Below, in pieces: positions 1-64,000 of a DNA stretch of 64,000 bases. The position numbers and the translations under genes were made by a program. The stretch comes from Flavisphingopyxis soli (lineage in GTDB: Bacteria; Pseudomonadota; Alphaproteobacteria; Sphingomonadales; Sphingomonadaceae), in the NCBI RefSeq assembly GCF_007995095.1, contig NZ_VOPY01000002.1, positions 310,001 through 374,000 of the forward strand. The letters run 5' to 3'. The stretch's first letter is position 1. Each line of letters starts with the position of its first letter. Below the pieces are notes generated by a model. That model did no database searches, had not been told where the DNA came from, and saw only the letters and a list, made by a program, of their open reading frames with translations.

Positions 1-1
1 A

Positions 2-370
2 GAATTTGGCGCGGCGCGCGCTGTCGCCGAAGCCGCGCTCGTCAGCGGCGCCGACGTCGCGGCGGTCGATCGCGGGACGATGGACGAATGCGGCGCGGGG
101 CCGATCGACTTTACACGCTACGCCGGCGGGCTGGTGCTCCTCTACCAGGACGGCAAGTTCCTCGGCTGGTCGCTCGGCCAAAGCGATGGGCCGCGCTGGA
201 CGACGAGCGATGGCGCGCTCGGTATCGGGACCGTCCGCTCCTCGCTCGGCGATGCGCGGGTATTCGAGAGCACGCTCGGCGAGGAATTCAGCGCCGGCGG
301 CATTTCGGGCCTGATCGACAAGGGCCGTGTCTCCGACCTATGGGCCGGATTGAGCTGCAACTTTCGATGA
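2..370 (+). CDS. Hypothetical protein, C-terminal part (truncated by window edge)
   Basis: An open frame enters from the left edge and ends at a TGA at 368-370, giving about 122 visible residues. The visible part contains DECGAGPIDFTRYAGGL and LGWSLGQSDGPRWTTSDG, with two cysteines (one near the C-terminus in SCNF) that could form a disulfide, which would suit a periplasmic or lipid-anchored protein. The true start lies outside the window. I do not recognise a family. The next gene on the same strand, 80 bases on, is a lipoprotein, so an envelope location for both is possible but inferred. Confidence 0.6.
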   Translation, partial: EFGAARAVAEAALVSGADVAAVDRGTMDECGAGPIDFTRYAGGLVLLYQDGKFLGWSLGQSDGPRWTTSDGALGIGTVRSSLGDARVFESTLGEEFSAGGISGLIDKGRVSDLWAGLSCNFR

Positions 371-450
371 TGCGCACGACGAACTGTATCGAGCGCCCGC
401 GAATCTGCTAGGACTGCGATGGCGTACGCGATGAAAGGTCCCCATTTTCG

Positions 451-1278
451 ATGAAGTCCGTCAATGCGATTACCCCGCTCGTCCTGCTTGCCGCACTCGC
501 CACGGGCGGGTGCAACTTCAGTGCGACCGACGACACCGCCACCAACCAGGCGAACGCTGCCGCGCCGAACGAGGCCGCACCGATCGCCAACGAGGCCGAT
601 CCGGTCGCCAACGAGGCCGCACCAATCGGCAACGAAGCGGCCGAAATCGTTCCGCCGCCGGTCGTCGCGGCGCGGGTGATTACCGAACCGCGCGTGCCCC
701 CGATCGATACCTGTCGCAAGACCGGGAGCTTTCCCGAATTTCGCCAACGCTTCGAAACCGCAGTGGCCGAGCGCGATTTCGCGCTGCTCGAACCGCTGAT
801 CGACTACGACCTCGAAACCGATTTCGGGGGCGGCGGGGGGATGAAGACGTTTGCCGATCACTGGCGCGGGACGTCGTGGAAGACATCGAAACTGTGGGAC
901 GAGCTCGACTCGATCATCGCGCTGGGTTGCGGCGGGAACCAGGGTGGCGGCTATTACGCGATGCCGCGCATGTTCGTCGTCGATCTCGGCGGGGTCGATC
1001 CGTTCAGCGCGCGCGTCGCGCTCGGCGAGGCGGTGCCGTTGCGCGCCAGGCCATCGGAGGGCGCCGACATCATTGCCTTGCTCGACTGGGCTTTGGTCAC
1101 CGCGTCCGACTCGCAAAAGGCCGTCGATGAACAGCCGCGCTGGACCGAAGTGACCGCCGCCGATGGTACCAAGGGTTTTGTCAAAACCGACCAGCTGCGC
1201 AGCCCGATCGACTATCGCGCGGTGTTCCAGCCGCGCAAGACCGGGTGGAAAATGACCGCGTTCATCGCCGGCGACTGA
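451..1278 (+). CDS. Putative lipoprotein with Asn-Glu-Ala repeats and SH3-like C-terminus
   Basis: 275 residues. The N-terminus (MKSVNAITPLVLLAALATGGC) looks like a lipoprotein signal with the acceptor cysteine at residue 21, although the lipobox (TGGC) is weak. Residues of about 30 to 65 are a low-complexity linker made of repeated ANEAA/ANEAD units, probably an extended tether from the membrane. The remainder is globular; from about residue 185 the pattern VALGEAVPLRARPS followed by W-x-E-V and GTKGFVKTDQLRSP resembles a bacterial SH3-like domain, a fold often used for binding cell-wall peptides. Function is unknown. The family assignment is inference from the pattern. Confidence 0.7.
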   Translation: MKSVNAITPLVLLAALATGGCNFSATDDTATNQANAAAPNEAAPIANEADPVANEAAPIGNEAAEIVPPPVVAARVITEPRVPPIDTCRKTGSFPEFRQRFETAVAERDFALLEPLIDYDLETDFGGGGGMKTFADHWRGTSWKTSKLWDELDSIIALGCGGNQGGGYYAMPRMFVVDLGGVDPFSARVALGEAVPLRARPSEGADIIALLDWALVTASDSQKAVDEQPRWTEVTAADGTKGFVKTDQLRSPIDYRAVFQPRKTGWKMTAFIAGD

Positions 1279-1302
1279 TCGCGCCGCCTTGCGTTGGTTC
1301 GA

Positions 1303-2016
1303 TCAGGTAACGCGGTCGAGGACGATATTGTGGCCGCCGGTGCCCATCAGGATCATCGCGCCGTCGGCGGCGAAGCGGATCGTGACCGGCGCCCCGAGGA
1401 TCGCAAAAGCTGCCTGTTCCTGCGCTTTCGCGGGTCCGGTGCACGCCATCTTGGTCGCCGCGATCGGCCCCGCCGACAGTCGCGTGCCGTCGGACGAATA
1501 GCTCGCCGAGAAACGATTGCAGCCCGCGCTGCCGCTCATTCTCGTCCCGTCGAACGCAAGGCTCGTCGCAATCGATCGATCGACGCTCGCGCCGTTGATC
1601 GACCGCATCTGCCAGCGCGTTCCGGCAAGGTCGGCAGGAGGCAGCGTTGCGCCGCCGCAGCCGGATAAGGTCGCGCCGTCGAGTTCGACCGTGACATGGT
1701 CGGCGTAGCGCTGGTCGCTCATCCCGTCACTGCACGCGCCGTGGGTGATATCGACCGTCAGCCGCTGGCCCTCATAGCGATGGCCGTTGAAGGTCGTGCG
1801 CGCACCGGGATTGGCCTCGGCAACGCGCGTTTCGCCATAGGAACCGACGTAATTGAGCCGCGTCGGGGTGATCTCGAGCGTCCAGCCCGGCTCGGTTCCG
1901 AGCGCGAGATAGGTGTCGCCGTCGGCAGCAGGAGCGGCCTCACTCCCGTTCTGCACCGTCGTGCAACCCGCCAGGGCAAGAGTGGCCAGTGCGGAAACGG
2001 CAAAAGTGCGGATCAT
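1303..2016 (-). CDS. META-domain (HslJ-like) lipoprotein
   Basis: 237 residues. The signal MIRTFAVSALATLALAGC is a good lipoprotein signal with LAGC at residues 15-18. Residues 30 to 115 hold a conserved envelope module with LGTEPGW and MSDQRYADHVTV. The C-terminal half, beginning about LAGTRWQMRSINGASV, matches the META domain of HslJ-type proteins, including GSAGCNRFSASY and ATKMACTGPAKAQEQA. META proteins are outer-membrane or periplasmic and have been linked to heat and novobiocin tolerance in Escherichia coli; no reaction is known. A Shine-Dalgarno AAGGGG precedes the ATG. It lies 26 bases downstream of the SpoU methyltransferase on the same strand and may be the last gene of that run. 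Confidence 0.85.
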   Translation of the reverse strand: MIRTFAVSALATLALAGCTTVQNGSEAAPAADGDTYLALGTEPGWTLEITPTRLNYVGSYGETRVAEANPGARTTFNGHRYEGQRLTVDITHGACSDGMSDQRYADHVTVELDGATLSGCGGATLPPADLAGTRWQMRSINGASVDRSIATSLAFDGTRMSGSAGCNRFSASYSSDGTRLSAGPIAATKMACTGPAKAQEQAAFAILGAPVTIRFAADGAMILMGTGGHNIVLDRVT

Positions 2017-2042
2017 GAATTGGAGCCCCTTGGTAACTGCGA

Positions 2043-2888
2043 TCAGTCGTCGCGTCGCTGGTTGACGATTTCATAGGCCATCACCGCGGTGGCGACGGCG
2101 GCGTTCAGGCTGTCGGCCTTGCCGAGCATCGGCATTTTCACGAGCACGTCGCAGGCCGCCTGATAGTCCGCCGGCAGCCCTTGCGCTTCGTTGCCGACGA
2201 GCAGGAAGGTCGGCGGTTCGTAGCGCACCGCCTGGTAATCATGGTCGGTTTGCAGGCTGGTGCCCAGCAATTGGCCCGGGCCGGTGCGCAGCCAGGCGAT
2301 GAAGTCGGGCCAGCGCGCCTGGACGATCTGCTGGGTGAAGATCGCGCCCATGCTCGCACGGACCGCTTCGACGCCGAACGGGTCGGTACAGTCGTCGACG
2401 AGGATCAGCCCGCCCGCGCCGACCGCATCGCCGGTGCGCAGGATGGTGCCAAGATTGCCCGGATCGCGCAGCGCCTGCGCGACAATCCAGATCTCGGCGG
2501 TGTCGCGGTCGATCTCTTCGAGCGGGGTCAGCCGGTCGGGATAAACGCCGATCAGCGTCTGCGCATTGTCCTTGCCCGACAGCTTGGTGAGGATGTCGGG
2601 GGTCGTCTCGATCAATTCGCCGCCGGCATCGGCGATCGCCGCCTCGAGCTCGACCGCGAGCGGATGATCGAGACCGCCACGGGCGTAGAACAGCATCTCT
2701 GGCAGAGCGCCGGCGTCGCGCGCCTCGGTCAGGATGCGCAGGCCCTCGGCGATGAACAAGCCTTCGCGGCGGCGGTGCTTCTTGTCGCGCAAGGATCGTA
2801 CGCGTTTGACCAGCGGATTGGAAAAGCCGGTGATCAGGCGATGACCGCGCGCGTTACGATCGGCCGGAGAGCTATCGTCGTACATCAT
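2043..2888 (-). CDS. SpoU/TrmH-family RNA 2'-O-methyltransferase
   Basis: 281 residues, usual for the family. The N-terminal substrate-binding part contains RREGLFIAEGLRILTEA. The knotted SPOUT catalytic domain shows the three SpoU motifs in order: ALRDPGNLGTILRTGDA (motif 1), FLLVGNEAQGLP (motif 2) and MLGKADSLNAAVATAVMAYE (motif 3). These enzymes methylate the ribose 2'-OH of tRNA or 23S rRNA using S-adenosylmethionine. The exact target nucleotide cannot be read from the sequence. The gene starts 2 bases after the HPr stop codon, so it is probably translated from the same transcript. Two consecutive ATG codons (2888 and 2885) are possible starts. Confidence 0.9.
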   Translation of the reverse strand: MMYDDSSPADRNARGHRLITGFSNPLVKRVRSLRDKKHRRREGLFIAEGLRILTEARDAGALPEMLFYARGGLDHPLAVELEAAIADAGGELIETTPDILTKLSGKDNAQTLIGVYPDRLTPLEEIDRDTAEIWIVAQALRDPGNLGTILRTGDAVGAGGLILVDDCTDPFGVEAVRASMGAIFTQQIVQARWPDFIAWLRTGPGQLLGTSLQTDHDYQAVRYEPPTFLLVGNEAQGLPADYQAACDVLVKMPMLGKADSLNAAVATAVMAYEIVNQRRDD

Positions 2889-2890
2889 CG

Positions 2891-3181
2891 TCAGTCTTCG
2901 CCGAAGCTGTCCTTGACGAGGCCGACGAGCTTCATCAGCGCGACCTCGGCAGCGGCGCTGTCGTCAGCACTCTCGGTATGGATCGTGATGCTGTCGCCCT
3001 TGGCGGCGCCGAGCATCATCAGCCCCATGATCGACGTGCCGCCAACACAGGTGCCGTCCTTTTCGACCTCGACATTCACGCTGTCGGGCAGGCGCGCGAC
3101 GAAGGTCACGAACTTGGCGCTGGCACGGGCGTGGAGCCCGCGATTGTTGGTGATTTCGACGGTCTCGCTCAGTCGGGACAC
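2891..3181 (-). CDS. ptsH: Phosphocarrier protein HPr
   Basis: 96 residues. HPr carries a phosphoryl group between EI and EIIA proteins. The phosphoacceptor histidine is His17 in NNRGLHARASAKF, and the regulatory serine targeted by HPr kinase is Ser50 in GGTSIMGLMMLG. The start overlaps the end of the EIIA gene by 13 bases, suggesting translational coupling. Since hprK is encoded 1.4 kb upstream in the same run and no sugar permease is seen, this HPr most likely belongs to a regulatory PTS. No EI (ptsP/ptsI) gene is in the window. Confidence 0.95.
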   Translation of the reverse strand: MSRLSETVEITNNRGLHARASAKFVTFVARLPDSVNVEVEKDGTCVGGTSIMGLMMLGAAKGDSITIHTESADDSAAAEVALMKLVGLVKDSFGED

Positions 3182-3582
3182 GGCGTGTGACCCAACAGCT
3201 CGGATGCGACCGAGATATATTTGCGGCCCGCGTCCTTGGCGGCGCAGACCGCTTCGCCAACGCTCATCAGGCGCCGCGCGCCTTCGAGCCGGATCAGCAT
3301 CGGCAGGTTGACCCCGGCGATGACCTCGACCCGGCCTTCCTGGAGCAGCGAGATGGCAAGATTGGACGGCGTGCCGCCGAACAGGTCGGTCAGGATGATC
3401 GCGCCGTCGCCGTCATCGACCTGCGCCACGGCATGCGCGATCTCGCGTCGCCGCCCTTCCATATTGTCGTTGGGCCCGATGCATACCGTGGCGATGCCCT
3501 GCTGCGGGCCGACGACATGCTCCATCGCGGTGACGAATTCCTCCGCCAGCCGGCCGTGCGTGACCAAGACCAGTCCAATCAT
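3169..3582 (-). CDS. Mannose-type PTS EIIA component
   Basis: 137 residues, the size of a free-standing EIIA of the mannose superfamily (EIIA-Man fold). The phosphorylation site is His9 in MIGLVLVTHG. DLFGGTPSNLA, characteristic of the family, is present near residues 66-76. In alphaproteobacteria a soluble EIIA-Man-like protein encoded next to HPr and HPr kinase takes part in carbon and nitrogen signalling rather than transport; that role is family knowledge, not shown here. It lies 13 bases after rapZ and overlaps ptsH by 13 bases, all on the same strand. Confidence 0.9.
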   Translation of the reverse strand: MIGLVLVTHGRLAEEFVTAMEHVVGPQQGIATVCIGPNDNMEGRRREIAHAVAQVDDGDGAIILTDLFGGTPSNLAISLLQEGRVEVIAGVNLPMLIRLEGARRLMSVGEAVCAAKDAGRKYISVASELLGHTPCPD

Positions 3583-3595
3583 GCGCGTAGGTTCG

Positions 3596-4546
3596 TCATA
3601 AAGGGTCGCTCGGAGGTGTCAGGTGAGAAGAGCCGGCACGCTCTGCCGTGAGGTCCTTTCGCGGTCCTCCCGGCAGGTCCCGGTGCGAAACCGTGGGCGA
3701 AAATCCTGCCTCGCGCAAGTGCGCTGCGACACGCTCGGCGACGTGGACCGACCGGTGGCGCCCCCCGGTGCAGCCGAACGCCACCGTCGTATAGCTTTTG
3801 CCCGTCTGTTCGTAGCGCGGCAGGATCGTCTCGAGCAGCGCCTCGATTTGCGAAAGGCTGGTCTCGTACGCCGGATCGTCGCGGATATAGGCGATCACCG
3901 CCGGATCCTGGCCGGTGCCCTTGCGCAACGCGTCGTCCCAATGCGGGTTGCGCAGATAGCGCACGTCGAACACCAGGTCGGCATTGCGCACCATTCCCCG
4001 GGCAAAGCCGAAGCTCATGATATTGAGCACCGTTCGCGGACCATCGCCCCGTGCAAAGCGCGAGCGGATATCGGCCTGCAGATCGTTGGTCGTCAGGTTG
4101 GTCGTGTCGATAATATGCTCGGCCCAGCGGCGCAGCGGCGCGAGCAATTCGCGCTCTCGGGCAATCCCGTCGCTCGCCGGGCGATCTTCGGCGAGGGGAT
4201 GGCGGCGGCGCGTTTCCGAATAACGGCGCTCGAGCTCAGTACCAGCGCAATCGATGAACAGCGTCGAGACCGCGTAATCCTCCTGATCGTTGAGGCGCTC
4301 GATCCGTCGGACGATCGTGTTGGCGTCGAAGCCGCGCGTCCGGCTGTCGATGCCGATCGCGACCGGGCGGTCGCGCTCGTCGCGCTCGCCGCGCGGCGTG
4401 CCGAGCAGCCGGTTGAGCAGCGACAGGGGAAGGTTGTCGACGACTTCCCAGCCAAGATCCTCCAGCGCGTTGAGCGCGGTCGATTTGCCCGCGCCCGACA
4501 GGCCGGTGACGAGAAGGACGGATTTCGTATCGGGGACGCGCGCCAT
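3596..4546 (-). CDS. rapZ: RapZ family RNase adapter / nucleotide-binding protein
   Basis: About 316 residues. Near the N-terminus is a P-loop, VTGLSGAGKSTALNALED; the C-terminal domain has the conserved GCTGGRHRSV segment of the RapZ/YvcJ family. In enteric bacteria RapZ senses glucosamine-6-phosphate and directs RNase E to the GlmZ small RNA; in alphaproteobacteria the partners are less clear. I chose the ATG at 4546, which shares one base with the hprK stop (TGATG); a GTG three bases upstream is the alternative. Its place between hprK and the EIIA/HPr genes is a conserved arrangement in proteobacteria and suggests a link to PTS signalling. Confidence 0.92.
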   Translation of the reverse strand: MARVPDTKSVLLVTGLSGAGKSTALNALEDLGWEVVDNLPLSLLNRLLGTPRGERDERDRPVAIGIDSRTRGFDANTIVRRIERLNDQEDYAVSTLFIDCAGTELERRYSETRRRHPLAEDRPASDGIARERELLAPLRRWAEHIIDTTNLTTNDLQADIRSRFARGDGPRTVLNIMSFGFARGMVRNADLVFDVRYLRNPHWDDALRKGTGQDPAVIAYIRDDPAYETSLSQIEALLETILPRYEQTGKSYTTVAFGCTGGRHRSVHVAERVAAHLREAGFSPTVSHRDLPGGPRKDLTAERAGSSHLTPPSDPL

Positions 4547-4986
4547 CACGCCATCTTAGCCATCGCGCCGTGCAAGGCCAATGCGACTTTGATGGGGGCG
4601 GACGCCTGCCCCGCATCGGTACGCAATCGCGGCACGCGGCAACGCGCAATTTCGATCGTATCGTCTTCATCGGGCATGCGCGGCGGATCGTTTTCGAGCG
4701 CGACGACGAGGGCGAGCGGGGCGTCGTCGACGTGATCCATCGTCACGATCCCAATACCCCGGACCTCGATCTTGCCCGCGATTGTCGCGGGCGGCGATAC
4801 CGACACCGTGCCATCGTCGCGCGCCGCAACGATGCAGCGATCGTCGCTGACCAGCATAGCGCCGCGATCGATCAGGCGCAGCGCGAGATCGGACTTGCCC
4901 GACCCCGAAGGCCCGACGATCAGCACGCCTAGACCGTCGATCGCAACGCAGGTCGCATGGATCGTCTCGGGGGCCGCATCGGTCAT
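4546..4986 (-). CDS. hprK: HPr kinase/phosphorylase, short alphaproteobacterial form
   Basis: 146 residues, comprising only the catalytic domain; the N-terminal domain of Firmicute HprK is absent, as is usual in alphaproteobacteria. The Walker A motif is VGPSGSGKSDLALRL with Lys31, followed by RGAMLVSDDR and the HprK signature region IEVRGIGIV. The enzyme phosphorylates and dephosphorylates the regulatory serine of HPr (Ser50 of the HPr encoded downstream). The ATG overlaps the chvG stop by four bases (ATGA), so its translation is probably coupled to that of the sensor kinase, joining envelope/acid sensing to HPr status. Confidence 0.94.
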   Translation of the reverse strand: MTDAAPETIHATCVAIDGLGVLIVGPSGSGKSDLALRLIDRGAMLVSDDRCIVAARDDGTVSVSPPATIAGKIEVRGIGIVTMDHVDDAPLALVVALENDPPRMPDEDDTIEIARCRVPRLRTDAGQASAPIKVALALHGAMAKMA

Positions 4987-6560
4987 GGCGACGGCGCGTC
5001 GGCGGCGGGCAGGCGAACCTCGAAGCGCGCGCCAGATGCGCCGTCGTCGCGATCGCCAACGCTGACCGATCCCTGATGCCCGGCAACGATGGCCTGGACG
5101 ATCGCGAGGCCGAGGCCGCTGTGACGTGTGAATGTCTCGCCTGCCGGGCGCAGGCTGTAAAAGCGGTGGAAGATGGCGTCGCGATATTGCGCTTCGACGC
5201 CCGGGCCGTCATCCTCGACGCGAACGATGACCTCGTCGCCACTGCGTGTTGCCGATACGCGGACCACACCGCCCGGCGGAGAGAACGACAGCGCATTGTC
5301 GAGCAGATTGTCGAACACGCGTTCGAGGCGATTGTCGTCGCCCATGATGTCGGTCGATCGCTTGCGCGGCCTGGCATAGGCAATGTGCGGATGATCGGGG
5401 GTGCGGCGTGCCTCGCGCGCGCTCACCATTGCATCGATCATGCTGCCGATGTCGACGCGCTCGAAATGCGCCCGGCTGAGTTCGGCGTCCATCCGCGACG
5501 CTTCGGCAATGTCGGTTACGAGCCGGTCGAGACGGCGGCAATCGTCGCGCGCTATGGCGAGCAGTTGGACGCGCACGGCCGGATCGTCGATCGCTTCGAG
5601 TGCCTCGATCGAACTGCGCAACGACGAGATCGGATTCTTGAGTTCATGCGCAACATCGGCGGCGAAATGTTCGCCGGCGTCGATCCGTTCGCGCAGGCTG
5701 CGGGTCATGTCGCTGATCGCCCGCGCCAACAGGCCGATTTCGTCGTTGCGCCCGGGCAGGCGAGGCACCGTTACATCGCGCTCGCGGCCCCAGCGCACCC
5801 GGACTGCCGCGGTCATCAGGCGCCGTAGCGGCCGGACGATGGTTCGCGCGAGGAACAGAGAGAGAAGCACCGACGTGATCAGCGTGGCGGCGAACAAGAG
5901 GCCGAGCCACAGCCGTTCGCTGCGCACCGTGCGGGTGATGTCGCGTGCGTTGTTGGTGACCAGCAATGCCTTGCCGCTATTGGGGAGCGCCCGTGCTGCG
6001 CTGATGAACGGCGTGCGGTCGGGGGCGAGACGATAGGCCGACACGACGCGGCCCGATGTCCGGCTCCGGCCGATCTCGGGCCAGTTCGAAGCCATCGAAA
6101 CGGGCTGTTCGACAACGGGGGGAGGAACCCTGGTGCCGGTCAATGAATCGACGAACCGGTCCATCGCGCGGGCGATATCCTTGCGCAGCGGTTCGGTGGC
6201 GGGATCGATAAGGCTATAGCTGGGCGCAGCCAGCGCGAAGCTGTCGACGATCAGCGTGCCGTTTGCATCGTAGATCCGCAGCCGGCTGCCGCTTGCGCCG
6301 ACAAAATCGGCGAGCAACGCATCGCGTTCGGCGGGCAGAGTCTTGTCAAGCCCGGCCGCCATCAAGCGCGTTTCGCGGGCGATCTGCTCGAGCCGCGTTT
6401 CAACCAGTCGCGAACGGAAGCCTTCGAGGTAGAATATGCCACCGGCGAGAAGCGCGAGGACGAAGATGTTGACCGCAAGAATGCGCGCGGTGAGCGACAA
6501 TTGCGTCGTCCATTGGAGCGCGAGTTCGCGCTCGCGGGGGGCGGTTTCGTGATCAGACAT
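4983..6560 (-). CDS. chvG: Sensor histidine kinase ChvG
   Basis: 525 residues from the ATG at 6560, which overlaps the chvI stop by 8 bases; a longer frame exists upstream but runs through chvI and is not used. Transmembrane segments at about residues 27-45 and 216-238 enclose a periplasmic sensor region. A HAMP linker follows, then the phosphoacceptor His305 in [16 protein letters not shown], an N-box ([17 protein letters not shown]), and G-boxes EDDGPGV and [10 protein letters not shown]. ChvG-type kinases in rhizobia respond to acid and envelope conditions and phosphorylate ChvI. The operon position next to hprK and the PTS genes is conserved in alphaproteobacteria. Confidence 0.93.
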
Positions 6561-7272
6561 TGAACTTGTAGCCCGCGCCATAAAGCGTCTCGATCGAGTC
6601 GAATGCCGGGTCGACTTCGCGGAATTTGCGGCGCAGGCGCTTGATGTGGCTGTCGATCGTCCGGTCGTCGACATAGATGTCGTCACTATAGGCCGCATCG
6701 ATCAACTGGTTGCGGCTGCGGATCACGCCGGGGCGCTGGACGAGCGCTTCGAGGACGAGGAATTCGGTGACCGTAAGCGATATCGGGTGACCGTCCCAGT
6801 TAACCTCATGGCGTGCCGGATCGATCGTCAACCGCCCGCGCGCAACCGCTGCGGGCGTGGGACTGTCGCTATTATCATCGCTCTGAGCAATCAGTTCGAC
6901 ACGGCGCAGGATCGCCTTGATCCGGGCGATGAGCAGCCGCGGACTGAAGGGCTTTGCGATATAATCATCGGCGCCCATCGCAAGGCCGAGCGCTTCGTCG
7001 ACTTCGTCGTCCTTCGAGGTCAGGAAGATCACCGGCATCGTGCTGCGCTCACGCAGGCGGCGGAGCAGTTCGAGACCGTCCATGCGCGGCATCTTGATGT
7101 CGAAGATGGCGATGTCGGGCGGGTCGGCAATCAGGGCGGGCAGGGCTGTCTCGCCATCGCCGTAAAGCCGGGTGACGAAACCCTCGGCCTCGAGATGGAG
7201 CTTGAGCGATGTGAGGATATTGCGATCGTCGTCGACCAGCGCGATTCGGGAAGGAGTCGAAGGGGGCGTCAT
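6553..7272 (-). CDS. chvI: DNA-binding response regulator ChvI (OmpR/PhoB family)
   Basis: 239 residues. The receiver domain has the acidic pocket LVDDDRN, the phosphoacceptor Asp58 in [12 protein letters not shown] and the conserved lysine in DDYIAKPF. The C-terminal winged-helix domain contains [17 protein letters not shown] and the recognition segment [15 protein letters not shown]. It is the first gene of the reverse-strand run chvI-chvG-hprK-rapZ-EIIA-HPr and is transcribed away from pckA, with about 210 bases between the start codons. ChvI regulators control exopolysaccharide, membrane-protein and metabolic genes in related bacteria; direct control of pckA here is plausible but unproven. 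Confidence 0.94.
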
Positions 7273-7382
7273 GCGGTGGTGCCGGGCCTCGGAATTGCGC
7301 GCCGGACAATCGTTCCGGGTGCGCCGAACTACCCGATTCGAGGGATCGGGGGCAAGCGCCGCAAAATATTGGCTGCGTGCCT

Positions 7383-7411
7383 TTGACGTTTTCGGGCCAA
7401 ACCACTAACCA
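7383..7411 (+). promoter_or_regulatory. Putative sigma-70 promoter for pckA
   Basis: TTGACG (7383-7388) and TAACCA (7406-7411) are separated by 17 bases. The predicted transcript start near 7418 falls almost on an in-frame ATG at 7421, which favours the later ATG at 7484 as the pckA start with a leader of about 65 bases. The -10 match is weak. Confidence 0.4.
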
Positions 7412-7483
7412 GCGGCCAAGATGAGAGCGAGCGCCGGAGCGGTCGCCCCCGAGTCCGAAATCTTGCAAAAGGGCACGCCCATT

Positions 7484-9058
7484 ATGATCGCCATCACTTT
7501 TCCCGCCGATACGCGCCGCAACCTCGGTACAGACGCGCTGATCGAAGAGGCGGTCGCCAATAACGAGGGGAAGATCGCCAAACACGGCGCGCTCGTCGTT
7601 GAAACCGGGCAACACACCGGCCGGTCTGCAAAGGACAAGTTCACCGTCCGCGACGCCGAAACCGAAGACACGATCTGGTGGGGCAAGACCAACGTCGCGA
7701 TGACCCCGGCCCATTTCGCCGCACTCAAGGAAGACTTTTTCGCCGCGGTGACAAAGCTCGACAAGGCCTATGTCGCCGACCTGTTCGGCGGGTCGCAGGC
7801 CGAATATCGCGTCAATGTCCGCGTCATAAACGAGTTGGCGTGGCATAACCTGTTCATCCGCACGCTGTTGGTGCGACCGACCGCCGCAGAGCTCGACGGC
7901 TTCGATCCCGAATTCACCATCATCGACCTGCCGAGCTTTCGTGCCGATCCGGCGCGCCACGGCACGCGCGGCGAGACGGTGATCGCGGTCAACCTCACTG
8001 AAAAGCTGATCCTGATCGGCGGAACGAAATATGCCGGCGAAATGAAGAAGTCGGTGTTCGGCATTCTCAATTACCTGCTGCCACCGCAGGGCGTGATGCC
8101 GATGCACTGTTCGGCCAACATCGGTCCTGAAGGCGATACTGCGGTGTTCTTCGGCCTGTCGGGTACGGGCAAGACGACGCTCAGCGCCGACGCTTCGCGC
8201 ACGCTGATCGGCGATGACGAGCATGGCTGGTCGGACACCGCTGTGTTCAATTTCGAGGGCGGTTGCTACGCCAAGATGATCCGCCTGTCGGCCGACGCCG
8301 AGCCAGAGATTTACGCGACGACGCGGATGCACGGCACCGTGCTCGAGAACGTCGTGATGGACGAAAACGGCGAGCTCGACCTCGACGACGCCAGCCTCGC
8401 CGAAAATACGCGCGGGGCCTATCCGCTCGAGTTCATCCCCAATACCTCGGCCGAGAACATGGGGCCGGTGCCGAAGACTGTCATCATGCTGACCGCCGAC
8501 GCGTTCGGCGTGCTGCCGCCGATCGCGCGGCTGACGCCAGATCAGGCGATGTATCACTTCCTGTCGGGCTACACCGCAAAGGTCGCGGGCACCGAGATCG
8601 GCGTGACCGAGCCCGAAGCGACTTTCTCTACGTGCTTCGGCGCCCCGTTCATGCCGCGTCACCCCAGCGTCTATGGCAACCTCCTCAAGGAGCGTATCGC
8701 CAAGGGCGGCGTCACCTGCTGGCTGGTCAATACTGGCTGGACCGGGGGCAAATACGGCGTCGGCCATCGCATGCCGATCAAGGCGACCCGCGCATTGCTC
8801 AACGCCGCACTCGACGGCTCGCTGAGCAATGCCGAATTCCGCAAGGACCCGAATTTCGGCTTCGACGTGCCGGTTGCCGTGAAGGGTGTCGATGCAGCGA
8901 TCCTCGATCCGCGCTCGACCTGGGACGATGCGGAGGAATATGACCGCACCGCGCAAAAGCTCGTGCAACTGTTCGTCGACAATTTCGCCGACTTCGAAGC
9001 GCATGTCGACGAGGGCGTCCGCCAGGCCGCCCCGCAACTGAGCGAAGCGACCAACTGA
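7484..9058 (+). CDS. pckA: Phosphoenolpyruvate carboxykinase (ATP)
   Basis: 524 residues from the ATG at 7484; a frame of 545 residues starting at 7421 is also open. The enzyme converts oxaloacetate and ATP to PEP, CO2 and ADP, the entry step of gluconeogenesis. Visible signatures are [13 protein letters not shown], the substrate-binding segment [10 protein letters not shown], the kinase-1a P-loop [13 protein letters not shown] and the metal-binding IGDDEHGW. The N-terminus [13 protein letters not shown] has a poor Shine-Dalgarno. Adjacent divergent chvI and the HPr/HprK genes tie it physically to carbon regulation: PEP is the phosphoryl donor of the PTS. A hairpin terminator follows at 9126. 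Confidence 0.95.
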
Positions 9059-9125
9059 CGCTCGGCGGTCCGGGCTGGAGAACTGCCTGGACATGCCCGA
9101 CTTTTGGCTATGGCTATTAGAGGCA

Positions 9126-9156
9126 AGGCCCGGCGGACTTTCGTGGCGCCGGGCCT
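9126..9156 (+). terminator. Hairpin terminator after pckA
   Basis: A perfect 10-bp stem, AGGCCCGGCG (9126-9135) with CGCCGGGCCT (9147-9156), encloses an 11-base loop. The following sequence is pyrimidine-rich (GTTCTTCTCTGCTGTT) without a pure T-run. It stands about 70 bases after the pckA stop and before the convergent DUF3597 gene, so it could serve both. Confidence 0.65.
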
Positions 9157-9192
9157 CGCCGCTCGTTCTTCTCTGCTGTTAATCGCCTTCGA

Positions 9193-9576
9193 TTAGTCGA
9201 GCATGTCGGCCGGCACGCGCCCGCCGTTCTTTTCGAGCTCGCGCATCGTCGCCTTGTGCAGCCAGATGTTCATTTCGGCGCTGCCGTCGAGCGCGCCGGT
9301 ATAGCCCAGTTCGCGGGCCAGCGCCTTGCGGTTGTCGAGGCTCGAATCGATCCCGACGAGTTTCATCAGATCGACGATCGAGCTGCGCCAGTTGAGATCC
9401 TGCTTGGTGTCGGCAGCCTTGGCGGCAAGCACCTGTTCGACGTCGACCGTCTGCGTGGCGGCAGAACTATCGGTTGCCGCGGGTGCCGTGCCGGTGAAGA
9501 CTCCACCAGTGTCGGTCTTTGGCTCGGCCGCCTTGTGACCGAAAATGGCATCCTTGATGCTGCTGAAAATACCCAT
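9193..9576 (-). CDS. DUF3597 family protein
   Basis: 127 residues from the ATG at 9576, chosen because AAGGAA lies seven bases upstream; a slightly longer frame is possible. The N-terminus MGIFSSIKDAIFGHKA is a short amphipathic or membrane-interacting helix. An Ala/Thr-rich linker covers residues 20 to 45, and the C-terminal domain (VEQVLAAKAADTKQDLNWR to the end, with SIVDLMKLVGIDSSLDNRK) matches DUF3597, a small helical domain resembling LysM-associated proteins. No biochemical role is known to me. It lies downstream of nfeD on the same strand with a 118-base gap, so it may have its own promoter. Confidence 0.8.
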   Translation of the reverse strand: MGIFSSIKDAIFGHKAAEPKTDTGGVFTGTAPAATDSSAATQTVDVEQVLAAKAADTKQDLNWRSSIVDLMKLVGIDSSLDNRKALARELGYTGALDGSAEMNIWLHKATMRELEKNGGRVPADMLD

Positions 9577-9694
9577 GAACCGTTCCTTCGAATTTCGAAA
9601 TTGGCCTCGCAACCCGTTGTCGCAAGGCGTTTCGAAGGACCAACGTCTCTGCCCCGGGAAATATCCGCTCCGGAAAGACCGCGGGGGGAATCCT

Positions 9695-10174
9695 TCAGGA
9701 TGGCGTAGCGAGGCTAGACGTCGAAGCCTGCAATGCTTCGACGATCAGGCAGCCGCCATCGGCACCGACGATGCGGACGCGCGCGCCGATTGCGCTGTCG
9801 GGCCCGCGCGCGGGCCAGACGCCGTCGGCGACCTTGACGCGGCCGCGCCCGTCGATGATCGGCGCGACGACGATGACCTCATCGCCGATCAATCGCGCGA
9901 CGCGGTCGTTGAGCATGTCGTCCTCGGTTTCGACCGGATTGGCGAGATACCAGCTGCGCCCGGCATAGCCGCTGACCAGCGAAGCAACCGCGAAGACGAT
10001 CAATTGCTGCGGCACGTCGATCGGCAGGACGAACGAGGCAAGCGCTGTGACTACAGCGGCGATCGCGATCCAGATGAAGAATACGCCCGGCGCGAGCATC
10101 TCGAGAATCGCGAGTGCGATCGCGGCGATCAGCCACCAGCCATAGGCATCGATAGCGGCAAGCCAGTCGCCCAT
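9695..10174 (-). CDS. NfeD-like membrane protein
   Basis: 159 residues. Three or four hydrophobic helices occupy residues 12 to 75 (WWLIAAIALAILEMLAPGVFFIWIA then VVTALASFVLP and LIVFAVASLVSG), followed by a soluble OB-fold-like domain with GDEVIVVAPIIDGRGRVKVADGVWPARG, the standard short NfeD architecture. NfeD proteins pair with SPFH/stomatin proteins in membrane microdomains and quality control. The gene starts on the last base of the SPFH gene, so the pair is translationally coupled. Confidence 0.9.
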   Translation of the reverse strand: MGDWLAAIDAYGWWLIAAIALAILEMLAPGVFFIWIAIAAVVTALASFVLPIDVPQQLIVFAVASLVSGYAGRSWYLANPVETEDDMLNDRVARLIGDEVIVVAPIIDGRGRVKVADGVWPARGPDSAIGARVRIVGADGGCLIVEALQASTSSLATPS

Positions 10175-11163
10175 CAGCCCTTGTCCCGTGCGACCGGCTG
10201 ACGTTCACGCGTGATCGGGATCTGCGTACCCGACGAGCGATCCTCGCTCGCCGACTTGTCTCCGAAGGCATCGCGCGCAAGCTCGCCGATCCCGCCGAGC
10301 GTTCCGATCAGCTGCGTCGCTTCGACCGGGAAGAGGATCGTCTTGGCGTTGGGCGAGGTGGCGAACAGGCTGATCGCCTTCACATAATCCTGCGCGATGA
10401 AATAGTTGATCGCCGCCGAATTGCCGCCGGCGATGGCATCGGAGACGACCTTGGTCGCCTTGGCTTCGGCTTCGGCCTCGCGTTCGCGCGCTTCGGCGTC
10501 GCGAAAGGCGGCTTCCTTGCGTCCCTCGGCCTGCAGGATCTGACCCTGTTTCTCGCCTTCGGAGCGGAGGATTTCAGACGCGCGCGCGCCTTCGGCGTCG
10601 AGGATGTTGGCGCGCTTCTCGCGCTCAGCCTTCATCTGCCGCGCCATCGCGTTGACGATATCCTGCGGCGGACGGATGTCCTTGATCTCGATCCGCGTGA
10701 TCTTGACGCCCCAAGGCGTCGTCGCGTCGTCGATCACCGACAACAGCCGGGCGTTAATCTCGTCGCGCTTTGACAGCGTCTCGTCGAGGTCCATCGACCC
10801 CATGACGGTGCGCAGGTTGGTCGTCGTCAGGTTCATGATCGCATTGTACAGGTCCGAAACCTCATAGGCCGCCTTGGCCGCATCAAGCACCTGGAAGAAG
10901 ACGACCCCGTCGGTCGAGATCATCGCATTGTCCTTGGTGATAATCTCCTGCCCGGGGATATCGAGGACCTGCTCCATCATGTTGACCTTGCGCCCGACGC
11001 CGTAGAAGAACGCCGGGAAGAAGTTGAAGCCCGGGCGCGCGACGGTGGTGAAACGGCCGAAATATTCGATTGTGTATTGATAGCCCTGACGGACGATCTT
11101 GATACTCATCATCAAATATATGATGGCGAATACCGCAAAGGCGGCGGCGAGAATCTCGATCAT
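10174..11163 (-). CDS. qmcA: SPFH/band-7 (stomatin, paraslipin-like) protein
   Basis: 329 residues. An N-terminal membrane anchor (residues 2 to 20) is followed by the SPFH domain: [38 protein letters not shown] and [20 protein letters not shown] long charged coiled coil (about residues 170-235, rich in EAEARE-type repeats) mediates oligomer formation in this family. The C-terminus carries [10 protein letters not shown]. These proteins build ring-like membrane scaffolds and interact with NfeD and with FtsH-type proteases; the symbol follows the closest E. coli homologue. The nfeD gene begins at its last base. Confidence 0.9.
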
Positions 11164-11232
11164 GACAGTCCCCTATAGGATGGATTGTCGCTATTATGCG
11201 GCCTCGACGACGGGCTTCCAAGGAGAATCGAA

Positions 11233-12069
11233 TTGATAATCGACGCTTTGTCCGCACTCGCGCCCGCGTCGGTGCTCTACGTTCCCGCGCACAAGCCGCG
11301 CGCGATCGCAAAGGCACGCGGTTCGGCCGCCGACATGATCGTCCTCGACCTGGAGGACGCGGTGCCCGCTGCCGACAAGGAGGCCGCGCGCGCAGCGGTG
11401 GCGCAGGCGCTGGTCGAGGGATTTGGCGCTATCGCGATCGCAGTGCGGGTCAATCGCGGCGTGGGAATGGCTGACGACCTACGCGCGCTCGCCGCGTCTC
11501 CTCCCGATTACATCGTCATTCCCAAGGTCGACCGACCCGCCGATCTGCCCGAAAACGCTCCCGTGCCGCTGCTGGCGATGATCGAGACGCCGCTTGGCGT
11601 GCTCGATGCGCGGGCGATTGCGGGCGATTCGCGCGTCGTCGGCCTGATCGCCGGGCTCAACGACCTCGCGCACGAACTGCATTTGCCCAGCGGCATCGAC
11701 CGCGAGGCCCTGTCGCTGTCGCTGCAGGCGATCGTGCTCGTCGCGCGGGCGAGCGGCGTCTGGTGTTTCGACGGCGTGTGCAACGCGATCGATGACGAAC
11801 CTTCGTTCGCTGCCGAAGCCCGCGCGGGCCATCGCCTCGGCTTCGACGGCAAGACCCTGATCCACCCGGCGCAGATTGCAGCGTGCAACGCGGCGTGGGC
11901 GCCAGACCCCGCCGCGGTCGAGGAAGCCCGCCGGATCGTCGCGCTCGATGGCCAGGGCGCACAGCGGTTCGAAGGCCGGATGATCGAGGATATGCACGTC
12001 GCAGCGGCGCGCCGGACGATCGCGCGCGCCGACTTGAATGCGCGCCGCGCTTGCGCCACTAGCGAGTGA
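11233..12069 (+). CDS. HpcH/HpaI aldolase - citrate lyase beta-like (CitE) protein
   Basis: 278 residues from a TTG at 11233, chosen because AAGGAG stands seven bases upstream; an earlier TTG at 11185 lacks a ribosome site. The TIM barrel shows LYVPAHKPRAIAKA, MIVLDLEDAVP with the metal-binding acidic residues, PLLAMIETPLGVLDA and FDGKTLIHPAQI. CitE-like lyases act on CoA-linked C4-C6 acids such as citramalyl-, malyl- or methylmalyl-CoA. A free-standing CitE with no citF/citD neighbour is probably not part of citrate lyase. The stop overlaps the start of the M28 peptidase gene (TGATG). Confidence 0.88.
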   Translation: MIIDALSALAPASVLYVPAHKPRAIAKARGSAADMIVLDLEDAVPAADKEAARAAVAQALVEGFGAIAIAVRVNRGVGMADDLRALAASPPDYIVIPKVDRPADLPENAPVPLLAMIETPLGVLDARAIAGDSRVVGLIAGLNDLAHELHLPSGIDREALSLSLQAIVLVARASGVWCFDGVCNAIDDEPSFAAEARAGHRLGFDGKTLIHPAQIAACNAAWAPDPAAVEEARRIVALDGQGAQRFEGRMIEDMHVAAARRTIARADLNARRACATSE

Positions 12070-13547
12070 TGAACAGATACCTGATCGGGCCAGCATTTTG
12101 CGCCCTTTTCGCCCTCGTCCAACCTCATGCCGTTGCGGCAAAGGACCCGGTCACGCCAAGCCCGGTCAGCGAGGCCGAGCTGCGCGAATCGATCGCGGTG
12201 ATGGCGAGCGATGATTTCGGCGGACGCGAGCCCGGCACTCCGGGCGAAACCAAGACGATTGCCTATATCGCCAAGGAATTCTCGAAAGCTGGCCTCGTGG
12301 GCGCCGCCGATGCCGCGGCGGGATGGCTGGCACCGGTCGATCTCGTCGAGACAGGCCCGGGCGCGAGTGCCTTTTCGCTGGCATCGCCCGACGACAAGCC
12401 CCGCCTGATCGGCGGCAAGGCATTATTGGCCAAGGATGACGGGATCAGCTTCTACAGCGCCGCACCGTCTCGCGAAGTCGTGTTCGACGGTATCGTCGAG
12501 CTGGGATCGGATGACGAACCCGCAACCGATCTGGCCGACAAGCTTGTTATTCTGGCAGCCGGCGACGATTTGCGCACAACGATGGCCGAAGTGACCAGGC
12601 TAGCGGAGCGCAAGCCCGCCGCCGTGCTGATCGCCGTCGGCGACCAGGCGGCATTCGATCGCGCGACAAGCTGGGTTGGCCGCTCGCGCACCACGCTCGC
12701 CAGTCAGGCCGAAGAGGGCAAGGACGCGATTACCGGCTTTGTCACCGGCGACGCGCTGAACGCGATCGATCAGGCCGTCGGGCGCGATGCTCGCGGCGGC
12801 TTCGTCCCGACCAAAGGGACGATCGCGACGCGCAACACGGTGCGCGATTACACGAGCTACAATGTTATCGCGAAGCTGCCGGGCAGAGATCCCGCATCGG
12901 GCGCGGTCATGTTCACCGGTCATTGGGACCATCTCGGGACCTGTCGCCCCGAGGGTGCGCCCGACCGGATCTGCAATGGCGCAGTCGACAATGCGAGCGG
13001 CATTGCGGTGCTGATCGCAGTCGCCAAGCGGCTCGCGCAGATGGGGCCATTCGATCGCGACATCTATTTCGTCGCGACGACGGGGGAAGAAAAGGGCCTG
13101 CTCGGTGCCTATGCGCTAAGCGAGAACCCGCCGGTGCCGCTCGACCGGATCGCCGTTGCGCTCAACATCGATACGATCGCGATCGCGCCGCGCGACGCGA
13201 AGGTGGCGATCATCGGACGGGGCAAGACCGACCTCGACCCCGCGATCGAACATGTCGCGCACACACTCGGTCGTTCGATCGAACGTAGCGACGAAGCCAA
13301 TGCGTTCATCCGGCGGCAGGACGGCTGGGCACTCGCGCAAAAGGGCGTTCCGGCGCTGATGGTCGGTGGATCGTTTTCGGACATGAAACTGCTCGAATTC
13401 TTTCTGTCGGGCGATTATCACGGGCCCGGTGACGAGCTGACCGACGCGACGCCGCTCGGCGGCGCGGCCGAGGATGCCGACCTGCATGTCGCACTGGGCG
13501 CCTATTTTGCCGATACCGAGACCTATCGGGCAAAGCCGAAGGACTAG
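12069..13547 (+). CDS. Secreted M28-family zinc aminopeptidase
   Basis: 492 residues. The signal peptide is MNRYLIGPAFCALFALVQPHAVA. Residues of about 85 to 255 form an inserted (PA-like) region, and the catalytic M28 domain shows the zinc ligands in order: FTGHWDHLG, NGAVDNASGIAVL, ATTGEEKGLLGA and, near the C-terminus, DYHGPGDEL. The enzyme should remove amino acids from peptides in the periplasm or outside. The ATG at 12069 shares a base with the stop of the upstream CitE-like gene, which suggests co-transcription even though no shared pathway is evident. A GTG three bases upstream is an alternative start. Confidence 0.9.
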   Translation: MNRYLIGPAFCALFALVQPHAVAAKDPVTPSPVSEAELRESIAVMASDDFGGREPGTPGETKTIAYIAKEFSKAGLVGAADAAAGWLAPVDLVETGPGASAFSLASPDDKPRLIGGKALLAKDDGISFYSAAPSREVVFDGIVELGSDDEPATDLADKLVILAAGDDLRTTMAEVTRLAERKPAAVLIAVGDQAAFDRATSWVGRSRTTLASQAEEGKDAITGFVTGDALNAIDQAVGRDARGGFVPTKGTIATRNTVRDYTSYNVIAKLPGRDPASGAVMFTGHWDHLGTCRPEGAPDRICNGAVDNASGIAVLIAVAKRLAQMGPFDRDIYFVATTGEEKGLLGAYALSENPPVPLDRIAVALNIDTIAIAPRDAKVAIIGRGKTDLDPAIEHVAHTLGRSIERSDEANAFIRRQDGWALAQKGVPALMVGGSFSDMKLLEFFLSGDYHGPGDELTDATPLGGAAEDADLHVALGAYFADTETYRAKPKD

Positions 13548-13628
13548 CCATCGCAGCGCTCCCCTAGCGCCGGAGGCCCTTACTGGTTACATGGGCCGCC
13601 ACCAGACCGCCCACCGGGCGACAGCTAG

Positions 13629-15113
<1,485 letters not shown>

Positions 15114-15158
15114 TGATCTTTTTTGCGATGAATCGGGCCAGCAAGCAGTCCCTTCGCG

Positions 15159-15238
15159 CGGCACCGGCCCGCGCCGTCTCCCGACCTCCCATAGTATATC
15201 CTGATCGGGTGGTCGGGAGGGGGCGCGGGCCGGTGCCG
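15159..15238. repeat. Long imperfect inverted repeat between guaB and rsmB
   Basis: Arms 15159-15186 and 15211-15238 pair over 28 bp with two mismatches, around a 24-base AT-richer loop (TAGTATATCCTGATC inside). There is no T-run after it, so a simple terminator is less likely; the structure could be a mobile palindromic repeat, or could affect the start of rsmB 26 bases downstream or the 3' end of the guaB mRNA. Confidence 0.8.
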
Positions 15239-15264
15239 ACTTCGCCGGCAGGCGAAAAAGACTC

Positions 15265-16452
15265 ATGACCCCGCAGGCACGCGTACAGGCGGCGATCGAA
15301 ATCCTCGACGAGGTCGTCACTGCCGCGCGCGGCAATGGCGCCGCTGCCGACACGATCGTCGCGCGCTATTTCAAGACGCGGCGCTATGCCGGGTCGAAGG
15401 ACCGGCGCGGCGTTCGCGACCTGGTCTATCGCGCGATCCGCACCTTCGGCGAACCGCCGGCTACGGGCCGCGCGGCGATGATCGGCCTCGCAAAGGACGA
15501 CGCCGATATTTCGGCAAGTTTCGGTGCGAGCGGCCATGCCCCGCCAGCGATCGGCGACAGCGAGATCGCGACAGAGCCCGCTCTCGTTCCCGCCTGGCTA
15601 CGCAAGCGACTGCCCAAATGGCTCGACGACGCCGAACTCGCGGCGCTGCTCGACCGCGCGCCGCTCGACCTGCGCGTCAACCGGCTCAAGAGCGACGTCG
15701 CCACGGTACGCGAGGCGTTTCGCGAGGCTGAACCGATCGCGGGTCTCGCCGACGGCCTGCGCCTGCCACACGGCACGCGCGTCGATGACCGCGCCGCCTA
15801 TCAAGACGGGCTCGTCGAGATCCAGGACGCCGGTAGCCAGCTGATCGTCGAAGCATGCGCCGCAAAACCCGGCGAGACCGTCGTCGACCTGTGCGCCGGA
15901 GCCGGCGGCAAGACACTCGCGCTCGCCGCCGCGATGAACGGCGAGGGCCGGTTGATCGCCTGCGACGCGATCCGCTCGCGCTTCGCCCCCTTGCCCGATC
16001 GCGCAGCGCGCGCAGGTGCGACCCTCGAGATGCGATTGCTCGACATGAACCGCGAGCACGAGGCGCTGGGCGATCTCGTCGGCACCGTCGATCTCGTCCT
16101 GGTCGATGCGCCGTGTTCGGGTACGGGGACATGGCGGCGCAATCCCGAATCGCGCTGGCGCATTACGCCCGCGATGATCCGCACCCTCGCGAACGAACAG
16201 GCGCGCCTGCTCGATATCGCCGCGTCTTTGGTCAAGCCCGGCGGACGGATCGTCTATGCGGTCTGCTCGCTCGTTGAAGAGGAAGGACCCGACCGCGTCG
16301 ATGCCTTCCTCAGCCGCCATTCAGGCTGGTCGCCCGACGATGCCGGTTCGGCTGGCCGTCCGGCGGGGGCGGGCAGAGTGCTCAGCCCCGCGCATGACGG
16401 TTGCGACGGATTCTTTTTCGCCGCATTGAAGGCGAATGACGCGTCCGCTTGA
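15265..16452 (+). CDS. rsmB: 16S rRNA (cytosine-967-C5) methyltransferase RsmB
   Basis: 395 residues. The N-terminal half is the NusB-like RNA-binding domain found in RsmB. The methyltransferase domain has the SAM-binding VVDLCAGAGGKTLALAAAM, the motif IV cysteine in VDAPCSGTGTWRRNPE and the catalytic cysteine in VYAVCSLVEEEG. The product methylates 16S rRNA in the small subunit. The start is the ATG at 15265 shortly after the long inverted repeat; no strong Shine-Dalgarno is seen (GGCGAAAAAG). The TPR gene starts 19 bases after the stop. Confidence 0.92.
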   Translation: MTPQARVQAAIEILDEVVTAARGNGAAADTIVARYFKTRRYAGSKDRRGVRDLVYRAIRTFGEPPATGRAAMIGLAKDDADISASFGASGHAPPAIGDSEIATEPALVPAWLRKRLPKWLDDAELAALLDRAPLDLRVNRLKSDVATVREAFREAEPIAGLADGLRLPHGTRVDDRAAYQDGLVEIQDAGSQLIVEACAAKPGETVVDLCAGAGGKTLALAAAMNGEGRLIACDAIRSRFAPLPDRAARAGATLEMRLLDMNREHEALGDLVGTVDLVLVDAPCSGTGTWRRNPESRWRITPAMIRTLANEQARLLDIAASLVKPGGRIVYAVCSLVEEEGPDRVDAFLSRHSGWSPDDAGSAGRPAGAGRVLSPAHDGCDGFFFAALKANDASA

Positions 16453-16471
16453 TTTGACCTGGGAGACAATA

Positions 16472-16972
16472 ATGCGTTTCACCCCCGCCGCTTTCGGTGC
16501 TGCCCTGATCCTCGCGACGGTCTCGACCGCATCGCTTGGCGCGCCGCCGGCCGAGCCGATCAAGCCTGGTTCGATCGCGCTCGCCGAGGCAGGCCATGCC
16601 GCGCTCGTCGCGGGCAGGACAGACGAGGCAAACGACCTCTATGTCAGCGCGCTGGCGGTCGATCCGCGTAATGCCGCTGCCTATGTTGCCTTGGGCCAGA
16701 TCGCCGAAGCGGAAAATCTCAACGGCAGCGCGATCCGCTATTATCGCGACGCGCTCGCGCTCGCGCCTGATAATCGCGACGCGATTGCCGGCGAAGGGTC
16801 CGCGCTCGCTGAAAAGGGCGCGATCGATCGGGCGCGCGAATCGCTGGCCAGGCTCAAGAAGCTGTGCCGCACCAATTGTCCGCAAGTTGCGACGCTCGAG
16901 CGCGCGATCGCGGCCGGACCGCGTCCCGAAGCGGTCGCCGTCAAACCCGCGGGCGACACCCAGAAAAACTGA
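16472..16972 (+). CDS. Secreted tetratricopeptide-repeat protein
   Basis: 166 residues from the ATG at 16472, preceded by GGGAG. The signal peptide is about residues 1-23 (MRFTPAAFGAALILATVSTA). Two to three TPR units follow: AGHAALVAGRTDEANDLYVS, AAAYVALGQIAEAENLNGSA and NRDAIAGEGSALAEKGAID, with a possible disulfide pair in LCRTNC. It is probably a periplasmic scaffold. Its stop codon abuts the rsmA stop of the opposite strand in the palindrome TGATCA. Confidence 0.85.
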   Translation: MRFTPAAFGAALILATVSTASLGAPPAEPIKPGSIALAEAGHAALVAGRTDEANDLYVSALAVDPRNAAAYVALGQIAEAENLNGSAIRYYRDALALAPDNRDAIAGEGSALAEKGAIDRARESLARLKKLCRTNCPQVATLERAIAAGPRPEAVAVKPAGDTQKN

Positions 16973-17809
16973 TCAGCCGGCCTCGACCGCGCGCGCAATG
17001 GCGATGAATTCCGCGATCGTCAGCGTCTCGGCGCGGCGATCGCTGGCAATATCCGCCGCTGCCAGCGCCTCGATGCCGCCGGGCAGGGCCTTCATCGCCT
17101 GACGCAACATCTTGCGACGCTGACCAAATGCCGCCGCGGTGACACGCGCCATCGTTTTGGGGTGGATTCCGCCCGGAGCCTCGCTTGGCTCGATCAGGAC
17201 GACCGCCGACATCACCTTGGGCGGCGGGGTAAAGGCCGACCGATGGACTGGCAGCGCGATCTTGGCAGTGCTGCGCCACTGGGCGAGGACCGACAGCCGC
17301 CCATAGCTTTTCGATCCCGGCGCGGCGCAGATGCGCAATGCGACCTCGCGCTGGAACATCAATGCCATCGATGTCCATTGCGGCGGCCATATCTCGCTTT
17401 CGAGCCAGCGGGTGAACAAAGCGGTGCCGATATTGTAGGGCAGGTTGGCGACGATGTGGCACGGCGCGTCGCCGAACACATCGGCAATACCGATCTTGAG
17501 CGCGTCGCCTTCGATCACGCGTAGCCGCCCATCCGAAAATTCGTCGAGTTCGGCCAGCGCGGGGATGCAGCGGCGATCCTGTTCGACCGCGACGACATTG
17601 GCCCCGGCGCGGAGCAGCGCGCGCGTCAGGCCGCCGGGGCCGGGTCCAACTTCGAAGAGGTTACGCCCTTTGAGGTCGCCGGGGATCGCGGCGATGCGAT
17701 CGAGCAGCTGTTCGTCGCACAGGAAATTCTGGCCGAGCGCCTTGGTCGCCTTGAGCCCGTGGCGGGCAATGACGTCGCGCAGCGGCGGCAAAGCGCCGCC
17801 GGCGTTCAT
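16973..17809 (-). CDS. rsmA: 16S rRNA (A1518/A1519-N6) dimethyltransferase KsgA
   Basis: 278 residues from the ATG at 17809, which overlaps the pdxA stop by four bases (ATGA); a longer upstream frame is only a shadow of pdxA. The SAM site is LFEVGPGPGGLTRALL and the catalytic motif is VANLPYNIGTAL. The N-terminal KALGQNFLCDEQLLDRI is the family signature. It dimethylates two adjacent adenines near the 3' end of 16S rRNA, a late small-subunit assembly checkpoint. It ends the conserved order lptD-surA-pdxA-rsmA. Confidence 0.95.
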   Translation of the reverse strand: MNAGGALPPLRDVIARHGLKATKALGQNFLCDEQLLDRIAAIPGDLKGRNLFEVGPGPGGLTRALLRAGANVVAVEQDRRCIPALAELDEFSDGRLRVIEGDALKIGIADVFGDAPCHIVANLPYNIGTALFTRWLESEIWPPQWTSMALMFQREVALRICAAPGSKSYGRLSVLAQWRSTAKIALPVHRSAFTPPPKVMSAVVLIEPSEAPGGIHPKTMARVTAAAFGQRRKMLRQAMKALPGGIEALAAADIASDRRAETLTIAEFIAIARAVEAG

Positions 17810-18807
17810 CCGCGGGCCGCGGCGCGGTGAAGCGCCATCTGTTCTGCCATCTTGATCGCCGCGATCATCGCGCCGGGGTGCGCCTGGTTGTGTCCGGCGA
17901 TCTCGAACGCGGTACCGTGATCGGGCGAGGTCCGAACGATCGGCAGGCCGAGCGTCAGGTTGACGCCCTCGTCGAAGAACAGCGTCTTGAGCGGGATCAG
18001 CGCCTGGTCGTGATACATGCACAAGGCCGCGTCATAGGTTGCACGGTGACGCGGCGTGAACATCGCGTCGGGCGTATAAGGCCCGCTGGCATCGACGCCT
18101 TCGGCGCGCAGGCGTTCGATTGCCGGCGCGATGACGGTCTGTTCCTCGCTGCCCAACGCACCGTTTTCCCCAGCGTGCGGATTGAAGCCGGCGACTGCGA
18201 GCCGCGGGCGATCGATGCCGAAGCTGCGGCGCAGGCCGCGGACCGTCGCATGCGCACGCGCAACAATCAGGTCGACGGTGAGCAGGTCCGACACCGCTGC
18301 CAAGGGCACGTGCGTGGTGACCGGAACGACGCGCAGATCGCCGCCTGCCAGCATCATGACCGCATTGGTTTTCGATACACCGCAGCGTTCGGCGATGAAC
18401 TCGGTCTGCCCCGAATGGGTATAGCCGACCTGGTAGAGCTGATGCTTCGATACCGGCGCGGTGATAAAGCCGCGCGCGCCGCCCGATCGCGTCAGGCCGG
18501 CGCCGATTTCAAGCGCGTTGAGTGCACATTGCGCGCCGTCGAGCGTCGGGTTGCCAGGTTGCACCGGATCGCAGCCGGGCAGGTGAATGATCGGCAAGCC
18601 TTCATTGAAGGCCTCGCTCGCCTCGTCGGCATTGTCGATCCGGACGACCGGTCCGTCCCAGACCGCCGCGAGCGAGCCGATATCGCCAACGGCAAAGAAC
18701 GGCGGCAGCGACTCGCGTTCGCGCGCGAGCCATGCCTTGACCGTAATCTCGGGACCAATACCGGCGGGGTCTCCCAGCGATATGACGAATGCTTTCGTCT
18801 GCATCAT
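17806..18807 (-). CDS. pdxA: 4-hydroxythreonine-4-phosphate dehydrogenase
   Basis: 333 residues. PdxA oxidises 4-phosphohydroxy-L-threonine with NAD in the DXP-dependent route to pyridoxal phosphate. Visible signatures are ISLGDPAGIGPEITVKAW at the N-terminus, SGQTEFIAERCG, the metal-ligand segments VTTHVPLAAV and MYHDQALIPLKTLFFDEGVN, and LPIVRTSPDHGTAFEIAG at the C-terminus. It lies 15 bases after surA and overlaps rsmA, as in the classic envelope/ribosome operon of proteobacteria. Confidence 0.95.
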   Translation of the reverse strand: MMQTKAFVISLGDPAGIGPEITVKAWLARERESLPPFFAVGDIGSLAAVWDGPVVRIDNADEASEAFNEGLPIIHLPGCDPVQPGNPTLDGAQCALNALEIGAGLTRSGGARGFITAPVSKHQLYQVGYTHSGQTEFIAERCGVSKTNAVMMLAGGDLRVVPVTTHVPLAAVSDLLTVDLIVARAHATVRGLRRSFGIDRPRLAVAGFNPHAGENGALGSEEQTVIAPAIERLRAEGVDASGPYTPDAMFTPRHRATYDAALCMYHDQALIPLKTLFFDEGVNLTLGLPIVRTSPDHGTAFEIAGHNQAHPGAMIAAIKMAEQMALHRAAARG

Positions 18808-18822
18808 CGGGTTCCCGTGCCT

Positions 18823-20154
18823 TCAGCTATACTGGATCAGCGCATCGAGCCTCAGGTCGCGCAAATAGCGTTTAGCGCGCTTGTCGATCTTGTCATTGAG
18901 CAGCTGTTGCTCAACCACACTGGCGCTCGGTGCGGCAACGTCTGACGGGGTCTCGCGACCGCACAGGACGAGAACGCTGATTCCCTCTTTCTGCGATCCG
19001 AACGGCTGTGTGGCGCGGCCAACGGCTAGTGTCGACAGCGTCGTCTGCAGTTGCGCGGGAAGGTCGCGCATCGCGACATCTTCGCGACTGACCACCTTGG
19101 CGTCGAGCTGCGCCGCAGCCGCATCGACGCTACCGCAGCCATTGAGCTGCTGCGTTGCAGTCACGAATTTGGCCGCCATGGCGTTGCCTGTTTCGGGTGT
19201 CGTGCCAGGGGGGAATGCCATCGTCATCTGTTTCAGGCTGAGAACGGCGTCGCGTGCATCGGCCATCAGGATGCGTTTTACATCGACCAGATAGACGATG
19301 GAGAAGCCCCCGGGCACTTCGATCGGACCGGCCAGTTGACCGGGCTGCAGCTGTGCCGCGGTTTCGGCGAGCGATGCCGGAAGCTGATCGAGGCGGACAT
19401 AGCCGAGATCGCCGCCGACGACCGCGGTCGACGCTTCGGAAAACTGGCGGGCGAATTCGCCGAACGAGCCTCCCTGCTTGATTTTCTCGACGATACGTTC
19501 GGCGTTGTCGAAAGTCGCCTGCGCGGTTTCGGGGCTGGCCGAGAGGTATATTTCGGCGAGCCGGTATTCGGCCGTCCCCTTGGCGAGTTTCATCCGGTCG
19601 ATGATCGCCTGGACTTCTTCGGTACTGACGCTGGTAAACGGTTCGACTTTGCGGCCGAGCAAGCGATCCCACGCCATTTCGGCGCGCAATTGCGAGGCAA
19701 GTGACACCGATGACGAACCGTTGGCGGCGAGCGCCTTGGCGAAGGCTTGCGGAGTCTGGCCGTACTGCGCCGCGACCTGGTTAAATCGGGCAAGCACTTC
19801 TTCGTCGCTAACGACGATGTCGTTGGCCTTGGCTTCCTGAATCTTGAGCTTTTCATCGACCAGCGCGCTGAACACCTGAACCTTGAGCTGTTCGCTCTCC
19901 TCGGGTGAGAGCTTTGCGTTGTTGACGAACGCGAACAGCGCGGTGCGCTGGTCGATGTCGGTCTGGGTAATGATTTCGCCATTGACCCGTGCGGTCGGGC
20001 GATAAACGTTAGGATCGCTCGCCGCCGAAGCATCCGCCGCGGCGGCGCCGGTTGCGCGCTCGTCGATCGTGGTTTGGGCCAGTGCAGCAGCGGCTAGAGC
20101 ACAGCAGGAGGTGCCGAGCACAACCTTCGCCACCACGAAATTCATCGAACGCAT
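18823..20154 (-). CDS. surA: SurA-like periplasmic peptidyl-prolyl isomerase/chaperone
   Basis: About 443 residues from the ATG at 20154; three nearby in-frame ATGs (20160, 20166) make the exact start uncertain. A signal peptide (VVAKVVLGTSCCALAAAALAQ) is followed by a SurA N-terminal chaperone domain (VNGEIITQTDIDQRTALF through the LSPEESEQLKVQVFSALVDE segment), one clear parvulin domain (EYRLAEIYLS to GGFSIVYLVDVK, with FARQFSEAS and GGDLGYV) and a degenerate second one. SurA escorts outer-membrane beta-barrels to the BAM complex; LptD, encoded just upstream in the run, is one of its main clients. Confidence 0.92.
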   Translation of the reverse strand: MRSMNFVVAKVVLGTSCCALAAAALAQTTIDERATGAAAADASAASDPNVYRPTARVNGEIITQTDIDQRTALFAFVNNAKLSPEESEQLKVQVFSALVDEKLKIQEAKANDIVVSDEEVLARFNQVAAQYGQTPQAFAKALAANGSSSVSLASQLRAEMAWDRLLGRKVEPFTSVSTEEVQAIIDRMKLAKGTAEYRLAEIYLSASPETAQATFDNAERIVEKIKQGGSFGEFARQFSEASTAVVGGDLGYVRLDQLPASLAETAAQLQPGQLAGPIEVPGGFSIVYLVDVKRILMADARDAVLSLKQMTMAFPPGTTPETGNAMAAKFVTATQQLNGCGSVDAAAAQLDAKVVSREDVAMRDLPAQLQTTLSTLAVGRATQPFGSQKEGISVLVLCGRETPSDVAAPSASVVEQQLLNDKIDKRAKRYLRDLRLDALIQYS

Positions 20155-20259
20155 AAACATTTCCATTTCCAAGCGGAGAGAAAACTCCCGCAGATGATCG
20201 CCTATTATCAACGCTCAGGCTGAACCCCCCATGAGCGCCACTGGCCGCGCAGCAGTGTC

Positions 20260-22518
20260 CTACACGCCGAGATTGCGGAATGCCAGTCTGAGCAGGAAGC
20301 TGTTACCCCGCTGGGCATCGCCGATATTCTCGTAATCGCGGCGCCAGGTGAGGCCAAATGTGACGCAGTCGTCCTCATAGGCGATGCCGATGCGGTGGCG
20401 GACCGGCGCATAGCCGTCGGACAGCGATGCCGGGTCGTCACGTGGACCGGTCAGGTCGACGATCGCCGAGCCGAACACCGACCAGTAGCGGGCGAAGGCG
20501 ACCCGGGCCCCTGCGCGCAGTTCCTCGCGGTCCGCCAGATCCTCGGCGAACTGGCTGATGTCGCGGTTAAGGCGAAGATAGCCGACCGTTGCGTATGTCC
20601 TGCGCGATCCGATGGTCAAGTCGACCTCGTTGCGACGCACCGCCAGGTTGTCCTTGTCGAGGCGAAAGCGGTAGGTCAGCCGCAACTTGTCGCCATAAGC
20701 GGCGCGCAGTCGCCCAACGACATCGGAAAACCGGTCCGACAGGCCGGTTCCGTCGGGAAACAGCACCGGGCTGTTATCGAGCCGATAGCTTTGTGCAATC
20801 ATCGCGTTGATCGAAAGCGACGGGCGATCAAAGGCCCATTCGACGCCGTAGGTTACCCGCGCATTCTCTTCGTAGCGATCATAGCCGGGGAAACGGTTGA
20901 GGCTGAAGATATTGGTATCTTCCAGGTCGAAAGCCCGCGAATCCTCGTTGGGAATCTCGATGTTCCTCACCGGCGGGGTCGCAACAATCTGAACGCGTGG
21001 GGTGATGCGCTGGACGCCGCCATAGAGTGATCCGACGAAGGGCCATTGAACATCGAGTGCGGCGGTGGCGATGCCGCGCGTCTGCCAGCCCGGTTGGCCG
21101 CGGTAATCGATCACCGGAGTGAGCAGGTTCTGGTCGCTATGATAAACGTCGCCACGCGCCAGTCCGGTGATGGTGACGAGTTGCCCCATCGTCGTCAGTC
21201 GGCGCAGGTTCCACTGCGCGCTGGCAAAGGCGCGCTGGGTATCCTGCCCGTCGGTCCGCAGAATCGAAAGGCTGTTGGCCTGGAGTTCGATCAGGCCGCC
21301 CAACAGCGGGTCGGCAAGCCGCTTGCGATAATCGACGATCGGCAGAGCGATCGGCTGTCGCCCTTGTGAATCGCCAAGTCGCAACGTCTGGACAGCCCAG
21401 CCCGCAAGCGAGAAATAGCTCGATGCGGCGACCCGCTCGACATTGATCGTCGAGCGCAGCCGGTCATCGCGGCTGATGTCGTAGCGCCGCAGGAATGTGC
21501 GATCGCTCGCCGCGCGCAGCGACGCCGACACGCTCCATTGCGGATCGATCTGGAACCGACCGCTGGCCTCGGCATAGCCGCGAAGGTCGCGCTGGGTGCT
21601 GGGCGTCAGACCGGTCAACGGGATGCGCTGGCCATAGGTCACGTAGCCGCGGGCGCGGTAGGCGCCGAGAGCGTTGAGCGCGCGATATTCGACACCGAGC
21701 ATCGGATTGGCGTTGGTATAGAGATAGGGTGTGACGGTCGCATCGCGATTGGGAGCGAGGCGGAAATAATAGGGCACGCTCAGTTCGGCGCCGTTGACCC
21801 GGTCGATGCCGATGGACGGGACCAGCAATCCGCTCTTGCCCTCATTGCCGATGCTGTTCGACAGGAACGGTAACGGGATCAGCGGCAGGCCGAACAGCTC
21901 GACGCGCGCGCCATCATAGCGCAACCGGTCGTGCGCCTTGTCATAGCGCACCCGGGTCGCCTTGATTTGCCAGCTCGGCTGCTTGGGGCAGCCATCGGCA
22001 TCGGTTACGGGGCAACCGGTATAGGCGGCGCGGTTGAACACCATGTCGCCATTGGCAAAGCGTTGCCCGCTGTTCGCCGCGATCCGGCCGCCCTGTTCGA
22101 ACACGACGAGCAGGTTCTCGACCATGCCGTCGCGCAGGCTGTCGGTCAGGGTGATGCGGTCGCCATAAGCGGTATCGCCCGCCGGGCTGGTGATCGCGAC
22201 ATTGCCATCGGCGACGATTTCGCCGCTCTTGCGATCCCAGCTGACGCTGTCGGCGCGCAGCCGGTAGCCTTCGCGCGCCAGATAGACCTCATCCGTTGCG
22301 GTCACGCGGTCGGCGCCGCTGTCATAATCGAGCTGCCCGGCGTTGAAGCTGATGGTTTCCTCCTGCGCCGCATCGGGCGCGGGCGGCGAAGGATCGGCGG
22401 TAGCTTGGGTGGCCGGAAGCTCGGCCTCGTCGGGGCGCGACAGGTCCTGGCCCAGCGCTGGCTGGCTCAAGGCCAGCACGCTGGCAGCCGAAAGAAGCGA
22501 GACTGTCCGGACTGGCAC
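20260..22518 (-). CDS. lptD: LPS-assembly protein LptD
   Basis: 752 residues starting at GTG 22518, with GGAG at a good distance upstream. The signal peptide is MPVRTVSLLSAASVLALSQPALGQ. The OstA/LptA-like N-terminal domain (GQLDYDSGADRVTATDEVYL, LTDSLRDGMVENLL) is followed by a large C-terminal beta-barrel of alternating hydrophobic strands ending in aromatic/hydrophobic residues (LLRLAFRNLGV), as expected for an outer-membrane protein. With LptE it inserts lipopolysaccharide or, in sphingomonads, possibly lipid species replacing LPS. Sphingomonads make glycosphingolipids instead of much LPS, so the client here is worth attention. It is divergent from pepA. Confidence 0.93.
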   Translation of the reverse strand: MPVRTVSLLSAASVLALSQPALGQDLSRPDEAELPATQATADPSPPAPDAAQEETISFNAGQLDYDSGADRVTATDEVYLAREGYRLRADSVSWDRKSGEIVADGNVAITSPAGDTAYGDRITLTDSLRDGMVENLLVVFEQGGRIAANSGQRFANGDMVFNRAAYTGCPVTDADGCPKQPSWQIKATRVRYDKAHDRLRYDGARVELFGLPLIPLPFLSNSIGNEGKSGLLVPSIGIDRVNGAELSVPYYFRLAPNRDATVTPYLYTNANPMLGVEYRALNALGAYRARGYVTYGQRIPLTGLTPSTQRDLRGYAEASGRFQIDPQWSVSASLRAASDRTFLRRYDISRDDRLRSTINVERVAASSYFSLAGWAVQTLRLGDSQGRQPIALPIVDYRKRLADPLLGGLIELQANSLSILRTDGQDTQRAFASAQWNLRRLTTMGQLVTITGLARGDVYHSDQNLLTPVIDYRGQPGWQTRGIATAALDVQWPFVGSLYGGVQRITPRVQIVATPPVRNIEIPNEDSRAFDLEDTNIFSLNRFPGYDRYEENARVTYGVEWAFDRPSLSINAMIAQSYRLDNSPVLFPDGTGLSDRFSDVVGRLRAAYGDKLRLTYRFRLDKDNLAVRRNEVDLTIGSRRTYATVGYLRLNRDISQFAEDLADREELRAGARVAFARYWSVFGSAIVDLTGPRDDPASLSDGYAPVRHRIGIAYEDDCVTFGLTWRRDYENIGDAQRGNSFLLRLAFRNLGV

Positions 22519-22630
22519 ATCGAACTCCGTGAATGGGCCGCAGGCTCGGCCTTACCCTTTGCAACCCGCGTAGCTTCGCCCTATCTGCGTCGAGCCATTC
22601 AATCAACAACGCCGTCTTGAGGTTACCCAA

Positions 22631-24100
22631 ATGAAATTCTCCTTCGCCGCTTCCGCACCATCTTCGGTCGATGCCGTCGCCTATCCGATCGCCCGCGACG
22701 GACTCGACGCCGCGGCTGGACGCCTGCCCGAGAAATGGAGCGGTCTGGTGCGCTCGGCGGCGCGCGCGGCGCGCTTTGACGGTCGGCGCAACGCGACGTT
22801 CGAAACCTCGGTCGGCGAAGGCGATGGTTCGCAACGGCTGATCCTCGTTGGCATCGCCAAGGGCGAACCGGCCGATCTAGAGGCTGCCGGCGGCGCGCTG
22901 GTCGCGCGCCTGCTGACCTCGGGCGTCACCTCGCTCGCTGTCGATTTTTCCGGCTCGCAGCTGTCCGACGGCGACATCGCCCGTTTCCTGTCGGGCATGC
23001 AGCAGCGCGGCTGGCGCATCGATACCTATCGCACGCGCATGAAGGAGCGCGACAAGCCGACGCTGACCGACATCGTCGCCGTCACGCGCAACGGCAAGTC
23101 GCCCGCCCAATGGGCCGAATTCGAAAGCCTCTATGAAGGCATTGCGCTCGCTCGCGAGCTGGTCTCGGAGCCCGCCAACATCCTCTATCCCGAAAGCTTC
23201 GTCGAACGCTGCCGGCCGATGACCGATCTTGGCGTCGAAATCGACGTGCTCGACGAAAGCCAGATGAAATCGCTCGGCATGGGCGCGCTGCTCGGCGTTG
23301 CGCAGGGGTCGGTGCGGCCGCCGCGCCTGCTCGTCATGCGCTGGAACGGCACTGGCGATGACGCCGCCAAGCCCGTCTGCCTGGTTGGCAAGGGCGTCAC
23401 CTTCGATTCGGGTGGCATCAGCCTCAAGCCCGGACCTGGCATGGAAGACATGAAATGGGACATGGGCGGGGCCGCTGCGGTTGCCGGCGCAATGCGCTCG
23501 CTCGCTTCGCGCAGGGCCAAGGCGCATGTCATCGGTATTTGCGGGCTGGTTGAAAACATGCCCGACGCCAATGCACAGCGACCCGGCGACATCGTCTCGT
23601 CGATGTCGGGACAAACGATCGAAGTGCTCAACACCGACGCCGAAGGCCGTCTCGTCCTCTGCGACGCGCTCCACTGGGCGCAGAAGACCTACGCGCCTGA
23701 CACGATCGTCGATCTTGCGACGCTGACCGGCGCGATGATCGTTGCGCTCGGTCACGAACATGGCGGACTGTTCTCGAACGACGACGGCCTCGCCAATGCA
23801 CTGTTCGCGGCGGGCCAGGATACCGGCGACAAATTGTGGCGACTGCCGCTGTCGCCGGCGTACGATAAACTGCTCGATTCGCCGATTGCCGACATCAAGA
23901 ACATCGGCCCGCGCCAGGCGGGCTCGATTACCGCTGCGCAATTTCTCCAGCGTTTTATCGAACCCGGCGTCAAATGGGCGCATCTCGATATCGCCGGAAT
24001 GGTCTTCTCGGACAAGGACGGGCCGACCTGGGCGAAGGGCGCGACGGGCTATGGCGTCCGGCTGCTCGATCGCTTCATCGCTGCAAACCACGAAGGCTGA
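22631..24100 (+). CDS. pepA: Leucyl aminopeptidase (M17)
   Basis: 489 residues. The catalytic C-terminal domain shows LVGKGVTFDSGGISLKPG, MEDMKWDMGGAAAVAGAM and the M17 signature NTDAEGRLVLCDAL, which supply the two-zinc site ligands. The N-terminal domain is less conserved, as usual. It cleaves N-terminal residues from cytoplasmic peptides; PepA of E. coli also binds DNA. GAGG is seven bases before the ATG. A rho-independent terminator follows at 24156. Confidence 0.95.
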   Translation: MKFSFAASAPSSVDAVAYPIARDGLDAAAGRLPEKWSGLVRSAARAARFDGRRNATFETSVGEGDGSQRLILVGIAKGEPADLEAAGGALVARLLTSGVTSLAVDFSGSQLSDGDIARFLSGMQQRGWRIDTYRTRMKERDKPTLTDIVAVTRNGKSPAQWAEFESLYEGIALARELVSEPANILYPESFVERCRPMTDLGVEIDVLDESQMKSLGMGALLGVAQGSVRPPRLLVMRWNGTGDDAAKPVCLVGKGVTFDSGGISLKPGPGMEDMKWDMGGAAAVAGAMRSLASRRAKAHVIGICGLVENMPDANAQRPGDIVSSMSGQTIEVLNTDAEGRLVLCDALHWAQKTYAPDTIVDLATLTGAMIVALGHEHGGLFSNDDGLANALFAAGQDTGDKLWRLPLSPAYDKLLDSPIADIKNIGPRQAGSITAAQFLQRFIEPGVKWAHLDIAGMVFSDKDGPTWAKGATGYGVRLLDRFIAANHEG

Positions 24101-24155
24101 GGCGCACGGGGCGGGCGAGTCCCGCCTTGCAGCGCGGCGCGTTCACGGCTAGTGG

Positions 24156-24187
24156 GCCGCGCAAGCGCGCCCGTGGCGCGGCTTTTT
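24156..24187 (+). terminator. Rho-independent terminator after pepA
   Basis: The stem GCCGCGC (24156-24162) pairs with GCGCGGC (24176-24182) and is followed directly by TTTTT (24183-24187). It lies 56 bases after the pepA stop and 29 bases before ndk, so ndk should have its own promoter or be read through. Confidence 0.8.
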
Positions 24188-24215
24188 CCGATTCATCCGA
24201 CAGTGGAGCATTATC

Positions 24216-24638
24216 ATGGCGGTTACCCGCACGTTTTCGATCATCAAGCCCGACGCAACGCGCCGCAACCAGACCGGTGCCGTGACCAAGATGCTCGAGG
24301 AAGCCGGCCTGCGCGTCGTCGCCTCGAAGCGTATCCAGCTCAGCAAGGAACAGGCCGAAGGCTTCTACGCCGTCCACAAGGATCGCCCTTTCTACGGTGA
24401 GCTGTGCAATTTCATGACGAGCGGCCCGGTCGTCGTCCAGGTCCTTGAGGGCGAGGATGCGGTCAAACGCAACCGCGACATCATGGGCGCGACCAACCCC
24501 GCCGATGCGGCTCCCGGCACGATCCGCAAGGAGCTCGCCGAATCGATCGAGGCCAATTCGGTCCACGGTTCGGATTCGGAAGAGAACGCCGCGACCGAAA
24601 TCGCGTTCTTCTTCAACGACGACGAAATCGTCGGCTGA
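24216..24638 (+). CDS. ndk: Nucleoside diphosphate kinase
   Basis: 140 residues. Ndk transfers the gamma phosphate of ATP to nucleoside diphosphates. The start [18 protein letters not shown] is typical, the catalytic histidine lies in RDIMGATNP-distal segment [12 protein letters not shown] (His near residue 117), and the length matches the family. It follows the pepA terminator and is followed by a GNAT gene after 3 bases. Confidence 0.97.
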
Positions 24639-24641
24639 ACG

Positions 24642-25178
24642 ATGCCGGCTGCGCCCGCCATCGCCGTACGCGAGGCGGGCGCAGCCGACGCAGGCCTGCT
24701 CTCGCTCGTCGCGGGGGCGACCTTTCTCGAATGGTTCGGTGATTCAATCCCGGGCCCCGATATCCTCGCGCACTGCAGCAATGTCCTGAGCCCCGCGGCG
24801 TTTCGCGATGCGCTTGCCAAGCCGCGCACGCGCGCCTGGCTCGCCGAGATCGCCGACACCGGTGCACCGGTCGGTTATGCACTCATCTGCGATCCCGATT
24901 TGCCAATGGCGATCGAACCGGGCGATCTCGAACTCAAACGCATTTACCTCCTCAGCCGTCGCCACGGCAGCGGGGCGGCGCGCGCGATGATGGACTGCGC
25001 GATCGATGCGGCGCGCGCTGCGGGAGCACCGCGCCTGCTGATCGGCGTCTACGACGAGAACTGGCGCGCGCACGCTTTCTATGAAAAGTGCGGTTTTGCC
25101 GTTGTCGGCGAGCGTGAATTCACTGTCGGCAGCGCGACCTATCACGACCTGATCTTCGCCCGATCTTTAGGATACTAA
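24642..25178 (+). CDS. GNAT-family N-acetyltransferase
   Basis: 178 residues. The acetyl-CoA-binding part is LKRIYLLSRRHGSGAARAMM, a fair match to the Q/R-x-x-G-x-G/A motif, followed by GAPRLLIGVYDENWRAHAFYEKCGF, the C-terminal motif of the family. The substrate cannot be told. It starts 3 bases after ndk and probably shares its transcript. The stop overlaps by four bases the stop of the AT-rich gene on the opposite strand. Confidence 0.88.
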   Translation: MPAAPAIAVREAGAADAGLLSLVAGATFLEWFGDSIPGPDILAHCSNVLSPAAFRDALAKPRTRAWLAEIADTGAPVGYALICDPDLPMAIEPGDLELKRIYLLSRRHGSGAARAMMDCAIDAARAAGAPRLLIGVYDENWRAHAFYEKCGFAVVGEREFTVGSATYHDLIFARSLGY

Positions 25179-25726
25179 TAATTCAATGGCGGTGAAGCGC
25201 CGTCGAACATCAAATCCTCTTCTACATCTATTCCTGTTCCAGCAGACGCGGCCCCCGATTTGGAAATCTTATTCCTGCCAACCTCTTCTTGAACGAATGA
25301 TACGAACATTCTCGTATGATCACAGCTAATCCAACTGAGTTTCTTCAAATCTGTGTCAGCAGCAGCGGCCAATTGGCACATTTGGCAATTTGCAACCAAG
25401 CTGTCTAAAATTCTTGGACGAAGGCCGCGATAAGCTGGTGGCTTGTCACTACCAAAGTCACTTTCTGTATTTTTGAAGAATATTCTACCACGCTCAACCT
25501 GCACAGATGATCGTGTTCGAAGTTCGCTAAAAATATGCTTTTGCTCCACGTTGATACCATTTTGCGAGCAAAATTCGATTAATAAATATGTTCTTTGCAT
25601 GATGTCTATCGATTCACACCCCCAGGCCAATATCTCATCTTGGCGTGTTTCTTTGCTTTTCCATGCCAGAAATGTAAACAGCAGCGCAGCCGCCGCAATC
25701 AAAGATGAAAGTATTTCAACAATCAT
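25175..25726 (-). CDS. AT-rich orphan gene, small single-pass membrane protein of unknown function
   Basis: 183 residues. An N-terminal hydrophobic segment (EILSSLIAAAALLFTFLAW, about residues 4-22) should anchor it in the inner membrane, with a soluble cytoplasmic remainder that has several cysteines (CESIDIM, EFCSQNG, NCQMCQL, SCDHTRM). I do not recognise the family. Base composition is strikingly different: a counted stretch at 25561-25620 has 20 G or C in 60, whereas neighbours are clearly above 60 percent. The Shine-Dalgarno (AAGGA) is about 12 bases from the ATG, so expression may be weak. It lies 18 bases downstream of the purN stop. Composition points to recent acquisition. Confidence 0.65.
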   Translation of the reverse strand: MIVEILSSLIAAAALLFTFLAWKSKETRQDEILAWGCESIDIMQRTYLLIEFCSQNGINVEQKHIFSELRTRSSVQVERGRIFFKNTESDFGSDKPPAYRGLRPRILDSLVANCQMCQLAAAADTDLKKLSWISCDHTRMFVSFVQEEVGRNKISKSGAASAGTGIDVEEDLMFDGASPPLNY

Positions 25727-25744
25727 TGGTGGGTTATTCCTTAT

Positions 25745-26764
25745 TTAGAATTGATCAGCGGCATCGATCAGCTTGGTCAGCCGCTTGGGCGCCACCGATC
25801 GCCAGCTGCGCGCAACCCACTCGGCGATCGCGTCCCAGTCGGTATTTCCGATATCGAGCCTGATCCCGATCCAGCCATCGCCGAAATAGGCGGGGCGGAA
25901 ATAGCGCACATTGTCACGTTCGATCAGCATCGCCTGTTCTTCGATCCCGCTGATCTTGACGAGTAGGGCGATCCGCCCGTCGCCGTGATGATCTGCGGTG
26001 AACCAGGCGAATTTCTTGCCTTTGACGATGCCGAAACAGGGCATTCCGTGCGACAGCGTTTCCTCGGCCTCGGCCTGTTCCATCGCGATGGCGCGCACCT
26101 TGTCGAGCAGGAAGGCAGGATCTCTTTCGCGCCCGACATAGGCGGCGAGCGTGCGGCTGTAGAGCTGGTGCTCGGCGATGCGGATGCGCGCGGCGAGCGT
26201 TTCGGGTGTGTCGCCGGCCAGGATGGCGACCTCGGTCTGGCCAAGCACGGGGCCGTCGTCGAGCTCGGGCGTGACGATGTGGACGCTGCAGCCGGCATGC
26301 GTATCGCCTGCGTCGATCGCCCGCGCGTAGGTGTCGAGACCCTTGTACTTGGGCAGCAGCGAGGGATGGATGTTGAGCATCCGTCCGGCCCAATTGGCGA
26401 CGAACTCGCTCGACAGCAGGCGCATATAGCCCGCCAGCGCGACATAGTCGGCGCGTGCCTCGCGCAATTGCGCGTCGATCAGGGCATCGAATGCGGCGCG
26501 TTGCATCCCCTTGTGCGAATGGGCGAAGGTCGCGATGCCCTCGGCCTTGGCGAGTGCGATTCCTGCCGCATCGGGGTCGTTCGACGCAACCAGAACGATC
26601 TCATACGGGCAATCGGCCTGTCTCGCGGCATAGACGAGCGCCGCCATGTTGGTGCCCGCCCCCGAGATCAGGACGGCAACGCGGGCACGTTCAGCCGTTA
26701 TGGCTCGCGCTCCACGCGTCGGTGCTGCCCCAGCTTCCCGCTGGACCGGTGACCGTGCAGCCAC
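25745..26764 (-). CDS. purN: Phosphoribosylglycinamide formyltransferase fused to a MmcQ/YjbR-like domain
   Basis: 339 residues; PurN alone is about 200. Residues of about 28-225 are PurN, with [15 protein letters not shown] and the catalytic [19 protein letters not shown] and DDGPVLGQ; this domain formylates GAR in purine synthesis. Residues 228-339 form a complete MmcQ/YjbR (CyaY-like fold) domain, with the conserved [41 protein letters not shown] and the end [13 protein letters not shown]. The only in-frame start is GTG at 26764, so the gene overlaps purM by 74 bases unless a non-standard start is used. The frame is continuous, so the fusion is not an assembly of two overlapping genes. Confidence 0.88.
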
Positions 26765-27809
26765 GTGATCCGGCGCGAACCTCGCCGATCGTGTGGACGG
26801 TCTCGCCCGCCTCGCTCAGCGACTGCGAAACCGCATCGACCTCGCCCGGCGCGACGAGCAGCACCATGCCGATGCCGCAATTGAACGTCCGCGCCATCTC
26901 GTCGGGCGCGATGCTGCCCTCGTTCTGGAGAAAGCCCATGATGCCCGGCTGCGCCCAGCTGCCCGCATCGACATGCGCGTGGAGCCCCTTGGGCAGGACG
27001 CGCGGGATGTTTTCGGTGAGGCCGCCGCCGGTAATGTGCGCGAGCGCGTGGATGCGGCCAGACCGGATCAGCGGCAACAGGCTCTTCACATAGATCCGCG
27101 TCGGCGCGAGCAGCGCGTCGAGCAGGCTTTGGTCCGGATCGAACGGGGCAGTGGCGTCGAGCGCCCAGCGCTTGTCGCTCGCCAGCCGCCGGACGAGCGA
27201 ATAGCCGTTCGAATGAACGCCTGAAGAGGCTACGCCAATCAGGACATCGCCCTCCGCAACATTGGCGCCGGTCAGCTGTTCGCCGCGCTCGACCGCGCCG
27301 ACGCAAAAACCGGCAAGATCATAGTCACCGGCGGCATACATGCCCGGCATTTCGGCGGTCTCGCCGCCGATCAGCGCGCAGCCTGCCTGCTTGCAGCCAT
27401 CGGCGATGCCCGCGACGACGGTCTCGGCAACGCCGGTGTCGAGCTTTCCGGTGGCGAAATAGTCGAGGAAGAATAGCGGTTCGGCGCCCTGGACGATGAG
27501 GTCGTTGACGCACATCGCGACGAGATCGATGCCGATCGTCTCGTGCCGGCCCGAATCGATCGCCAGCTTGACCTTGGTGCCGACGCCGTCGTTCGCCGCG
27601 ACGAGCAACGGATCGGCATAACCGGCCGCGCGCGGATCGAAAAATCCGCCGAATCCGCCGAGATCGGCATCGGCGCCGGGCCGTGCAGTCGACCGCGCGA
27701 TCGGTCCCAGCGCGCGCACCAGCGCGTTGCCCGCGTCGATCGAAACCCCCGCCTTGGCATAGCTGTAGCCGCTGTCGGATGTGTTCTGGGGGGTCTCGTC
27801 TTTGCTCAT
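26691..27809 (-). CDS. purM: Phosphoribosylformylglycinamidine cyclo-ligase (AIR synthetase)
   Basis: 372 residues from the ATG at 27809. PurM closes the imidazole ring, converting FGAM to AIR with ATP, two steps after PurN. Signatures: [60 protein letters not shown] and [17 protein letters not shown] much longer upstream frame exists but overlaps the divergent gene at 27871 and is not used. It is followed by purN, an arrangement common in proteobacteria. Confidence 0.95.
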
Positions 27810-27870
27810 GCGCGGCTGGTTAGCGACTTCGCGCTTGGATTTCCACGTCGTTGTCGCCAAAAGGACGCGC

Positions 27871-29184
27871 GTGACCTCGCTTTTATCCACTCCATTGGCC
27901 GCCACGGCGGGCCAGACCGGGCGCCTCGGCGCTTTTTCGCGCAATCGCCGCGCCTTGGCGGTCGCTCTCGGGGCTTTGGCGCTGCTGCTTGCGGTCGCTG
28001 CCTGGGCACAGATTGCGGGCGATCGCGGCATCGCGCCGATCAATTCGAGCGCCGATTTCGCGGTCGAAGGCATTTTCGTCGATACGACGGGCAAGACCGC
28101 GATCGAGGCACGCGACAAGGGCTGGCGCGAGGCGCAACGGCTCGGCTGGGAGAAATTGTTCAAACAGACGCATGCCGGTGCGGCCGCGCCCAAGCTCGAT
28201 GACAGTGCGCTCGACGGGATCGTCAGCGCGATCGTCGTCGAACACGAACAGATCGGCCCCGGCCGCTATATCGCCACGCTCGGCGTCCAGTTCGACCGCG
28301 CCCGCGCGGGGCAGATCCTCGGCGTCAGTGGCCAGATTCGCCGCTCGCCGCCGTTGCTCGTCATCCCGATGACGTGGATCGGCAACATGCCGCAGGTGTT
28401 CGAAAGCCGGACCGACTGGCAACGCGCCTGGGCCCGCTTCCGCACCTCGGAAAGCGCGATCGATTATGTCCGCACCGACGGGTCGGGCATTGATACCCTC
28501 CTGCTCGATGCGGGCCAGACCGGGCGCCGCAGCCGTATCTGGTGGCGTGCGATCCTCGACCAATATGGCGCGGCCGACGTCCTGATTCCTTCGGCGCGGC
28601 TCGAATTCGCCTGGCCGGGCGGGCCGGTTACCGGCCATTTTGCGGCGCGACATGGCCCAGACAACGTCCTCATCGACAGCTTCGTTCTCAAGGTCGATTC
28701 GGCCGACAAGATCCCTGCCATGATGGCCGCCGCCGTCGCGCGGATTGATAAGATCTATGTCAGCGCGCTGGCGAGCGGATTGCTCAAGGCCGACGCGTCG
28801 CTAATCGTCGAAAAACCGGTTGAGGCGAAAGACGTGCCCGAAGCGAAGGAAGAGACGCCCGCCGACGGCGCGACCACCGGCCCCGGTACGGCTGACAGTC
28901 CGAGCGGAGACACGCCCGCGCCGCCGCCCGCGGCCAACCTGACCAGTTTCAATATCCAGTTCGATTCGCCAGACGCCGCTGCCGTCCTTGCCACCGAACG
29001 TGCCGTCGCCAGTGCCGCCGGCGTGGCATCGGCGACGACGACCAGCGTCGCGCTCGGCGGCACGTCGATCATGCGCGTCGGCTACCGCGGTGATCTTGCG
29101 GGCCTGCGCGCCGCGCTGCAGTCGCGCGGCTTTACCGTTCAGGAGGGCGGGGGCACCTTGCGGATTTCCCGTGGCGGCCGGTGA
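27871..29184 (+). CDS. Membrane-anchored protein, DUF2066-like / heavy-metal-associated-domain-like
   Basis: 437 residues from a GTG at 27871 with AAGGAC upstream; a longer frame from 27781 overlaps purM. After about 27 residues comes a membrane segment or signal ([20 protein letters not shown]). The main domain has [26 protein letters not shown], similar to the start of DUF2066 proteins, and [18 protein letters not shown] Pro/Ala/Thr-rich linker (about residues 350-385) leads to a small C-terminal alpha/beta domain ([14 protein letters not shown] to [11 protein letters not shown]) that has the betaalphabeta pattern of heavy-metal-associated domains but no CxxC. The start of hdaA overlaps its stop. 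Its function is unknown. Confidence 0.7.
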
Positions 29185-29834
29185 CACGCACTTTGCTCGC
29201 GACCGACCAGCTCGCGCTACCGCTCGACTGGACCGGTCATCGTGAAGGCGCGGGCGAGGATTTCCTCGTCGGCAGCAGCAACCAGACCGCGGTCCGGCAC
29301 CTCGAACATCATGCGACCTGGCCGGTGCGCGCGAGCGTGCTGACCGGACCGCGTGGCTCGGGCCGGACGACGCTGGCGCATCTGTTCGCCCGATCGACCG
29401 GTGCCGAGGTGATCGATCCGGTCGCGGGCGTGACCGACGACGCGATCTTCCATGCCTGGAATCGCGCGCAGGAGCTGCGCCGTCCGTTGCTGCTGGTCAG
29501 CGATACCCTGCCGGCCTCGTGGCCCGTCGCGCTGCCCGATTTGCGGTCGCGGCTGATGGCGGTCCCCGTCGCGACGATCGGCGAGCCCGACGATGACCTT
29601 GCGCTGTCGCTGATCGAGCGGCTGTTCGCCAAGCGCGCGACACCGATCGCACCTGAATTGCCTGCGTTTCTCGTGGCCCGGATCGAGCGCAGCTATGATG
29701 CGATCCACCGCGTCGTGCGCCTGCTCGACGAGGCGGCGCTCGCCGAACGCAAGCGGGTCGGCACCCGCATGGCACGCGCCACGCTGGCGGCGGCCGCGGT
29801 CGAGGGATTCGCCGAGCGCGACGGAGACATGTGA
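29181..29834 (+). CDS. hdaA: HdaA, regulatory inactivator of DnaA (DnaA-related AAA+ protein)
   Basis: 217 residues. The N-terminus contains QLALPLDW, a clamp-binding motif (Q-L-x-L-P-L) that tethers Hda to the DNA polymerase sliding clamp. The nucleotide-binding segment is [16 protein letters not shown], with Arg replacing the usual Walker A lysine, as in other Hda proteins, and the rest is DnaA domain III-like with a sensor-2 type helix. Clamp-bound HdaA stimulates ATP hydrolysis by DnaA and prevents over-initiation. Start codons GTG overlap the upstream gene and the following ppk1 (four bases each), so three genes form a tight operon. Confidence 0.9.
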
Positions 29835-32035
29835 CCAAGATGGCGAAACCGACCAACATCACCCCGCGCAATCGCTCGGGCAACGACAGCGACATTGACC
29901 AGATCGCCGAGGGCATCGAGCCCGAAGAGGCGCGCCGCCGCTATTTCAACCGCGAACTGAGCTGGCTGGCGTTCAACAAGCGCGTCATGGAAGAGGCGAG
30001 CAACCCCGCGCATCCGTTGCTCGAACGCCTTCGCTTCCTGTCGATTTCGGGCAACAACCTCGACGAGTTCTTCATGGTCCGCGTCGCCGGCCTCAAGGGC
30101 CAGACGCTCCAGCAGATCGAATACCGCTCGATCGACGGACGCACCCCGGCGCAGCAGCTCGCCGCGATCGAGACCGCATCGAGCGCGCTGATGGCCGACC
30201 AGCAGGCCGAATGGCACCGCATCTCGCGCGAACTCGCCGCCGCCGGCGTACTCGTCGCCGCTGACAAGGCCACCGCCGAGCCGTGGCGCGAGGCGCTCGC
30301 GACGCTGTTCGATGAACAGGTGTTCGCGGTTCTGACCCCGCAGGCGCTCGATCCGGCGCATCCGTTTCCGTTCATTCCCAATCGCGGGCTCAGCCTGGTG
30401 TTCGAACTCGTCCGCCGCACCGACGGCCATGCGATCAACGAGCTCGTCATGATCCCGTCGTCGCTGCCGCGCTTTGTTCGCGTGCCGGGCGAGGCGCCGA
30501 CCTATGTCGCGATCGAGACGCTGATCGACATGTTCTCCGACCGGCTGTTCCCCGGGTACGAGGTGCAGGGGCGCGGCAGTTTCCGGATCATCCGCGACAG
30601 CGATATCGAGGTCGAGGAAGAGGCCGAGGATCTCGTCCGCTATTTCCGCAGCGCGATCAAACGCCGCCGCCGCGGGCGCGTGATCCGCATGGAAATCGAC
30701 GCCAACATGCCCGCGGCATTGTCCGACATGCTGCGCGATTCGGTCGTCGGGCACGATTCGATCATTATCGCGGTCGACGGCTTCATCGGCCCCGGCGCGC
30801 TCGAACAGGTCGTCGAGGAAGACCGGCCCGACCTCAAATTCCCGCCGTTCACCGCGCGATTCCCCGAACGGATTCGCGAACATGGCGGCGATTGCTTCGG
30901 GGCGATCAGCTCGAAGGACATCGTCGTCCACCATCCGTATGAAAGCTTCGACGTCGTCGTATCGTTCCTGCGCCAGGCCGCCGAAGACCCCGATGTCGTC
31001 GCGATCAAGCAGACGCTCTATCGCGCGGGCAAGCAGTCGGCGGTGATCCGCGCGCTGATCGACGCTGCCGAAGCGGGCAAGTCGGTCACCGCGGTGGTCG
31101 AACTGAAGGCGCGCTTCGACGAGGAGCAGAACCTGCTCTGGGCCAACCAGCTTGAGCGCGCGGGCGTCCAGGTCGTCTACGGCTTCATCGAGTGGAAGAC
31201 GCACGCCAAGATCTCGATGGTCGTCCGGCGCGAAGGCAGCGGTTACCGGACCTACTGCCATTTCGGCACCGGCAACTATCACCCGGTCACCGCACGCATT
31301 TATACCGACATCAGCTACTTCACCGCCGATCCGCGCGCCGGTCGCGATGCCGCGCGGCTGTTCAACTACATCACCGGCTATGTCGAACCGCAGGGGCTCG
31401 AGCTCGTCACGATGTCGCCGCTCAACCTGCGCCACCGGCTGACCGAGCTGATCGATGCCGAGATCGCCAATGTCGCGGCGGGCAAGGACGGCGCGCTGTG
31501 GGCGAAGATGAACAGCCTCGTCGACCGCGAGATCATCGACAAGCTCTACGAGGCGAGCGCCGCAGGTGTTTCGATCGAGCTCATCGTGCGCGGCATCTGC
31601 TGCCTGCGCCCCGGGGTCAAAGGCTTGTCGGAAAATATTCGCGTCAAATCGGTCGTCGGCCGCTTTCTCGAACACAGCCGCGTCTGGGCGTTCGGCAATG
31701 GCAAGGCGCTGCCCAATGACGACGCGCGCGTCTTCATCAGCTCGGCCGACTGGATGCCGCGCAATTTCGACCGCCGGGTCGAATATATGATCCCGCTCGA
31801 AAACCCGACCGTCCACGACCAGGTGCTCGACCAGGTCCTGCTCGCCAACCTGATCGATAACGAACAGAGCTGGCGATTGCAGAGCGACGGCGAATATGTC
31901 CGCGTCGAACCGGGCGACAAGCCGTTCAACCTCCATCGCTATTTCATGACCAACCCGTCGCTGTCGGGGCGCGGCGCGGCGCTGGGACGCAGCAAGGACG
32001 TGCCCAAGCTCGAACTCAGGCGGCGCAAAGCGTGA
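29831..32035 (+). CDS. ppk1: Polyphosphate kinase 1
   Basis: 734 residues. PPK1 reversibly polymerises phosphate from ATP. Signatures are [15 protein letters not shown] and [18 protein letters not shown] in the N-terminal domains, and the catalytic domains with [10 protein letters not shown] (His at about residues 477 and 484) and [14 protein letters not shown] at 29831 overlaps the hdaA stop; the ATG at 29840 is the alternative. The four-base overlap with ppx downstream makes a synthesis/degradation pair. Confidence 0.96.
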
Positions 32036-33519
32036 CGCGCAAATCGGCGGGCGTCGAGACGGTGCGCACCGCGATCATCGATATCGGCTCGAACTCGATC
32101 CGCCTCGTCGCTTATGCCGGCGCCCGGCGCGCGCCCGCCGTCGTGTTCAACGAAAAGGTCATGGCGGGCCTCGGCAAGTCGCTGTCCGACGATGGCAGGA
32201 TTGGCGACAAGGCGTTCGCCCGCGGGATCAAGGCGCTCGACCGCTTCGCGACCCTGTGCGACGAAATGCGCATCGACAGCGTCACCTGCGTCGCCACCGC
32301 CGCGGTGCGCGAGGCGAGCAACGGTCCCGAATTCATCGCTGCGGCAAACCGCCTCGGCCTCGATGTGCGGCTGCTCTCTGGCGCTGACGAGGCGGAGATA
32401 TCCGGCCTCGGCGTGCTTTCTTCGATCCCCGACGCCGATGGCATCGTCGCCGATCTTGGCGGCGGCAGCCTCGAACTCGTCCGCGTTGCCAAGGGCAAGA
32501 TCGGCCGGACTTCTTCGTTGCCGTTCGGCGTCTTGCGGCTCGCCGAAATCCGCGGCCACGGCGCCAAGGAGCTCGAACGCCGGGTCAAGGCCGCGCTGGC
32601 GAAGGAAGGCTGGACCGCGAAGGAAAGGGGCCTGCCGCTCTTTCTCGTCGGCGGATCGCTGCGCAGCCTCGCGCGCGTCGACATGACGCTCAACAAACAT
32701 CCGCTACCGGTCATGCATCACCACGAGATTCCCCTCGATTCAGGGCGCAAGCTGTCGCGCGTGCTGGCGCATCTCGGGCCCGAACGGCTCGCGAAGATCC
32801 CCGACCTCAGCTTCTCGCGCATTCCGACGCTCGGTGATGCCGCGGCACTCTTGTCGATCCTGATGCGCCAGCTCGAGACTTCGCGGCTGATCGTCTCGTC
32901 GTCGGGCCTGCGCGAAGGCGTATTGTACCAGGCGCTGCCCAAGGCGGTGCGCAAACAGGACCCGTTGCTCGCCGCGGTCGAGGCGCAGGGCGCGCGCTAC
33001 GCCCGCTTCTCGGCCAACGGCCGGCTGCTCAATGCCTGGATTGAACCGATGTTCGCCGATGAAAGCGCGCTGGCGCACAAGCTGCGCCTCGCCGCGTGCC
33101 TGCTCAGCGACGTGGCATGGAGCGCCAATCCCAGTTTCCGCGCCGAGCACGGTCTGGAGGCCGCGCTGCACGGCAACTGGGGCGGGATCGATATCACCGG
33201 CCGCGTCGTCATGGGACAGGCGCTCTACAGCTGCTATTCGGGCGCGACCAAGCCGTTCAAGGGCATCCCGGTCAGCGTCAGCGAGGATGATATCCGCCAG
33301 GCGATCCGCTGGGGCCTCGCGATGCGACTGGCGCAGCGCCTGTCGGGCGGGATTTCGGATATTCTCAGGCGTTCGCAGCTCGAGCTGGGCGAAGAGTCGG
33401 TCACGCTCGTCCTGCCGCGCGATCTCGCGGGGCTCTATGGCGAGGCTGTCGAACGGCGCCTGCGCCAGTTCGCCGATACGATGAAGCTGTCCTATGCGAT
33501 GCGCGTCAGCGCAGCCTGA
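32032..33519 (+). CDS. ppx: Exopolyphosphatase / guanosine pentaphosphate phosphatase (Ppx/GppA)
   Basis: 495 residues. The ASKHA fold is recognised by [19 protein letters not shown] at the start and [10 protein letters not shown] in the middle; the C-terminal helical part has an HD-like arrangement. The enzyme releases phosphate from polyphosphate ends and may act on pppGpp. It is translationally coupled to ppk1. Its stop abuts the convergent I78 lipoprotein gene (TGATCA). Confidence 0.94.
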
Positions 33520-33888
33520 TCAGCCGCACGAAAAGCCCGTGGTGATAATCGCATTGTCCAGCTTCACGTTGATCCGGTCGCTGCGGTAATCCATCGTCAC
33601 CGCGTCGTTCGGGCGGATCCAGCGCAGGCTGGCGGCGTTGGCATCGCGAATGATCGCCGACCCCAGTTCGCTCGTCGCAAGCTTGCCAACATAGCCCGAC
33701 AGGTTTTTGGTCGTGCACGTCCTGCCTGGGGTTTCGCCGCGCACCGGGATATTGTCCTCGCGCGCCATCCGCTCGGCTTCGGATAGGCCGCTATCGGTCT
33801 GGACGTTGCCGTTCTTCACCGCGATGCAGCCGGTCAGTGACAGGCACAGCATCGCGGGCAGCACCAGCCATTTACGATGGTTCGTCAT
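33520..33888 (-). CDS. Lipoprotein with peptidase inhibitor I78-like domain
   Basis: 122 residues. The signal MTNHRKWLVLPAMLCLSLTGC has a good lipobox (LTGC, Cys21). The C-terminal part GYVGKLATSELGSAIIRDAN, then LRWIRPNDAVTMDYRSDRIN and LDNAIITTGFSCG, matches the potato-inhibitor-like I78 family, small secreted inhibitors of serine peptidases. Cysteines at CTTKN and FSCG could make a disulfide. The start overlaps rnd by 17 bases, so it is probably cotranscribed with rnd. Confidence 0.82.
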   Translation of the reverse strand: MTNHRKWLVLPAMLCLSLTGCIAVKNGNVQTDSGLSEAERMAREDNIPVRGETPGRTCTTKNLSGYVGKLATSELGSAIIRDANAASLRWIRPNDAVTMDYRSDRINVKLDNAIITTGFSCG

Positions 33889-35059
33889 CTTCCACCTCGG
33901 TCCGGCTCATCACCATCCTGCCGTTTCTGACGGTAAAACCCATCCGCCCCTCGACGAGTTCCAGCGCGTCCTTGCCGAACACTTCGAAGCGCCAGCCGGC
34001 CAGGATATCGAGCCCGTCGCGTTCGCCCGCGGCAAGCGCGTCGAGATCGCCTGCACGGGTAATCAGTTTCGATGCGACGTTCATCTCGCGGCTGCGGATC
34101 TTGAGCAATAGCTTGAGCAGGTCGGCGACGAGCGCGCCCTCCTTGCCGAGGCCGGGCGTGCGCGGGCTGCGCGAGGGGATTTCGTCCTTCGACAACGGTT
34201 CGGCGCGCTCGAGCGCCTGCATCACGCGTTCGCCGATATCGTTCTTCGCCCATGCTGCTGACAGGCCGCGAACCTTGGCGAGGCCCGCCTGCTCGCGCGG
34301 CGGGTGCGTCGCGACGTCGGCGAGCGTTTCGTCCTTCATGATCCGGCCGCGCGGCATGTCCTTGCGCTGCGCCTCTTTCTCGCGCCACGCGGCAAGCGCC
34401 TTGAGGCGGCCGAGCGCTTCGGGATTGCGCGACTGGAACTTGACGCGGCGCCAGGCATCGGCAGGCTCGGTGACGTAATTGGTCGGATCGGCAAGCCGCT
34501 CCATCTCGTCGTTGAGCCACCAGCCGCGGTCGGTTTCCTTCAGTTTCTCGATCATCATCGGGAAGATCGTCGACAGGTGCGTGACGTCGGCGATGGCATA
34601 TTCGATCTGCCGTGCATCCAGTGGCCGTCGGCTCCAGTCTGTAAAGCGCGCGCCCTTGTCGAGCTGGATGCCGAGCCAGCCGTCGACAAGGTTGGCATAG
34701 CCGACCTGTTCGGCCTGGCCGATCGCCATCGCGGCGATCTGCGTATCGAACAGCGGATGCGGCGTCGTGCCCGTCATCTTGCAGATGATTTCGAGATCCT
34801 GGCCGCCGGCGTGGACGACCTTGAGGACGTTCTTGTTATTGGTCAGCAGGTCCATCAGCGGGGTGAGGTCGATATCCTTGGCCAGCGGGTCGATCGCGGC
34901 GGCCTCGTTCTGATCGGCGATCTGGATCAGGCACAGGATCGGCCAGTACGTGCTTTCGCGCATGAACTCGGTATCGACCGCGATGAACGGGGCTTCGGAC
35001 AGGCGCTCGCACAATGCGGCAAGCTCGCGAGAATCGGTGATGAGCGGGTGAATTTTCAT
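33872..35059 (-). CDS. rnd: Ribonuclease D
   Basis: 395 residues from the ATG at 35059. The DEDD exonuclease domain shows FIAVDTEFMRESTYWP (exo I), KVVHAGGQDLEI (exo II) and YAIADVTHLSTIFP (exo III), followed by two HRDC-like helical regions. The enzyme trims the 3' ends of tRNA precursors and other small structured RNAs. It is divergent from aspS; the 144-base gap carries a convincing aspS promoter. Confidence 0.93.
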   Translation of the reverse strand: MKIHPLITDSRELAALCERLSEAPFIAVDTEFMRESTYWPILCLIQIADQNEAAAIDPLAKDIDLTPLMDLLTNNKNVLKVVHAGGQDLEIICKMTGTTPHPLFDTQIAAMAIGQAEQVGYANLVDGWLGIQLDKGARFTDWSRRPLDARQIEYAIADVTHLSTIFPMMIEKLKETDRGWWLNDEMERLADPTNYVTEPADAWRRVKFQSRNPEALGRLKALAAWREKEAQRKDMPRGRIMKDETLADVATHPPREQAGLAKVRGLSAAWAKNDIGERVMQALERAEPLSKDEIPSRSPRTPGLGKEGALVADLLKLLLKIRSREMNVASKLITRAGDLDALAAGERDGLDILAGWRFEVFGKDALELVEGRMGFTVRNGRMVMSRTEVEDDEPS

Positions 35060-35104
35060 GGGGTATGCCACTAGCAGCAGGCTTTGCTTCGCGAAAGCGA
35101 ACCT

Positions 35105-35133
35105 TGACAAATCGACCCGCGACCTGTGTTAGC
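35105..35133 (+). promoter_or_regulatory. Promoter for aspS
   Basis: A perfect TTGACA (35105-35110), a 17-base spacer and TGTTAG (35128-35133) predict a transcript start near 35140. The leader of about 65 bases contains a short GGCGCGCC-type hairpin before the aspS ATG. Confidence 0.6.
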
Positions 35134-35203
35134 CGCAGCCAAATGGCGCGCCCCGATCAACAGGCGCGCGCCCAATCCTTGGATCACCCGAAAGACATAC
35201 CCT

Positions 35204-37021
35204 ATGCACGCCTATCGCACCCATGATTGCGCCCAGCTTCGCAAGTCCGAAGTCGGCGATACCGTCCGCCTGTCGGGCTGGGTCCATCGCAAGCGCGACC
35301 ACGGCAATCTGCTCTTCATCGATCTGCGCGATCACTACGGCATTACCCAGATCGTCACCGACAGCGATGCGCCTGCCTTTGCTGCGCTCGACAAGGCACG
35401 CGTCGAAAGCGTTCTGACCGTCACCGGTAATGTCGTCGCCCGCTCGGCCGAAACGGTCAATGCGGGCTTGCCGACGGGCGAGATCGAAGTGCGTGCCAAC
35501 GAGGTCACCGTCCAGTCGCCCGCTGCCGAGCTGCCGATGCCCGTCGCTGGCGAGCAGGATTATCCTGAGGATATCCGCCTTAAATATCGTTATCTCGATC
35601 TGCGCCGTGAACGGCTCCACGCCAACATCATGCTGCGCTCGAACGTCATCGCCAGCCTGCGCCAGCGCATGGTGGCCCAGGGCTTCACCGAGTTTCAGAC
35701 GCCGATCCTGACCGCCAGCTCGCCCGAGGGCGCACGCGACTATCTCGTCCCCAGCCGCGTCCATCCCGGCAAGTTCTACGCGCTGCCGCAGGCGCCGCAG
35801 ATGTTCAAGCAGCTGCTGATGGTCGCCGGTTTCGACAAATATTTCCAGATCGCGCCGTGTTTCCGCGATGAAGACGCGCGCGCCGATCGATCCCCAGGCG
35901 AATTCTACCAGCTCGATTTCGAGATGAGCTTCGTCACGCAGGAAGACGTCTTCCAGGCGATCGAGCCCGTGCTGGCTGGCGTGTTCGAAGAATTCTCGGG
36001 CGACAAGAGCGTCACCCCGGCGGGCGAATTCCCGCGCATCCCCTACGCGCAAGCGATGCTCAAATACGGCAGCGACAAGCCCGACCTGCGCAACCCGATC
36101 GTGATTTCGGACGTCGGTGAGCATTTCAAGGGTTCGGGCTTCGGCCTGTTTGACAAGATCGTCGGTTCGGGCGGCGTCGTCCGCGCGATCCCCGCGCCGG
36201 GCACCGCCGAAAAGAGCCGCAAGTTCTTTGACGAGATGAACGACTGGGCGCGCGGCGAAGGCTATGCAGGTCTCGGTTATGTCACGCGAAAGGGCGGCGA
36301 CTTCGGCGGCCCGATCGCCAAGAACCACGGCGAAGAGGGCATGAAGGCGATCTACGCCGAGCTCGGCCTCGGCGACGACGACGGCCTGTTCTTTGCCGCT
36401 GGCAAGGCTGGCGAAGCCGCCAAGCTCGCCGGTGCGGCGCGCACGCGCGTCGGCGAAAAGCTCGAACTCATCGAACAGGGCGCGTTCAAATTCTGCTGGA
36501 TCGTCGATTTCCCGATGTTCGAATATGACGAGGACGCCAAGAAAGTCGATTTCAGCCACAACCCCTTCTCGATGCCGCAGGGCGAGATGGAAGCGCTGGA
36601 AACGATGGACCCGCTCGACATCCTCGCGTGGCAGTACGACATCGTCTGCAACGGCGTCGAACTCTCCTCGGGCGCAATCCGTAACCACCGCCCCGACATC
36701 ATGTACAAGGCGTTCGAGATCGCCGGCTATTCGCAGGCCGACGTCGACGCCAATTTCAGCGGCATGATCAACGCCTTCAAGTTCGGCGCGCCGCCGCATG
36801 GCGGATCGGCGCCGGGCGTCGACCGCATCGTCATGCTGCTCGCCGACGAACCCAATATCCGCGAAGTCGTCGTCTTCCCGATGAACCAGAAGGCCGAGGA
36901 TCTGATGATGCAGGCCCCCGCGCCGGTCACCGACCGTCAGCTCAAGGAACTCGGCCTGCGCATCGTCGACGGCCCCAAGGCCGACGGACCCGCTGTGGCA
37001 AAGGCCGTCGCGCCCGAATAG
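35204..37021 (+). CDS. aspS: Aspartyl-tRNA synthetase
   Basis: 605 residues from the ATG at 35204, typical of the bacterial type. The N-terminal OB-fold anticodon-binding domain has [20 protein letters not shown]; the class II catalytic core has [40 protein letters not shown] with FRDED (motif 2) and [17 protein letters not shown] (motif 3). The large GAD insertion typical of bacterial AspRS lies between. It is followed by a palindromic intergenic repeat and then ppk2. Confidence 0.96.
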
Positions 37022-37026
37022 CTTCT

Positions 37027-37115
37027 CGTCACCCGGACTTGATCCGGGGTCCAGAGCGCTTACACGCAAAGACGGCATCTATCGCTCTGGATGCTGAATC
37101 GACTTCAGCATAACG
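37027..37115. repeat. Sphingomonad-type palindromic intergenic repeat
   Basis: The element starts CGTCACCCGGACTTGATCCG and ends with CTTCAGCATAACGG. CCAGAGCG (37051-37058) pairs with CGCTCTGG (37083-37090); inside and outside are further hairpins CCGGA-CTTGA-TCCGG and GCTGAA-TCGAC-TTCAGC, so the whole folds as a branched structure. Similar elements are abundant in sphingomonad intergenic regions from my general knowledge. Its end abuts the ribosome-binding region of ppk2. Confidence 0.7.
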
Positions 37116-37129
37116 GAGTGTGGCACGCG

Positions 37130-37912
37130 ATGATCGACCTGACCGACTATGAATGCGGCGGAAAATCGCCCAAGCACTACAAGCGCGACCTCGAACGCCT
37201 TCAGGCCCGCCTCGAGCGGATCCATGTCGCGCATATCGAACATGACGCCCACGCGGTGATCATGGTCGAGGGCTGGGACGCGGCGGGCAAGGGCGGGATG
37301 ATCGAGCGGATGACCGCCGGCTGGGACCAGCGCCATTTCGAAGTCTATCCGATCGGCGCGCCGACTGCGGAGGAAAAGCGCCACGATTATCTCTGGCGCT
37401 TTCGCATCCATTTGCCACCGCCGCGCGAAATCACCGTGTTCGACCGCTCATGGTACGGCCGCGTTCTGGTCGAGCGCGTTGAGGGCTTCGCCAGCGAGGC
37501 CGAATGGCAACGCGCCTATGACGAGATCAACGCCTTCGAAGCCGAAATCCAGGCGATGGGGATCACGCTGGTCAAGCTGTTCGTCCACATCACCCAGGAC
37601 GAGCAGGACAAGCGCCTCGCCAAGCGGCTCGACAATCCGTGGAAGCGCTGGAAAACCGGTGCCGAGGATTACCGCAATCGCGCCAAGCGCGACGAATATT
37701 GTGCCGCGATGCACGACATGTTTGCGCAGACCGATACTGAAAATGCGCCATGGTTCGTGGTCGCCGGCAATGATAAGAAATCGGCGCGGATCGCGGCGCT
37801 GACGCATGTCGCCGACACGCTCGAAGCCGCCGTCGACATGAACCCGCCGCCGCGCGACCCTGCGGTCGTCGCGCTGGCGCAGGCAGCGTTCGGCTATGAA
37901 CCCAAGGACTGA
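37130..37912 (+). CDS. ppk2: Polyphosphate kinase 2 family protein
   Basis: 260 residues, the usual size of a class I PPK2. Walker A region EGWDAAGKGGMIERM and Walker B/lid region FDRSWYGRVLVERVEG are intact, with the family segment RLDNPWKRWKTGAEDYRNR. PPK2 enzymes mainly use polyphosphate to phosphorylate GDP or ADP. The ATG at 37130 was chosen; a GTG at 37118 is nearer to the GGAG at 37114. This gene is 5 kb from ppk1-ppx, and its start lies directly after a palindromic repeat. It overlaps the YeiH gene by 17 bases. Confidence 0.93.
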   Translation: MIDLTDYECGGKSPKHYKRDLERLQARLERIHVAHIEHDAHAVIMVEGWDAAGKGGMIERMTAGWDQRHFEVYPIGAPTAEEKRHDYLWRFRIHLPPPREITVFDRSWYGRVLVERVEGFASEAEWQRAYDEINAFEAEIQAMGITLVKLFVHITQDEQDKRLAKRLDNPWKRWKTGAEDYRNRAKRDEYCAAMHDMFAQTDTENAPWFVVAGNDKKSARIAALTHVADTLEAAVDMNPPPRDPAVVALAQAAFGYEPKD

Positions 37913-38945
37913 CGCGCCGCCGACGCGGTTCTCACTGATCCCTGGGCTGGTGCTGTGCCTCGCCATCACGCTGGCGGCGTATGGCGTGCAGGCGATCGAG
38001 ATCGCCGCGTTCGGGCGCAACTGGATCGAGGCGCTGGTGCTCGCGATCCTGCTCGGGACGCTCGTGCGTACGCTGTGGACTCCCGGCGCAATATGGCAGC
38101 CGGGGATCGGCTTTTCAGCCAAGCTGGTCCTCGAAATCGCGGTCGTCCTGCTCGGCGCCTCGATCAGCGCAGCCACCATCCTCGCTGCCGGCCCCGGCCT
38201 GCTCGCCGGGATCATTGCTATCGTCGGGATCGCGATCGTTGCGAGCTACGGAATCGGGCGCGCACTCGGCCTGCCGCAGCGGATGGCGATCCTCATCGCG
38301 TGCGGCAATGCAATCTGCGGCAATTCTGCGATCGCCGCGATCGCCCCCGTGATCGGCGCAGACGGCAAGGACGTCGCCTCGTCGATCGCCTTTACCGCGG
38401 TGCTCGGCGTCGTCGTCGTGCTCGCGCTGCCGTTGTTGGGCGTGGCCTTCGGGCTCGATGCGGTCGCTTATGGCGCGCTCGCCGGACTGACGGTCTATGC
38501 GGTCCCTCAGGTGATCGCCGCCGCCGCACCCTTCGGCGTCCTCGCGATCCAGCTCGGAACCTTGGTCAAGCTCGTCCGCGTGCTGACGCTCGGCCCGGTA
38601 TGTCTCGTGCTGGGGCTGATCGCGCCGCGGCTCGATACTGCCGATGGCGTCGTCACCGAACACTCCCGGCGACCGCGGCTAAGCCAGCTGGTTCCGTGGT
38701 TCATCATCGGCTTCATCGCGATGATCGCGCTGCGATCGTTCGGCGCAATCCCGGCGGCATGGCTGCCCACGATCACGCAGCTTGCAACCTGGCTGACCGT
38801 CATTGCGATGGCCGCGCTCGGTCTCGGCGTCGATGTCCGCACCGTTGCGCGCGCCGGGGCGCCAGTCGTCGCGACCGTGATCGCCTCGTTGGTCATCATT
38901 GCTGCGCTCAGCCTGGCGCTCATCTTCGCGCTACGCCTCGGCTAG
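37896..38945 (+). CDS. YeiH/UPF0324 family membrane protein, putative sulfate exporter
   Basis: 349 residues with about ten hydrophobic helices. The family hallmark ACGNAICGNSAIAAIAPVI is present near residues 130-150, with GIGFSAKLVLEIAVVLLGAS earlier and IALRSFGAIPAAWLP later. The UPF0324 family includes YeiH and proteins described as sulfate/sulfite exporters, but direct transport data are sparse. The start overlaps ppk2 by 17 bases, suggesting coupled translation without an obvious functional link. Confidence 0.85.
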   Translation: MNPRTDAPPTRFSLIPGLVLCLAITLAAYGVQAIEIAAFGRNWIEALVLAILLGTLVRTLWTPGAIWQPGIGFSAKLVLEIAVVLLGASISAATILAAGPGLLAGIIAIVGIAIVASYGIGRALGLPQRMAILIACGNAICGNSAIAAIAPVIGADGKDVASSIAFTAVLGVVVVLALPLLGVAFGLDAVAYGALAGLTVYAVPQVIAAAAPFGVLAIQLGTLVKLVRVLTLGPVCLVLGLIAPRLDTADGVVTEHSRRPRLSQLVPWFIIGFIAMIALRSFGAIPAAWLPTITQLATWLTVIAMAALGLGVDVRTVARAGAPVVATVIASLVIIAALSLALIFALRLG

Positions 38946-38952
38946 CGTCGCT

Positions 38953-41016
38953 TCACCCCGGGTTACGCTTGCCGAGGTAGAAACTGAGCAGGTTCTGCGG
39001 CGTGCTGCCGCCGTTGGCCTTGCGGATCTGGTCGTACATGACCGCGTTCGAAAGGACGTACTGGACGTAGTATTTGGTCTCGGGGAGCGGGATCTCCTCG
39101 ATCCACTTGATCACATCGACGCCGCCCATCCGCGGATCGCCGTTGCTCTTGAGCCATTTGTTCACATTGCCAGGGCCGCCGTTATACGCCGCGATCGCGA
39201 GCGGATAGCTGCCGCCGTAATAGCGCAGCATCTGCTGGAAATAGCTCGATCCGAGCATGATGTTGTACTGCGGATCGGCCTTGAGCCGGTCCTGCGTGTG
39301 GGCGAGGCCCAGCTTGCCGGCGACTTCGCGCGCGGTCGCGGGCATCAACTGCATCAGTCCCGCCGCGCCGACGCGGCTCGTCGCTTCGCGATCGAACTGG
39401 CTTTCCTGCCGCGTGATCGCGTGGATCATCGTCCAGTTCGAACTCTGGTCGCCGGGCACGCTGATCGTCGGGTAATAGGCTGGCAGCAGGTCTTCATGAC
39501 CATTGGCCCGCGCACTGCGCGCGACCATCACACCCAGATCAGGCCGCCCGATCCGCGCGGCAAATTCCGCCGCCAGCACATGCTCGGGTTCGGTCTTGGC
39601 GTTGTTGGCGATCGCGCGAAGGAACTGCGTCTGGTCCTGGCGTGCGCCGATTTCGCCGAGCACGCGCGCCGCCTGGACGATGTTGCTGTCGCCAAAGGCA
39701 TTGCGTTCGGCCTGGCTGACCTCGACCGCACCGGCCTTGGGTGTCGGTACAGCCTGGCCGAGCCGTTCGAGTGATAATTGCCCGTAAAAGCTGTCGGGAT
39801 AGGCCGCTGCCTTGGTGAAATACAGCCGCGCATTGTCGGGCTGGCTCGCCTTGTCGGCGGCGCGTCCGGCCCAGTAATAGCCCTTGGCCTTGAGCGCGGG
39901 ATTGCTCGGCGCCTCGGCGTAATTGACGAACATGCCGATCGCGTCGGCGGGGCGATTGAGCTCGTAATAGGCGCTTTGCCCTGCGAGCCAGGTGAGGTCG
40001 GTATAGACGTCGCGCACCGATGCACTCTGGTCGCGGATCGTCGCGCCCGGCGGCAGCGCGTCATCGACCTTGCTCGCAATGGCATAGGCGGTTGCATATT
40101 GGTGATCGCTCGCGGCCGCATTGGCGTTGACCAACAGCGTACTGTACCATTCGTCGAGATTGGTCGGCAGGCGGGTCAGCGACCGCGGCGCGCTGAGCAA
40201 GCTTCGCGCCGCATTGCTTTGCCCGGTTCCGCGCAACCACGTCGCCTTGTCGACAATATAGCCCGGATCGTTGCGCGCCATCGAATCGACCGCTGCCATC
40301 TTGGCCGCGGCGTCGACCGCCTTCGAACGCAGCGCAAGCCGCGCATCGAACACGGCCCGGTTCTGCGGCGAAACCATGCCAAGCTGGCGCGACGCGTCGC
40401 TCGTGCGGTTGGCCCACAATAGCTGGTCCATCCGCGCGTCATGGTCGGACGGGCTCAGCGCGCCGGGGAACAGCGATAATATCCGGTTCTCTTCGTCCGC
40501 GGTCAGGACACCGCTGCGCCATGCGGTGCGTGCCTCGGCATAGGCGCGGTCGCGCTGCCCGCCGCCGAGCAGCGCCAGTGCATAACGGACATGGCCGCTG
40601 GTCGTCAGCGGCGGATAGCGATCGAAAAAGGCGAGACTCTGTGTCGGGGCATAATTGTTGAGGTCGATCGCCTGTTCGGCGATGCGGCGCAGGCGAGACT
40701 CGCCGGGCCAGCCCGGATTGCGGACAAGAAAGTTCGACACTTCGGAAAAATTGAGATTGTCGGTCTGGTTGAAGCGGCGCCATTGCAGCACGCTTTCGGC
40801 CACGCTGTTCGACGGCGGGCGCAGCGAAGTATCGATCGCCGACAGGCCCATTTGCGCGCGATACCAACTGACCTGCTGGGAATTAAGCGTTGGCTGTTCG
40901 GTCTGGGCGAGCGCTGCCGACGGCACGGTCAGCGCGGCCAGCGCCAGCGGCGCGGCGCCGCGACGCAGCAATTGGATCAAGGGGCGAGCGGGTGAATATG
41001 AAACCATGCTTGCCAT
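38953..41016 (-). CDS. Periplasmic soluble lytic murein transglycosylase (Slt70-like)
   Basis: 687 residues from the ATG at 41016 (an ATG at 41007 is also possible). A signal peptide (PLALAALTVPSAALAQ) leads to a long alpha-helical superhelical domain and a C-terminal SLT domain: HAITRQESQFDREATSRVGA with the catalytic glutamate in RQES, AGLMQLMPATAREVA, and YPLAIAAYNGGPGNVNKWL. The enzyme cleaves the MurNAc-GlcNAc bond with formation of 1,6-anhydro ends. The gene is divergent from dapA, which makes a precursor (towards diaminopimelate) of the same polymer. Confidence 0.92.
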   Translation of the reverse strand: MASMVSYSPARPLIQLLRRGAAPLALAALTVPSAALAQTEQPTLNSQQVSWYRAQMGLSAIDTSLRPPSNSVAESVLQWRRFNQTDNLNFSEVSNFLVRNPGWPGESRLRRIAEQAIDLNNYAPTQSLAFFDRYPPLTTSGHVRYALALLGGGQRDRAYAEARTAWRSGVLTADEENRILSLFPGALSPSDHDARMDQLLWANRTSDASRQLGMVSPQNRAVFDARLALRSKAVDAAAKMAAVDSMARNDPGYIVDKATWLRGTGQSNAARSLLSAPRSLTRLPTNLDEWYSTLLVNANAAASDHQYATAYAIASKVDDALPPGATIRDQSASVRDVYTDLTWLAGQSAYYELNRPADAIGMFVNYAEAPSNPALKAKGYYWAGRAADKASQPDNARLYFTKAAAYPDSFYGQLSLERLGQAVPTPKAGAVEVSQAERNAFGDSNIVQAARVLGEIGARQDQTQFLRAIANNAKTEPEHVLAAEFAARIGRPDLGVMVARSARANGHEDLLPAYYPTISVPGDQSSNWTMIHAITRQESQFDREATSRVGAAGLMQLMPATAREVAGKLGLAHTQDRLKADPQYNIMLGSSYFQQMLRYYGGSYPLAIAAYNGGPGNVNKWLKSNGDPRMGGVDVIKWIEEIPLPETKYYVQYVLSNAVMYDQIRKANGGSTPQNLLSFYLGKRNPG

Positions 41017-41122
41017 AATGGCGCGACACTCCTTATCAGATGCTGAACGGCGAGCGGACCGCCAGCTGTACACCCGAACGGCTTAAGAGCGTCCCAGAAC
41101 ACGCCTGTAAAGGAGCATGTCG

Positions 41123-42013
41123 ATGTTTTCCGGTTCGATTCCGGCCCTTGTGACGCCTTTTCGCGTCGAACCGAGTGGCGCGAGCGTGTTCGACGAGGAC
41201 GCTTTTCGCGCATTCGTCGACTGGCAGATCGGCCAAGGCAGTGCGGCGCTCGTTCCCTGCGGGACGACGGGCGAGGCGTCGACGCTCGATCTCGACGAAC
41301 ATCATCGCGTCATCGCGGCCTGTATCGATCAGGCCGCGGGGCGCGTTCCGGTCATCGCCGGATGCGGCTCGAACGACACGCGCACCGCGATCAGTCACAT
41401 CGAAAAGGCGGCCAAGGCGGGCGCCGATGCGGCGCTCGTTGTCGCGCCTTATTACAACCGACCGAGCCAGGAAGGTATCGTTGCGCACTACACCGCGCTG
41501 GCCGCGGTCAGCGACCTGCCGATCGTCGTCTACAACGTGCCATCACGCACCGTCACCGACATCCTCCCCGAAACGCTCGCGCGGCTGGCCGACATCGAGA
41601 CGATCGTCGCGGTCAAGGATGCCAGCGGGATCATCGACCGTGTCACTGCGCATAGGCTGGGCTGCGGCGCAGATTTCTGCCAGCTTTCGGGCAATGACAA
41701 CCAGGCGCTGGCGTTCATGGCGGCGGGCGGATCGGGCTGCATTTCGGTGACCGCCAACGTCGCGCCGCGCCTGTGCGCCGATTTTCAAAAAGCGTGCGCA
41801 AACAATGACTTGGACTTGGCGCGCGACCTCAACGACCGGCTGTATCCGCTGCATTGCGCGCTGTTCTCCGACGCTTCGCCGGCACCGGTGAAATATGCCC
41901 TCTCGCGCCTCCGAACCGGTTTCCCGATCGCTTCCCGTTTGCCAATCATCGAATGTTCGGACGTGGCCAAGGCGGCGGTCGATCGTGCCCTTGCGATCGC
42001 CGGCCTCGCCTGA
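41123..42013 (+). CDS. dapA: 4-hydroxy-tetrahydrodipicolinate synthase
   Basis: 296 residues from the ATG at 41123, preferred over the ATG at 41117 because AAAGGAG is then seven bases upstream. DapA condenses pyruvate with aspartate semialdehyde in lysine and diaminopimelate synthesis. Signatures are [23 protein letters not shown], the tyrosine in [11 protein letters not shown] and the Schiff-base lysine in [11 protein letters not shown]. The smpB ATG overlaps the stop (TGATG). Confidence 0.96.
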
Positions 42014-42495
42014 TGGCCCGTCCGCGCCCGGTCGAGTTCGACAAGGTCAAGGTCGTCGCCGAGAACCGGCGCGCGCGCTACGACTATTTCATCGATGACA
42101 AGTTCGAGGCAGGCATCGCGCTGCAGGGAACCGAGGTCAAGGCGCTGCGCTTCGGCGAAGGGTCGATCGTCGAATCCTATGCCGAGGTGAAGGACGGAGA
42201 GGTCTGGCTGATCAACGCCAACATCCCCGAATTCAGCCACGGCAATCGCCATAACCACGAACCCAAACGACCGCGCAAGCTGCTCCTCAAGGAACGCGAG
42301 ATCGCCAAGTTCACCGGTGCGACCGAACGCCAGGGCATGACGCTGGTACCCTTGAGCGTCTACTTCAACGGCCGCGGCCGCGCGAAGGTCGAACTCGCGC
42401 TGGCCAAGGGCAAGAAGGCGCACGACAAGCGCGAGACGACCAAGGACCGCGAGTGGAAACGCGAACAGGGGCGCCTGCTCAAGGATCACGGCTGA
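42013..42495 (+). CDS. smpB: SsrA-binding protein SmpB
   Basis: 160 residues from ATG 42013. SmpB binds tmRNA and rescues stalled ribosomes. Signatures are [57 protein letters not shown] and the basic C-terminal tail [20 protein letters not shown] that reaches the decoding centre. No tmRNA gene is seen here. It overlaps dapA and the DUF2062 gene by one base each. Confidence 0.97.
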
Positions 42496-43085
42496 TGCGG
42501 CGAAAGACGGGCCAACGGGTCAAGGACTGGGTCGATCGATCGATGCCGACGCAGGAAGCGATGCGCGAGAGCCGCATGCTGCGCCCGTTCGCTGACCGTA
42601 TCCTGCGATCAGAACTGTGGCGCTTTACCCAGCGCTCGGTGCCGCGCGGCGTGGCGCTCGGTATGCTCGCCGGGTTCCTGGTGCCGGTCGGGCAGATTTT
42701 TGCGGCGGCGTTTCTCGCACTGCCGGTGCGGGCGAACGTCCCGATTGCGGCGCTTGTCACCTTCATCACCAACCCGTTCACCTATCCGTTCTGGGTCGTC
42801 GCCGCCAATCGGCTCGGCAGCCTGATCCTGCGCGTTGACGCGATGACCCCGACTCGTGCGCTCAACGAGGGGCTCGCCAGCCCGGCATGGATCTGGTGGT
42901 CGTGGTTCGTTCGCGAAGCTGGCGTCACCGCATTCGGCTTTGCCGTCATTGGCGTACTGAGCGCGGCGATCGGCTATCTCGTCGCGGCATTCGGCTGGCG
43001 CTGGTGGGTCGGCCGCAAATGGCGCGCGCGGATGGTTGAGCGCCGCGAACGACGCCGCCAGTCAGAAGAGCATCTGGGTCATTGA
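42495..43085 (+). CDS. DUF2062 membrane protein
   Basis: 196 residues from ATG 42495. Residues of about 45-170 form the DUF2062 domain: SVPRGVALGMLAGFLVPVGQ, ANVPIAALVTFITNPFTYPF and three to four membrane helices, with a basic C-terminal tail (WRARMVERRERRRQSEE). No function is established. The dapA-smpB-DUF2062 order with one-base overlaps suggests a single transcript. The pepO promoter overlaps its stop codon. Confidence 0.85.
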   Translation: MRRKTGQRVKDWVDRSMPTQEAMRESRMLRPFADRILRSELWRFTQRSVPRGVALGMLAGFLVPVGQIFAAAFLALPVRANVPIAALVTFITNPFTYPFWVVAANRLGSLILRVDAMTPTRALNEGLASPAWIWWSWFVREAGVTAFGFAVIGVLSAAIGYLVAAFGWRWWVGRKWRARMVERRERRRQSEEHLGH

Positions 43086-43110
43086 ACAATCGCTGCACGC
43101 GCTGTTATAG
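43082..43110 (+). promoter_or_regulatory. Putative promoter for the M13 peptidase gene
   Basis: TTGAAC (43082-43087), a 17-base spacer and TTATAG (43105-43110) predict a start near 43117, about 55 bases before the ATG. The -35 overlaps the DUF2062 stop codon. Confidence 0.55.
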
Positions 43111-43172
43111 CTAAGGTCAAACTTGGGCTGCCCTTGAAGGTTGTCCGCATAACCCCCTGGAGAGTGACGCTT

Positions 43173-45266
43173 ATGAAAACCACCGCCTTTGCCCGCCTTG
43201 CGCTTGCGACCGTTTCGAGTGTCGCGCTGCTCACCGGCTGTACGACGACTGGCCCGATGGGCGCCGAAAACCCTGATGTTCCTGCGGCGGCCGAAGCGGC
43301 TGCAGCGGAAACCCCGGCCGTGCCTGCTGCGCAATATGGCAGCTTCGGCTTCGACGAAGCGGGCATGGATCGCGGCGTTGCACCGGGCGATAACTTCTAC
43401 GAGTTCGCCAACGGCACATGGGTCAAGAATACGGCGATTCCAGCCGACAAGTCGAATTTCGGCATGTTCAGCGTGCTCGACGACCTGTCGCGCCAGCGGA
43501 CCAAGGAAATTCTCGATGAGGCCAAGGACGATACATCGAGCAAGATCGGTAACGCGTATTCCAGCTTTCTCGACGAGGCCGCTGTCGAGGCCAAGGGGCT
43601 GGCGCCGATCCAGCCATGGCTGACAGAGATCGAAGGCCTGAAATCGAAGGCCGATTATCCGGCACTCGCTGCCAAGGCGGCCAAAATGGGCGTCGGTACG
43701 CAGTTCGCGGGCTATGTCGGACAGGACGACAAGGACCCCAACACCTATATCATGAGCTTCTATCAGTCGGGCATCGGCATGCCCGACCGCGATTATTATC
43801 TGTCTACCGACGCCGAGATGGTCAAAACACGTACCGCATATCTGGCCCATCTCACCAACATGTTCACGCTCGCCAAGATGAGCGACGCGGCAGCGCGCGC
43901 GAAGGCGCTGCTCGCGTTCGAAACGCAGATCGCCAAGGCGCAATGGAGCCGTGTCGACAGCCGCGACGCGACCAAGACTTACAACAAGATGACCGTGGCA
44001 GCGCTCGACAAGGCTACCCCGGGGTTCGATTTTTCTCAGATGATCGCCGTCTCGGGCGCTACCGGCGTCGACACCGTCCTCGTCGCGCAGCCGAGCGCAT
44101 TTACCGGCATTGCCAAGGCAATCCAGGCGGCGCCGCTGTCGGTGCTCAAGGACGCCCTGATCGTCCGCAGCCTCGACGGCTATGCCGACTACCTGCCCAA
44201 GGCCTTCGTTGATGAGAATTTTGCGTTTTACGGCACGACGCTTTCGGGCACCCCCGAGCTCGAACCGCGCTGGAAACGCGCCGTCAGCTTCACCACCGGC
44301 GCCTTGTCGGACGATGTCAGCAAGATCTACGTAGCGAAGTATTTCCCGCCCGAAACCAAGGCTGCTGCCGACCAGCTGGTCAAGAACATTCTCGCCGCCA
44401 TGGGCCGCCGGATCGACGGTCTCGAGTGGATGAGCGACAGCGCGAAACTGGCCGCACATGCCAAGCTCGCCAGCTTCACGCCAAAGATCGGCTATCCCGA
44501 CAAATGGCGCGACCTGTCGGGCCTGAAGATCGAACGCGACGATCTGCTCGGCAATGCCATGCGGTCGAATGCTTTCGATTATGCCTATAACATCAACAAG
44601 CTCGGCAAGCCGATCTATCGTTGGGAATGGGGCATGACGCCGATGACGATCAACGCCTATGCCAATTTCGGCATGGTTGAAATCGTCTTCCCCGCCGCCA
44701 TTCTCCAGCCGCCATTCTTCGATCCCAATGCCGACCCTGCGGTCAATTACGGCGGCATCGGCGCGGTCATCGGCCACGAACTGTCGCACCATTTCGACGA
44801 TCAGGGCGCCAAATACGACAAGACCGGCAAGCTGACCGACTGGTGGACGCCGCAGGATGTCGCCAATTTCAAGGGTCTGACCGAAAAGCTGGCTGCGCAA
44901 TATGACCAGTACGAGCCGCTGCCTGGCATGCACGTCAACGGCCATCTGACGATGGGCGAAAACATCGCCGACCTTGCTGGCCTGACGGTCGCGTACGACG
45001 CCTACAAGGCGTCGCTCAACGGACAGGCCGCGCCGGTGCTCGACGGTTTCACCGGCGACCAGCGCTTCTATCTTGGCTGGGCACAGGTCTGGCGGCGCAA
45101 TTATCGCGAGGCAAACCTGCGTCAGCGGCTCGTCACCGATCCGCACAGCCCGTCAGAGCAGCGCGTCGATACCGTTCGCAACCTCGATCCGTGGTATTCT
45201 GCCTATAATCCCACGACGACGTCGCGGCTCTATTTGCCACCGCAGCAGCGCGTGCGCATCTGGTAA
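43173..45266 (+). CDS. M13-family zinc metallopeptidase (PepO/neprilysin-like) lipoprotein
   Basis: 697 residues from ATG 43173. The signal with LLTGC (Cys around residue 22) makes it a lipoprotein. An N-terminal M13 domain (APGDNFYEFANGTWVKNTAI) is followed by the catalytic domain: GHELSHHFDDQG with His535, Glu536 and His539, the third ligand in GENIADLAGL, and the end YNPTTTSRLYLPPQQRVRIW. Peptidases of this family cleave oligopeptides at the cell surface. An Ala/Glu-rich linker lies after the lipidation site. Confidence 0.93.
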   Translation: MKTTAFARLALATVSSVALLTGCTTTGPMGAENPDVPAAAEAAAAETPAVPAAQYGSFGFDEAGMDRGVAPGDNFYEFANGTWVKNTAIPADKSNFGMFSVLDDLSRQRTKEILDEAKDDTSSKIGNAYSSFLDEAAVEAKGLAPIQPWLTEIEGLKSKADYPALAAKAAKMGVGTQFAGYVGQDDKDPNTYIMSFYQSGIGMPDRDYYLSTDAEMVKTRTAYLAHLTNMFTLAKMSDAAARAKALLAFETQIAKAQWSRVDSRDATKTYNKMTVAALDKATPGFDFSQMIAVSGATGVDTVLVAQPSAFTGIAKAIQAAPLSVLKDALIVRSLDGYADYLPKAFVDENFAFYGTTLSGTPELEPRWKRAVSFTTGALSDDVSKIYVAKYFPPETKAAADQLVKNILAAMGRRIDGLEWMSDSAKLAAHAKLASFTPKIGYPDKWRDLSGLKIERDDLLGNAMRSNAFDYAYNINKLGKPIYRWEWGMTPMTINAYANFGMVEIVFPAAILQPPFFDPNADPAVNYGGIGAVIGHELSHHFDDQGAKYDKTGKLTDWWTPQDVANFKGLTEKLAAQYDQYEPLPGMHVNGHLTMGENIADLAGLTVAYDAYKASLNGQAAPVLDGFTGDQRFYLGWAQVWRRNYREANLRQRLVTDPHSPSEQRVDTVRNLDPWYSAYNPTTTSRLYLPPQQRVRIW

Positions 45267-45303
45267 GCCGTCGCGGCGCTGATCGGCGCTTGAGGAGAAA
45301 GGT

Positions 45304-47736
45304 GTGCCCCCTGCGGTGAGATCATCGACTTTGCCTTCGCTCGGAGGCGGAGCGATGGCGGGTATCGATATTGCGACGCGAATCGTCGTCGCAGCCGCGG
45401 TGCTGGCATCGGCGGGAATCGTGTGGCTGTTCACCGACAATCCCGTCATGGCCGCGGGCGTCTTCGCGGGCGTCGCGGCGGGGGTGGGCGGCGTTGTCCT
45501 GGTCCGCTCGCTCTACCCCCCGCGCGTCGCGGGCGATCGCAGCGAAATCGACTGGTCGGTGGCGCGGGTGATGTCGAACAACGACGTCACCGGGATCGTC
45601 GTCACCGAGCGGTCGGGGCGGATCGTCAGCGCCAACGATCTTTATGCCAGCTGGTTCGGCGGTTTCGCCAAGCCCGACACGATCGTCTTCGCCGGCCGCG
45701 GGGCCGAACGCCTCGCCGATGCCGTCGCCAAGGCATGGCGCGAGGGCAAGGCGGGGCCGGTCGAACTCAGCCTCGGCGAGCTTGACCTGGTCGTCGACCT
45801 CGAACGCGCGGGCAGCGCCGACAGTTATCTTGTCCATCGTTTCGCCACCGTCGGCCACGCCGATATCGCGCAGGAAATTGCCGGTGCGATCGAGGGTCGC
45901 GCTGCCGCGATCCTCGGCGAGGCCGGGGTGATGGTCGCGCTGGTCGGGCGCGAGGGACGGATCCGCGCGGCGACGCCGTCGTTCGCCTATCGCGCGATGG
46001 GCCGCCACGAAGGCGCGGTCACCGGGCGCGATTTCACCGCCTTCCTGCGCGTCGATGATCGCGGCATGGTGTTTTTCGAACGCGAGGCCGAGCGTGCAAC
46101 CCCGCTGCGGCTGATCCAGATGCCCGTCGATCTCGACGATGCCGGTCGCGGCCCGGTGATCGTCGCGCTGATCGACGAAGACGGCGGCGCAATCGAGCGC
46201 GGTGTGGCGCTGAGCTATATCGAAACACTGCTCTCGCTGCTCCCGTTCGGCCTGGCGATGGTCGACCGCGACGGGCGCTTCCTGTTTCTCAACGACGCCT
46301 TTGCCCGGATGGCGGGCATTCCCGATGGCCGCTCGCCGGCCTATCCCGGCGACATTGTGGTGAAAGAGGACAAGGCGGCGATCGGCGAGGTCGTGCGCCG
46401 CTACGCGGTCGGGCAACAGACTGGCGGCGACCTGATGGTCCGCCTGAAAGCGCAGCCCGACGAGAACACCGTGATGTCGATCGCCGGCGTCCGCGGCCTC
46501 GGCGAAGCGGCGGTGCTGTTAAGCCTCAAGGATTCGAACGAAGAGGCCAAGCTCAAACGGCAGGTCGCGCAGGCAACAAAGATGCAGGCGGTCGGGCAAC
46601 TGGCAGGCGGCGTCGCGCACGATTTCAACAACATCCTGACCGCTATCCTCGGATATTGCGATCTCATGCTGATGCGCCATTCGCCCGGCGACAGCGACTA
46701 TGACGATATCCAGCAGGTTCGCGGCAACGCCAATCGTGCGGCCAACCTGACCCGCCAGCTGCTCGCCTTTTCGCGCCAGCAAACCCTGCGACCGCAGATC
46801 CTCCAGCTATCCGATGTCGTCTCCGACGTCGGATCGCTGCTGACCCGGTTGATGGATGAAAAAATCCGCATTGCGGTGCGCCACGGGCGCGGCATGGGGT
46901 CGGTCCGCGCCGATCCCGGGCAGCTCGAGCAGGTCATCGTCAACCTCGCCGTCAACGCGCGCGACGCGATGCTCGCCAAGGATGCGAAGGGCGGCGGCGA
47001 ACTGACAATCGAAACCTATGGCATGAAGGCCGGCGAGGTCGCACGACTTGGCAGCGAAATTCTCCCGACCGCCGATTACAGCGTGCTCAGGATGGGCGAC
47101 AGTGGCACGGGCATCGCCCCCGAACATCTCGGCAAGATCTTCGAGCCCTTCTTCACGACCAAGCCCGTCGGCAAGGGGACGGGGCTCGGCCTGTCGACGG
47201 TCTATGGCATCGTCAAACAGTCGGGCGGCTATATTTTCGCGGATTCGCAGACCGAGCCCGGGGAGGGGCAGGGGACGCGTTTCACGATATACTTCCCGGT
47301 TCATGAAAAGCGCGAAGCCGACGCCGAAAAGGTCGCGGCCCCCGAAAAACCCAAACACGAATGGGGCACGGGAGAGATATTGCTCGTCGAGGACGAAGAC
47401 ATGGTCCGCGCGGTCGCCGAACGTGCGTTGACGCGCGCCGGCTATACCGTGACCGGCGCATCGGACGGCGAAGAGGCGCTCGAGTTGGCGGCGAAGATGG
47501 AAACGATCGACCTGTTGCTGAGCGACGTCGTCATGCCCCGTATGGATGGCCCGACAATGGCGGCCAAGCTGCGTGAGGCGCGACCCGACCTCCCGGTCCT
47601 GTTCATGTCGGGCTATGCCGAGGAACAGCTGCGCAAGTCGATCACGCTTGAAAACGTCGGCTTCCTGCCAAAACCGTTTTCGGTAGCGCAGCTGACCGAG
47701 ACGGTCGGAAAATCGATCAAGACGAATGACGGCTAG
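45304..47736 (+). CDS. cckA: Hybrid sensor histidine kinase CckA
   Basis: 810 residues. Two N-terminal membrane helices (about residues 22-42 and 47-68) are followed by PAS regions (about 90-200 and 305-410), a HisKA domain with His439 in GGVAHDFNNILTAILGYCDL, the ATPase domain (VNLAVNARDA, DSGTGIAPEHLGKIFEPF, KGTGLGLSTVYGIVKQSGG) and a C-terminal receiver with Asp741 in LLLSDVVMPRMDGP. CckA is the source of phosphate for ChpT and then CtrA and CpdR in alphaproteobacteria, controlling motility, cell cycle or gene-transfer functions. GAGGAG precedes the GTG start. Neither chpT nor ctrA is in the window. Confidence 0.92.
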   Translation: MPPAVRSSTLPSLGGGAMAGIDIATRIVVAAAVLASAGIVWLFTDNPVMAAGVFAGVAAGVGGVVLVRSLYPPRVAGDRSEIDWSVARVMSNNDVTGIVVTERSGRIVSANDLYASWFGGFAKPDTIVFAGRGAERLADAVAKAWREGKAGPVELSLGELDLVVDLERAGSADSYLVHRFATVGHADIAQEIAGAIEGRAAAILGEAGVMVALVGREGRIRAATPSFAYRAMGRHEGAVTGRDFTAFLRVDDRGMVFFEREAERATPLRLIQMPVDLDDAGRGPVIVALIDEDGGAIERGVALSYIETLLSLLPFGLAMVDRDGRFLFLNDAFARMAGIPDGRSPAYPGDIVVKEDKAAIGEVVRRYAVGQQTGGDLMVRLKAQPDENTVMSIAGVRGLGEAAVLLSLKDSNEEAKLKRQVAQATKMQAVGQLAGGVAHDFNNILTAILGYCDLMLMRHSPGDSDYDDIQQVRGNANRAANLTRQLLAFSRQQTLRPQILQLSDVVSDVGSLLTRLMDEKIRIAVRHGRGMGSVRADPGQLEQVIVNLAVNARDAMLAKDAKGGGELTIETYGMKAGEVARLGSEILPTADYSVLRMGDSGTGIAPEHLGKIFEPFFTTKPVGKGTGLGLSTVYGIVKQSGGYIFADSQTEPGEGQGTRFTIYFPVHEKREADAEKVAAPEKPKHEWGTGEILLVEDEDMVRAVAERALTRAGYTVTGASDGEEALELAAKMETIDLLLSDVVMPRMDGPTMAAKLREARPDLPVLFMSGYAEEQLRKSITLENVGFLPKPFSVAQLTETVGKSIKTNDG

Positions 47737-47806
47737 TTTGTTACGCAGGCTTTCCAATTGCGGCCGGCAGGGCTATTGAGCGCGTCACTCTTTCGGGAAT
47801 AGGTGT

Positions 47807-48169
47807 TTGACGCAAAAACGAATCTTGGTTGTCGAAGACGAAGCGCTGATTGTCATGATGCTCGAGGATATCCTCGGCGAGCTGGGCTATGCCGTGTCGT
47901 CGACTGCCCAGTCGGTCGACGAGGCGATGGCAGCTCTGGCCGGAGGCGCGTTCGACGCGGTGATCCTCGACGTCAATCTGGGTGAGGAACGCAGCTGGCC
48001 GGTCGCCACGCTGCTGATGGAGCGTGGCATTCCGTTCGTCCTGTCGACCGGCGCCAGCATGAACGACACCCCTGGCCAATTCGCCGGCGTGCCCAGGGTC
48101 CGCAAGCCCTATACGTTCGAGGATCTTCAGAGCACGCTGGGGGCATTGTTCGGCGAAGCTGCCAGCTAA
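47807..48169 (+). CDS. Single-domain response regulator
   Basis: 120 residues, start TTG 47807. Receiver signatures are [16 protein letters not shown], the phosphoacceptor Asp55 in [14 protein letters not shown], the Ser/Thr in FVLSTGAS and the lysine in PRVRKPYTF. There is no output domain. It starts 70 bases after the cckA stop on the same strand. The C-terminal sequence resembles the receiver partners of HWE/HisKA_2 kinases rather than CpdR, so it is either a phosphate sink or a partner of another kinase; I cannot decide which. Confidence 0.85.
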
Positions 48170-48207
48170 AGCCGTCACCGGCGGACGACCGGACAGCAGA
48201 TGCTTTC

Positions 48208-48222
48208 GTTCCCCTCTTGTTC
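48208..48222 (+). promoter_or_regulatory. LexA operator (SOS box) of recA
   Basis: GTTC-CCCTCTT-GTTC is an exact match to the GTTC-N7-GTTC direct-repeat operator of alphaproteobacterial LexA. It overlaps the -35 of the predicted recA promoter. Confidence 0.85.
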
Positions 48223-48245
48223 TCGCAGAACATATCATGTACACC
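48217..48245 (+). promoter_or_regulatory. Putative recA promoter
   Basis: TTGTTC (48217-48222) and TACACC (48240-48245) are 17 bases apart. Repressor bound to the overlapping SOS box would block the -35. Transcription would start near 48252, about 45 bases before the recA ATG. Confidence 0.5.
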
Positions 48246-48297
48246 GCATCTTCCGTTGCAGTGGTGCGACGGGAACCGTAGGACGAGGGGACTCATC

Positions 48298-49374
48298 ATG
48301 AGCGCACAGCTTAAAGTGGTCGGTAACGAAAAGACGGCGGGAAAAATGGACAGGCAAAAGGCTTTGGACGCGGCTTTGGCGCAGATCGATCGCGCCTTCG
48401 GCAAGGGCTCGGCGATGAAGCTGGGCAGCCGTGAGGCGATCGAGATCGAATCGATCTCGACGGGGTCGCTCGGGCTCGACATCGCCCTCGGCATCGGCGG
48501 CCTGCCACGCGGCCGCGTGATCGAAGTCTATGGACCCGAAAGCTCGGGCAAGACGACGCTGGCGCTGCACGTCATTGCCGAAGCGCAGAAGAATGGCGGC
48601 ACCGCCGCCTTCGTCGACGCCGAGCACGCGCTCGACCCGGGCTATGCCAAGAAACTGGGCGTCGACATTGACGACCTCATCGTCTCGCAGCCCGATACCG
48701 GCGAACAGGCGCTCGAGATCGTCGACACGCTGGTTCGGTCGAACGCGGTCGACGTGCTTGTCATCGATTCGGTCGCCGCGCTTGTGCCGCGCGCCGAGAT
48801 CGAGGGTGAAATGGGCGACAGCCATGTCGGCCTGCAGGCGCGCCTGATGTCGCAATCGCTGCGCAAGCTGACAGGCTCGATCAGCCGTTCGCGCTGCATG
48901 GTGATCTTCATCAACCAGCTGCGCATGAAGATCGGCGTGATGTACGGCAATCCCGAAACCACCACAGGCGGCAACGCGCTCAAATTCTATGCCAGCGTCC
49001 GGCTCGATATCCGCCGCATTGGCCAGATCAAGGATCGCGACGAGGTCGTCGGCAACACGACCCGCGTCAAGGTCGTCAAGAACAAGGTCGCGCCGCCGTT
49101 CAAGCAGGTCGAATTCGACATCATGTACGGCAAGGGCATTTCCAAGGTCGGCGAGATCATCGACCTCGGCGTCAAGGCCGGGCTGGTGGAGAAATCGGGC
49201 GCCTGGTTCAGCTATGACAGCATCCGCATCGGCCAGGGGCGCGAGAACGCCAAGACCTTCCTGCTCGACAATCCCGAGCTGTTCGAACGTCTCGAAAAGG
49301 CGATCCGCAGCAAGGAAGACAAGGTCGCTGAAGAGATGATGACCGGTCCCGAAGCCGAAGGCGACGACGCCTAG
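48298..49374 (+). CDS. recA: Recombinase A
   Basis: 358 residues from the ATG at 48298; a longer frame from a TTG at 48217 would begin inside the operator and is rejected. RecA forms filaments on single-stranded DNA, drives strand exchange and triggers LexA self-cleavage. The Walker A motif is [14 protein letters not shown] (about residues 79-87), followed by [39 protein letters not shown] and [20 protein letters not shown]. The C-terminal tail is acidic. A clear SOS box precedes it and a terminator follows. No lexA or recX is visible nearby. Confidence 0.98.
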
Positions 49375-49454
49375 GCCCCTTCGGGCGAAGGTTATTCGCC
49401 AATTTAAATCCAGCTTGTCGGCGCGTCCCATCCCTCGCCGGGACGGGCCGACCA

Positions 49455-49487
49455 GGCCCGTCGCCTTATGGGGCGGCGGGCCTTTAT
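49455..49487 (+). terminator. Rho-independent terminator after recA
   Basis: GGCCCGTCGCC (49455-49465) pairs with GGCGGCGGGCC (49472-49482) with one mismatch, followed by TTTATT. An overlapping alternative hairpin (GACGGGCC at 49442 with GGCCCGTC at 49455) shares the left arm. Confidence 0.75.
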
Positions 49488-49539
49488 TGTGCGTGGCGCA
49501 CAGGGCGGCTAGGCTTGGCAATTCCGCCGGGAGCCATCC

Positions 49540-50166
49540 ATGACCATCGTCGTCCACCATCTCAACAATTCGCGCTCGCAGCGTATCTTGTGGCTGCTCG
49601 AGGAGCTTGGCCTCGATTACGAGATCGTGCGTTACCAGCGCGACGCCAAAACGATGTTCGCGCCACCCGAATTGCGGCGGATCCACCCGCTCGGCAAGTC
49701 GCCGGTGATCGAACATGACGGGCGCACGCTGATCGAAACCGGCGCGATCGCCGAATATCTTGTCGATCTCGCCGACGGTCAGCTCGGTGCGCCGGCGAGC
49801 CGCGACGAGGTCATCCGCTATCGCCAGTTTCTCCATTATGCCGAGGGCTCGCTCATGCCACCGCTGTTGCTCAAGCTGGTGCTGGCGCGGCTTCCGCTGA
49901 TCGGCAAGGTCGCGACCGACCGCGTCCAGCCGATGATCGATACCCATCTCGACTGGCTCGAAAGCGAACTGACCGAGCGCGACTGGTTCGCGGGCGATAG
50001 CTTCACCGCCGCCGATGTCATGATGAGCTTTCCGCTCGAGGCGGCGCAGGGCCGCGCCGGGCTGGGGTCATCGCGACCACATTTGATCGACTGGCTCGCG
50101 CGCATCCACGCCCGTCCGGCGTACCAGGCGGCACTCGCTGCAGGAGGACCTTATGACTATGCCTAG
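49540..50166 (+). CDS. Glutathione S-transferase
   Basis: 208 residues. The N-terminal thioredoxin-like domain has VVHHLNNSRSQRILWLLEEL, with NSRSQR in place of a typical catalytic region and a serine that could activate glutathione, and HPLGKSPVIEHDGRTLIETGAI with the cis-proline (SPV) and the glutathione-binding ET. The C-terminal helical domain ends WLARIHARPAYQAAL. Substrate unknown. It overlaps the following M24 peptidase gene by 14 bases, so the two are probably cotranscribed. Confidence 0.92.
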   Translation: MTIVVHHLNNSRSQRILWLLEELGLDYEIVRYQRDAKTMFAPPELRRIHPLGKSPVIEHDGRTLIETGAIAEYLVDLADGQLGAPASRDEVIRYRQFLHYAEGSLMPPLLLKLVLARLPLIGKVATDRVQPMIDTHLDWLESELTERDWFAGDSFTAADVMMSFPLEAAQGRAGLGSSRPHLIDWLARIHARPAYQAALAAGGPYDYA

Positions 50167-51433
50167 GCTCACACTCGACCGCCGTCGTCTGCTCGGTGGT
50201 GCCGCGATGGCGTCTGCGGGCCTCGCTCTCGGCGCTCCGAACCTGCTGCGCGCTGCCGAGATCGATACATCGGATCTCGCGCCGATCACCGGCAACGTCG
50301 CGCCAATCGGTCGCGATGAGCGTGCCGCGCGCATTGCCCGGGCGCGGGCGTTGATGGTGGCCAACAATATCGACGCGATCGTTGTCGAACCGGGTGCGAG
50401 CCTCGTCTATTTTACCGGCATCCGCTGGTGGCGCAGCGAACGACTGACTGCTGTGGTCATTCCCGCGTCCGGCGATCCGGTCATCGTCACGCCGTTTTTC
50501 GAACGGCCCTCGGTCGCCGAATCGCTCGGCATTGCCGCCGATATCCGCACCTGGAACGAGGACGAGAGTCCGACCAGGCTGGTCGGTGATATCCTGACCG
50601 AACAGGGTTTGGCCAAGGGGCGGATCGGGATCGAGGAAACGGTGCGGTTCTTCGCCGCCGACGGGCTCGCGCATGCCTTGCCTCACGCTTCGCTCGTAGC
50701 GGCCGCGCCCGTTGTGCGCGGGGTGCGGATGCGCAAGACTGCGGCCGAGATTGCGCTGATGCAGGCGGCGACCGATGTCACGATTGCCGCCTATCGCTGG
50801 ACCGCGCCGCGCATCGCCGAAGGGATGAGCAACCACGATATTTCGGCCATGATGGACGCGGCGACGCGGGCGCTTGGCGGATCGCCAGAATTCTCCCTGA
50901 TCCTTCTTGGAGAAGCGTCGGCCTATCCGCACGGGTCGGGCCAGCCGCAGGTCGTCCGCAACGGCGAGATCGTGCTGATGGACTGCGGCTGCACCGTCGA
51001 GGACTATCAGTCCGACGTGTCGCGCACCTTCGTCTTCGGCGGCGATCCGAATGCCCAGCAGCGCAAGGTCTGGAACGAGGTCGCACGCGGCCAACAGGTA
51101 GCGCGTGCGGCGGCGAAGCTCGGCGCGCCGGCCGGCAGCGTCGACGATGCGGTGCGCGGCTATTACGAATCGCTCGGTTACGGCCCGCGCTACGCGCTGC
51201 CCGGCCTGTCGCACCGCACCGGTCATGGCATCGGCATGGAGGGGCATGAGCCGGTCAATCTGGTCCACGGCGAGACGACCCCGCTCGATGTCGGAATGTG
51301 CTTTTCGAACGAACCGGGTCTCTATTTCCCCGGCAAGTTCGGGGTCCGGCTCGAAGACTGTTTCCATATGACCGAGACGGGGCCGCAATGGTTTTCGACG
51401 CCGCCCAAGGATATCCTGGCACCCTTCGCCTGA
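50153..51433 (+). CDS. M24-family Xaa-Pro peptidase with Tat-like signal
   Basis: 426 residues from ATG 50153, with GGAGG at a good distance; ATG 50159 is an alternative. The N-terminus (TLDRRRLLGGAAMASAGLAL) is a twin-arginine-type signal, so export in folded form is likely. The creatinase-like N-domain is followed by the pita-bread catalytic domain with metal ligands in VLMDCGCTVEDYQSDVSRTF, GLSHRTGHGIGMEGHEPV and FSNEPGLYFPGKFGVRLEDC. It should cleave before proline or act as a dipeptidase in the periplasm. Confidence 0.9.
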   Translation: MTMPRLTLDRRRLLGGAAMASAGLALGAPNLLRAAEIDTSDLAPITGNVAPIGRDERAARIARARALMVANNIDAIVVEPGASLVYFTGIRWWRSERLTAVVIPASGDPVIVTPFFERPSVAESLGIAADIRTWNEDESPTRLVGDILTEQGLAKGRIGIEETVRFFAADGLAHALPHASLVAAAPVVRGVRMRKTAAEIALMQAATDVTIAAYRWTAPRIAEGMSNHDISAMMDAATRALGGSPEFSLILLGEASAYPHGSGQPQVVRNGEIVLMDCGCTVEDYQSDVSRTFVFGGDPNAQQRKVWNEVARGQQVARAAAKLGAPAGSVDDAVRGYYESLGYGPRYALPGLSHRTGHGIGMEGHEPVNLVHGETTPLDVGMCFSNEPGLYFPGKFGVRLEDCFHMTETGPQWFSTPPKDILAPFA

Positions 51434-51496
51434 TTGCGGATTGCGCCGTGTAAGCAATCGCTTGCCGCAGTCTTTGCGCGCGCCTAAATCCCGACG

Positions 51497-52402
51497 ATGA
51501 ACGCTCCGCTGCCTGTCATCGTCAATGCCAGCGGCGGCACTGCGTCGTCGCTCGGCGACGAACTGCGGCCCAGGATCGAGGCGGCGTTCGCCGCTGCCGG
51601 GCAGGCGATCGACCTTCACCTCGTCAAGGGCGAGGATCTGCTCGACACGGTGTGCAGATATGCCGACGCGCCAATGGTCGCGGTCGGTGGCGGCGACGGC
51701 AGTCTGGGCGGCGCGGCGGGTATTCTTGCCAGCGCGGGCTGCACGATGGCGATCCTGCCGCTCGGTACGCGCAACCACCTCGCCAAGCAGCTTGGCATGC
51801 CAGAGGAACTGGCCGACGTCGCCAAACTGATCGCGACCGGCAACACCGTGCGGATCGACATCGCGCATGTTGGCGAGCGCACCTTCGTCAACAACGCGTC
51901 GATCGGTACCTATCCGCAGCTTGTCCGGACACGCGACCACAGCGACCTGCCCAAATGGCTGGCGACGATCCCGGCCGCTTGGTTCGTCCTGCGGCGGCAC
52001 GATCATCAGGCGTTGACCCTCACCTGGCAGGACGAGCGCCGCGATATCGTCACGCCGATGCTGTTCATCGGCAACAACCGCTACGAACTCGACGGCGAGC
52101 ATATCGGCGAGCGGACCTGCATGACCGATGGCGTCCTTTCGCTTTACGCGGTCGCGCGGCGAGGACGGATCGCGCTGATCGCCTTTGCTATCCGCGCTTT
52201 GTTCGGCCGAGCCGATGCGCAGCGCGATTTCGATGCGCTGGTCGATGTGCCTGCGCTGACCGTGTCGGGCCGCAGCGGCAGCGTCGATGTCGCGCTAGAC
52301 GGCGAGGTCGAACGGATGAAACTGCCGCTCGAATTCACGATTGCGCTCCGCGGCCTGTCGGTCGTCGCCGCGCCAGGGGAGGCCGACAGCCCGCCGGACT
52401 GA
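51497..52402 (+). CDS. Diacylglycerol kinase-like lipid kinase
   Basis: 301 residues. The start PVIVNASGGTAS and AVGGGDGSLGGAAGILA correspond to the lipid-kinase nucleotide site (normally GGDGT). LPLGTRNHLAKQLGM stands where most members have PLGTGNDFAR. The C-terminal beta-rich domain is present. The substrate (diacylglycerol, sphingoid base or another lipid) cannot be read. In a sphingolipid-making bacterium, a long-chain base kinase is possible, but this is conjecture. Confidence 0.82.
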   Translation: MNAPLPVIVNASGGTASSLGDELRPRIEAAFAAAGQAIDLHLVKGEDLLDTVCRYADAPMVAVGGGDGSLGGAAGILASAGCTMAILPLGTRNHLAKQLGMPEELADVAKLIATGNTVRIDIAHVGERTFVNNASIGTYPQLVRTRDHSDLPKWLATIPAAWFVLRRHDHQALTLTWQDERRDIVTPMLFIGNNRYELDGEHIGERTCMTDGVLSLYAVARRGRIALIAFAIRALFGRADAQRDFDALVDVPALTVSGRSGSVDVALDGEVERMKLPLEFTIALRGLSVVAAPGEADSPPD

Positions 52403-52473
52403 ACGAGCCTGTCGCGGATAAAATGCGGCAATGCCCGCTTGCCGCACCGCAACACGGCCATTAAGTCGCGGGG

Positions 52474-55128
52474 ATGACCTCGACCAACGACATTCGCCGC
52501 GCCTTCCTCGATTACTTTGCCGGGACCGGACACACGCGCGTGCCTTCGGCGCCGCTGGTGCCGTATAACGACCCCAGCCTGATGTTCGTCAACGCGGGCA
52601 TGGTGCCGTTCAAGAACGTTTTTACCGGGCTGGAAACGCGCGATTACACGACGGCGACGTCGAGCCAGAAATGCGTCCGCGCAGGCGGCAAGCACAACGA
52701 CCTCGACAATGTCGGCTATACCGCGCGCCACCATACGTTTTTCGAGATGCTCGGCAATTTCAGCTTCGGCGACTATTTCAAGGAAGCGGCGATCAGCCAT
52801 GCGTGGACGCTGCTGACCAAGGAATGGGGGATCGATCCCGACCGGCTGACCGCGACGGTCTATCACACCGACAACGAAGCGTTCGAGCTGTGGAAGAAGA
52901 TCGCGGGCCTGCCCGAAGAGCGCATCATCCGGATTGCGACCAGCGACAATTTCTGGGCGATGGGCGACAACGGCCCGTGCGGGCCGTGCAGCGAAATCTT
53001 TTACGACCACGGCGACCACATCCCGGGCGGGCCACCGGGATCGCCCGACGAGGACGGCGACCGCTTTGTCGAGATCTGGAACCTGGTCTTCATGCAGAAC
53101 GTGCAGGAAGCGGGCGTCGTTATCGGCGACCTGCCGCGTCCGAGCATCGACACCGGCATGGGGCTCGAGCGCATCGCCGCGGTGCTGCAGGGCAAGCATG
53201 ACAATTACGATATCGACCTGTTCAAGGCGCTGATCGCCGAGAGCGGCGACCTCACCCACACCTCCACCGACGGCGAGCACAGGGCGTCGCACCGGATCAT
53301 TGCTGATCACCTGCGTTCGACGAGCTTCCTGATCGCCGATGGCGTGCTGCCGGCCAACGAGGGCCGCGGGTACGTCCTGCGCCGGATCATGCGCCGGGCG
53401 ATGCGTCATGCGCATATCCTTGGCGCCAAGGACCCGCTGATGCATCGGCTCGTCCCCAGCCTGGTCGCCGAGATGGGCGGCGCGTTCCCCGAGCTCGTCC
53501 GCGCGCAGCCGCTGATCGTCGAGACGCTTGAGCGAGAGGAAACGCGGTTCCGCCAGACGCTCGACAAGGGCTTGAAGCTGCTCGACGAGGCAACCGCGGC
53601 GCTCGGCAAGGGCGACACGCTCGCCGGCGCAACCGCGTTCAAACTCTACGACACGTTCGGATTTCCCTACGACCTGACCGAGGATGCGCTGCGGGCGCAG
53701 GGTATCGCGGTCGATCGCGCCGGCTTCGATGACGCGATGGCGCAGCAGAAGGCCGCTGCGCGCGCGGCGTGGAAGGGATCGGGCGATACCGCTTCGGACG
53801 ATATCTGGTACGACATCGCCGACACACAAGGTTCGACCGAGTTCACCGGCTATGCCGCGACGACGGGCGAGGGCGAGGTCGTCGCGCTGGTCCGCGACGG
53901 CGCGCGCGTTGAGAGCGCTGCGGCCGGCGAGAGCGTGATGATCGTCACCAACCAGACGTCGTTCTATGGCGAGAGCGGCGGGCAGGCGGGCGACAGCGGC
54001 GTCGTGTCGAACACCGGTGGTCTCAAGGCGAGCGTCACCGACACCGGCAAGCCGCTGGGCAAGCTGCACGCACATCATGCGACGATCGAAGCGGGCACGA
54101 TCAAGGTCGGCGATGTCGTCCGGCTCGACGTCGATGCTGCGCGCCGGAATCGCGTCCGCGCCAATCACAGCGCGACGCACCTGCTCCACGCGGCGCTGCG
54201 CCGCCAGCTGGGCGAGCATGTCACGCAAAAGGGCAGCCTGGTCGCCGACGACCGGCTGCGTTTCGATTTTGCCCATCCCAAGGCGCTGAGCGCCGAGGAG
54301 ATCGCCAGCGTCGAGGCCGAGGTCAATCGCCACATCCGCGAGAACGACGCGGTGACGACGCGGCTGATGACGCCCGACGACGCGATCGAAGCGGGCGCGA
54401 TGGCGCTGTTCGGCGAGAAATACGGCGATGAAGTTCGCGTGCTGAGCATGGGGCGCGACAGCGATGCGTCGTGGTCGGTCGAGCTGTGCGGCGGGACGCA
54501 CGTTGATGCGCTCGGCGATATCGCCTTGTTCAAGATCACCTCCGAAAGCGCGGTGAGTTCGGGCGTGCGGCGCATCGAGGCGCTGACCGGCGAGGCGGCG
54601 CGCCTGTATCTGACGAGCCGCGAAGAGGCGCTCAAAGCCGCCGCGGCGAGCCTCAAGACCGCGCCCGAAGATGTGCCCGCGCGCGTTGCGGCGATGGCCG
54701 AGCAGCTCAAGAAGATTGAGCGAGAGCTGGCCGAAGCTAAAAAGACGCTGGCTCTGGGCGGCGGGGCAGGGAGCGGCCAGGCCGACGAGGCGCCTGCGCC
54801 AGAGATGATCGGCGACGTCGCGTTCCTTGGCCGCGTTGTCGACGGCCTCGACCCCAAGGGGCTTCGCGGCGCGATCGACGACATGAAAACGCAGCTCAAA
54901 TCGGGTGTCGCGGCACTGGTCGCGGTCAACGACGGTCGCGCGAGCGTCGCGGTCGGCGTCACCGACGACCTCACCGCGCGCATCAGCGCGGTCGACCTGG
55001 TCAAGGCCGCGGTCGCCGCGCTCGGCGGCCAGGGCGGCGGTGGCCGCCCCGACATGGCGCAGGGCGGTGGGCCCGATGGCGGCGAAGCCGATGCGGCAAT
55101 TCAGGCCATTAAAGCCGGTTTGACCTAA
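52474..55128 (+). CDS. alaS: Alanyl-tRNA synthetase
   Basis: 884 residues, full length. The aminoacylation core has [20 protein letters not shown] and [19 protein letters not shown], the editing domain has [14 protein letters not shown] with the zinc-binding HxxxH and [17 protein letters not shown], and the C-Ala region ends with a Gly-rich (GGQGGGGRP) tail. It attaches alanine to tRNA-Ala and clears misacylated Ser/Gly. The stop overlaps the convergent higA stop by three bases. Confidence 0.97.
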
Positions 55129-55427
55129 GCCGCCATCGCCACGCGTTCTATCTTGAGCGATCGTGCCTTGGTGCGCGCCTCGGCGATATCATGCGACGAC
55201 TGCATCCGTAATAGCGTGTCGGCACGAAGGCCGAACGCCTGCTCGAACCGGATCGCCATCTCGGCCGACAGGCTCGCACGGGCATTGAGCAGCGCGCTCA
55301 ACGCGGCGCGAGAAATGCCTAGCCTACCGGCAAGATCGGTCACGCTCAGGCCGCTGGGGCCGACGACTTCATCCTTAAGCCAAGCGCCCGGATGGATTGC
55401 AAAGTCCTTATGCAGGGTGATGGCCAT
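55125..55427 (-). CDS. higA: HigA-type antitoxin, helix-turn-helix
   Basis: 100 residues. The HTH is [20 protein letters not shown] (about residues 27-46), in the higA-type arrangement [20 protein letters not shown] at the N-terminus and [21 protein letters not shown] after the helix. HigA binds and inhibits HigB and represses the operon. Its start overlaps the last base of the toxin gene, the toxin-first order typical of hig modules. It lies convergent to alaS, with a 3-base overlap. Confidence 0.92.
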
Positions 55428-55714
55428 TAGTGATAATCCTCCAGGTCGATGTCCTCGATCGCATTCGCGTCGTTAATCCGAAACGTCATGCGCCAGTTTT
55501 TCGTCACGATTAACGACCAGACGTGCTTTCGGTCGCCAGTCAGTAAATGCGCGCCGAAATTTGGCGGTATTCGCAACTCGTCGGCTTCGCCGATTGCAGC
55601 AAGATAGGCGATGATGTTGCGCAACCTTCCAATGGCATTGGCCGGGAGGCCCTTCGTCTTTCCGCTCTCGGCAAAATTGCGGAGAGCTTTGTGGCGAATG
55701 CTTTCGATCTCCAT
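55427..55714 (-). CDS. higB: HigB-type toxin (RelE/ParE superfamily)
   Basis: 95 residues, the normal size. Signatures: FAESGKTKGLPANAIGRLRN, an LIPPNFGAHLL-like segment (LRIPPNFGAHLLTGDRK), VWSLIVTKNWRMTFRINDAN and the C-terminal IEDIDLEDYH. HigB proteins cut mRNA on the ribosome. A 17-spaced promoter ends only 5 bases before the start codon, and no Shine-Dalgarno is visible, so translation from a leaderless mRNA is possible. Confidence 0.92.
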   Translation of the reverse strand: MEIESIRHKALRNFAESGKTKGLPANAIGRLRNIIAYLAAIGEADELRIPPNFGAHLLTGDRKHVWSLIVTKNWRMTFRINDANAIEDIDLEDYH

Positions 55715-55719
55715 AGTGT

Positions 55720-55748
55720 TTTTTAGTCAATTATGTGTAATGTGTCAA
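55720..55748 (-). promoter_or_regulatory. Promoter of higBA
   Basis: On the reverse strand a perfect TTGACA (55748-55743) and TAAAAA (55725-55720) are 17 bases apart. The predicted start falls about at the A of the higB ATG (55714). Confidence 0.6.
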
Positions 55749-55762
55749 GTGACGCTTTACAC
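55735..55762. promoter_or_regulatory. Putative HigA operator
   Basis: A 28-base dyad: GTGTAA (55735-55740) and TTACAC (55757-55762) are perfect inverted repeats and the inner bases (TGTCA / TGACG) continue the symmetry, 11 of 14 positions matching. It covers the -35 of the higBA promoter, as expected for autoregulation by HigA. Confidence 0.6.
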
Positions 55763-55768
55763 TCGAAA

Positions 55769-56179
55769 TCACTCCACCCCCTTGATCTTCCCCCATTGCC
55801 GCGCGACGGTGTAGCCGAGATAGCCGGTGCCAAAGAGCGCGTAGAGCGGCTCGGGGATGCCGGCGAGATAGGCGTTCATGCCGTGGGCGATCGCCATGGC
55901 GGTGTCGGGCTGGACCGCGGCGATCAGGCCCATCGGGATCGCCCAGAGCAGCAGCGCGTACATGACATAGAGGAAACTGGGCCGCGCGCGGCTGGTCCAC
56001 GGGTCGGCGCTGTTCGCCTCGGCGACGATCGCCTGCATGCGGACGCTGACCGCTTCGAGCTCCTGCGAGCCTTCGAGCTTGATCAGTTCGAGCTTGGCGC
56101 GGTCGCGCGCTTGCGGGTCGGGGATGATCTTGTCGATCAGTTGCGCGACGGGGCCGATCAGCCCTTCGATAATTCCCAT
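55769..56179 (-). CDS. Holin of the 3TM gene-transfer-agent family
   Basis: 136 residues. A leading amphipathic region is followed by DPWTSRARPSFLYVMYALLL, then membrane helices (residues 65-90 and 105-125) and GTGYLGYTVARQWGKIKGVE, characteristic of the GTA_holin_3TM family found beside lysozymes in alphaproteobacterial gene transfer agents and phages. AAGGAACAAAA precedes the ATG. It is encoded 68 bases after the endolysin on the same strand, the expected lysis-pair order. No phage structural genes are nearby. Confidence 0.88.
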   Translation of the reverse strand: MGIIEGLIGPVAQLIDKIIPDPQARDRAKLELIKLEGSQELEAVSVRMQAIVAEANSADPWTSRARPSFLYVMYALLLWAIPMGLIAAVQPDTAMAIAHGMNAYLAGIPEPLYALFGTGYLGYTVARQWGKIKGVE

Positions 56180-56247
56180 TTTTGTTCCTTTCGAGCTTAC
56201 AAGTTCACGGGTTCACACCGTCCAGGGACAGGTTCACGGGTGTGACC

Positions 56248-56787
56248 CTAGCCGATCCGGTTCGCCAGCCAGCCGTAGAGGAAGGCCTCGTTGGCGGGGC
56301 GGCGTTCGGCCAGATCGATGTAGCGCGCGCCCTGGAGCGCCTCGATGGCCTTGAGCAGGACGGTCTCGCCGCCTGCGCCGCGCACGGCCAGAAAGGCGTC
56401 GAGAGCGGCAAGGGTGCGGGGGCCGACGACGCGATCGACCGCGAGGTCGCCGTAATCGCGGCCATTGCGGTTGAGCGCATTAAGCGCCCGCTGGAGAAAG
56501 CCGCTGGCAACCCCGACACCCATGTTGACCGCGGTATCGAACAGTTCTGCGGCGATCCGGGGAGCGCGCGCTGCGACCTTTTCATAATTCGGTCGCAGCC
56601 AGTAGAGGCGGCGATAGATCGCGATCGCCTCGGCGCGGGGAAGACTGCGCATGGCGCCGGCATAGCCATGGCGGCGCGCGACCGCCTCGGTAATGCCGTA
56701 GCGCGTCGCGCCGCCGGCATCGTTCGGGTTGTGGACGAAGCCGCCCTCGCGATCGATCAGCTCTTCTACCAGTGTCTCGAAATCCAT
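56248..56787 (-). CDS. GH108-family endolysin with PG_binding_3 domain
   Basis: 179 residues. The catalytic glutamate is Glu14 in DREGGFVHNPNDAGGATRYG, the GH108 hallmark, followed by YGITEAVARRHGYAGAMRSL. From about residue 70, FDTAVNMGVGVASGFLQRAL and VDRVVGPRTLAALDA form the peptidoglycan-binding domain. It cleaves cell-wall glycan strands for phage or GTA release. GGGAG precedes the ATG. Together with the holin gene it makes a lysis module without visible structural genes; the CckA-CtrA system controls GTA expression in relatives, but no link is shown here. Confidence 0.9.
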   Translation of the reverse strand: MDFETLVEELIDREGGFVHNPNDAGGATRYGITEAVARRHGYAGAMRSLPRAEAIAIYRRLYWLRPNYEKVAARAPRIAAELFDTAVNMGVGVASGFLQRALNALNRNGRDYGDLAVDRVVGPRTLAALDAFLAVRGAGGETVLLKAIEALQGARYIDLAERRPANEAFLYGWLANRIG

Positions 56788-56898
56788 AATTCACTCCCGA
56801 TGAGACGGGAACATAACCAGAACGATAATGTGTAGGAAAGCGGTTTTTCTCGTCCAATGGCGAGCCTGCGCGGTGCGAGACGCCTGCGCGCGCTGGTG

Positions 56899-56964
56899 CT
56901 TCGACAGGCTCAGCATGAGCGGGTGAGAGGGGCGGCCGCGGAGACGGCCTGCGGCGTGTCGAAG
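56899..56964. repeat. Inverted-repeat element upstream of tRNA-Pro
   Basis: CTTCGACA (56899-56906) and TGTCGAAG (56957-56964) are perfect inverted repeats around a GC-rich centre; the left side continues as GGCTCAGCATGAGCGG, a typical tail of sphingomonad intergenic palindromes. Confidence 0.6.
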
Positions 56965-56995
56965 TGGTTTTTGCCGCCAACCTGTCTTGCCGGAC

Positions 56996-57024
56996 TTGCC
57001 TTGCCGTCATCATGTGCCTAAAGG
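56996..57024 (+). promoter_or_regulatory. Possible promoter of tRNA-Pro
   Basis: TTGCCT (56996-57001) and TAAAGG (57019-57024) are 17 bases apart, 12 bases before the mature tRNA. The -10 match is poor. Confidence 0.3.
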
Positions 57025-57036
57025 CGCGCACTCGGT

Positions 57037-57113
57037 CGGGACGTAGCGCAGCCTGGTAGCGCATCACACTGGGGGTGTGGGGGTCGGAGGTTCGAATCCT
57101 CTCGTCCCGACCA
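57037..57113 (+). tRNA. tRNA-Pro (anticodon GGG)
   Basis: A 77-base cloverleaf. The acceptor arms CGGGACG and CGTCCCG pair perfectly, with A73 and encoded CCA (57111-57113). The D-arm is GCGCAGCCTGGTAGCGC. The anticodon stem TCACA/TGTGG surrounds the loop CTGGGGG with anticodon GGG, reading CCC and CCU codons. The T-arm is GGAGG-TTCGAAT-CCTCT. The next bases are the tandem-hairpin array. Confidence 0.95.
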
Positions 57114-57225
57114 GTTTACAAAGCCCGTCCGGGGGACGGGCTTTGTAAACTCCCGACGTGCACAGGCACGCAGGGGTGGCCGTCCGGGGGACGGTCTTTC
57201 TAAACTCCCAAGGCGGCCTGCCGCC
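57114..57225 (+). repeat. Four consecutive hairpins in two related 55-base units, directly after tRNA-Pro
   Basis: Hairpin A1 is a perfect 17-bp stem with a GGG loop (57114-57150). Hairpin B1 is CGTGC-ACAG-GCACG (57157-57170). Hairpin A2 is an 8-bp stem with the same GGG loop (57178-57196). Hairpin B2 is GGCGGC-CT-GCCGCC (57212-57225). The 30 bases 57125-57154 recur at 57180-57209 with 2 differences, so A1/B1 and A2/B2 are copies of a 55-base unit. No T-run makes a simple terminator doubtful, but it could end the tRNA transcript or be a structured RNA. Confidence 0.75.
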
Positions 57226-57539
57226 GAGGGTATGCGTTCTGGCGCGACCCTCCAGCAAACCCATCTTCCGCTTCGGCTATCTGGCTCCAGCTCGACAGAG
57301 TTCGATCGCGATCGTCGGGTGATGTACGAGTCTCGGGATGGGCCGCCGCCTGTGCCGGGACGACAGAGTAGCGGCGTTTGAAGTAAAGTCGGGCCTCGAC
57401 CGCGCGGCGCTATTGAAGTTGCCCGTGCCCCAACCATCTGCTAACCGCGCGTCACATTCGAGGATCGTCGCCCGGCCGGGCTTTTGCGCGGTGTGCTGGC
57501 GCGGTCCAGACCCCAATTTGGCACAAAGCGAACCGATTT
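57226..57539. other. Intergenic stretch with no gene seen
   Basis: About 310 bases between the hairpin array and yajC. I see no supported reading frame, no RNA gene and no clear promoter. A GC palindrome GCCCGGCCGGGC (57470-57481) followed by TTTT could terminate a transcript from the left, 55 bases before yajC. Confidence 0.5.
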
Positions 57540-57893
57540 ATGGACCTCATGACCTTTCTCATTCCCGCCGCGCATGCGCAGGACGCCGCCGGCGCAGCAT
57601 CGGGCGGCGCAGGCGGCTTCATCATGAGCATCCTGCCGTTGCTGCTGATCTTCGTCGTGTTCTGGTTCCTCCTGATCCGTCCGCAGCAGAAGCGGATGAA
57701 GGAACACGCCGCCAAGGTCGGTGCAGCGCAGCGCGGCGACACCGTCGTCACCGGCGGCGGGGTTGTCGGCAAGATCACCAAGGTCGAGGACGAATACGCC
57801 CATATCGAGATCTCCAAGGGCGTGACGATCAAGGTCGTCAAGGCGACGCTGAGCGACGTCGTTTCGCCGATCTCCAAGCCCGCCAACGACTGA
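57540..57893 (+). CDS. yajC: Preprotein translocase subunit YajC
   Basis: 117 residues. One transmembrane helix (about 31-47, ILPLLLIFVVFWFLLI) followed by RPQQKRMKEHAAKVGA and RGDTVVTGGGVVGKITKVED, the family signature. YajC is associated with the SecDF complex that helps SecYEG export. No clear Shine-Dalgarno is seen before the ATG. It is followed 37 bases later by secD and then secF. Confidence 0.95.
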   Translation: MDLMTFLIPAAHAQDAAGAASGGAGGFIMSILPLLLIFVVFWFLLIRPQQKRMKEHAAKVGAAQRGDTVVTGGGVVGKITKVEDEYAHIEISKGVTIKVVKATLSDVVSPISKPAND

Positions 57894-57930
57894 CGCCGCC
57901 CCTTCGGGGCCATCTTTCAGGACCAGATTT

Positions 57931-59544
57931 ATGCTCGAATTCCCGCGCTGGAAGGTCATCGGCATCACGCTGCTGCTGATCTTCGGCATCTTGCTCGCCG
58001 TTCCCAGCATGTTGCCCGACAAGGTGGTCACGGCCTTCCCGTCGTGGATGCCGAGCGAACGGATCAACCTTGGCCTCGATCTCGCCGGGGGCAGCCACAT
58101 CATGCTCGAGGCGGATATCAACGACGTCCGCAAGCAGCGGCTCGATTCGATGGAAAAGACGATCCGCACCGTCCTGCGCGGTGAGCGCGGCAAGAGCGAG
58201 AATATCGCGATCGGCGGCCTCAGCCGCGCCAACGGCAAATTGTCGTTCATGGTCCGCGACGCGACCAAGGTCGACGAAGCGCGCGAGCGATTGAACAACC
58301 AGACCAAGGGTGCCGGACTTTCGGGCGAACGCGACTGGGATATCGAAGTCCGCGATTCGACGCGGATCATCATGACGCCGACCGAGGCGGGCACGCGCAA
58401 TTTCATCGACAACGCGATGGAAGCGGCGCGCGACATCGTCGATCGCCGCGTCAACGCGCTGGGCACGCGCGAGCCGACGATCGTCCGCCAGGGCGACGAC
58501 CGGATCGTCGTCCAGGTTCCCGGCCTCAGCGATCCGCAGGCATTGAAGGACCTGCTCGGCCAGACCGCGCGGCTCGAGTTCAAGATGGTCGAGCTCAACG
58601 CCAATCCCCAGGATCTCGCGAAGGGCATCGCGCCGGTCGGCAGCGAAATCGTTCCCTATCCCGGCAATCCCACCGGCGAGCCGGTGATCGCGGTCAAGCG
58701 CCAGGTGCTGATCTCGGGCGACCAGCTGGTCGATGCGCAGCAGCAGTTCGACCAGCAGGACAACCAGCCGGTCGTGTCGATCCGTTTCGACGCGCAAGGA
58801 TCGAACATCTTCGCGCGCACGACGCAGCAGAATGTCGGCAAGCCGTTTGCCATGCTGCTTGACGGCAAGGTGCTTTCGGCGCCGAACATCAACGAACCGA
58901 TCCTGGGCGGACAGGCGCAGATCAGCGGCAACTTCACGGTCGAAAGCGCCAACGCACTCGCCATCTCGCTGCGGTCGGGTTCGCTGCCGGTCAAATTGAA
59001 GGTCGTCGAGGAGCGCACGGTCAAGCCCGAGCTCGGCCAGGATTCGATCGACAAGGGCGCGCTCGCCGCGATCATCGCGACGATGGCGGTGCTGATCTTC
59101 ATGATCGTCACCTACGGCCGTTTCGGCGTCTATGCCGATGCCGCCCTCATCATCAACATCCTCCTGATCCTCGGCATCATGGCGCTGTTCAATGCGACGC
59201 TGACGCTGCCAGGCATTGCCGGCTTCGTCCTGACGATCGGCGCCGCGGTCGACGCCAACGTGCTGATCAACGAGCGGATCCGCGAAGAGGTCAAGCGCGG
59301 GCGACGACCGATCGATGCGGTCCAGGTCGGTTACAAGGAGGCCAGTCGCGCGATTTTCGATGCCAACATCACCAACGTCATTGCCGCCGCGCTGATGTTC
59401 TGGTTCGGCACCGGGCCGATCAAGGGCTTTGCCGTCGTCCTGACGATCGGCATCGTCACCTCGGTGTTCACCGCGGTGACCGTCAGCCGGATGTTCGTCG
59501 CCGGATGGTTGCGCAGCGCGCGCCCGTCGAAACTCGTCATTTAA
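57931..59544 (+). CDS. secD: Protein translocase subunit SecD
   Basis: 537 residues. The N-terminal membrane helix (residues 6-25) and the large periplasmic P1 region (GLDLAGGSHIMLEADIND) are followed by five membrane helices that contain the RND-type segments GAAVDANVLINERIREEVKRG and IGIVTSVFTAVTVSRMF. SecD with SecF uses the proton-motive force to pull preproteins out of SecYEG. The secF ATG lies 12 bases after the stop. Confidence 0.96.
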   Translation: MLEFPRWKVIGITLLLIFGILLAVPSMLPDKVVTAFPSWMPSERINLGLDLAGGSHIMLEADINDVRKQRLDSMEKTIRTVLRGERGKSENIAIGGLSRANGKLSFMVRDATKVDEARERLNNQTKGAGLSGERDWDIEVRDSTRIIMTPTEAGTRNFIDNAMEAARDIVDRRVNALGTREPTIVRQGDDRIVVQVPGLSDPQALKDLLGQTARLEFKMVELNANPQDLAKGIAPVGSEIVPYPGNPTGEPVIAVKRQVLISGDQLVDAQQQFDQQDNQPVVSIRFDAQGSNIFARTTQQNVGKPFAMLLDGKVLSAPNINEPILGGQAQISGNFTVESANALAISLRSGSLPVKLKVVEERTVKPELGQDSIDKGALAAIIATMAVLIFMIVTYGRFGVYADAALIINILLILGIMALFNATLTLPGIAGFVLTIGAAVDANVLINERIREEVKRGRRPIDAVQVGYKEASRAIFDANITNVIAAALMFWFGTGPIKGFAVVLTIGIVTSVFTAVTVSRMFVAGWLRSARPSKLVI

Positions 59545-59556
59545 GGGATTAGACCC

Positions 59557-60525
59557 ATGCGTTTGCTCAAGCTCGTCCCCGACGATACCAACATCGCCTT
59601 CCTCAAATGGCGCAATGTCGCGATGGCGATCGGCGTCAGCATGATCATCGCTTCGCTCGCGCTGACCTTCGTGCGCGGGCTCAACATGGGCGTGGATTTC
59701 GTCGGCGGCCAATCGACCCGCGTCGAATTCTCCAAGCCGGTCGACATCACCGACGTCCGCAACAAGGCCGACGCGATCGGCATCGGCGAGGCGACGGTGC
59801 AGGAATTCGGCAGCGCCAACGAGGTGCTGATCCGCACGCCGGTGCCCAAGGGCGGCGATGATTCGGCCAATGCCGCCGCCGACAAGCTTCGCGCGGGCAT
59901 CCTCAAGGCCTATCCCGATGCCAAGGTCGGCAGCGTCGATACCGTGTCGGGCAAGGTGTCGGGCGAATTGCTGCAAACCGGTGCGCTGAGCCTGGCGCTC
60001 GCGATGCTGGCAATTTCGATCTACATCTGGTTCCGCTTCGAATGGCAGTTCGGTGCGGGCGCGCTGTTCGCGCTGTTCCACGATGTTTCGCTGACCTTCG
60101 GGTTCTTCGCGCTGACGCAGCTCGAGTTCAATCTCAACATCGTTGCCGCGCTGCTGACGATCATCGGCTATTCGCTCAACGATACGATCGTCGTATTCGA
60201 CCGGATTCGCGAGAACCTGAAGAAATACCGCAAGATGGACATGACCGCCTTGCTCGACCTCAGCGTCAACGAGACGCTGGCGCGCACCGTGATGACGTCG
60301 CTGACGATGATCATCGCGCTGGTCGCGCTGCTGATCTGGGGCCCGGCGGTGATCTTCGGCTTTACCGCGGCGATGCTGCTCGGCCTGTTCGTCGGCACCT
60401 ATTCGAGCGTCTACATGGCGGCGCCGTGGCTGATCTGGCTGCATGTCAAATCGGACAGCTTCGTGCCGGTCGATGGCGGCATCGGCACCGCCGAGCGTGT
60501 CGCCGACGACGGCGCACGGGTCTGA
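59557..60525 (+). CDS. secF: Protein translocase subunit SecF
   Basis: 322 residues. The N-terminal helix and LNMGVDFVGGQSTRVEFS are followed by the membrane domain with ALFHDVSLTFGFFALTQLEF, TIIGYSLNDTIVVFDRIREN and NETLARTVMTSLTMIIAL. SecF acts with SecD. The Mth938-like gene starts 7 bases downstream, an arrangement seen in many alphaproteobacteria. Confidence 0.96.
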   Translation: MRLLKLVPDDTNIAFLKWRNVAMAIGVSMIIASLALTFVRGLNMGVDFVGGQSTRVEFSKPVDITDVRNKADAIGIGEATVQEFGSANEVLIRTPVPKGGDDSANAAADKLRAGILKAYPDAKVGSVDTVSGKVSGELLQTGALSLALAMLAISIYIWFRFEWQFGAGALFALFHDVSLTFGFFALTQLEFNLNIVAALLTIIGYSLNDTIVVFDRIRENLKKYRKMDMTALLDLSVNETLARTVMTSLTMIIALVALLIWGPAVIFGFTAAMLLGLFVGTYSSVYMAAPWLIWLHVKSDSFVPVDGGIGTAERVADDGARV

Positions 60526-60532
60526 GCGCGCG

Positions 60533-60925
60533 ATGACGATCGCGCTTCGCCGTGACGAAGCGGGCAGCGGTCCGATCGTCGAGCGGATCGAAGGCGGCGG
60601 GTTTCGCACGCAGGAGCATTATTTCGCCGACGGCGTGATGCTGACCCCGCGCCGTGCAGAGACGTGGGCGGGAACGCACGATGCGGCGATGCTCGATCGG
60701 GCGGCGATCGGTCAGCTGCTGGCGATCTGGGGCGAGGGGCTGCCCGAATTCATTGTTCTGGGTACCGGCAGCACGCAGATATTCCCGTCAGGAGCGTTGC
60801 GTCGTGCGCTCGAGAGCGAAGGCATCGGGCTCGAGATCATGGATAGCCGCGCCGCGGCGCGCGCCTGGTCGGTGCTGCGCGCCGAGGACCGCGAGATCGC
60901 CGCACTGCTGTTGCCGCTGGCCTGA
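60533..60925 (+). CDS. Mth938-like domain protein (DUF498 / NDUFAF3-like)
   Basis: 130 residues from ATG 60533; a longer upstream frame overlaps secF and is not used. The domain shows VERIEGGGFRTQEHYFADGV, the family segment PEFIVLGTGSTQIFP and the C-terminal MDSRAAARAWSVLRAEDRE. Related mitochondrial proteins (NDUFAF3) assemble respiratory complex I; bacterial roles are not clear. Conserved linkage to secDF suggests membrane assembly. Confidence 0.88.
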   Translation: MTIALRRDEAGSGPIVERIEGGGFRTQEHYFADGVMLTPRRAETWAGTHDAAMLDRAAIGQLLAIWGEGLPEFIVLGTGSTQIFPSGALRRALESEGIGLEIMDSRAAARAWSVLRAEDREIAALLLPLA

Positions 60926-60939
60926 ACCCGCACCCCCAT

Positions 60940-61042
60940 CCGTATGTCCTGAGCAGCGCCGAAGGCGCGTATCGGAGGGCATCGGGGCACGCGGACCCAT
61001 CGTCCTTCGATACGGCCCTGCGGGCCTACCCAGGATGAACGG
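60940..61042. repeat. Inverted-repeat element with internal hairpins, between Mth938 and GT4
   Basis: The left arm (60940-60979, CCGTATGTCCTGAGCAGCGC onward) is complementary to the right arm (61001-61042, CGTCCTTCGATACGG onward) with several mismatches. Each arm has its own hairpin: CGCC-GAA-GGCG in the left and GGCCC-TGC-GGGCC in the right. It belongs to the same general class as the elements at 37027 and 56899. The right arm ends only a few bases from the GT4 stop codon. Confidence 0.65.
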
Positions 61043-61050
61043 GTCCTTGG

Positions 61051-62247
61051 CTATGTATCTGCGGGAGGTTCCGGCCGAGAAGGCATGGCTTGTGCGACCG
61101 ACTTCCAATGCGCCGCCAGTTCGCGGCCGTTCCTGCCCCAGTCGAAACGGTCGCGCACCGTTGCCGATACCGCCGCTTGCGTCGGCGGATCGGCGAGGAT
61201 GGCTGAGACTGCCGCAACGATTTCCTCGACATCCCAGCCGACGATCCGACCGGCGACGGGATCGCGCACCAGCTCGCGCGCGCCGCCAGCGTCGGTGATG
61301 ACGAGCGGCGTGCCGCAGGCGAGCGATTCGATCCAGGCGTTGGCGAGGCCTTCGCTGTTCGAAGGCATCACGGTGACATCGGCGGCAGCGTAGAGCGCGG
61401 GGAGGTCGGCATTGGCGACGGGGCCGAGAAACTGGACACGTCCGGCGACGCCCAGATCGCGCGCGAGGGCGCGGTAATCGGCTTCGCGTTCACCGCGTCC
61501 GGCGATCAGCAAGGTCGCCCCGGGCAGATCGCGCAGCGCCGCGATGACGAGATCCTGGCGCTTGCGTTCGATCAGCGCGCCGACGCACAGGAGCACGGGA
61601 CCCGACAGGCCGCGCGCGGTCTTGGCGGCGGTCCGGTCGAGCGGGCGGAAGCGATCGTGATCGAGGCCGGTATAATGAACCACAATCTTGTCCGCATCCA
61701 TGCCGAGCGCGACCATGTCGGCCTTGAGCGCTTCGGAGACGGCCAGCGAGCGCGCGGCCGCGGCGCCCGTCGCGCGGACCTGTTCGGAACTGTGTTTGCG
61801 ATGGCCCCAATGGCTGATGTCGGCGCCGCGCGCCTTGGCGATAAAGGGCACGCCTAACTTGGTGCCAATGCGCATCGCGGCGGGGCCGTCGGGATAATAG
61901 AATTGCGCGTCGATCAGGTCGGGCGCGAGCTGCCGGGCCAGCGGCATGACTGCGCGCGCGATGAGAGCAGGATTCCAGCGGCCGCTGAGGCCCGGAAGCA
62001 GGCGAAAGCGCGGGCGGTGGACGGTGAGACCGTGGCGCAGTTCGACGTGCGGCAGGTTGGCAAGCGCGGCGTAGCGCGGATGCGCCGACAGCGGCCATGG
62101 CGGCAGGCCGAGCGGGGCGACGACGGTGAGGTCGATCGCATCGTCCTTCGCCGCTTCGCGCAGCGATCGTTCGACGAAGCCGCCGAAATCGGGCCGCGTC
62201 GCATCGGGAAACAGCGTCGCGATCGACAGGACGCGGAGCCGCGCCAT
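61051..62247 (-). CDS. Glycosyltransferase family 4
   Basis: 398 residues, Rossmann-type GT-B. The N-domain begins LRVLSIATLFPDATRPDFGG, a usual start of GT4 enzymes of exopolysaccharide synthesis. The C-domain has LCVGALIERKRQDLVIAAL, VQFLGPVANADLPALYAAAD and the nucleotide-sugar-binding VMPSNSEGLANAWIESLACG, with the E-x7-E glutamates of retaining GT4s. Donor and acceptor sugars are unknown. It is encoded 2 bases after the XRE gene on the same strand. Confidence 0.9.
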   Translation of the reverse strand: MARLRVLSIATLFPDATRPDFGGFVERSLREAAKDDAIDLTVVAPLGLPPWPLSAHPRYAALANLPHVELRHGLTVHRPRFRLLPGLSGRWNPALIARAVMPLARQLAPDLIDAQFYYPDGPAAMRIGTKLGVPFIAKARGADISHWGHRKHSSEQVRATGAAAARSLAVSEALKADMVALGMDADKIVVHYTGLDHDRFRPLDRTAAKTARGLSGPVLLCVGALIERKRQDLVIAALRDLPGATLLIAGRGEREADYRALARDLGVAGRVQFLGPVANADLPALYAAADVTVMPSNSEGLANAWIESLACGTPLVITDAGGARELVRDPVAGRIVGWDVEEIVAAVSAILADPPTQAAVSATVRDRFDWGRNGRELAAHWKSVAQAMPSRPEPPADT

Positions 62248-62249
62248 GC

Positions 62250-62813
62250 CTAGAGGTCGCGGACCAGCCGCGCCGCAACCGCCAGCCAGGGCGGATTGGC
62301 GACGACATGCTGGCGCGTGCCCGTGCCGAGCGGGAGGAGGTGGAGCTTCTCGCCATCCATGCCGATCAACCGGCCGAAGACGAAGCGCCCCGCCGGACGC
62401 GGGACGAGGACGTCGCGGTTAAGCGCGCTCGCATAATCGTCGGCCTTGAGCGGGCGGCACCAGACATGGTCGCCGCTGCGATAGTCGCCGACCCCGCCGG
62501 TCACGCGCAGCGCGAGCATGTCTTCGCCGATTCGCTGCGGACTGAGCGGCTCTGGCCGCGTCGGCGCGTGCGCACCGTCGGGGGTGAGCAGCGCGGTGAC
62601 TTCGTGCTGCGTCTCGTCGGGCATGCTGACGAGTTCGGCCGACGACACGCTAAGCGCATCGGCAATGCGGTTGAGCCAGTCGATCGACAGCGTCCGCGTG
62701 CCCGTTTCGAGCCGCCCGATCGTCTGCGGCGTGGTCGGCGGATCGCAGCGCCGGGCGACGTCATCGAGCGTCAGCCGTTTGGCGCGGCGGACCGAGCGGA
62801 TCGAATTGATCAT
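62250..62813 (-). CDS. XRE-family regulator with S24/LexA-like C-terminus
   Basis: 187 residues. The N-terminal HTH is RRAKRLTLDDVARRCDPPTT (residues 9-28) with PQTIGRLETGTRTLSIDWLN. The C-terminal half has EDMLALRVTGGVGDYRSGDH, which resembles S24/peptidase-like dimerisation domains, but I see no clear Ser-Lys dyad, so self-cleavage is doubtful. GGGAG precedes the ATG. An overlapping pair of palindromes lies 10-33 bases upstream and could be its own operator. Confidence 0.8.
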   Translation of the reverse strand: MINSIRSVRRAKRLTLDDVARRCDPPTTPQTIGRLETGTRTLSIDWLNRIADALSVSSAELVSMPDETQHEVTALLTPDGAHAPTRPEPLSPQRIGEDMLALRVTGGVGDYRSGDHVWCRPLKADDYASALNRDVLVPRPAGRFVFGRLIGMDGEKLHLLPLGTGTRQHVVANPPWLAVAARLVRDL

Positions 62814-62822
62814 TGCAGGCTC

Positions 62823-62846
62823 CCGTATGCATGAACCGATACGGTT
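62823..62846. promoter_or_regulatory. Overlapping palindromes between XRE regulator and DUF6456 gene
   Basis: CCGTAT (62823-62828) and ATACGG (62839-62844) are inverted repeats; AACCG-ATA-CGGTT (62834-62846) is a second palindrome sharing bases with it. They lie in the 97-base divergent region and are candidate operators. Confidence 0.45.
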
Positions 62847-62910
62847 TGTTCTTTCCTACAATTTGTTCCCAATGGCAAGGCTCTGGCGATTCGATCGAAC
62901 AGGAGTCGTC

Positions 62911-63441
62911 ATGCCCCGAACCAAGTCGCTTGCCCGTCGCAATGTCCCCGCCGCCGCCAATCGGACGCTGGTCGACCGACCACATCCCGACGACCGGATC
63001 GATCCCGGCAAGGCGGGGCGACCGGGGACAGTTCGCCGCGTGACCGTGAACCTGCGCGAGAACCCGATCGACTGGCTCCATGCGCGCGGCCATCTGAACG
63101 ACCGGCAGTTCGCCGCAGGAGCGCGGTTGCGAACCGACTTCGAACGCGCGCAGCTTGGCGCGCGCACGACGATGCAGTGGGACGGGGCAGGGACGGGCGG
63201 AGGACGTCGCGGAGCGCCGGGCGCGCCCGATCGTTCGGCCAAGGCGATCGATGCCAAGCGGAGGTTCGAGGGTGCTCTGGCCGCCGCCGGGCCAGGCCTG
63301 TCCGACATATTGTGGCGGATCGCGTGCGAGGGCGAAGCGATGGGAGCGGCGGAAAAGGGACTTGGCTGGCCGAGCCGGTCGGGGCGTTTGGTGCTGACGC
63401 TCGCGCTCGACCGCGTCGCGGGGTTCTACGGCCTGGGCTAG
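62911..63441 (+). CDS. DUF6456 domain protein
   Basis: 176 residues from ATG 62911, with AGGAG five bases upstream; longer frames upstream cross the divergent gene and are not used. Conserved DUF6456 parts are NLRENPIDWLHARGHLNDRQ, FAAGARLRTDFERAQLGART and LWRIACEGEAMGAAEKGLGW, and it ends LTLALDRVAGFYGLG. The C-terminal part looks helical, possibly DNA- or regulator-binding. It is divergent from the XRE gene, so the two may be functionally linked. The function is unknown. Confidence 0.8.
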   Translation: MPRTKSLARRNVPAAANRTLVDRPHPDDRIDPGKAGRPGTVRRVTVNLRENPIDWLHARGHLNDRQFAAGARLRTDFERAQLGARTTMQWDGAGTGGGRRGAPGAPDRSAKAIDAKRRFEGALAAAGPGLSDILWRIACEGEAMGAAEKGLGWPSRSGRLVLTLALDRVAGFYGLG

Positions 63442-64000
63442 TTGCCCAGCGTCTCGACCATTTCAGCGAGTTCGAGCCAGCGTTCCTCGGCCGCGTCCTT
63501 TTCGCGTTGCAGTTCGGTCAGCTGAGCCGTCAGCTTTTCGAACAATTCGGGATCGTTGCCGTAGAGGTCGGGATTCGACAGGTTGGTCTCGACCTCGGCG
63601 ATGCGCGCCTCGATCTCCTCGACCCGGCCGGGCAGCAGGTCGTAGTCGCGCTGGTCCTTGTAGCTCAGCTTGGCGGGACGTTGCGCCGACGGTGCGTGGG
63701 CAGGCGAGCCGGCCTGCTTCGACCGGCCTTTCGTCTTGGCGGATTGCTGCGGACGGCGTTTGGCTTCCCAGTCGGCATAGCCGCCCGCGACGATGTCGAC
63801 GGTGCCGGAGCCATCGAGGCCGAGCGTGACGGTGACGGTACGGTCGAGAAAGTCGCGGTCGTGGCTGACGATGAGGACGGTGCCGTCGTAGTCGGCGATC
63901 ACTTCCTGCAGCAGGTCGAGCGTTTCGAGGTCGAGATCGTTGGTCGGTTCGTCGAGGACGAGCAGATTCGACGCGCGGGCGAACTCGCGCGCCAGCAGGA
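63438..64000 (-). CDS. uup: ABC-F family ATPase (Uup-like), truncated at window edge
   Basis: The frame runs off the right edge and is in frame from 64000 down to the stop at 63438-63440. The visible part contains the second nucleotide-binding domain end: LVLDEPTNDLDLETLDLL (Walker B and D-loop) and TVLIVSHDRDFLDR (H-loop), a Lys/Ala-rich linker and a C-terminal coiled coil (DLLPGRVEEIEARIAEVETN and AEERWLELAEMVETLGN), as in Uup. Uup-type proteins act on ribosomes or DNA. The two stop codons overlap by four bases with DUF6456. Confidence 0.9.
   Translation of the reverse strand, partial: LLAREFARASNLLVLDEPTNDLDLETLDLLQEVIADYDGTVLIVSHDRDFLDRTVTVTLGLDGSGTVDIVAGGYADWEAKRRPQQSAKTKGRSKQAGSPAHAPSAQRPAKLSYKDQRDYDLLPGRVEEIEARIAEVETNLSNPDLYGNDPELFEKLTAQLTELQREKDAAEERWLELAEMVETLGN

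Follow-up and report, generated by a model that had tools for sequence, protein, structure and literature searches.

A two-hairpin element at the CCA end of tRNA genes in Sphingomonadaceae and its possible role as a structured 3' trailer

RNase III signals such as T7 R1.1 consist of a duplex of about 20 bp with an interrupted middle and lie at the junction of two transcripts. In the tyrT operon of E. coli, a tRNA is followed by rtT RNA and tandem repeats; RtT is represented by an Rfam family of its own. For the rRNA operons of E. coli, dual terminators with a small RNA between them and read-through of the first are described (PMC8144298). Here we describe an element of two adjoining hairpins, A and B, which begins within the CCA end of tRNA genes. 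No description of this element was found in the literature searched, which covered few subscription papers, and term look-ups in PMC8632094, PMC11109978 and PMC2864571 returned nothing on it.

In the window, a 64,000-nucleotide stretch of the 2.59 Mb genome of Flavisphingopyxis soli, ARAGORN places a tRNA-Pro(ggg) gene with encoded CCA at 57037-57113 on the plus strand (Rfam RF00005 at 57037-57110). Hairpin A1 (57113-57151, plus strand) was identified as an inverted repeat, by folding and by R1, a covariance model of A (match 57111-57156, E 8.8e-14). Its arms of 18 nt each (57113-57130 and 57134-57151) are 100% complementary and enclose a 3-nt GGG loop, forming the tip UCC-GGG-GGA. The palindrome of 37 bases with a 17-bp stem in the original prediction lacks one pair, the outermost one between A76 of the tRNA CCA (57113) and 57151. 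With zero gap, A1 is followed on the same strand by hairpin B1 (57152-57175), which from the fold and the B alignment is built as CCC-GA-5 bp-4 nt loop-5 bp-CA-GGG. Next come A2 (57178-57206, from repeat and fold), made up of an 8-bp stem at 57178-57196 and a retained 3' arm to 57206, and hairpin B2 (57207-57230, from fold and B alignment) with the form CCC-AA-5 bp-4 nt loop-5 bp-GA-GGG, so that the end of the element originally set at 57225 falls short. The claimed identity of 28 of 30 bases between 57125-57154 and 57180-57209 is exact (2 of 30 differ), and, as also claimed, B1 and B2 fold into the same shape, CCC-NN-5 bp-4 nt-5 bp-NN-GGG, from unlike stem sequences. A2-B2 is a second A-B copy, partly decayed, whose A2 3' arm might alternatively pair with the 5' arm of A1 (16 of 18 pairs). 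The minimum free energy of 57111-57235, -73.4 kcal/mol, lies well below the -50.2 (sd 3.9) obtained from 200 shuffles that keep dinucleotides (z -5.96), none of which folds as low. Only tRNA scored above its Rfam cut-off in the window; around the locus, 26 matches were obtained at E <= 10, with only tRNA passing the cut-off and Thr_leader as the best non-tRNA match (25.7 of 55 bits, E 0.0052). The next recognised same-strand gene 3' of the tRNA is yajC (57540-57893, plus strand). Two gene pairs occupy the minus strand between alaS and tRNA-Pro: a HigB-like toxin and its HTH partner (55125-55714), and, at 55769-56787, a GTA-type 3TM holin next to a gene with glycosyl hydrolase 108 and peptidoglycan-binding assignments, a pair that resembles a lysis cassette from a phage or gene transfer agent.

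The proposed check whether other tRNAs of this genome carry the same unit gave a positive answer, with A present at 8 of the 43 tRNA-model matches, at the SRP RNA gene (RF00169) and at one further locus. R1, which was trained on nine of its own ten top genome matches, gives ten matches at E <= 2.9e-9; the tRNAs concerned are Pro-ggg, Pro-cgg, Pro-tgg, Thr-tgt, Tyr, Leu-taa and two Met. Among the weaker R1 matches are second copies, reversed reads of the same palindromes and, at E 0.011, guaA at its 3' end. Across the A copies, the arm sequence varies and both stem length and flush start are constant. In a test that fixes the register at A76 and does not use the tip (18-bp stem, 3-nt loop, G.U counted as a pair), the tRNA flanks are bimodal, seven of the 43 forming 17-18 of 18 pairs and the other 36 at most 10. 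A value of 16 pairs was reached neither in 20,000 flanks after shuffling by blocks of two (maximum 15) nor in 6,665 test windows farther downstream. The eighth flank, that of a tRNA-Met, has 18 bp in a register shifted by 3 nt, and the tip UCC-GG(A/G)-GGA is found in this copy as well as in all seven register-positive flanks. The remaining 35 of the 43 tRNA matches are without A. At tRNA-Val(tac) (C3:71818), the flank holds only a 9-bp palindrome that includes CCA and has no tip, perhaps a decayed A. A strong A hairpin stands on contig C1 (L144:1410-1546, hairpin 692371-692416) after a stretch that ends in CCA and whose ends, judged by eye, seem able to form a 7-bp acceptor-like stem; ARAGORN names nothing there, and no Rfam family scores above its cut-off. 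At the guaA (GMP synthase) gene, the identity of which was confirmed, the weak A-like hairpin (L151, E 0.011) overlaps the stop codon, as it does by eye in five family genomes (L184, L336, L358, L362, L365).

In the family copies compared, A starts at A76 of CCA, comprises 18 to about 21 pairs and carries the tip UCC-GGN-GGA, with B following at once. Outside the genus, A rises from a 9-bp base, is bulged on the 5' strand only, continues with 11 bp and closes in a GGN triloop. The bulges of type 1 are separated by a lone pair, which is G-C in 17 of 26 and C-G in 7 of 26 copies; for type 2, the sequence of the bulged strand is TGACN in 7 of 10. B in relatives is typically CCCGAGCGNNAGCGAAGGG or CCCAAGCGCAAGCGCGGG. 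The constancy of the tip and of the AGTT/AACT base in relatives is partly built in, because both were part of the pattern by which relatives were searched. With this pattern, 56 of 397 family genomes returned 73 matches in all; of 72 distinct ones (one duplicate dropped), 48 are flush behind a complete tRNA, six follow tRNA 3' parts, 17 are taken as chance and the last is a hairpin elsewhere. A genus-specific element, suggested by a rigid pattern, was rejected, as the longer form in relatives is family-wide. The search of sphingomonad genomes that had been proposed succeeded: R2, a covariance model whose training copies come from the same 397-genome sample, yields 142 matches at E <= 1e-4 in 81 of the 397 family genomes (75 of 360 high-quality genomes; 33 of 96 genera) and none in the other 316. 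All 142 could be placed, 128 of them behind a tRNA (115) or a tRNA 3' part (13). Of the complete tRNAs, 113 were called by ARAGORN and two by eye (L315, L364), and the 3' parts are remnants, duplicates and one contig edge. Further placements are one SRP RNA gene (L340), five guaA genes, five second tandem copies and three unexplained sites; the 3' parts, SRP, guaA and second copies were assigned by eye from flanking sequence. Among the 113 ARAGORN tRNAs, the commonest carriers are Val-tac (26), Thr-tgt (14), Pro-tgg (13), Pro-cgg (11) and Leu-taa (11).

In a sample of 385 genomes of the class Alphaproteobacteria, the tRNA-flush matches seen belong to family members. At E <= 1e-3 and with stricter filters, R2 matches five of these genomes, two being family members; in the other three (G786, G828, G845), inspection by eye found no tRNA within 60 bases 5' of the match. 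As a stem resembling A precedes a B-like CCCGAGCGTAAGCGAGGG at the G786 locus (L261), relatives of the A-B element may occur outside the family. A cross-phylum element was considered because an Oscillospiraceae MAG (L071) contains a palindrome that is perfect, flush with CCA and alike in its tip. We hold this palindrome to be convergent, because the other tRNA palindromes of this genome look like ordinary terminators: among 30 flanks examined of its 34 tRNA matches are several other long palindromes, with other tips and U-runs. At these loci, the long palindromes take in CCA, some also bases of the acceptor 3' strand, and a shared CCGCTGCGGCGGGG-like stretch follows, possibly marking another trailer family. 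Matches in Pelagibacterium and Fibrobacteria were discarded, their fold being unlike A-B.

The notion of retained structure with changed sequence finds strong support from covariation in A and weaker support in B. In 16 equal-length A sequences from the two species of the genus (leaving aside the sister-species Pro-tgg and Pro-ggg copies and the L144 copy), 94.1% of cells are paired and 15 of 18 pairs have changed on both sides. Their covariation score is 0.716 compared to 0.225 (sd 0.028) for shuffled alignments (0 of 500 as high), and sliding the partner by 1 to 3 columns leaves at most 54.5% paired; the count of further pair types does not exceed that of the shuffles (128 of 500). In 26 copies from relatives, 98.0% of cells are paired, a fraction raised by the choice of register-fitting copies, 12 of 21 pairs have changed on both sides and the score is 0.432 versus 0.152. 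The relatives' set comprises the distinct copies that fit the register, 26 out of 30 with a length of 50 nt and 10 out of 11 with a length of 52 nt; 12 copies of other length were excluded. Ten B units, hand-picked for a length of 24 nt, show 90% pairing and a score of 0.469 versus 0.189 (sd 0.040), again with further pair types not above the shuffles (154 of 500). In the sister species (G044), which has a 400-base stretch identical to one in the Sphingomonadales MAG CG_2015-16_66_10, the ortholog of the tRNA-Pro(ggg) locus differs in the A arms and in the B stem. At five tRNA loci, the sister species differ by 1 to 7 of 18 pairs in which both sides have changed; no pair is broken at four of these loci, two are broken at Thr-tgt, and at the SRP locus, the sixth ortholog pair counted (fMet, Pro-tgg and Pro-ggg were not), 6 of 18 are unpaired in one of the two species. 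Unforced stem cells amount to 446 Watson-Crick, 12 G.U, 3 A.C and 7 other in relatives and to 224, 5, 2 and 9, respectively, in the genus. Sixteen cells are thus mismatches other than A.C or G.U, and the pooled ratio of 17 G.U to 5 A.C has a binomial p of 0.008 if cells are taken as independent, which they are not fully, the numbers being small. Both the G.U excess and the one-sided bulges fit selection on the tRNA-strand RNA. The predicted A-B structure is well supported.

We consider it nearly an even prospect that A-B is a cis-acting, structured 3' trailer of some tRNA genes and of the SRP RNA gene, which insulates the tRNA and marks a cut from the downstream RNA. Both the 'tRNA trailer' and the 'structured RNA' originally suggested fit the evidence. 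From sequence we infer the following mechanism. Once the tRNA is transcribed, A would fold right beside the acceptor end, prevent downstream RNA from pairing with the tRNA and shield the tRNA 3' end. As a duplex of roughly two turns, it would also be offered to an endonuclease, separating the tRNA precursor from the downstream RNA; RNase III is our guess at a candidate, made from the stem length. B would then cap the new 5' end of the downstream RNA and protect or control it, and where a gene follows directly, the GGG(A)GG strand of B would act as its Shine-Dalgarno sequence. In favour of the trailer speak the 128 of 142 matches behind a tRNA or tRNA 3' part, the preservation of shape under changed letters in A and B, the signs of selection on the sense RNA, and the U-tract missing in 44 of 54 copies. 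Against it stand the further-pair-type counts within the shuffles, the sixteen other mismatches and the unpaired positions of the SRP locus. It also counts against the trailer that A is dispensable for tRNA maturation in general, since 35 of 43 tRNA matches of this genome lack it and 316 of 397 family genomes have no match at E <= 1e-4.

A stable GC-rich hairpin directly behind a tRNA gene is also what a terminator would look like, and A could be a lineage-specific intrinsic terminator, perhaps partial and bidirectional, with A- and U-tracts paired in the stem and with B and the second copy as back-up stems. We regard this as rather unlikely, and the terminator suggested originally is the weaker reading. 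The stable tip stem occurs behind stable RNAs and behind guaA, and in 26 type-1 copies, the A-U pair at columns 18-38 is invariant. A U-rich tract, counted as at least 5 T within 8 bases of that part of the 3' arm which was tested, is, however, present in only 10 of 54 copies, namely in 2 of 7 genus copies, 8 of 34 type-1 copies and 0 of 13 type-2 copies, and is thus missing in 5 of 7 genus copies and 39 of 47 from relatives. Moreover, no terminator-like site was found in 56500-57700, and the basal pairs beyond the U-tract covary too. In five loci, the next gene begins 17-19 nt 3' of the match with the 3' strand of B as apparent Shine-Dalgarno sequence: a LMW phosphatase behind Pro-cgg (two genomes) and a MATE transporter behind Pro-tgg (three genomes, one below the Pfam cut-off). 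Trigger factor (43 nt), Obg (77 nt) and seryl-tRNA synthetase (72 nt) follow at looser distance; all these cases were chosen from a crude ORF scan, which yields no rate. Genes that start right behind B imply read-through and, together with the few U-rich tracts, argue that A is not simply an intrinsic terminator; type-1 copies may terminate transcription.

Between A and B lies an ACUCCC strand, the ACU of which can pair with the AGU beside CCA and the CUCCC with GGGAG of B. In three type-2 folds, the CU before CCC pairs into B in the minimum-energy structure and into A in the centroid. Because of this change of partner, A-B might be a tRNA-coupled control device, in which ACUCCC would switch between A and B (CUCCC with the Shine-Dalgarno GGGAG), folding or cutting of the trailer would set downstream translation, and the UCC-GGN-GGA tip would be the site for an RNA-binding protein on tRNA precursors. 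We consider this model improbable.

Perfect palindromes may also be kept so by mutation, i.e. by template switching in quasi-palindromes, instead of by selection on the RNA. The concerted change of both arms between sister species, with four of five tRNA loci unbroken, would be expected of such a process. It appears quite improbable, though, in view of the G.U excess over A.C, the bulges on one strand only, and the start, length and tip that are constant at many loci.

Least of all do we favour a mobile, REP-like repeat or integrase attachment element settling at tRNA 3' ends, which is very improbable despite tandem second copies in several species (5 of 142 R2 matches) and 13 of 142 matches behind tRNA 3' parts, several of them island-end-like: of the 13 exact GTCCGGGGGAC in the window's genome, 11 follow six tRNA genes in the orientation of the tRNA and two have by eye no long stem, only 3 of 142 matches lack a preceding stable RNA, guaA or first copy, and the unit of one relative has no match in plasmid or phage collections. 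Neither in the genome nor among the 142 family matches is the element dispersed over intergenic sites, making a dispersed mobile repeat unlikely. The 'mobile element targeting tRNA genes' of the original prediction finds no support: few copies lie elsewhere, and the tRNA-remnant cases show, by eye, the pattern of island-type use of a tRNA 3' half with the hairpin beyond. At L220, L238, L215 and L253, only a tRNA 3' part precedes the hairpin, and these hairpin-bearing ends, read by eye, look like the distal end of a tRNA-integrated island. In L252 and L253 (both G047), an insert of about 50 bases separates A from tRNA-Pro, which is complete in L252 and represented by its 3' part in L253. The end of this small insertion repeats the tRNA 3' end, restoring the tRNA-hairpin junction.

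Taken as a trailer or otherwise, A-B is a structured RNA element fixed to tRNA 3' ends in 33 of 96 sampled genera, with a constant tip and stems free in sequence. It raises the questions of how a tRNA 3' end forms when a stable hairpin begins at A76 and whether tRNA maturation is coupled to expression of the next gene, and since it stays beside tRNA 3' remnants, it may help to locate the far ends of genomic islands. With intrinsic terminators of tRNA genes, A-B shares the stable hairpin directly behind a stable RNA gene; an ordinary one with a T6 run is found behind tRNA-Ser(gct) of the same genome. A-B differs in that it mostly lacks the U-tract, includes A76 in the A stem, has a second hairpin and allows genes to start right behind it. 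Compared to RNase III signals of the T7 R1.1 type, the A duplex is similar in its interrupted middle, its presumed place at the junction of two transcripts and roughly its length (18 bp for genus copies; for relatives, the model has 21 pairs and bulges), a length common among hairpins, yet A has a constant tip and a fixed place at the tRNA CCA. Like the tyrT rtT RNA and repeats, some loci (L252, L253) repeat the tRNA 3' end, but length and structure of A-B differ from rtT, and RtT is absent among the Rfam matches of the window at E <= 10. The dual terminators described for E. coli rRNA operons (PMC8144298) resemble A-B as two structures in series behind a stable RNA with read-through of the first, whereas genes and sequences are others and B here adjoins A without a spacer.
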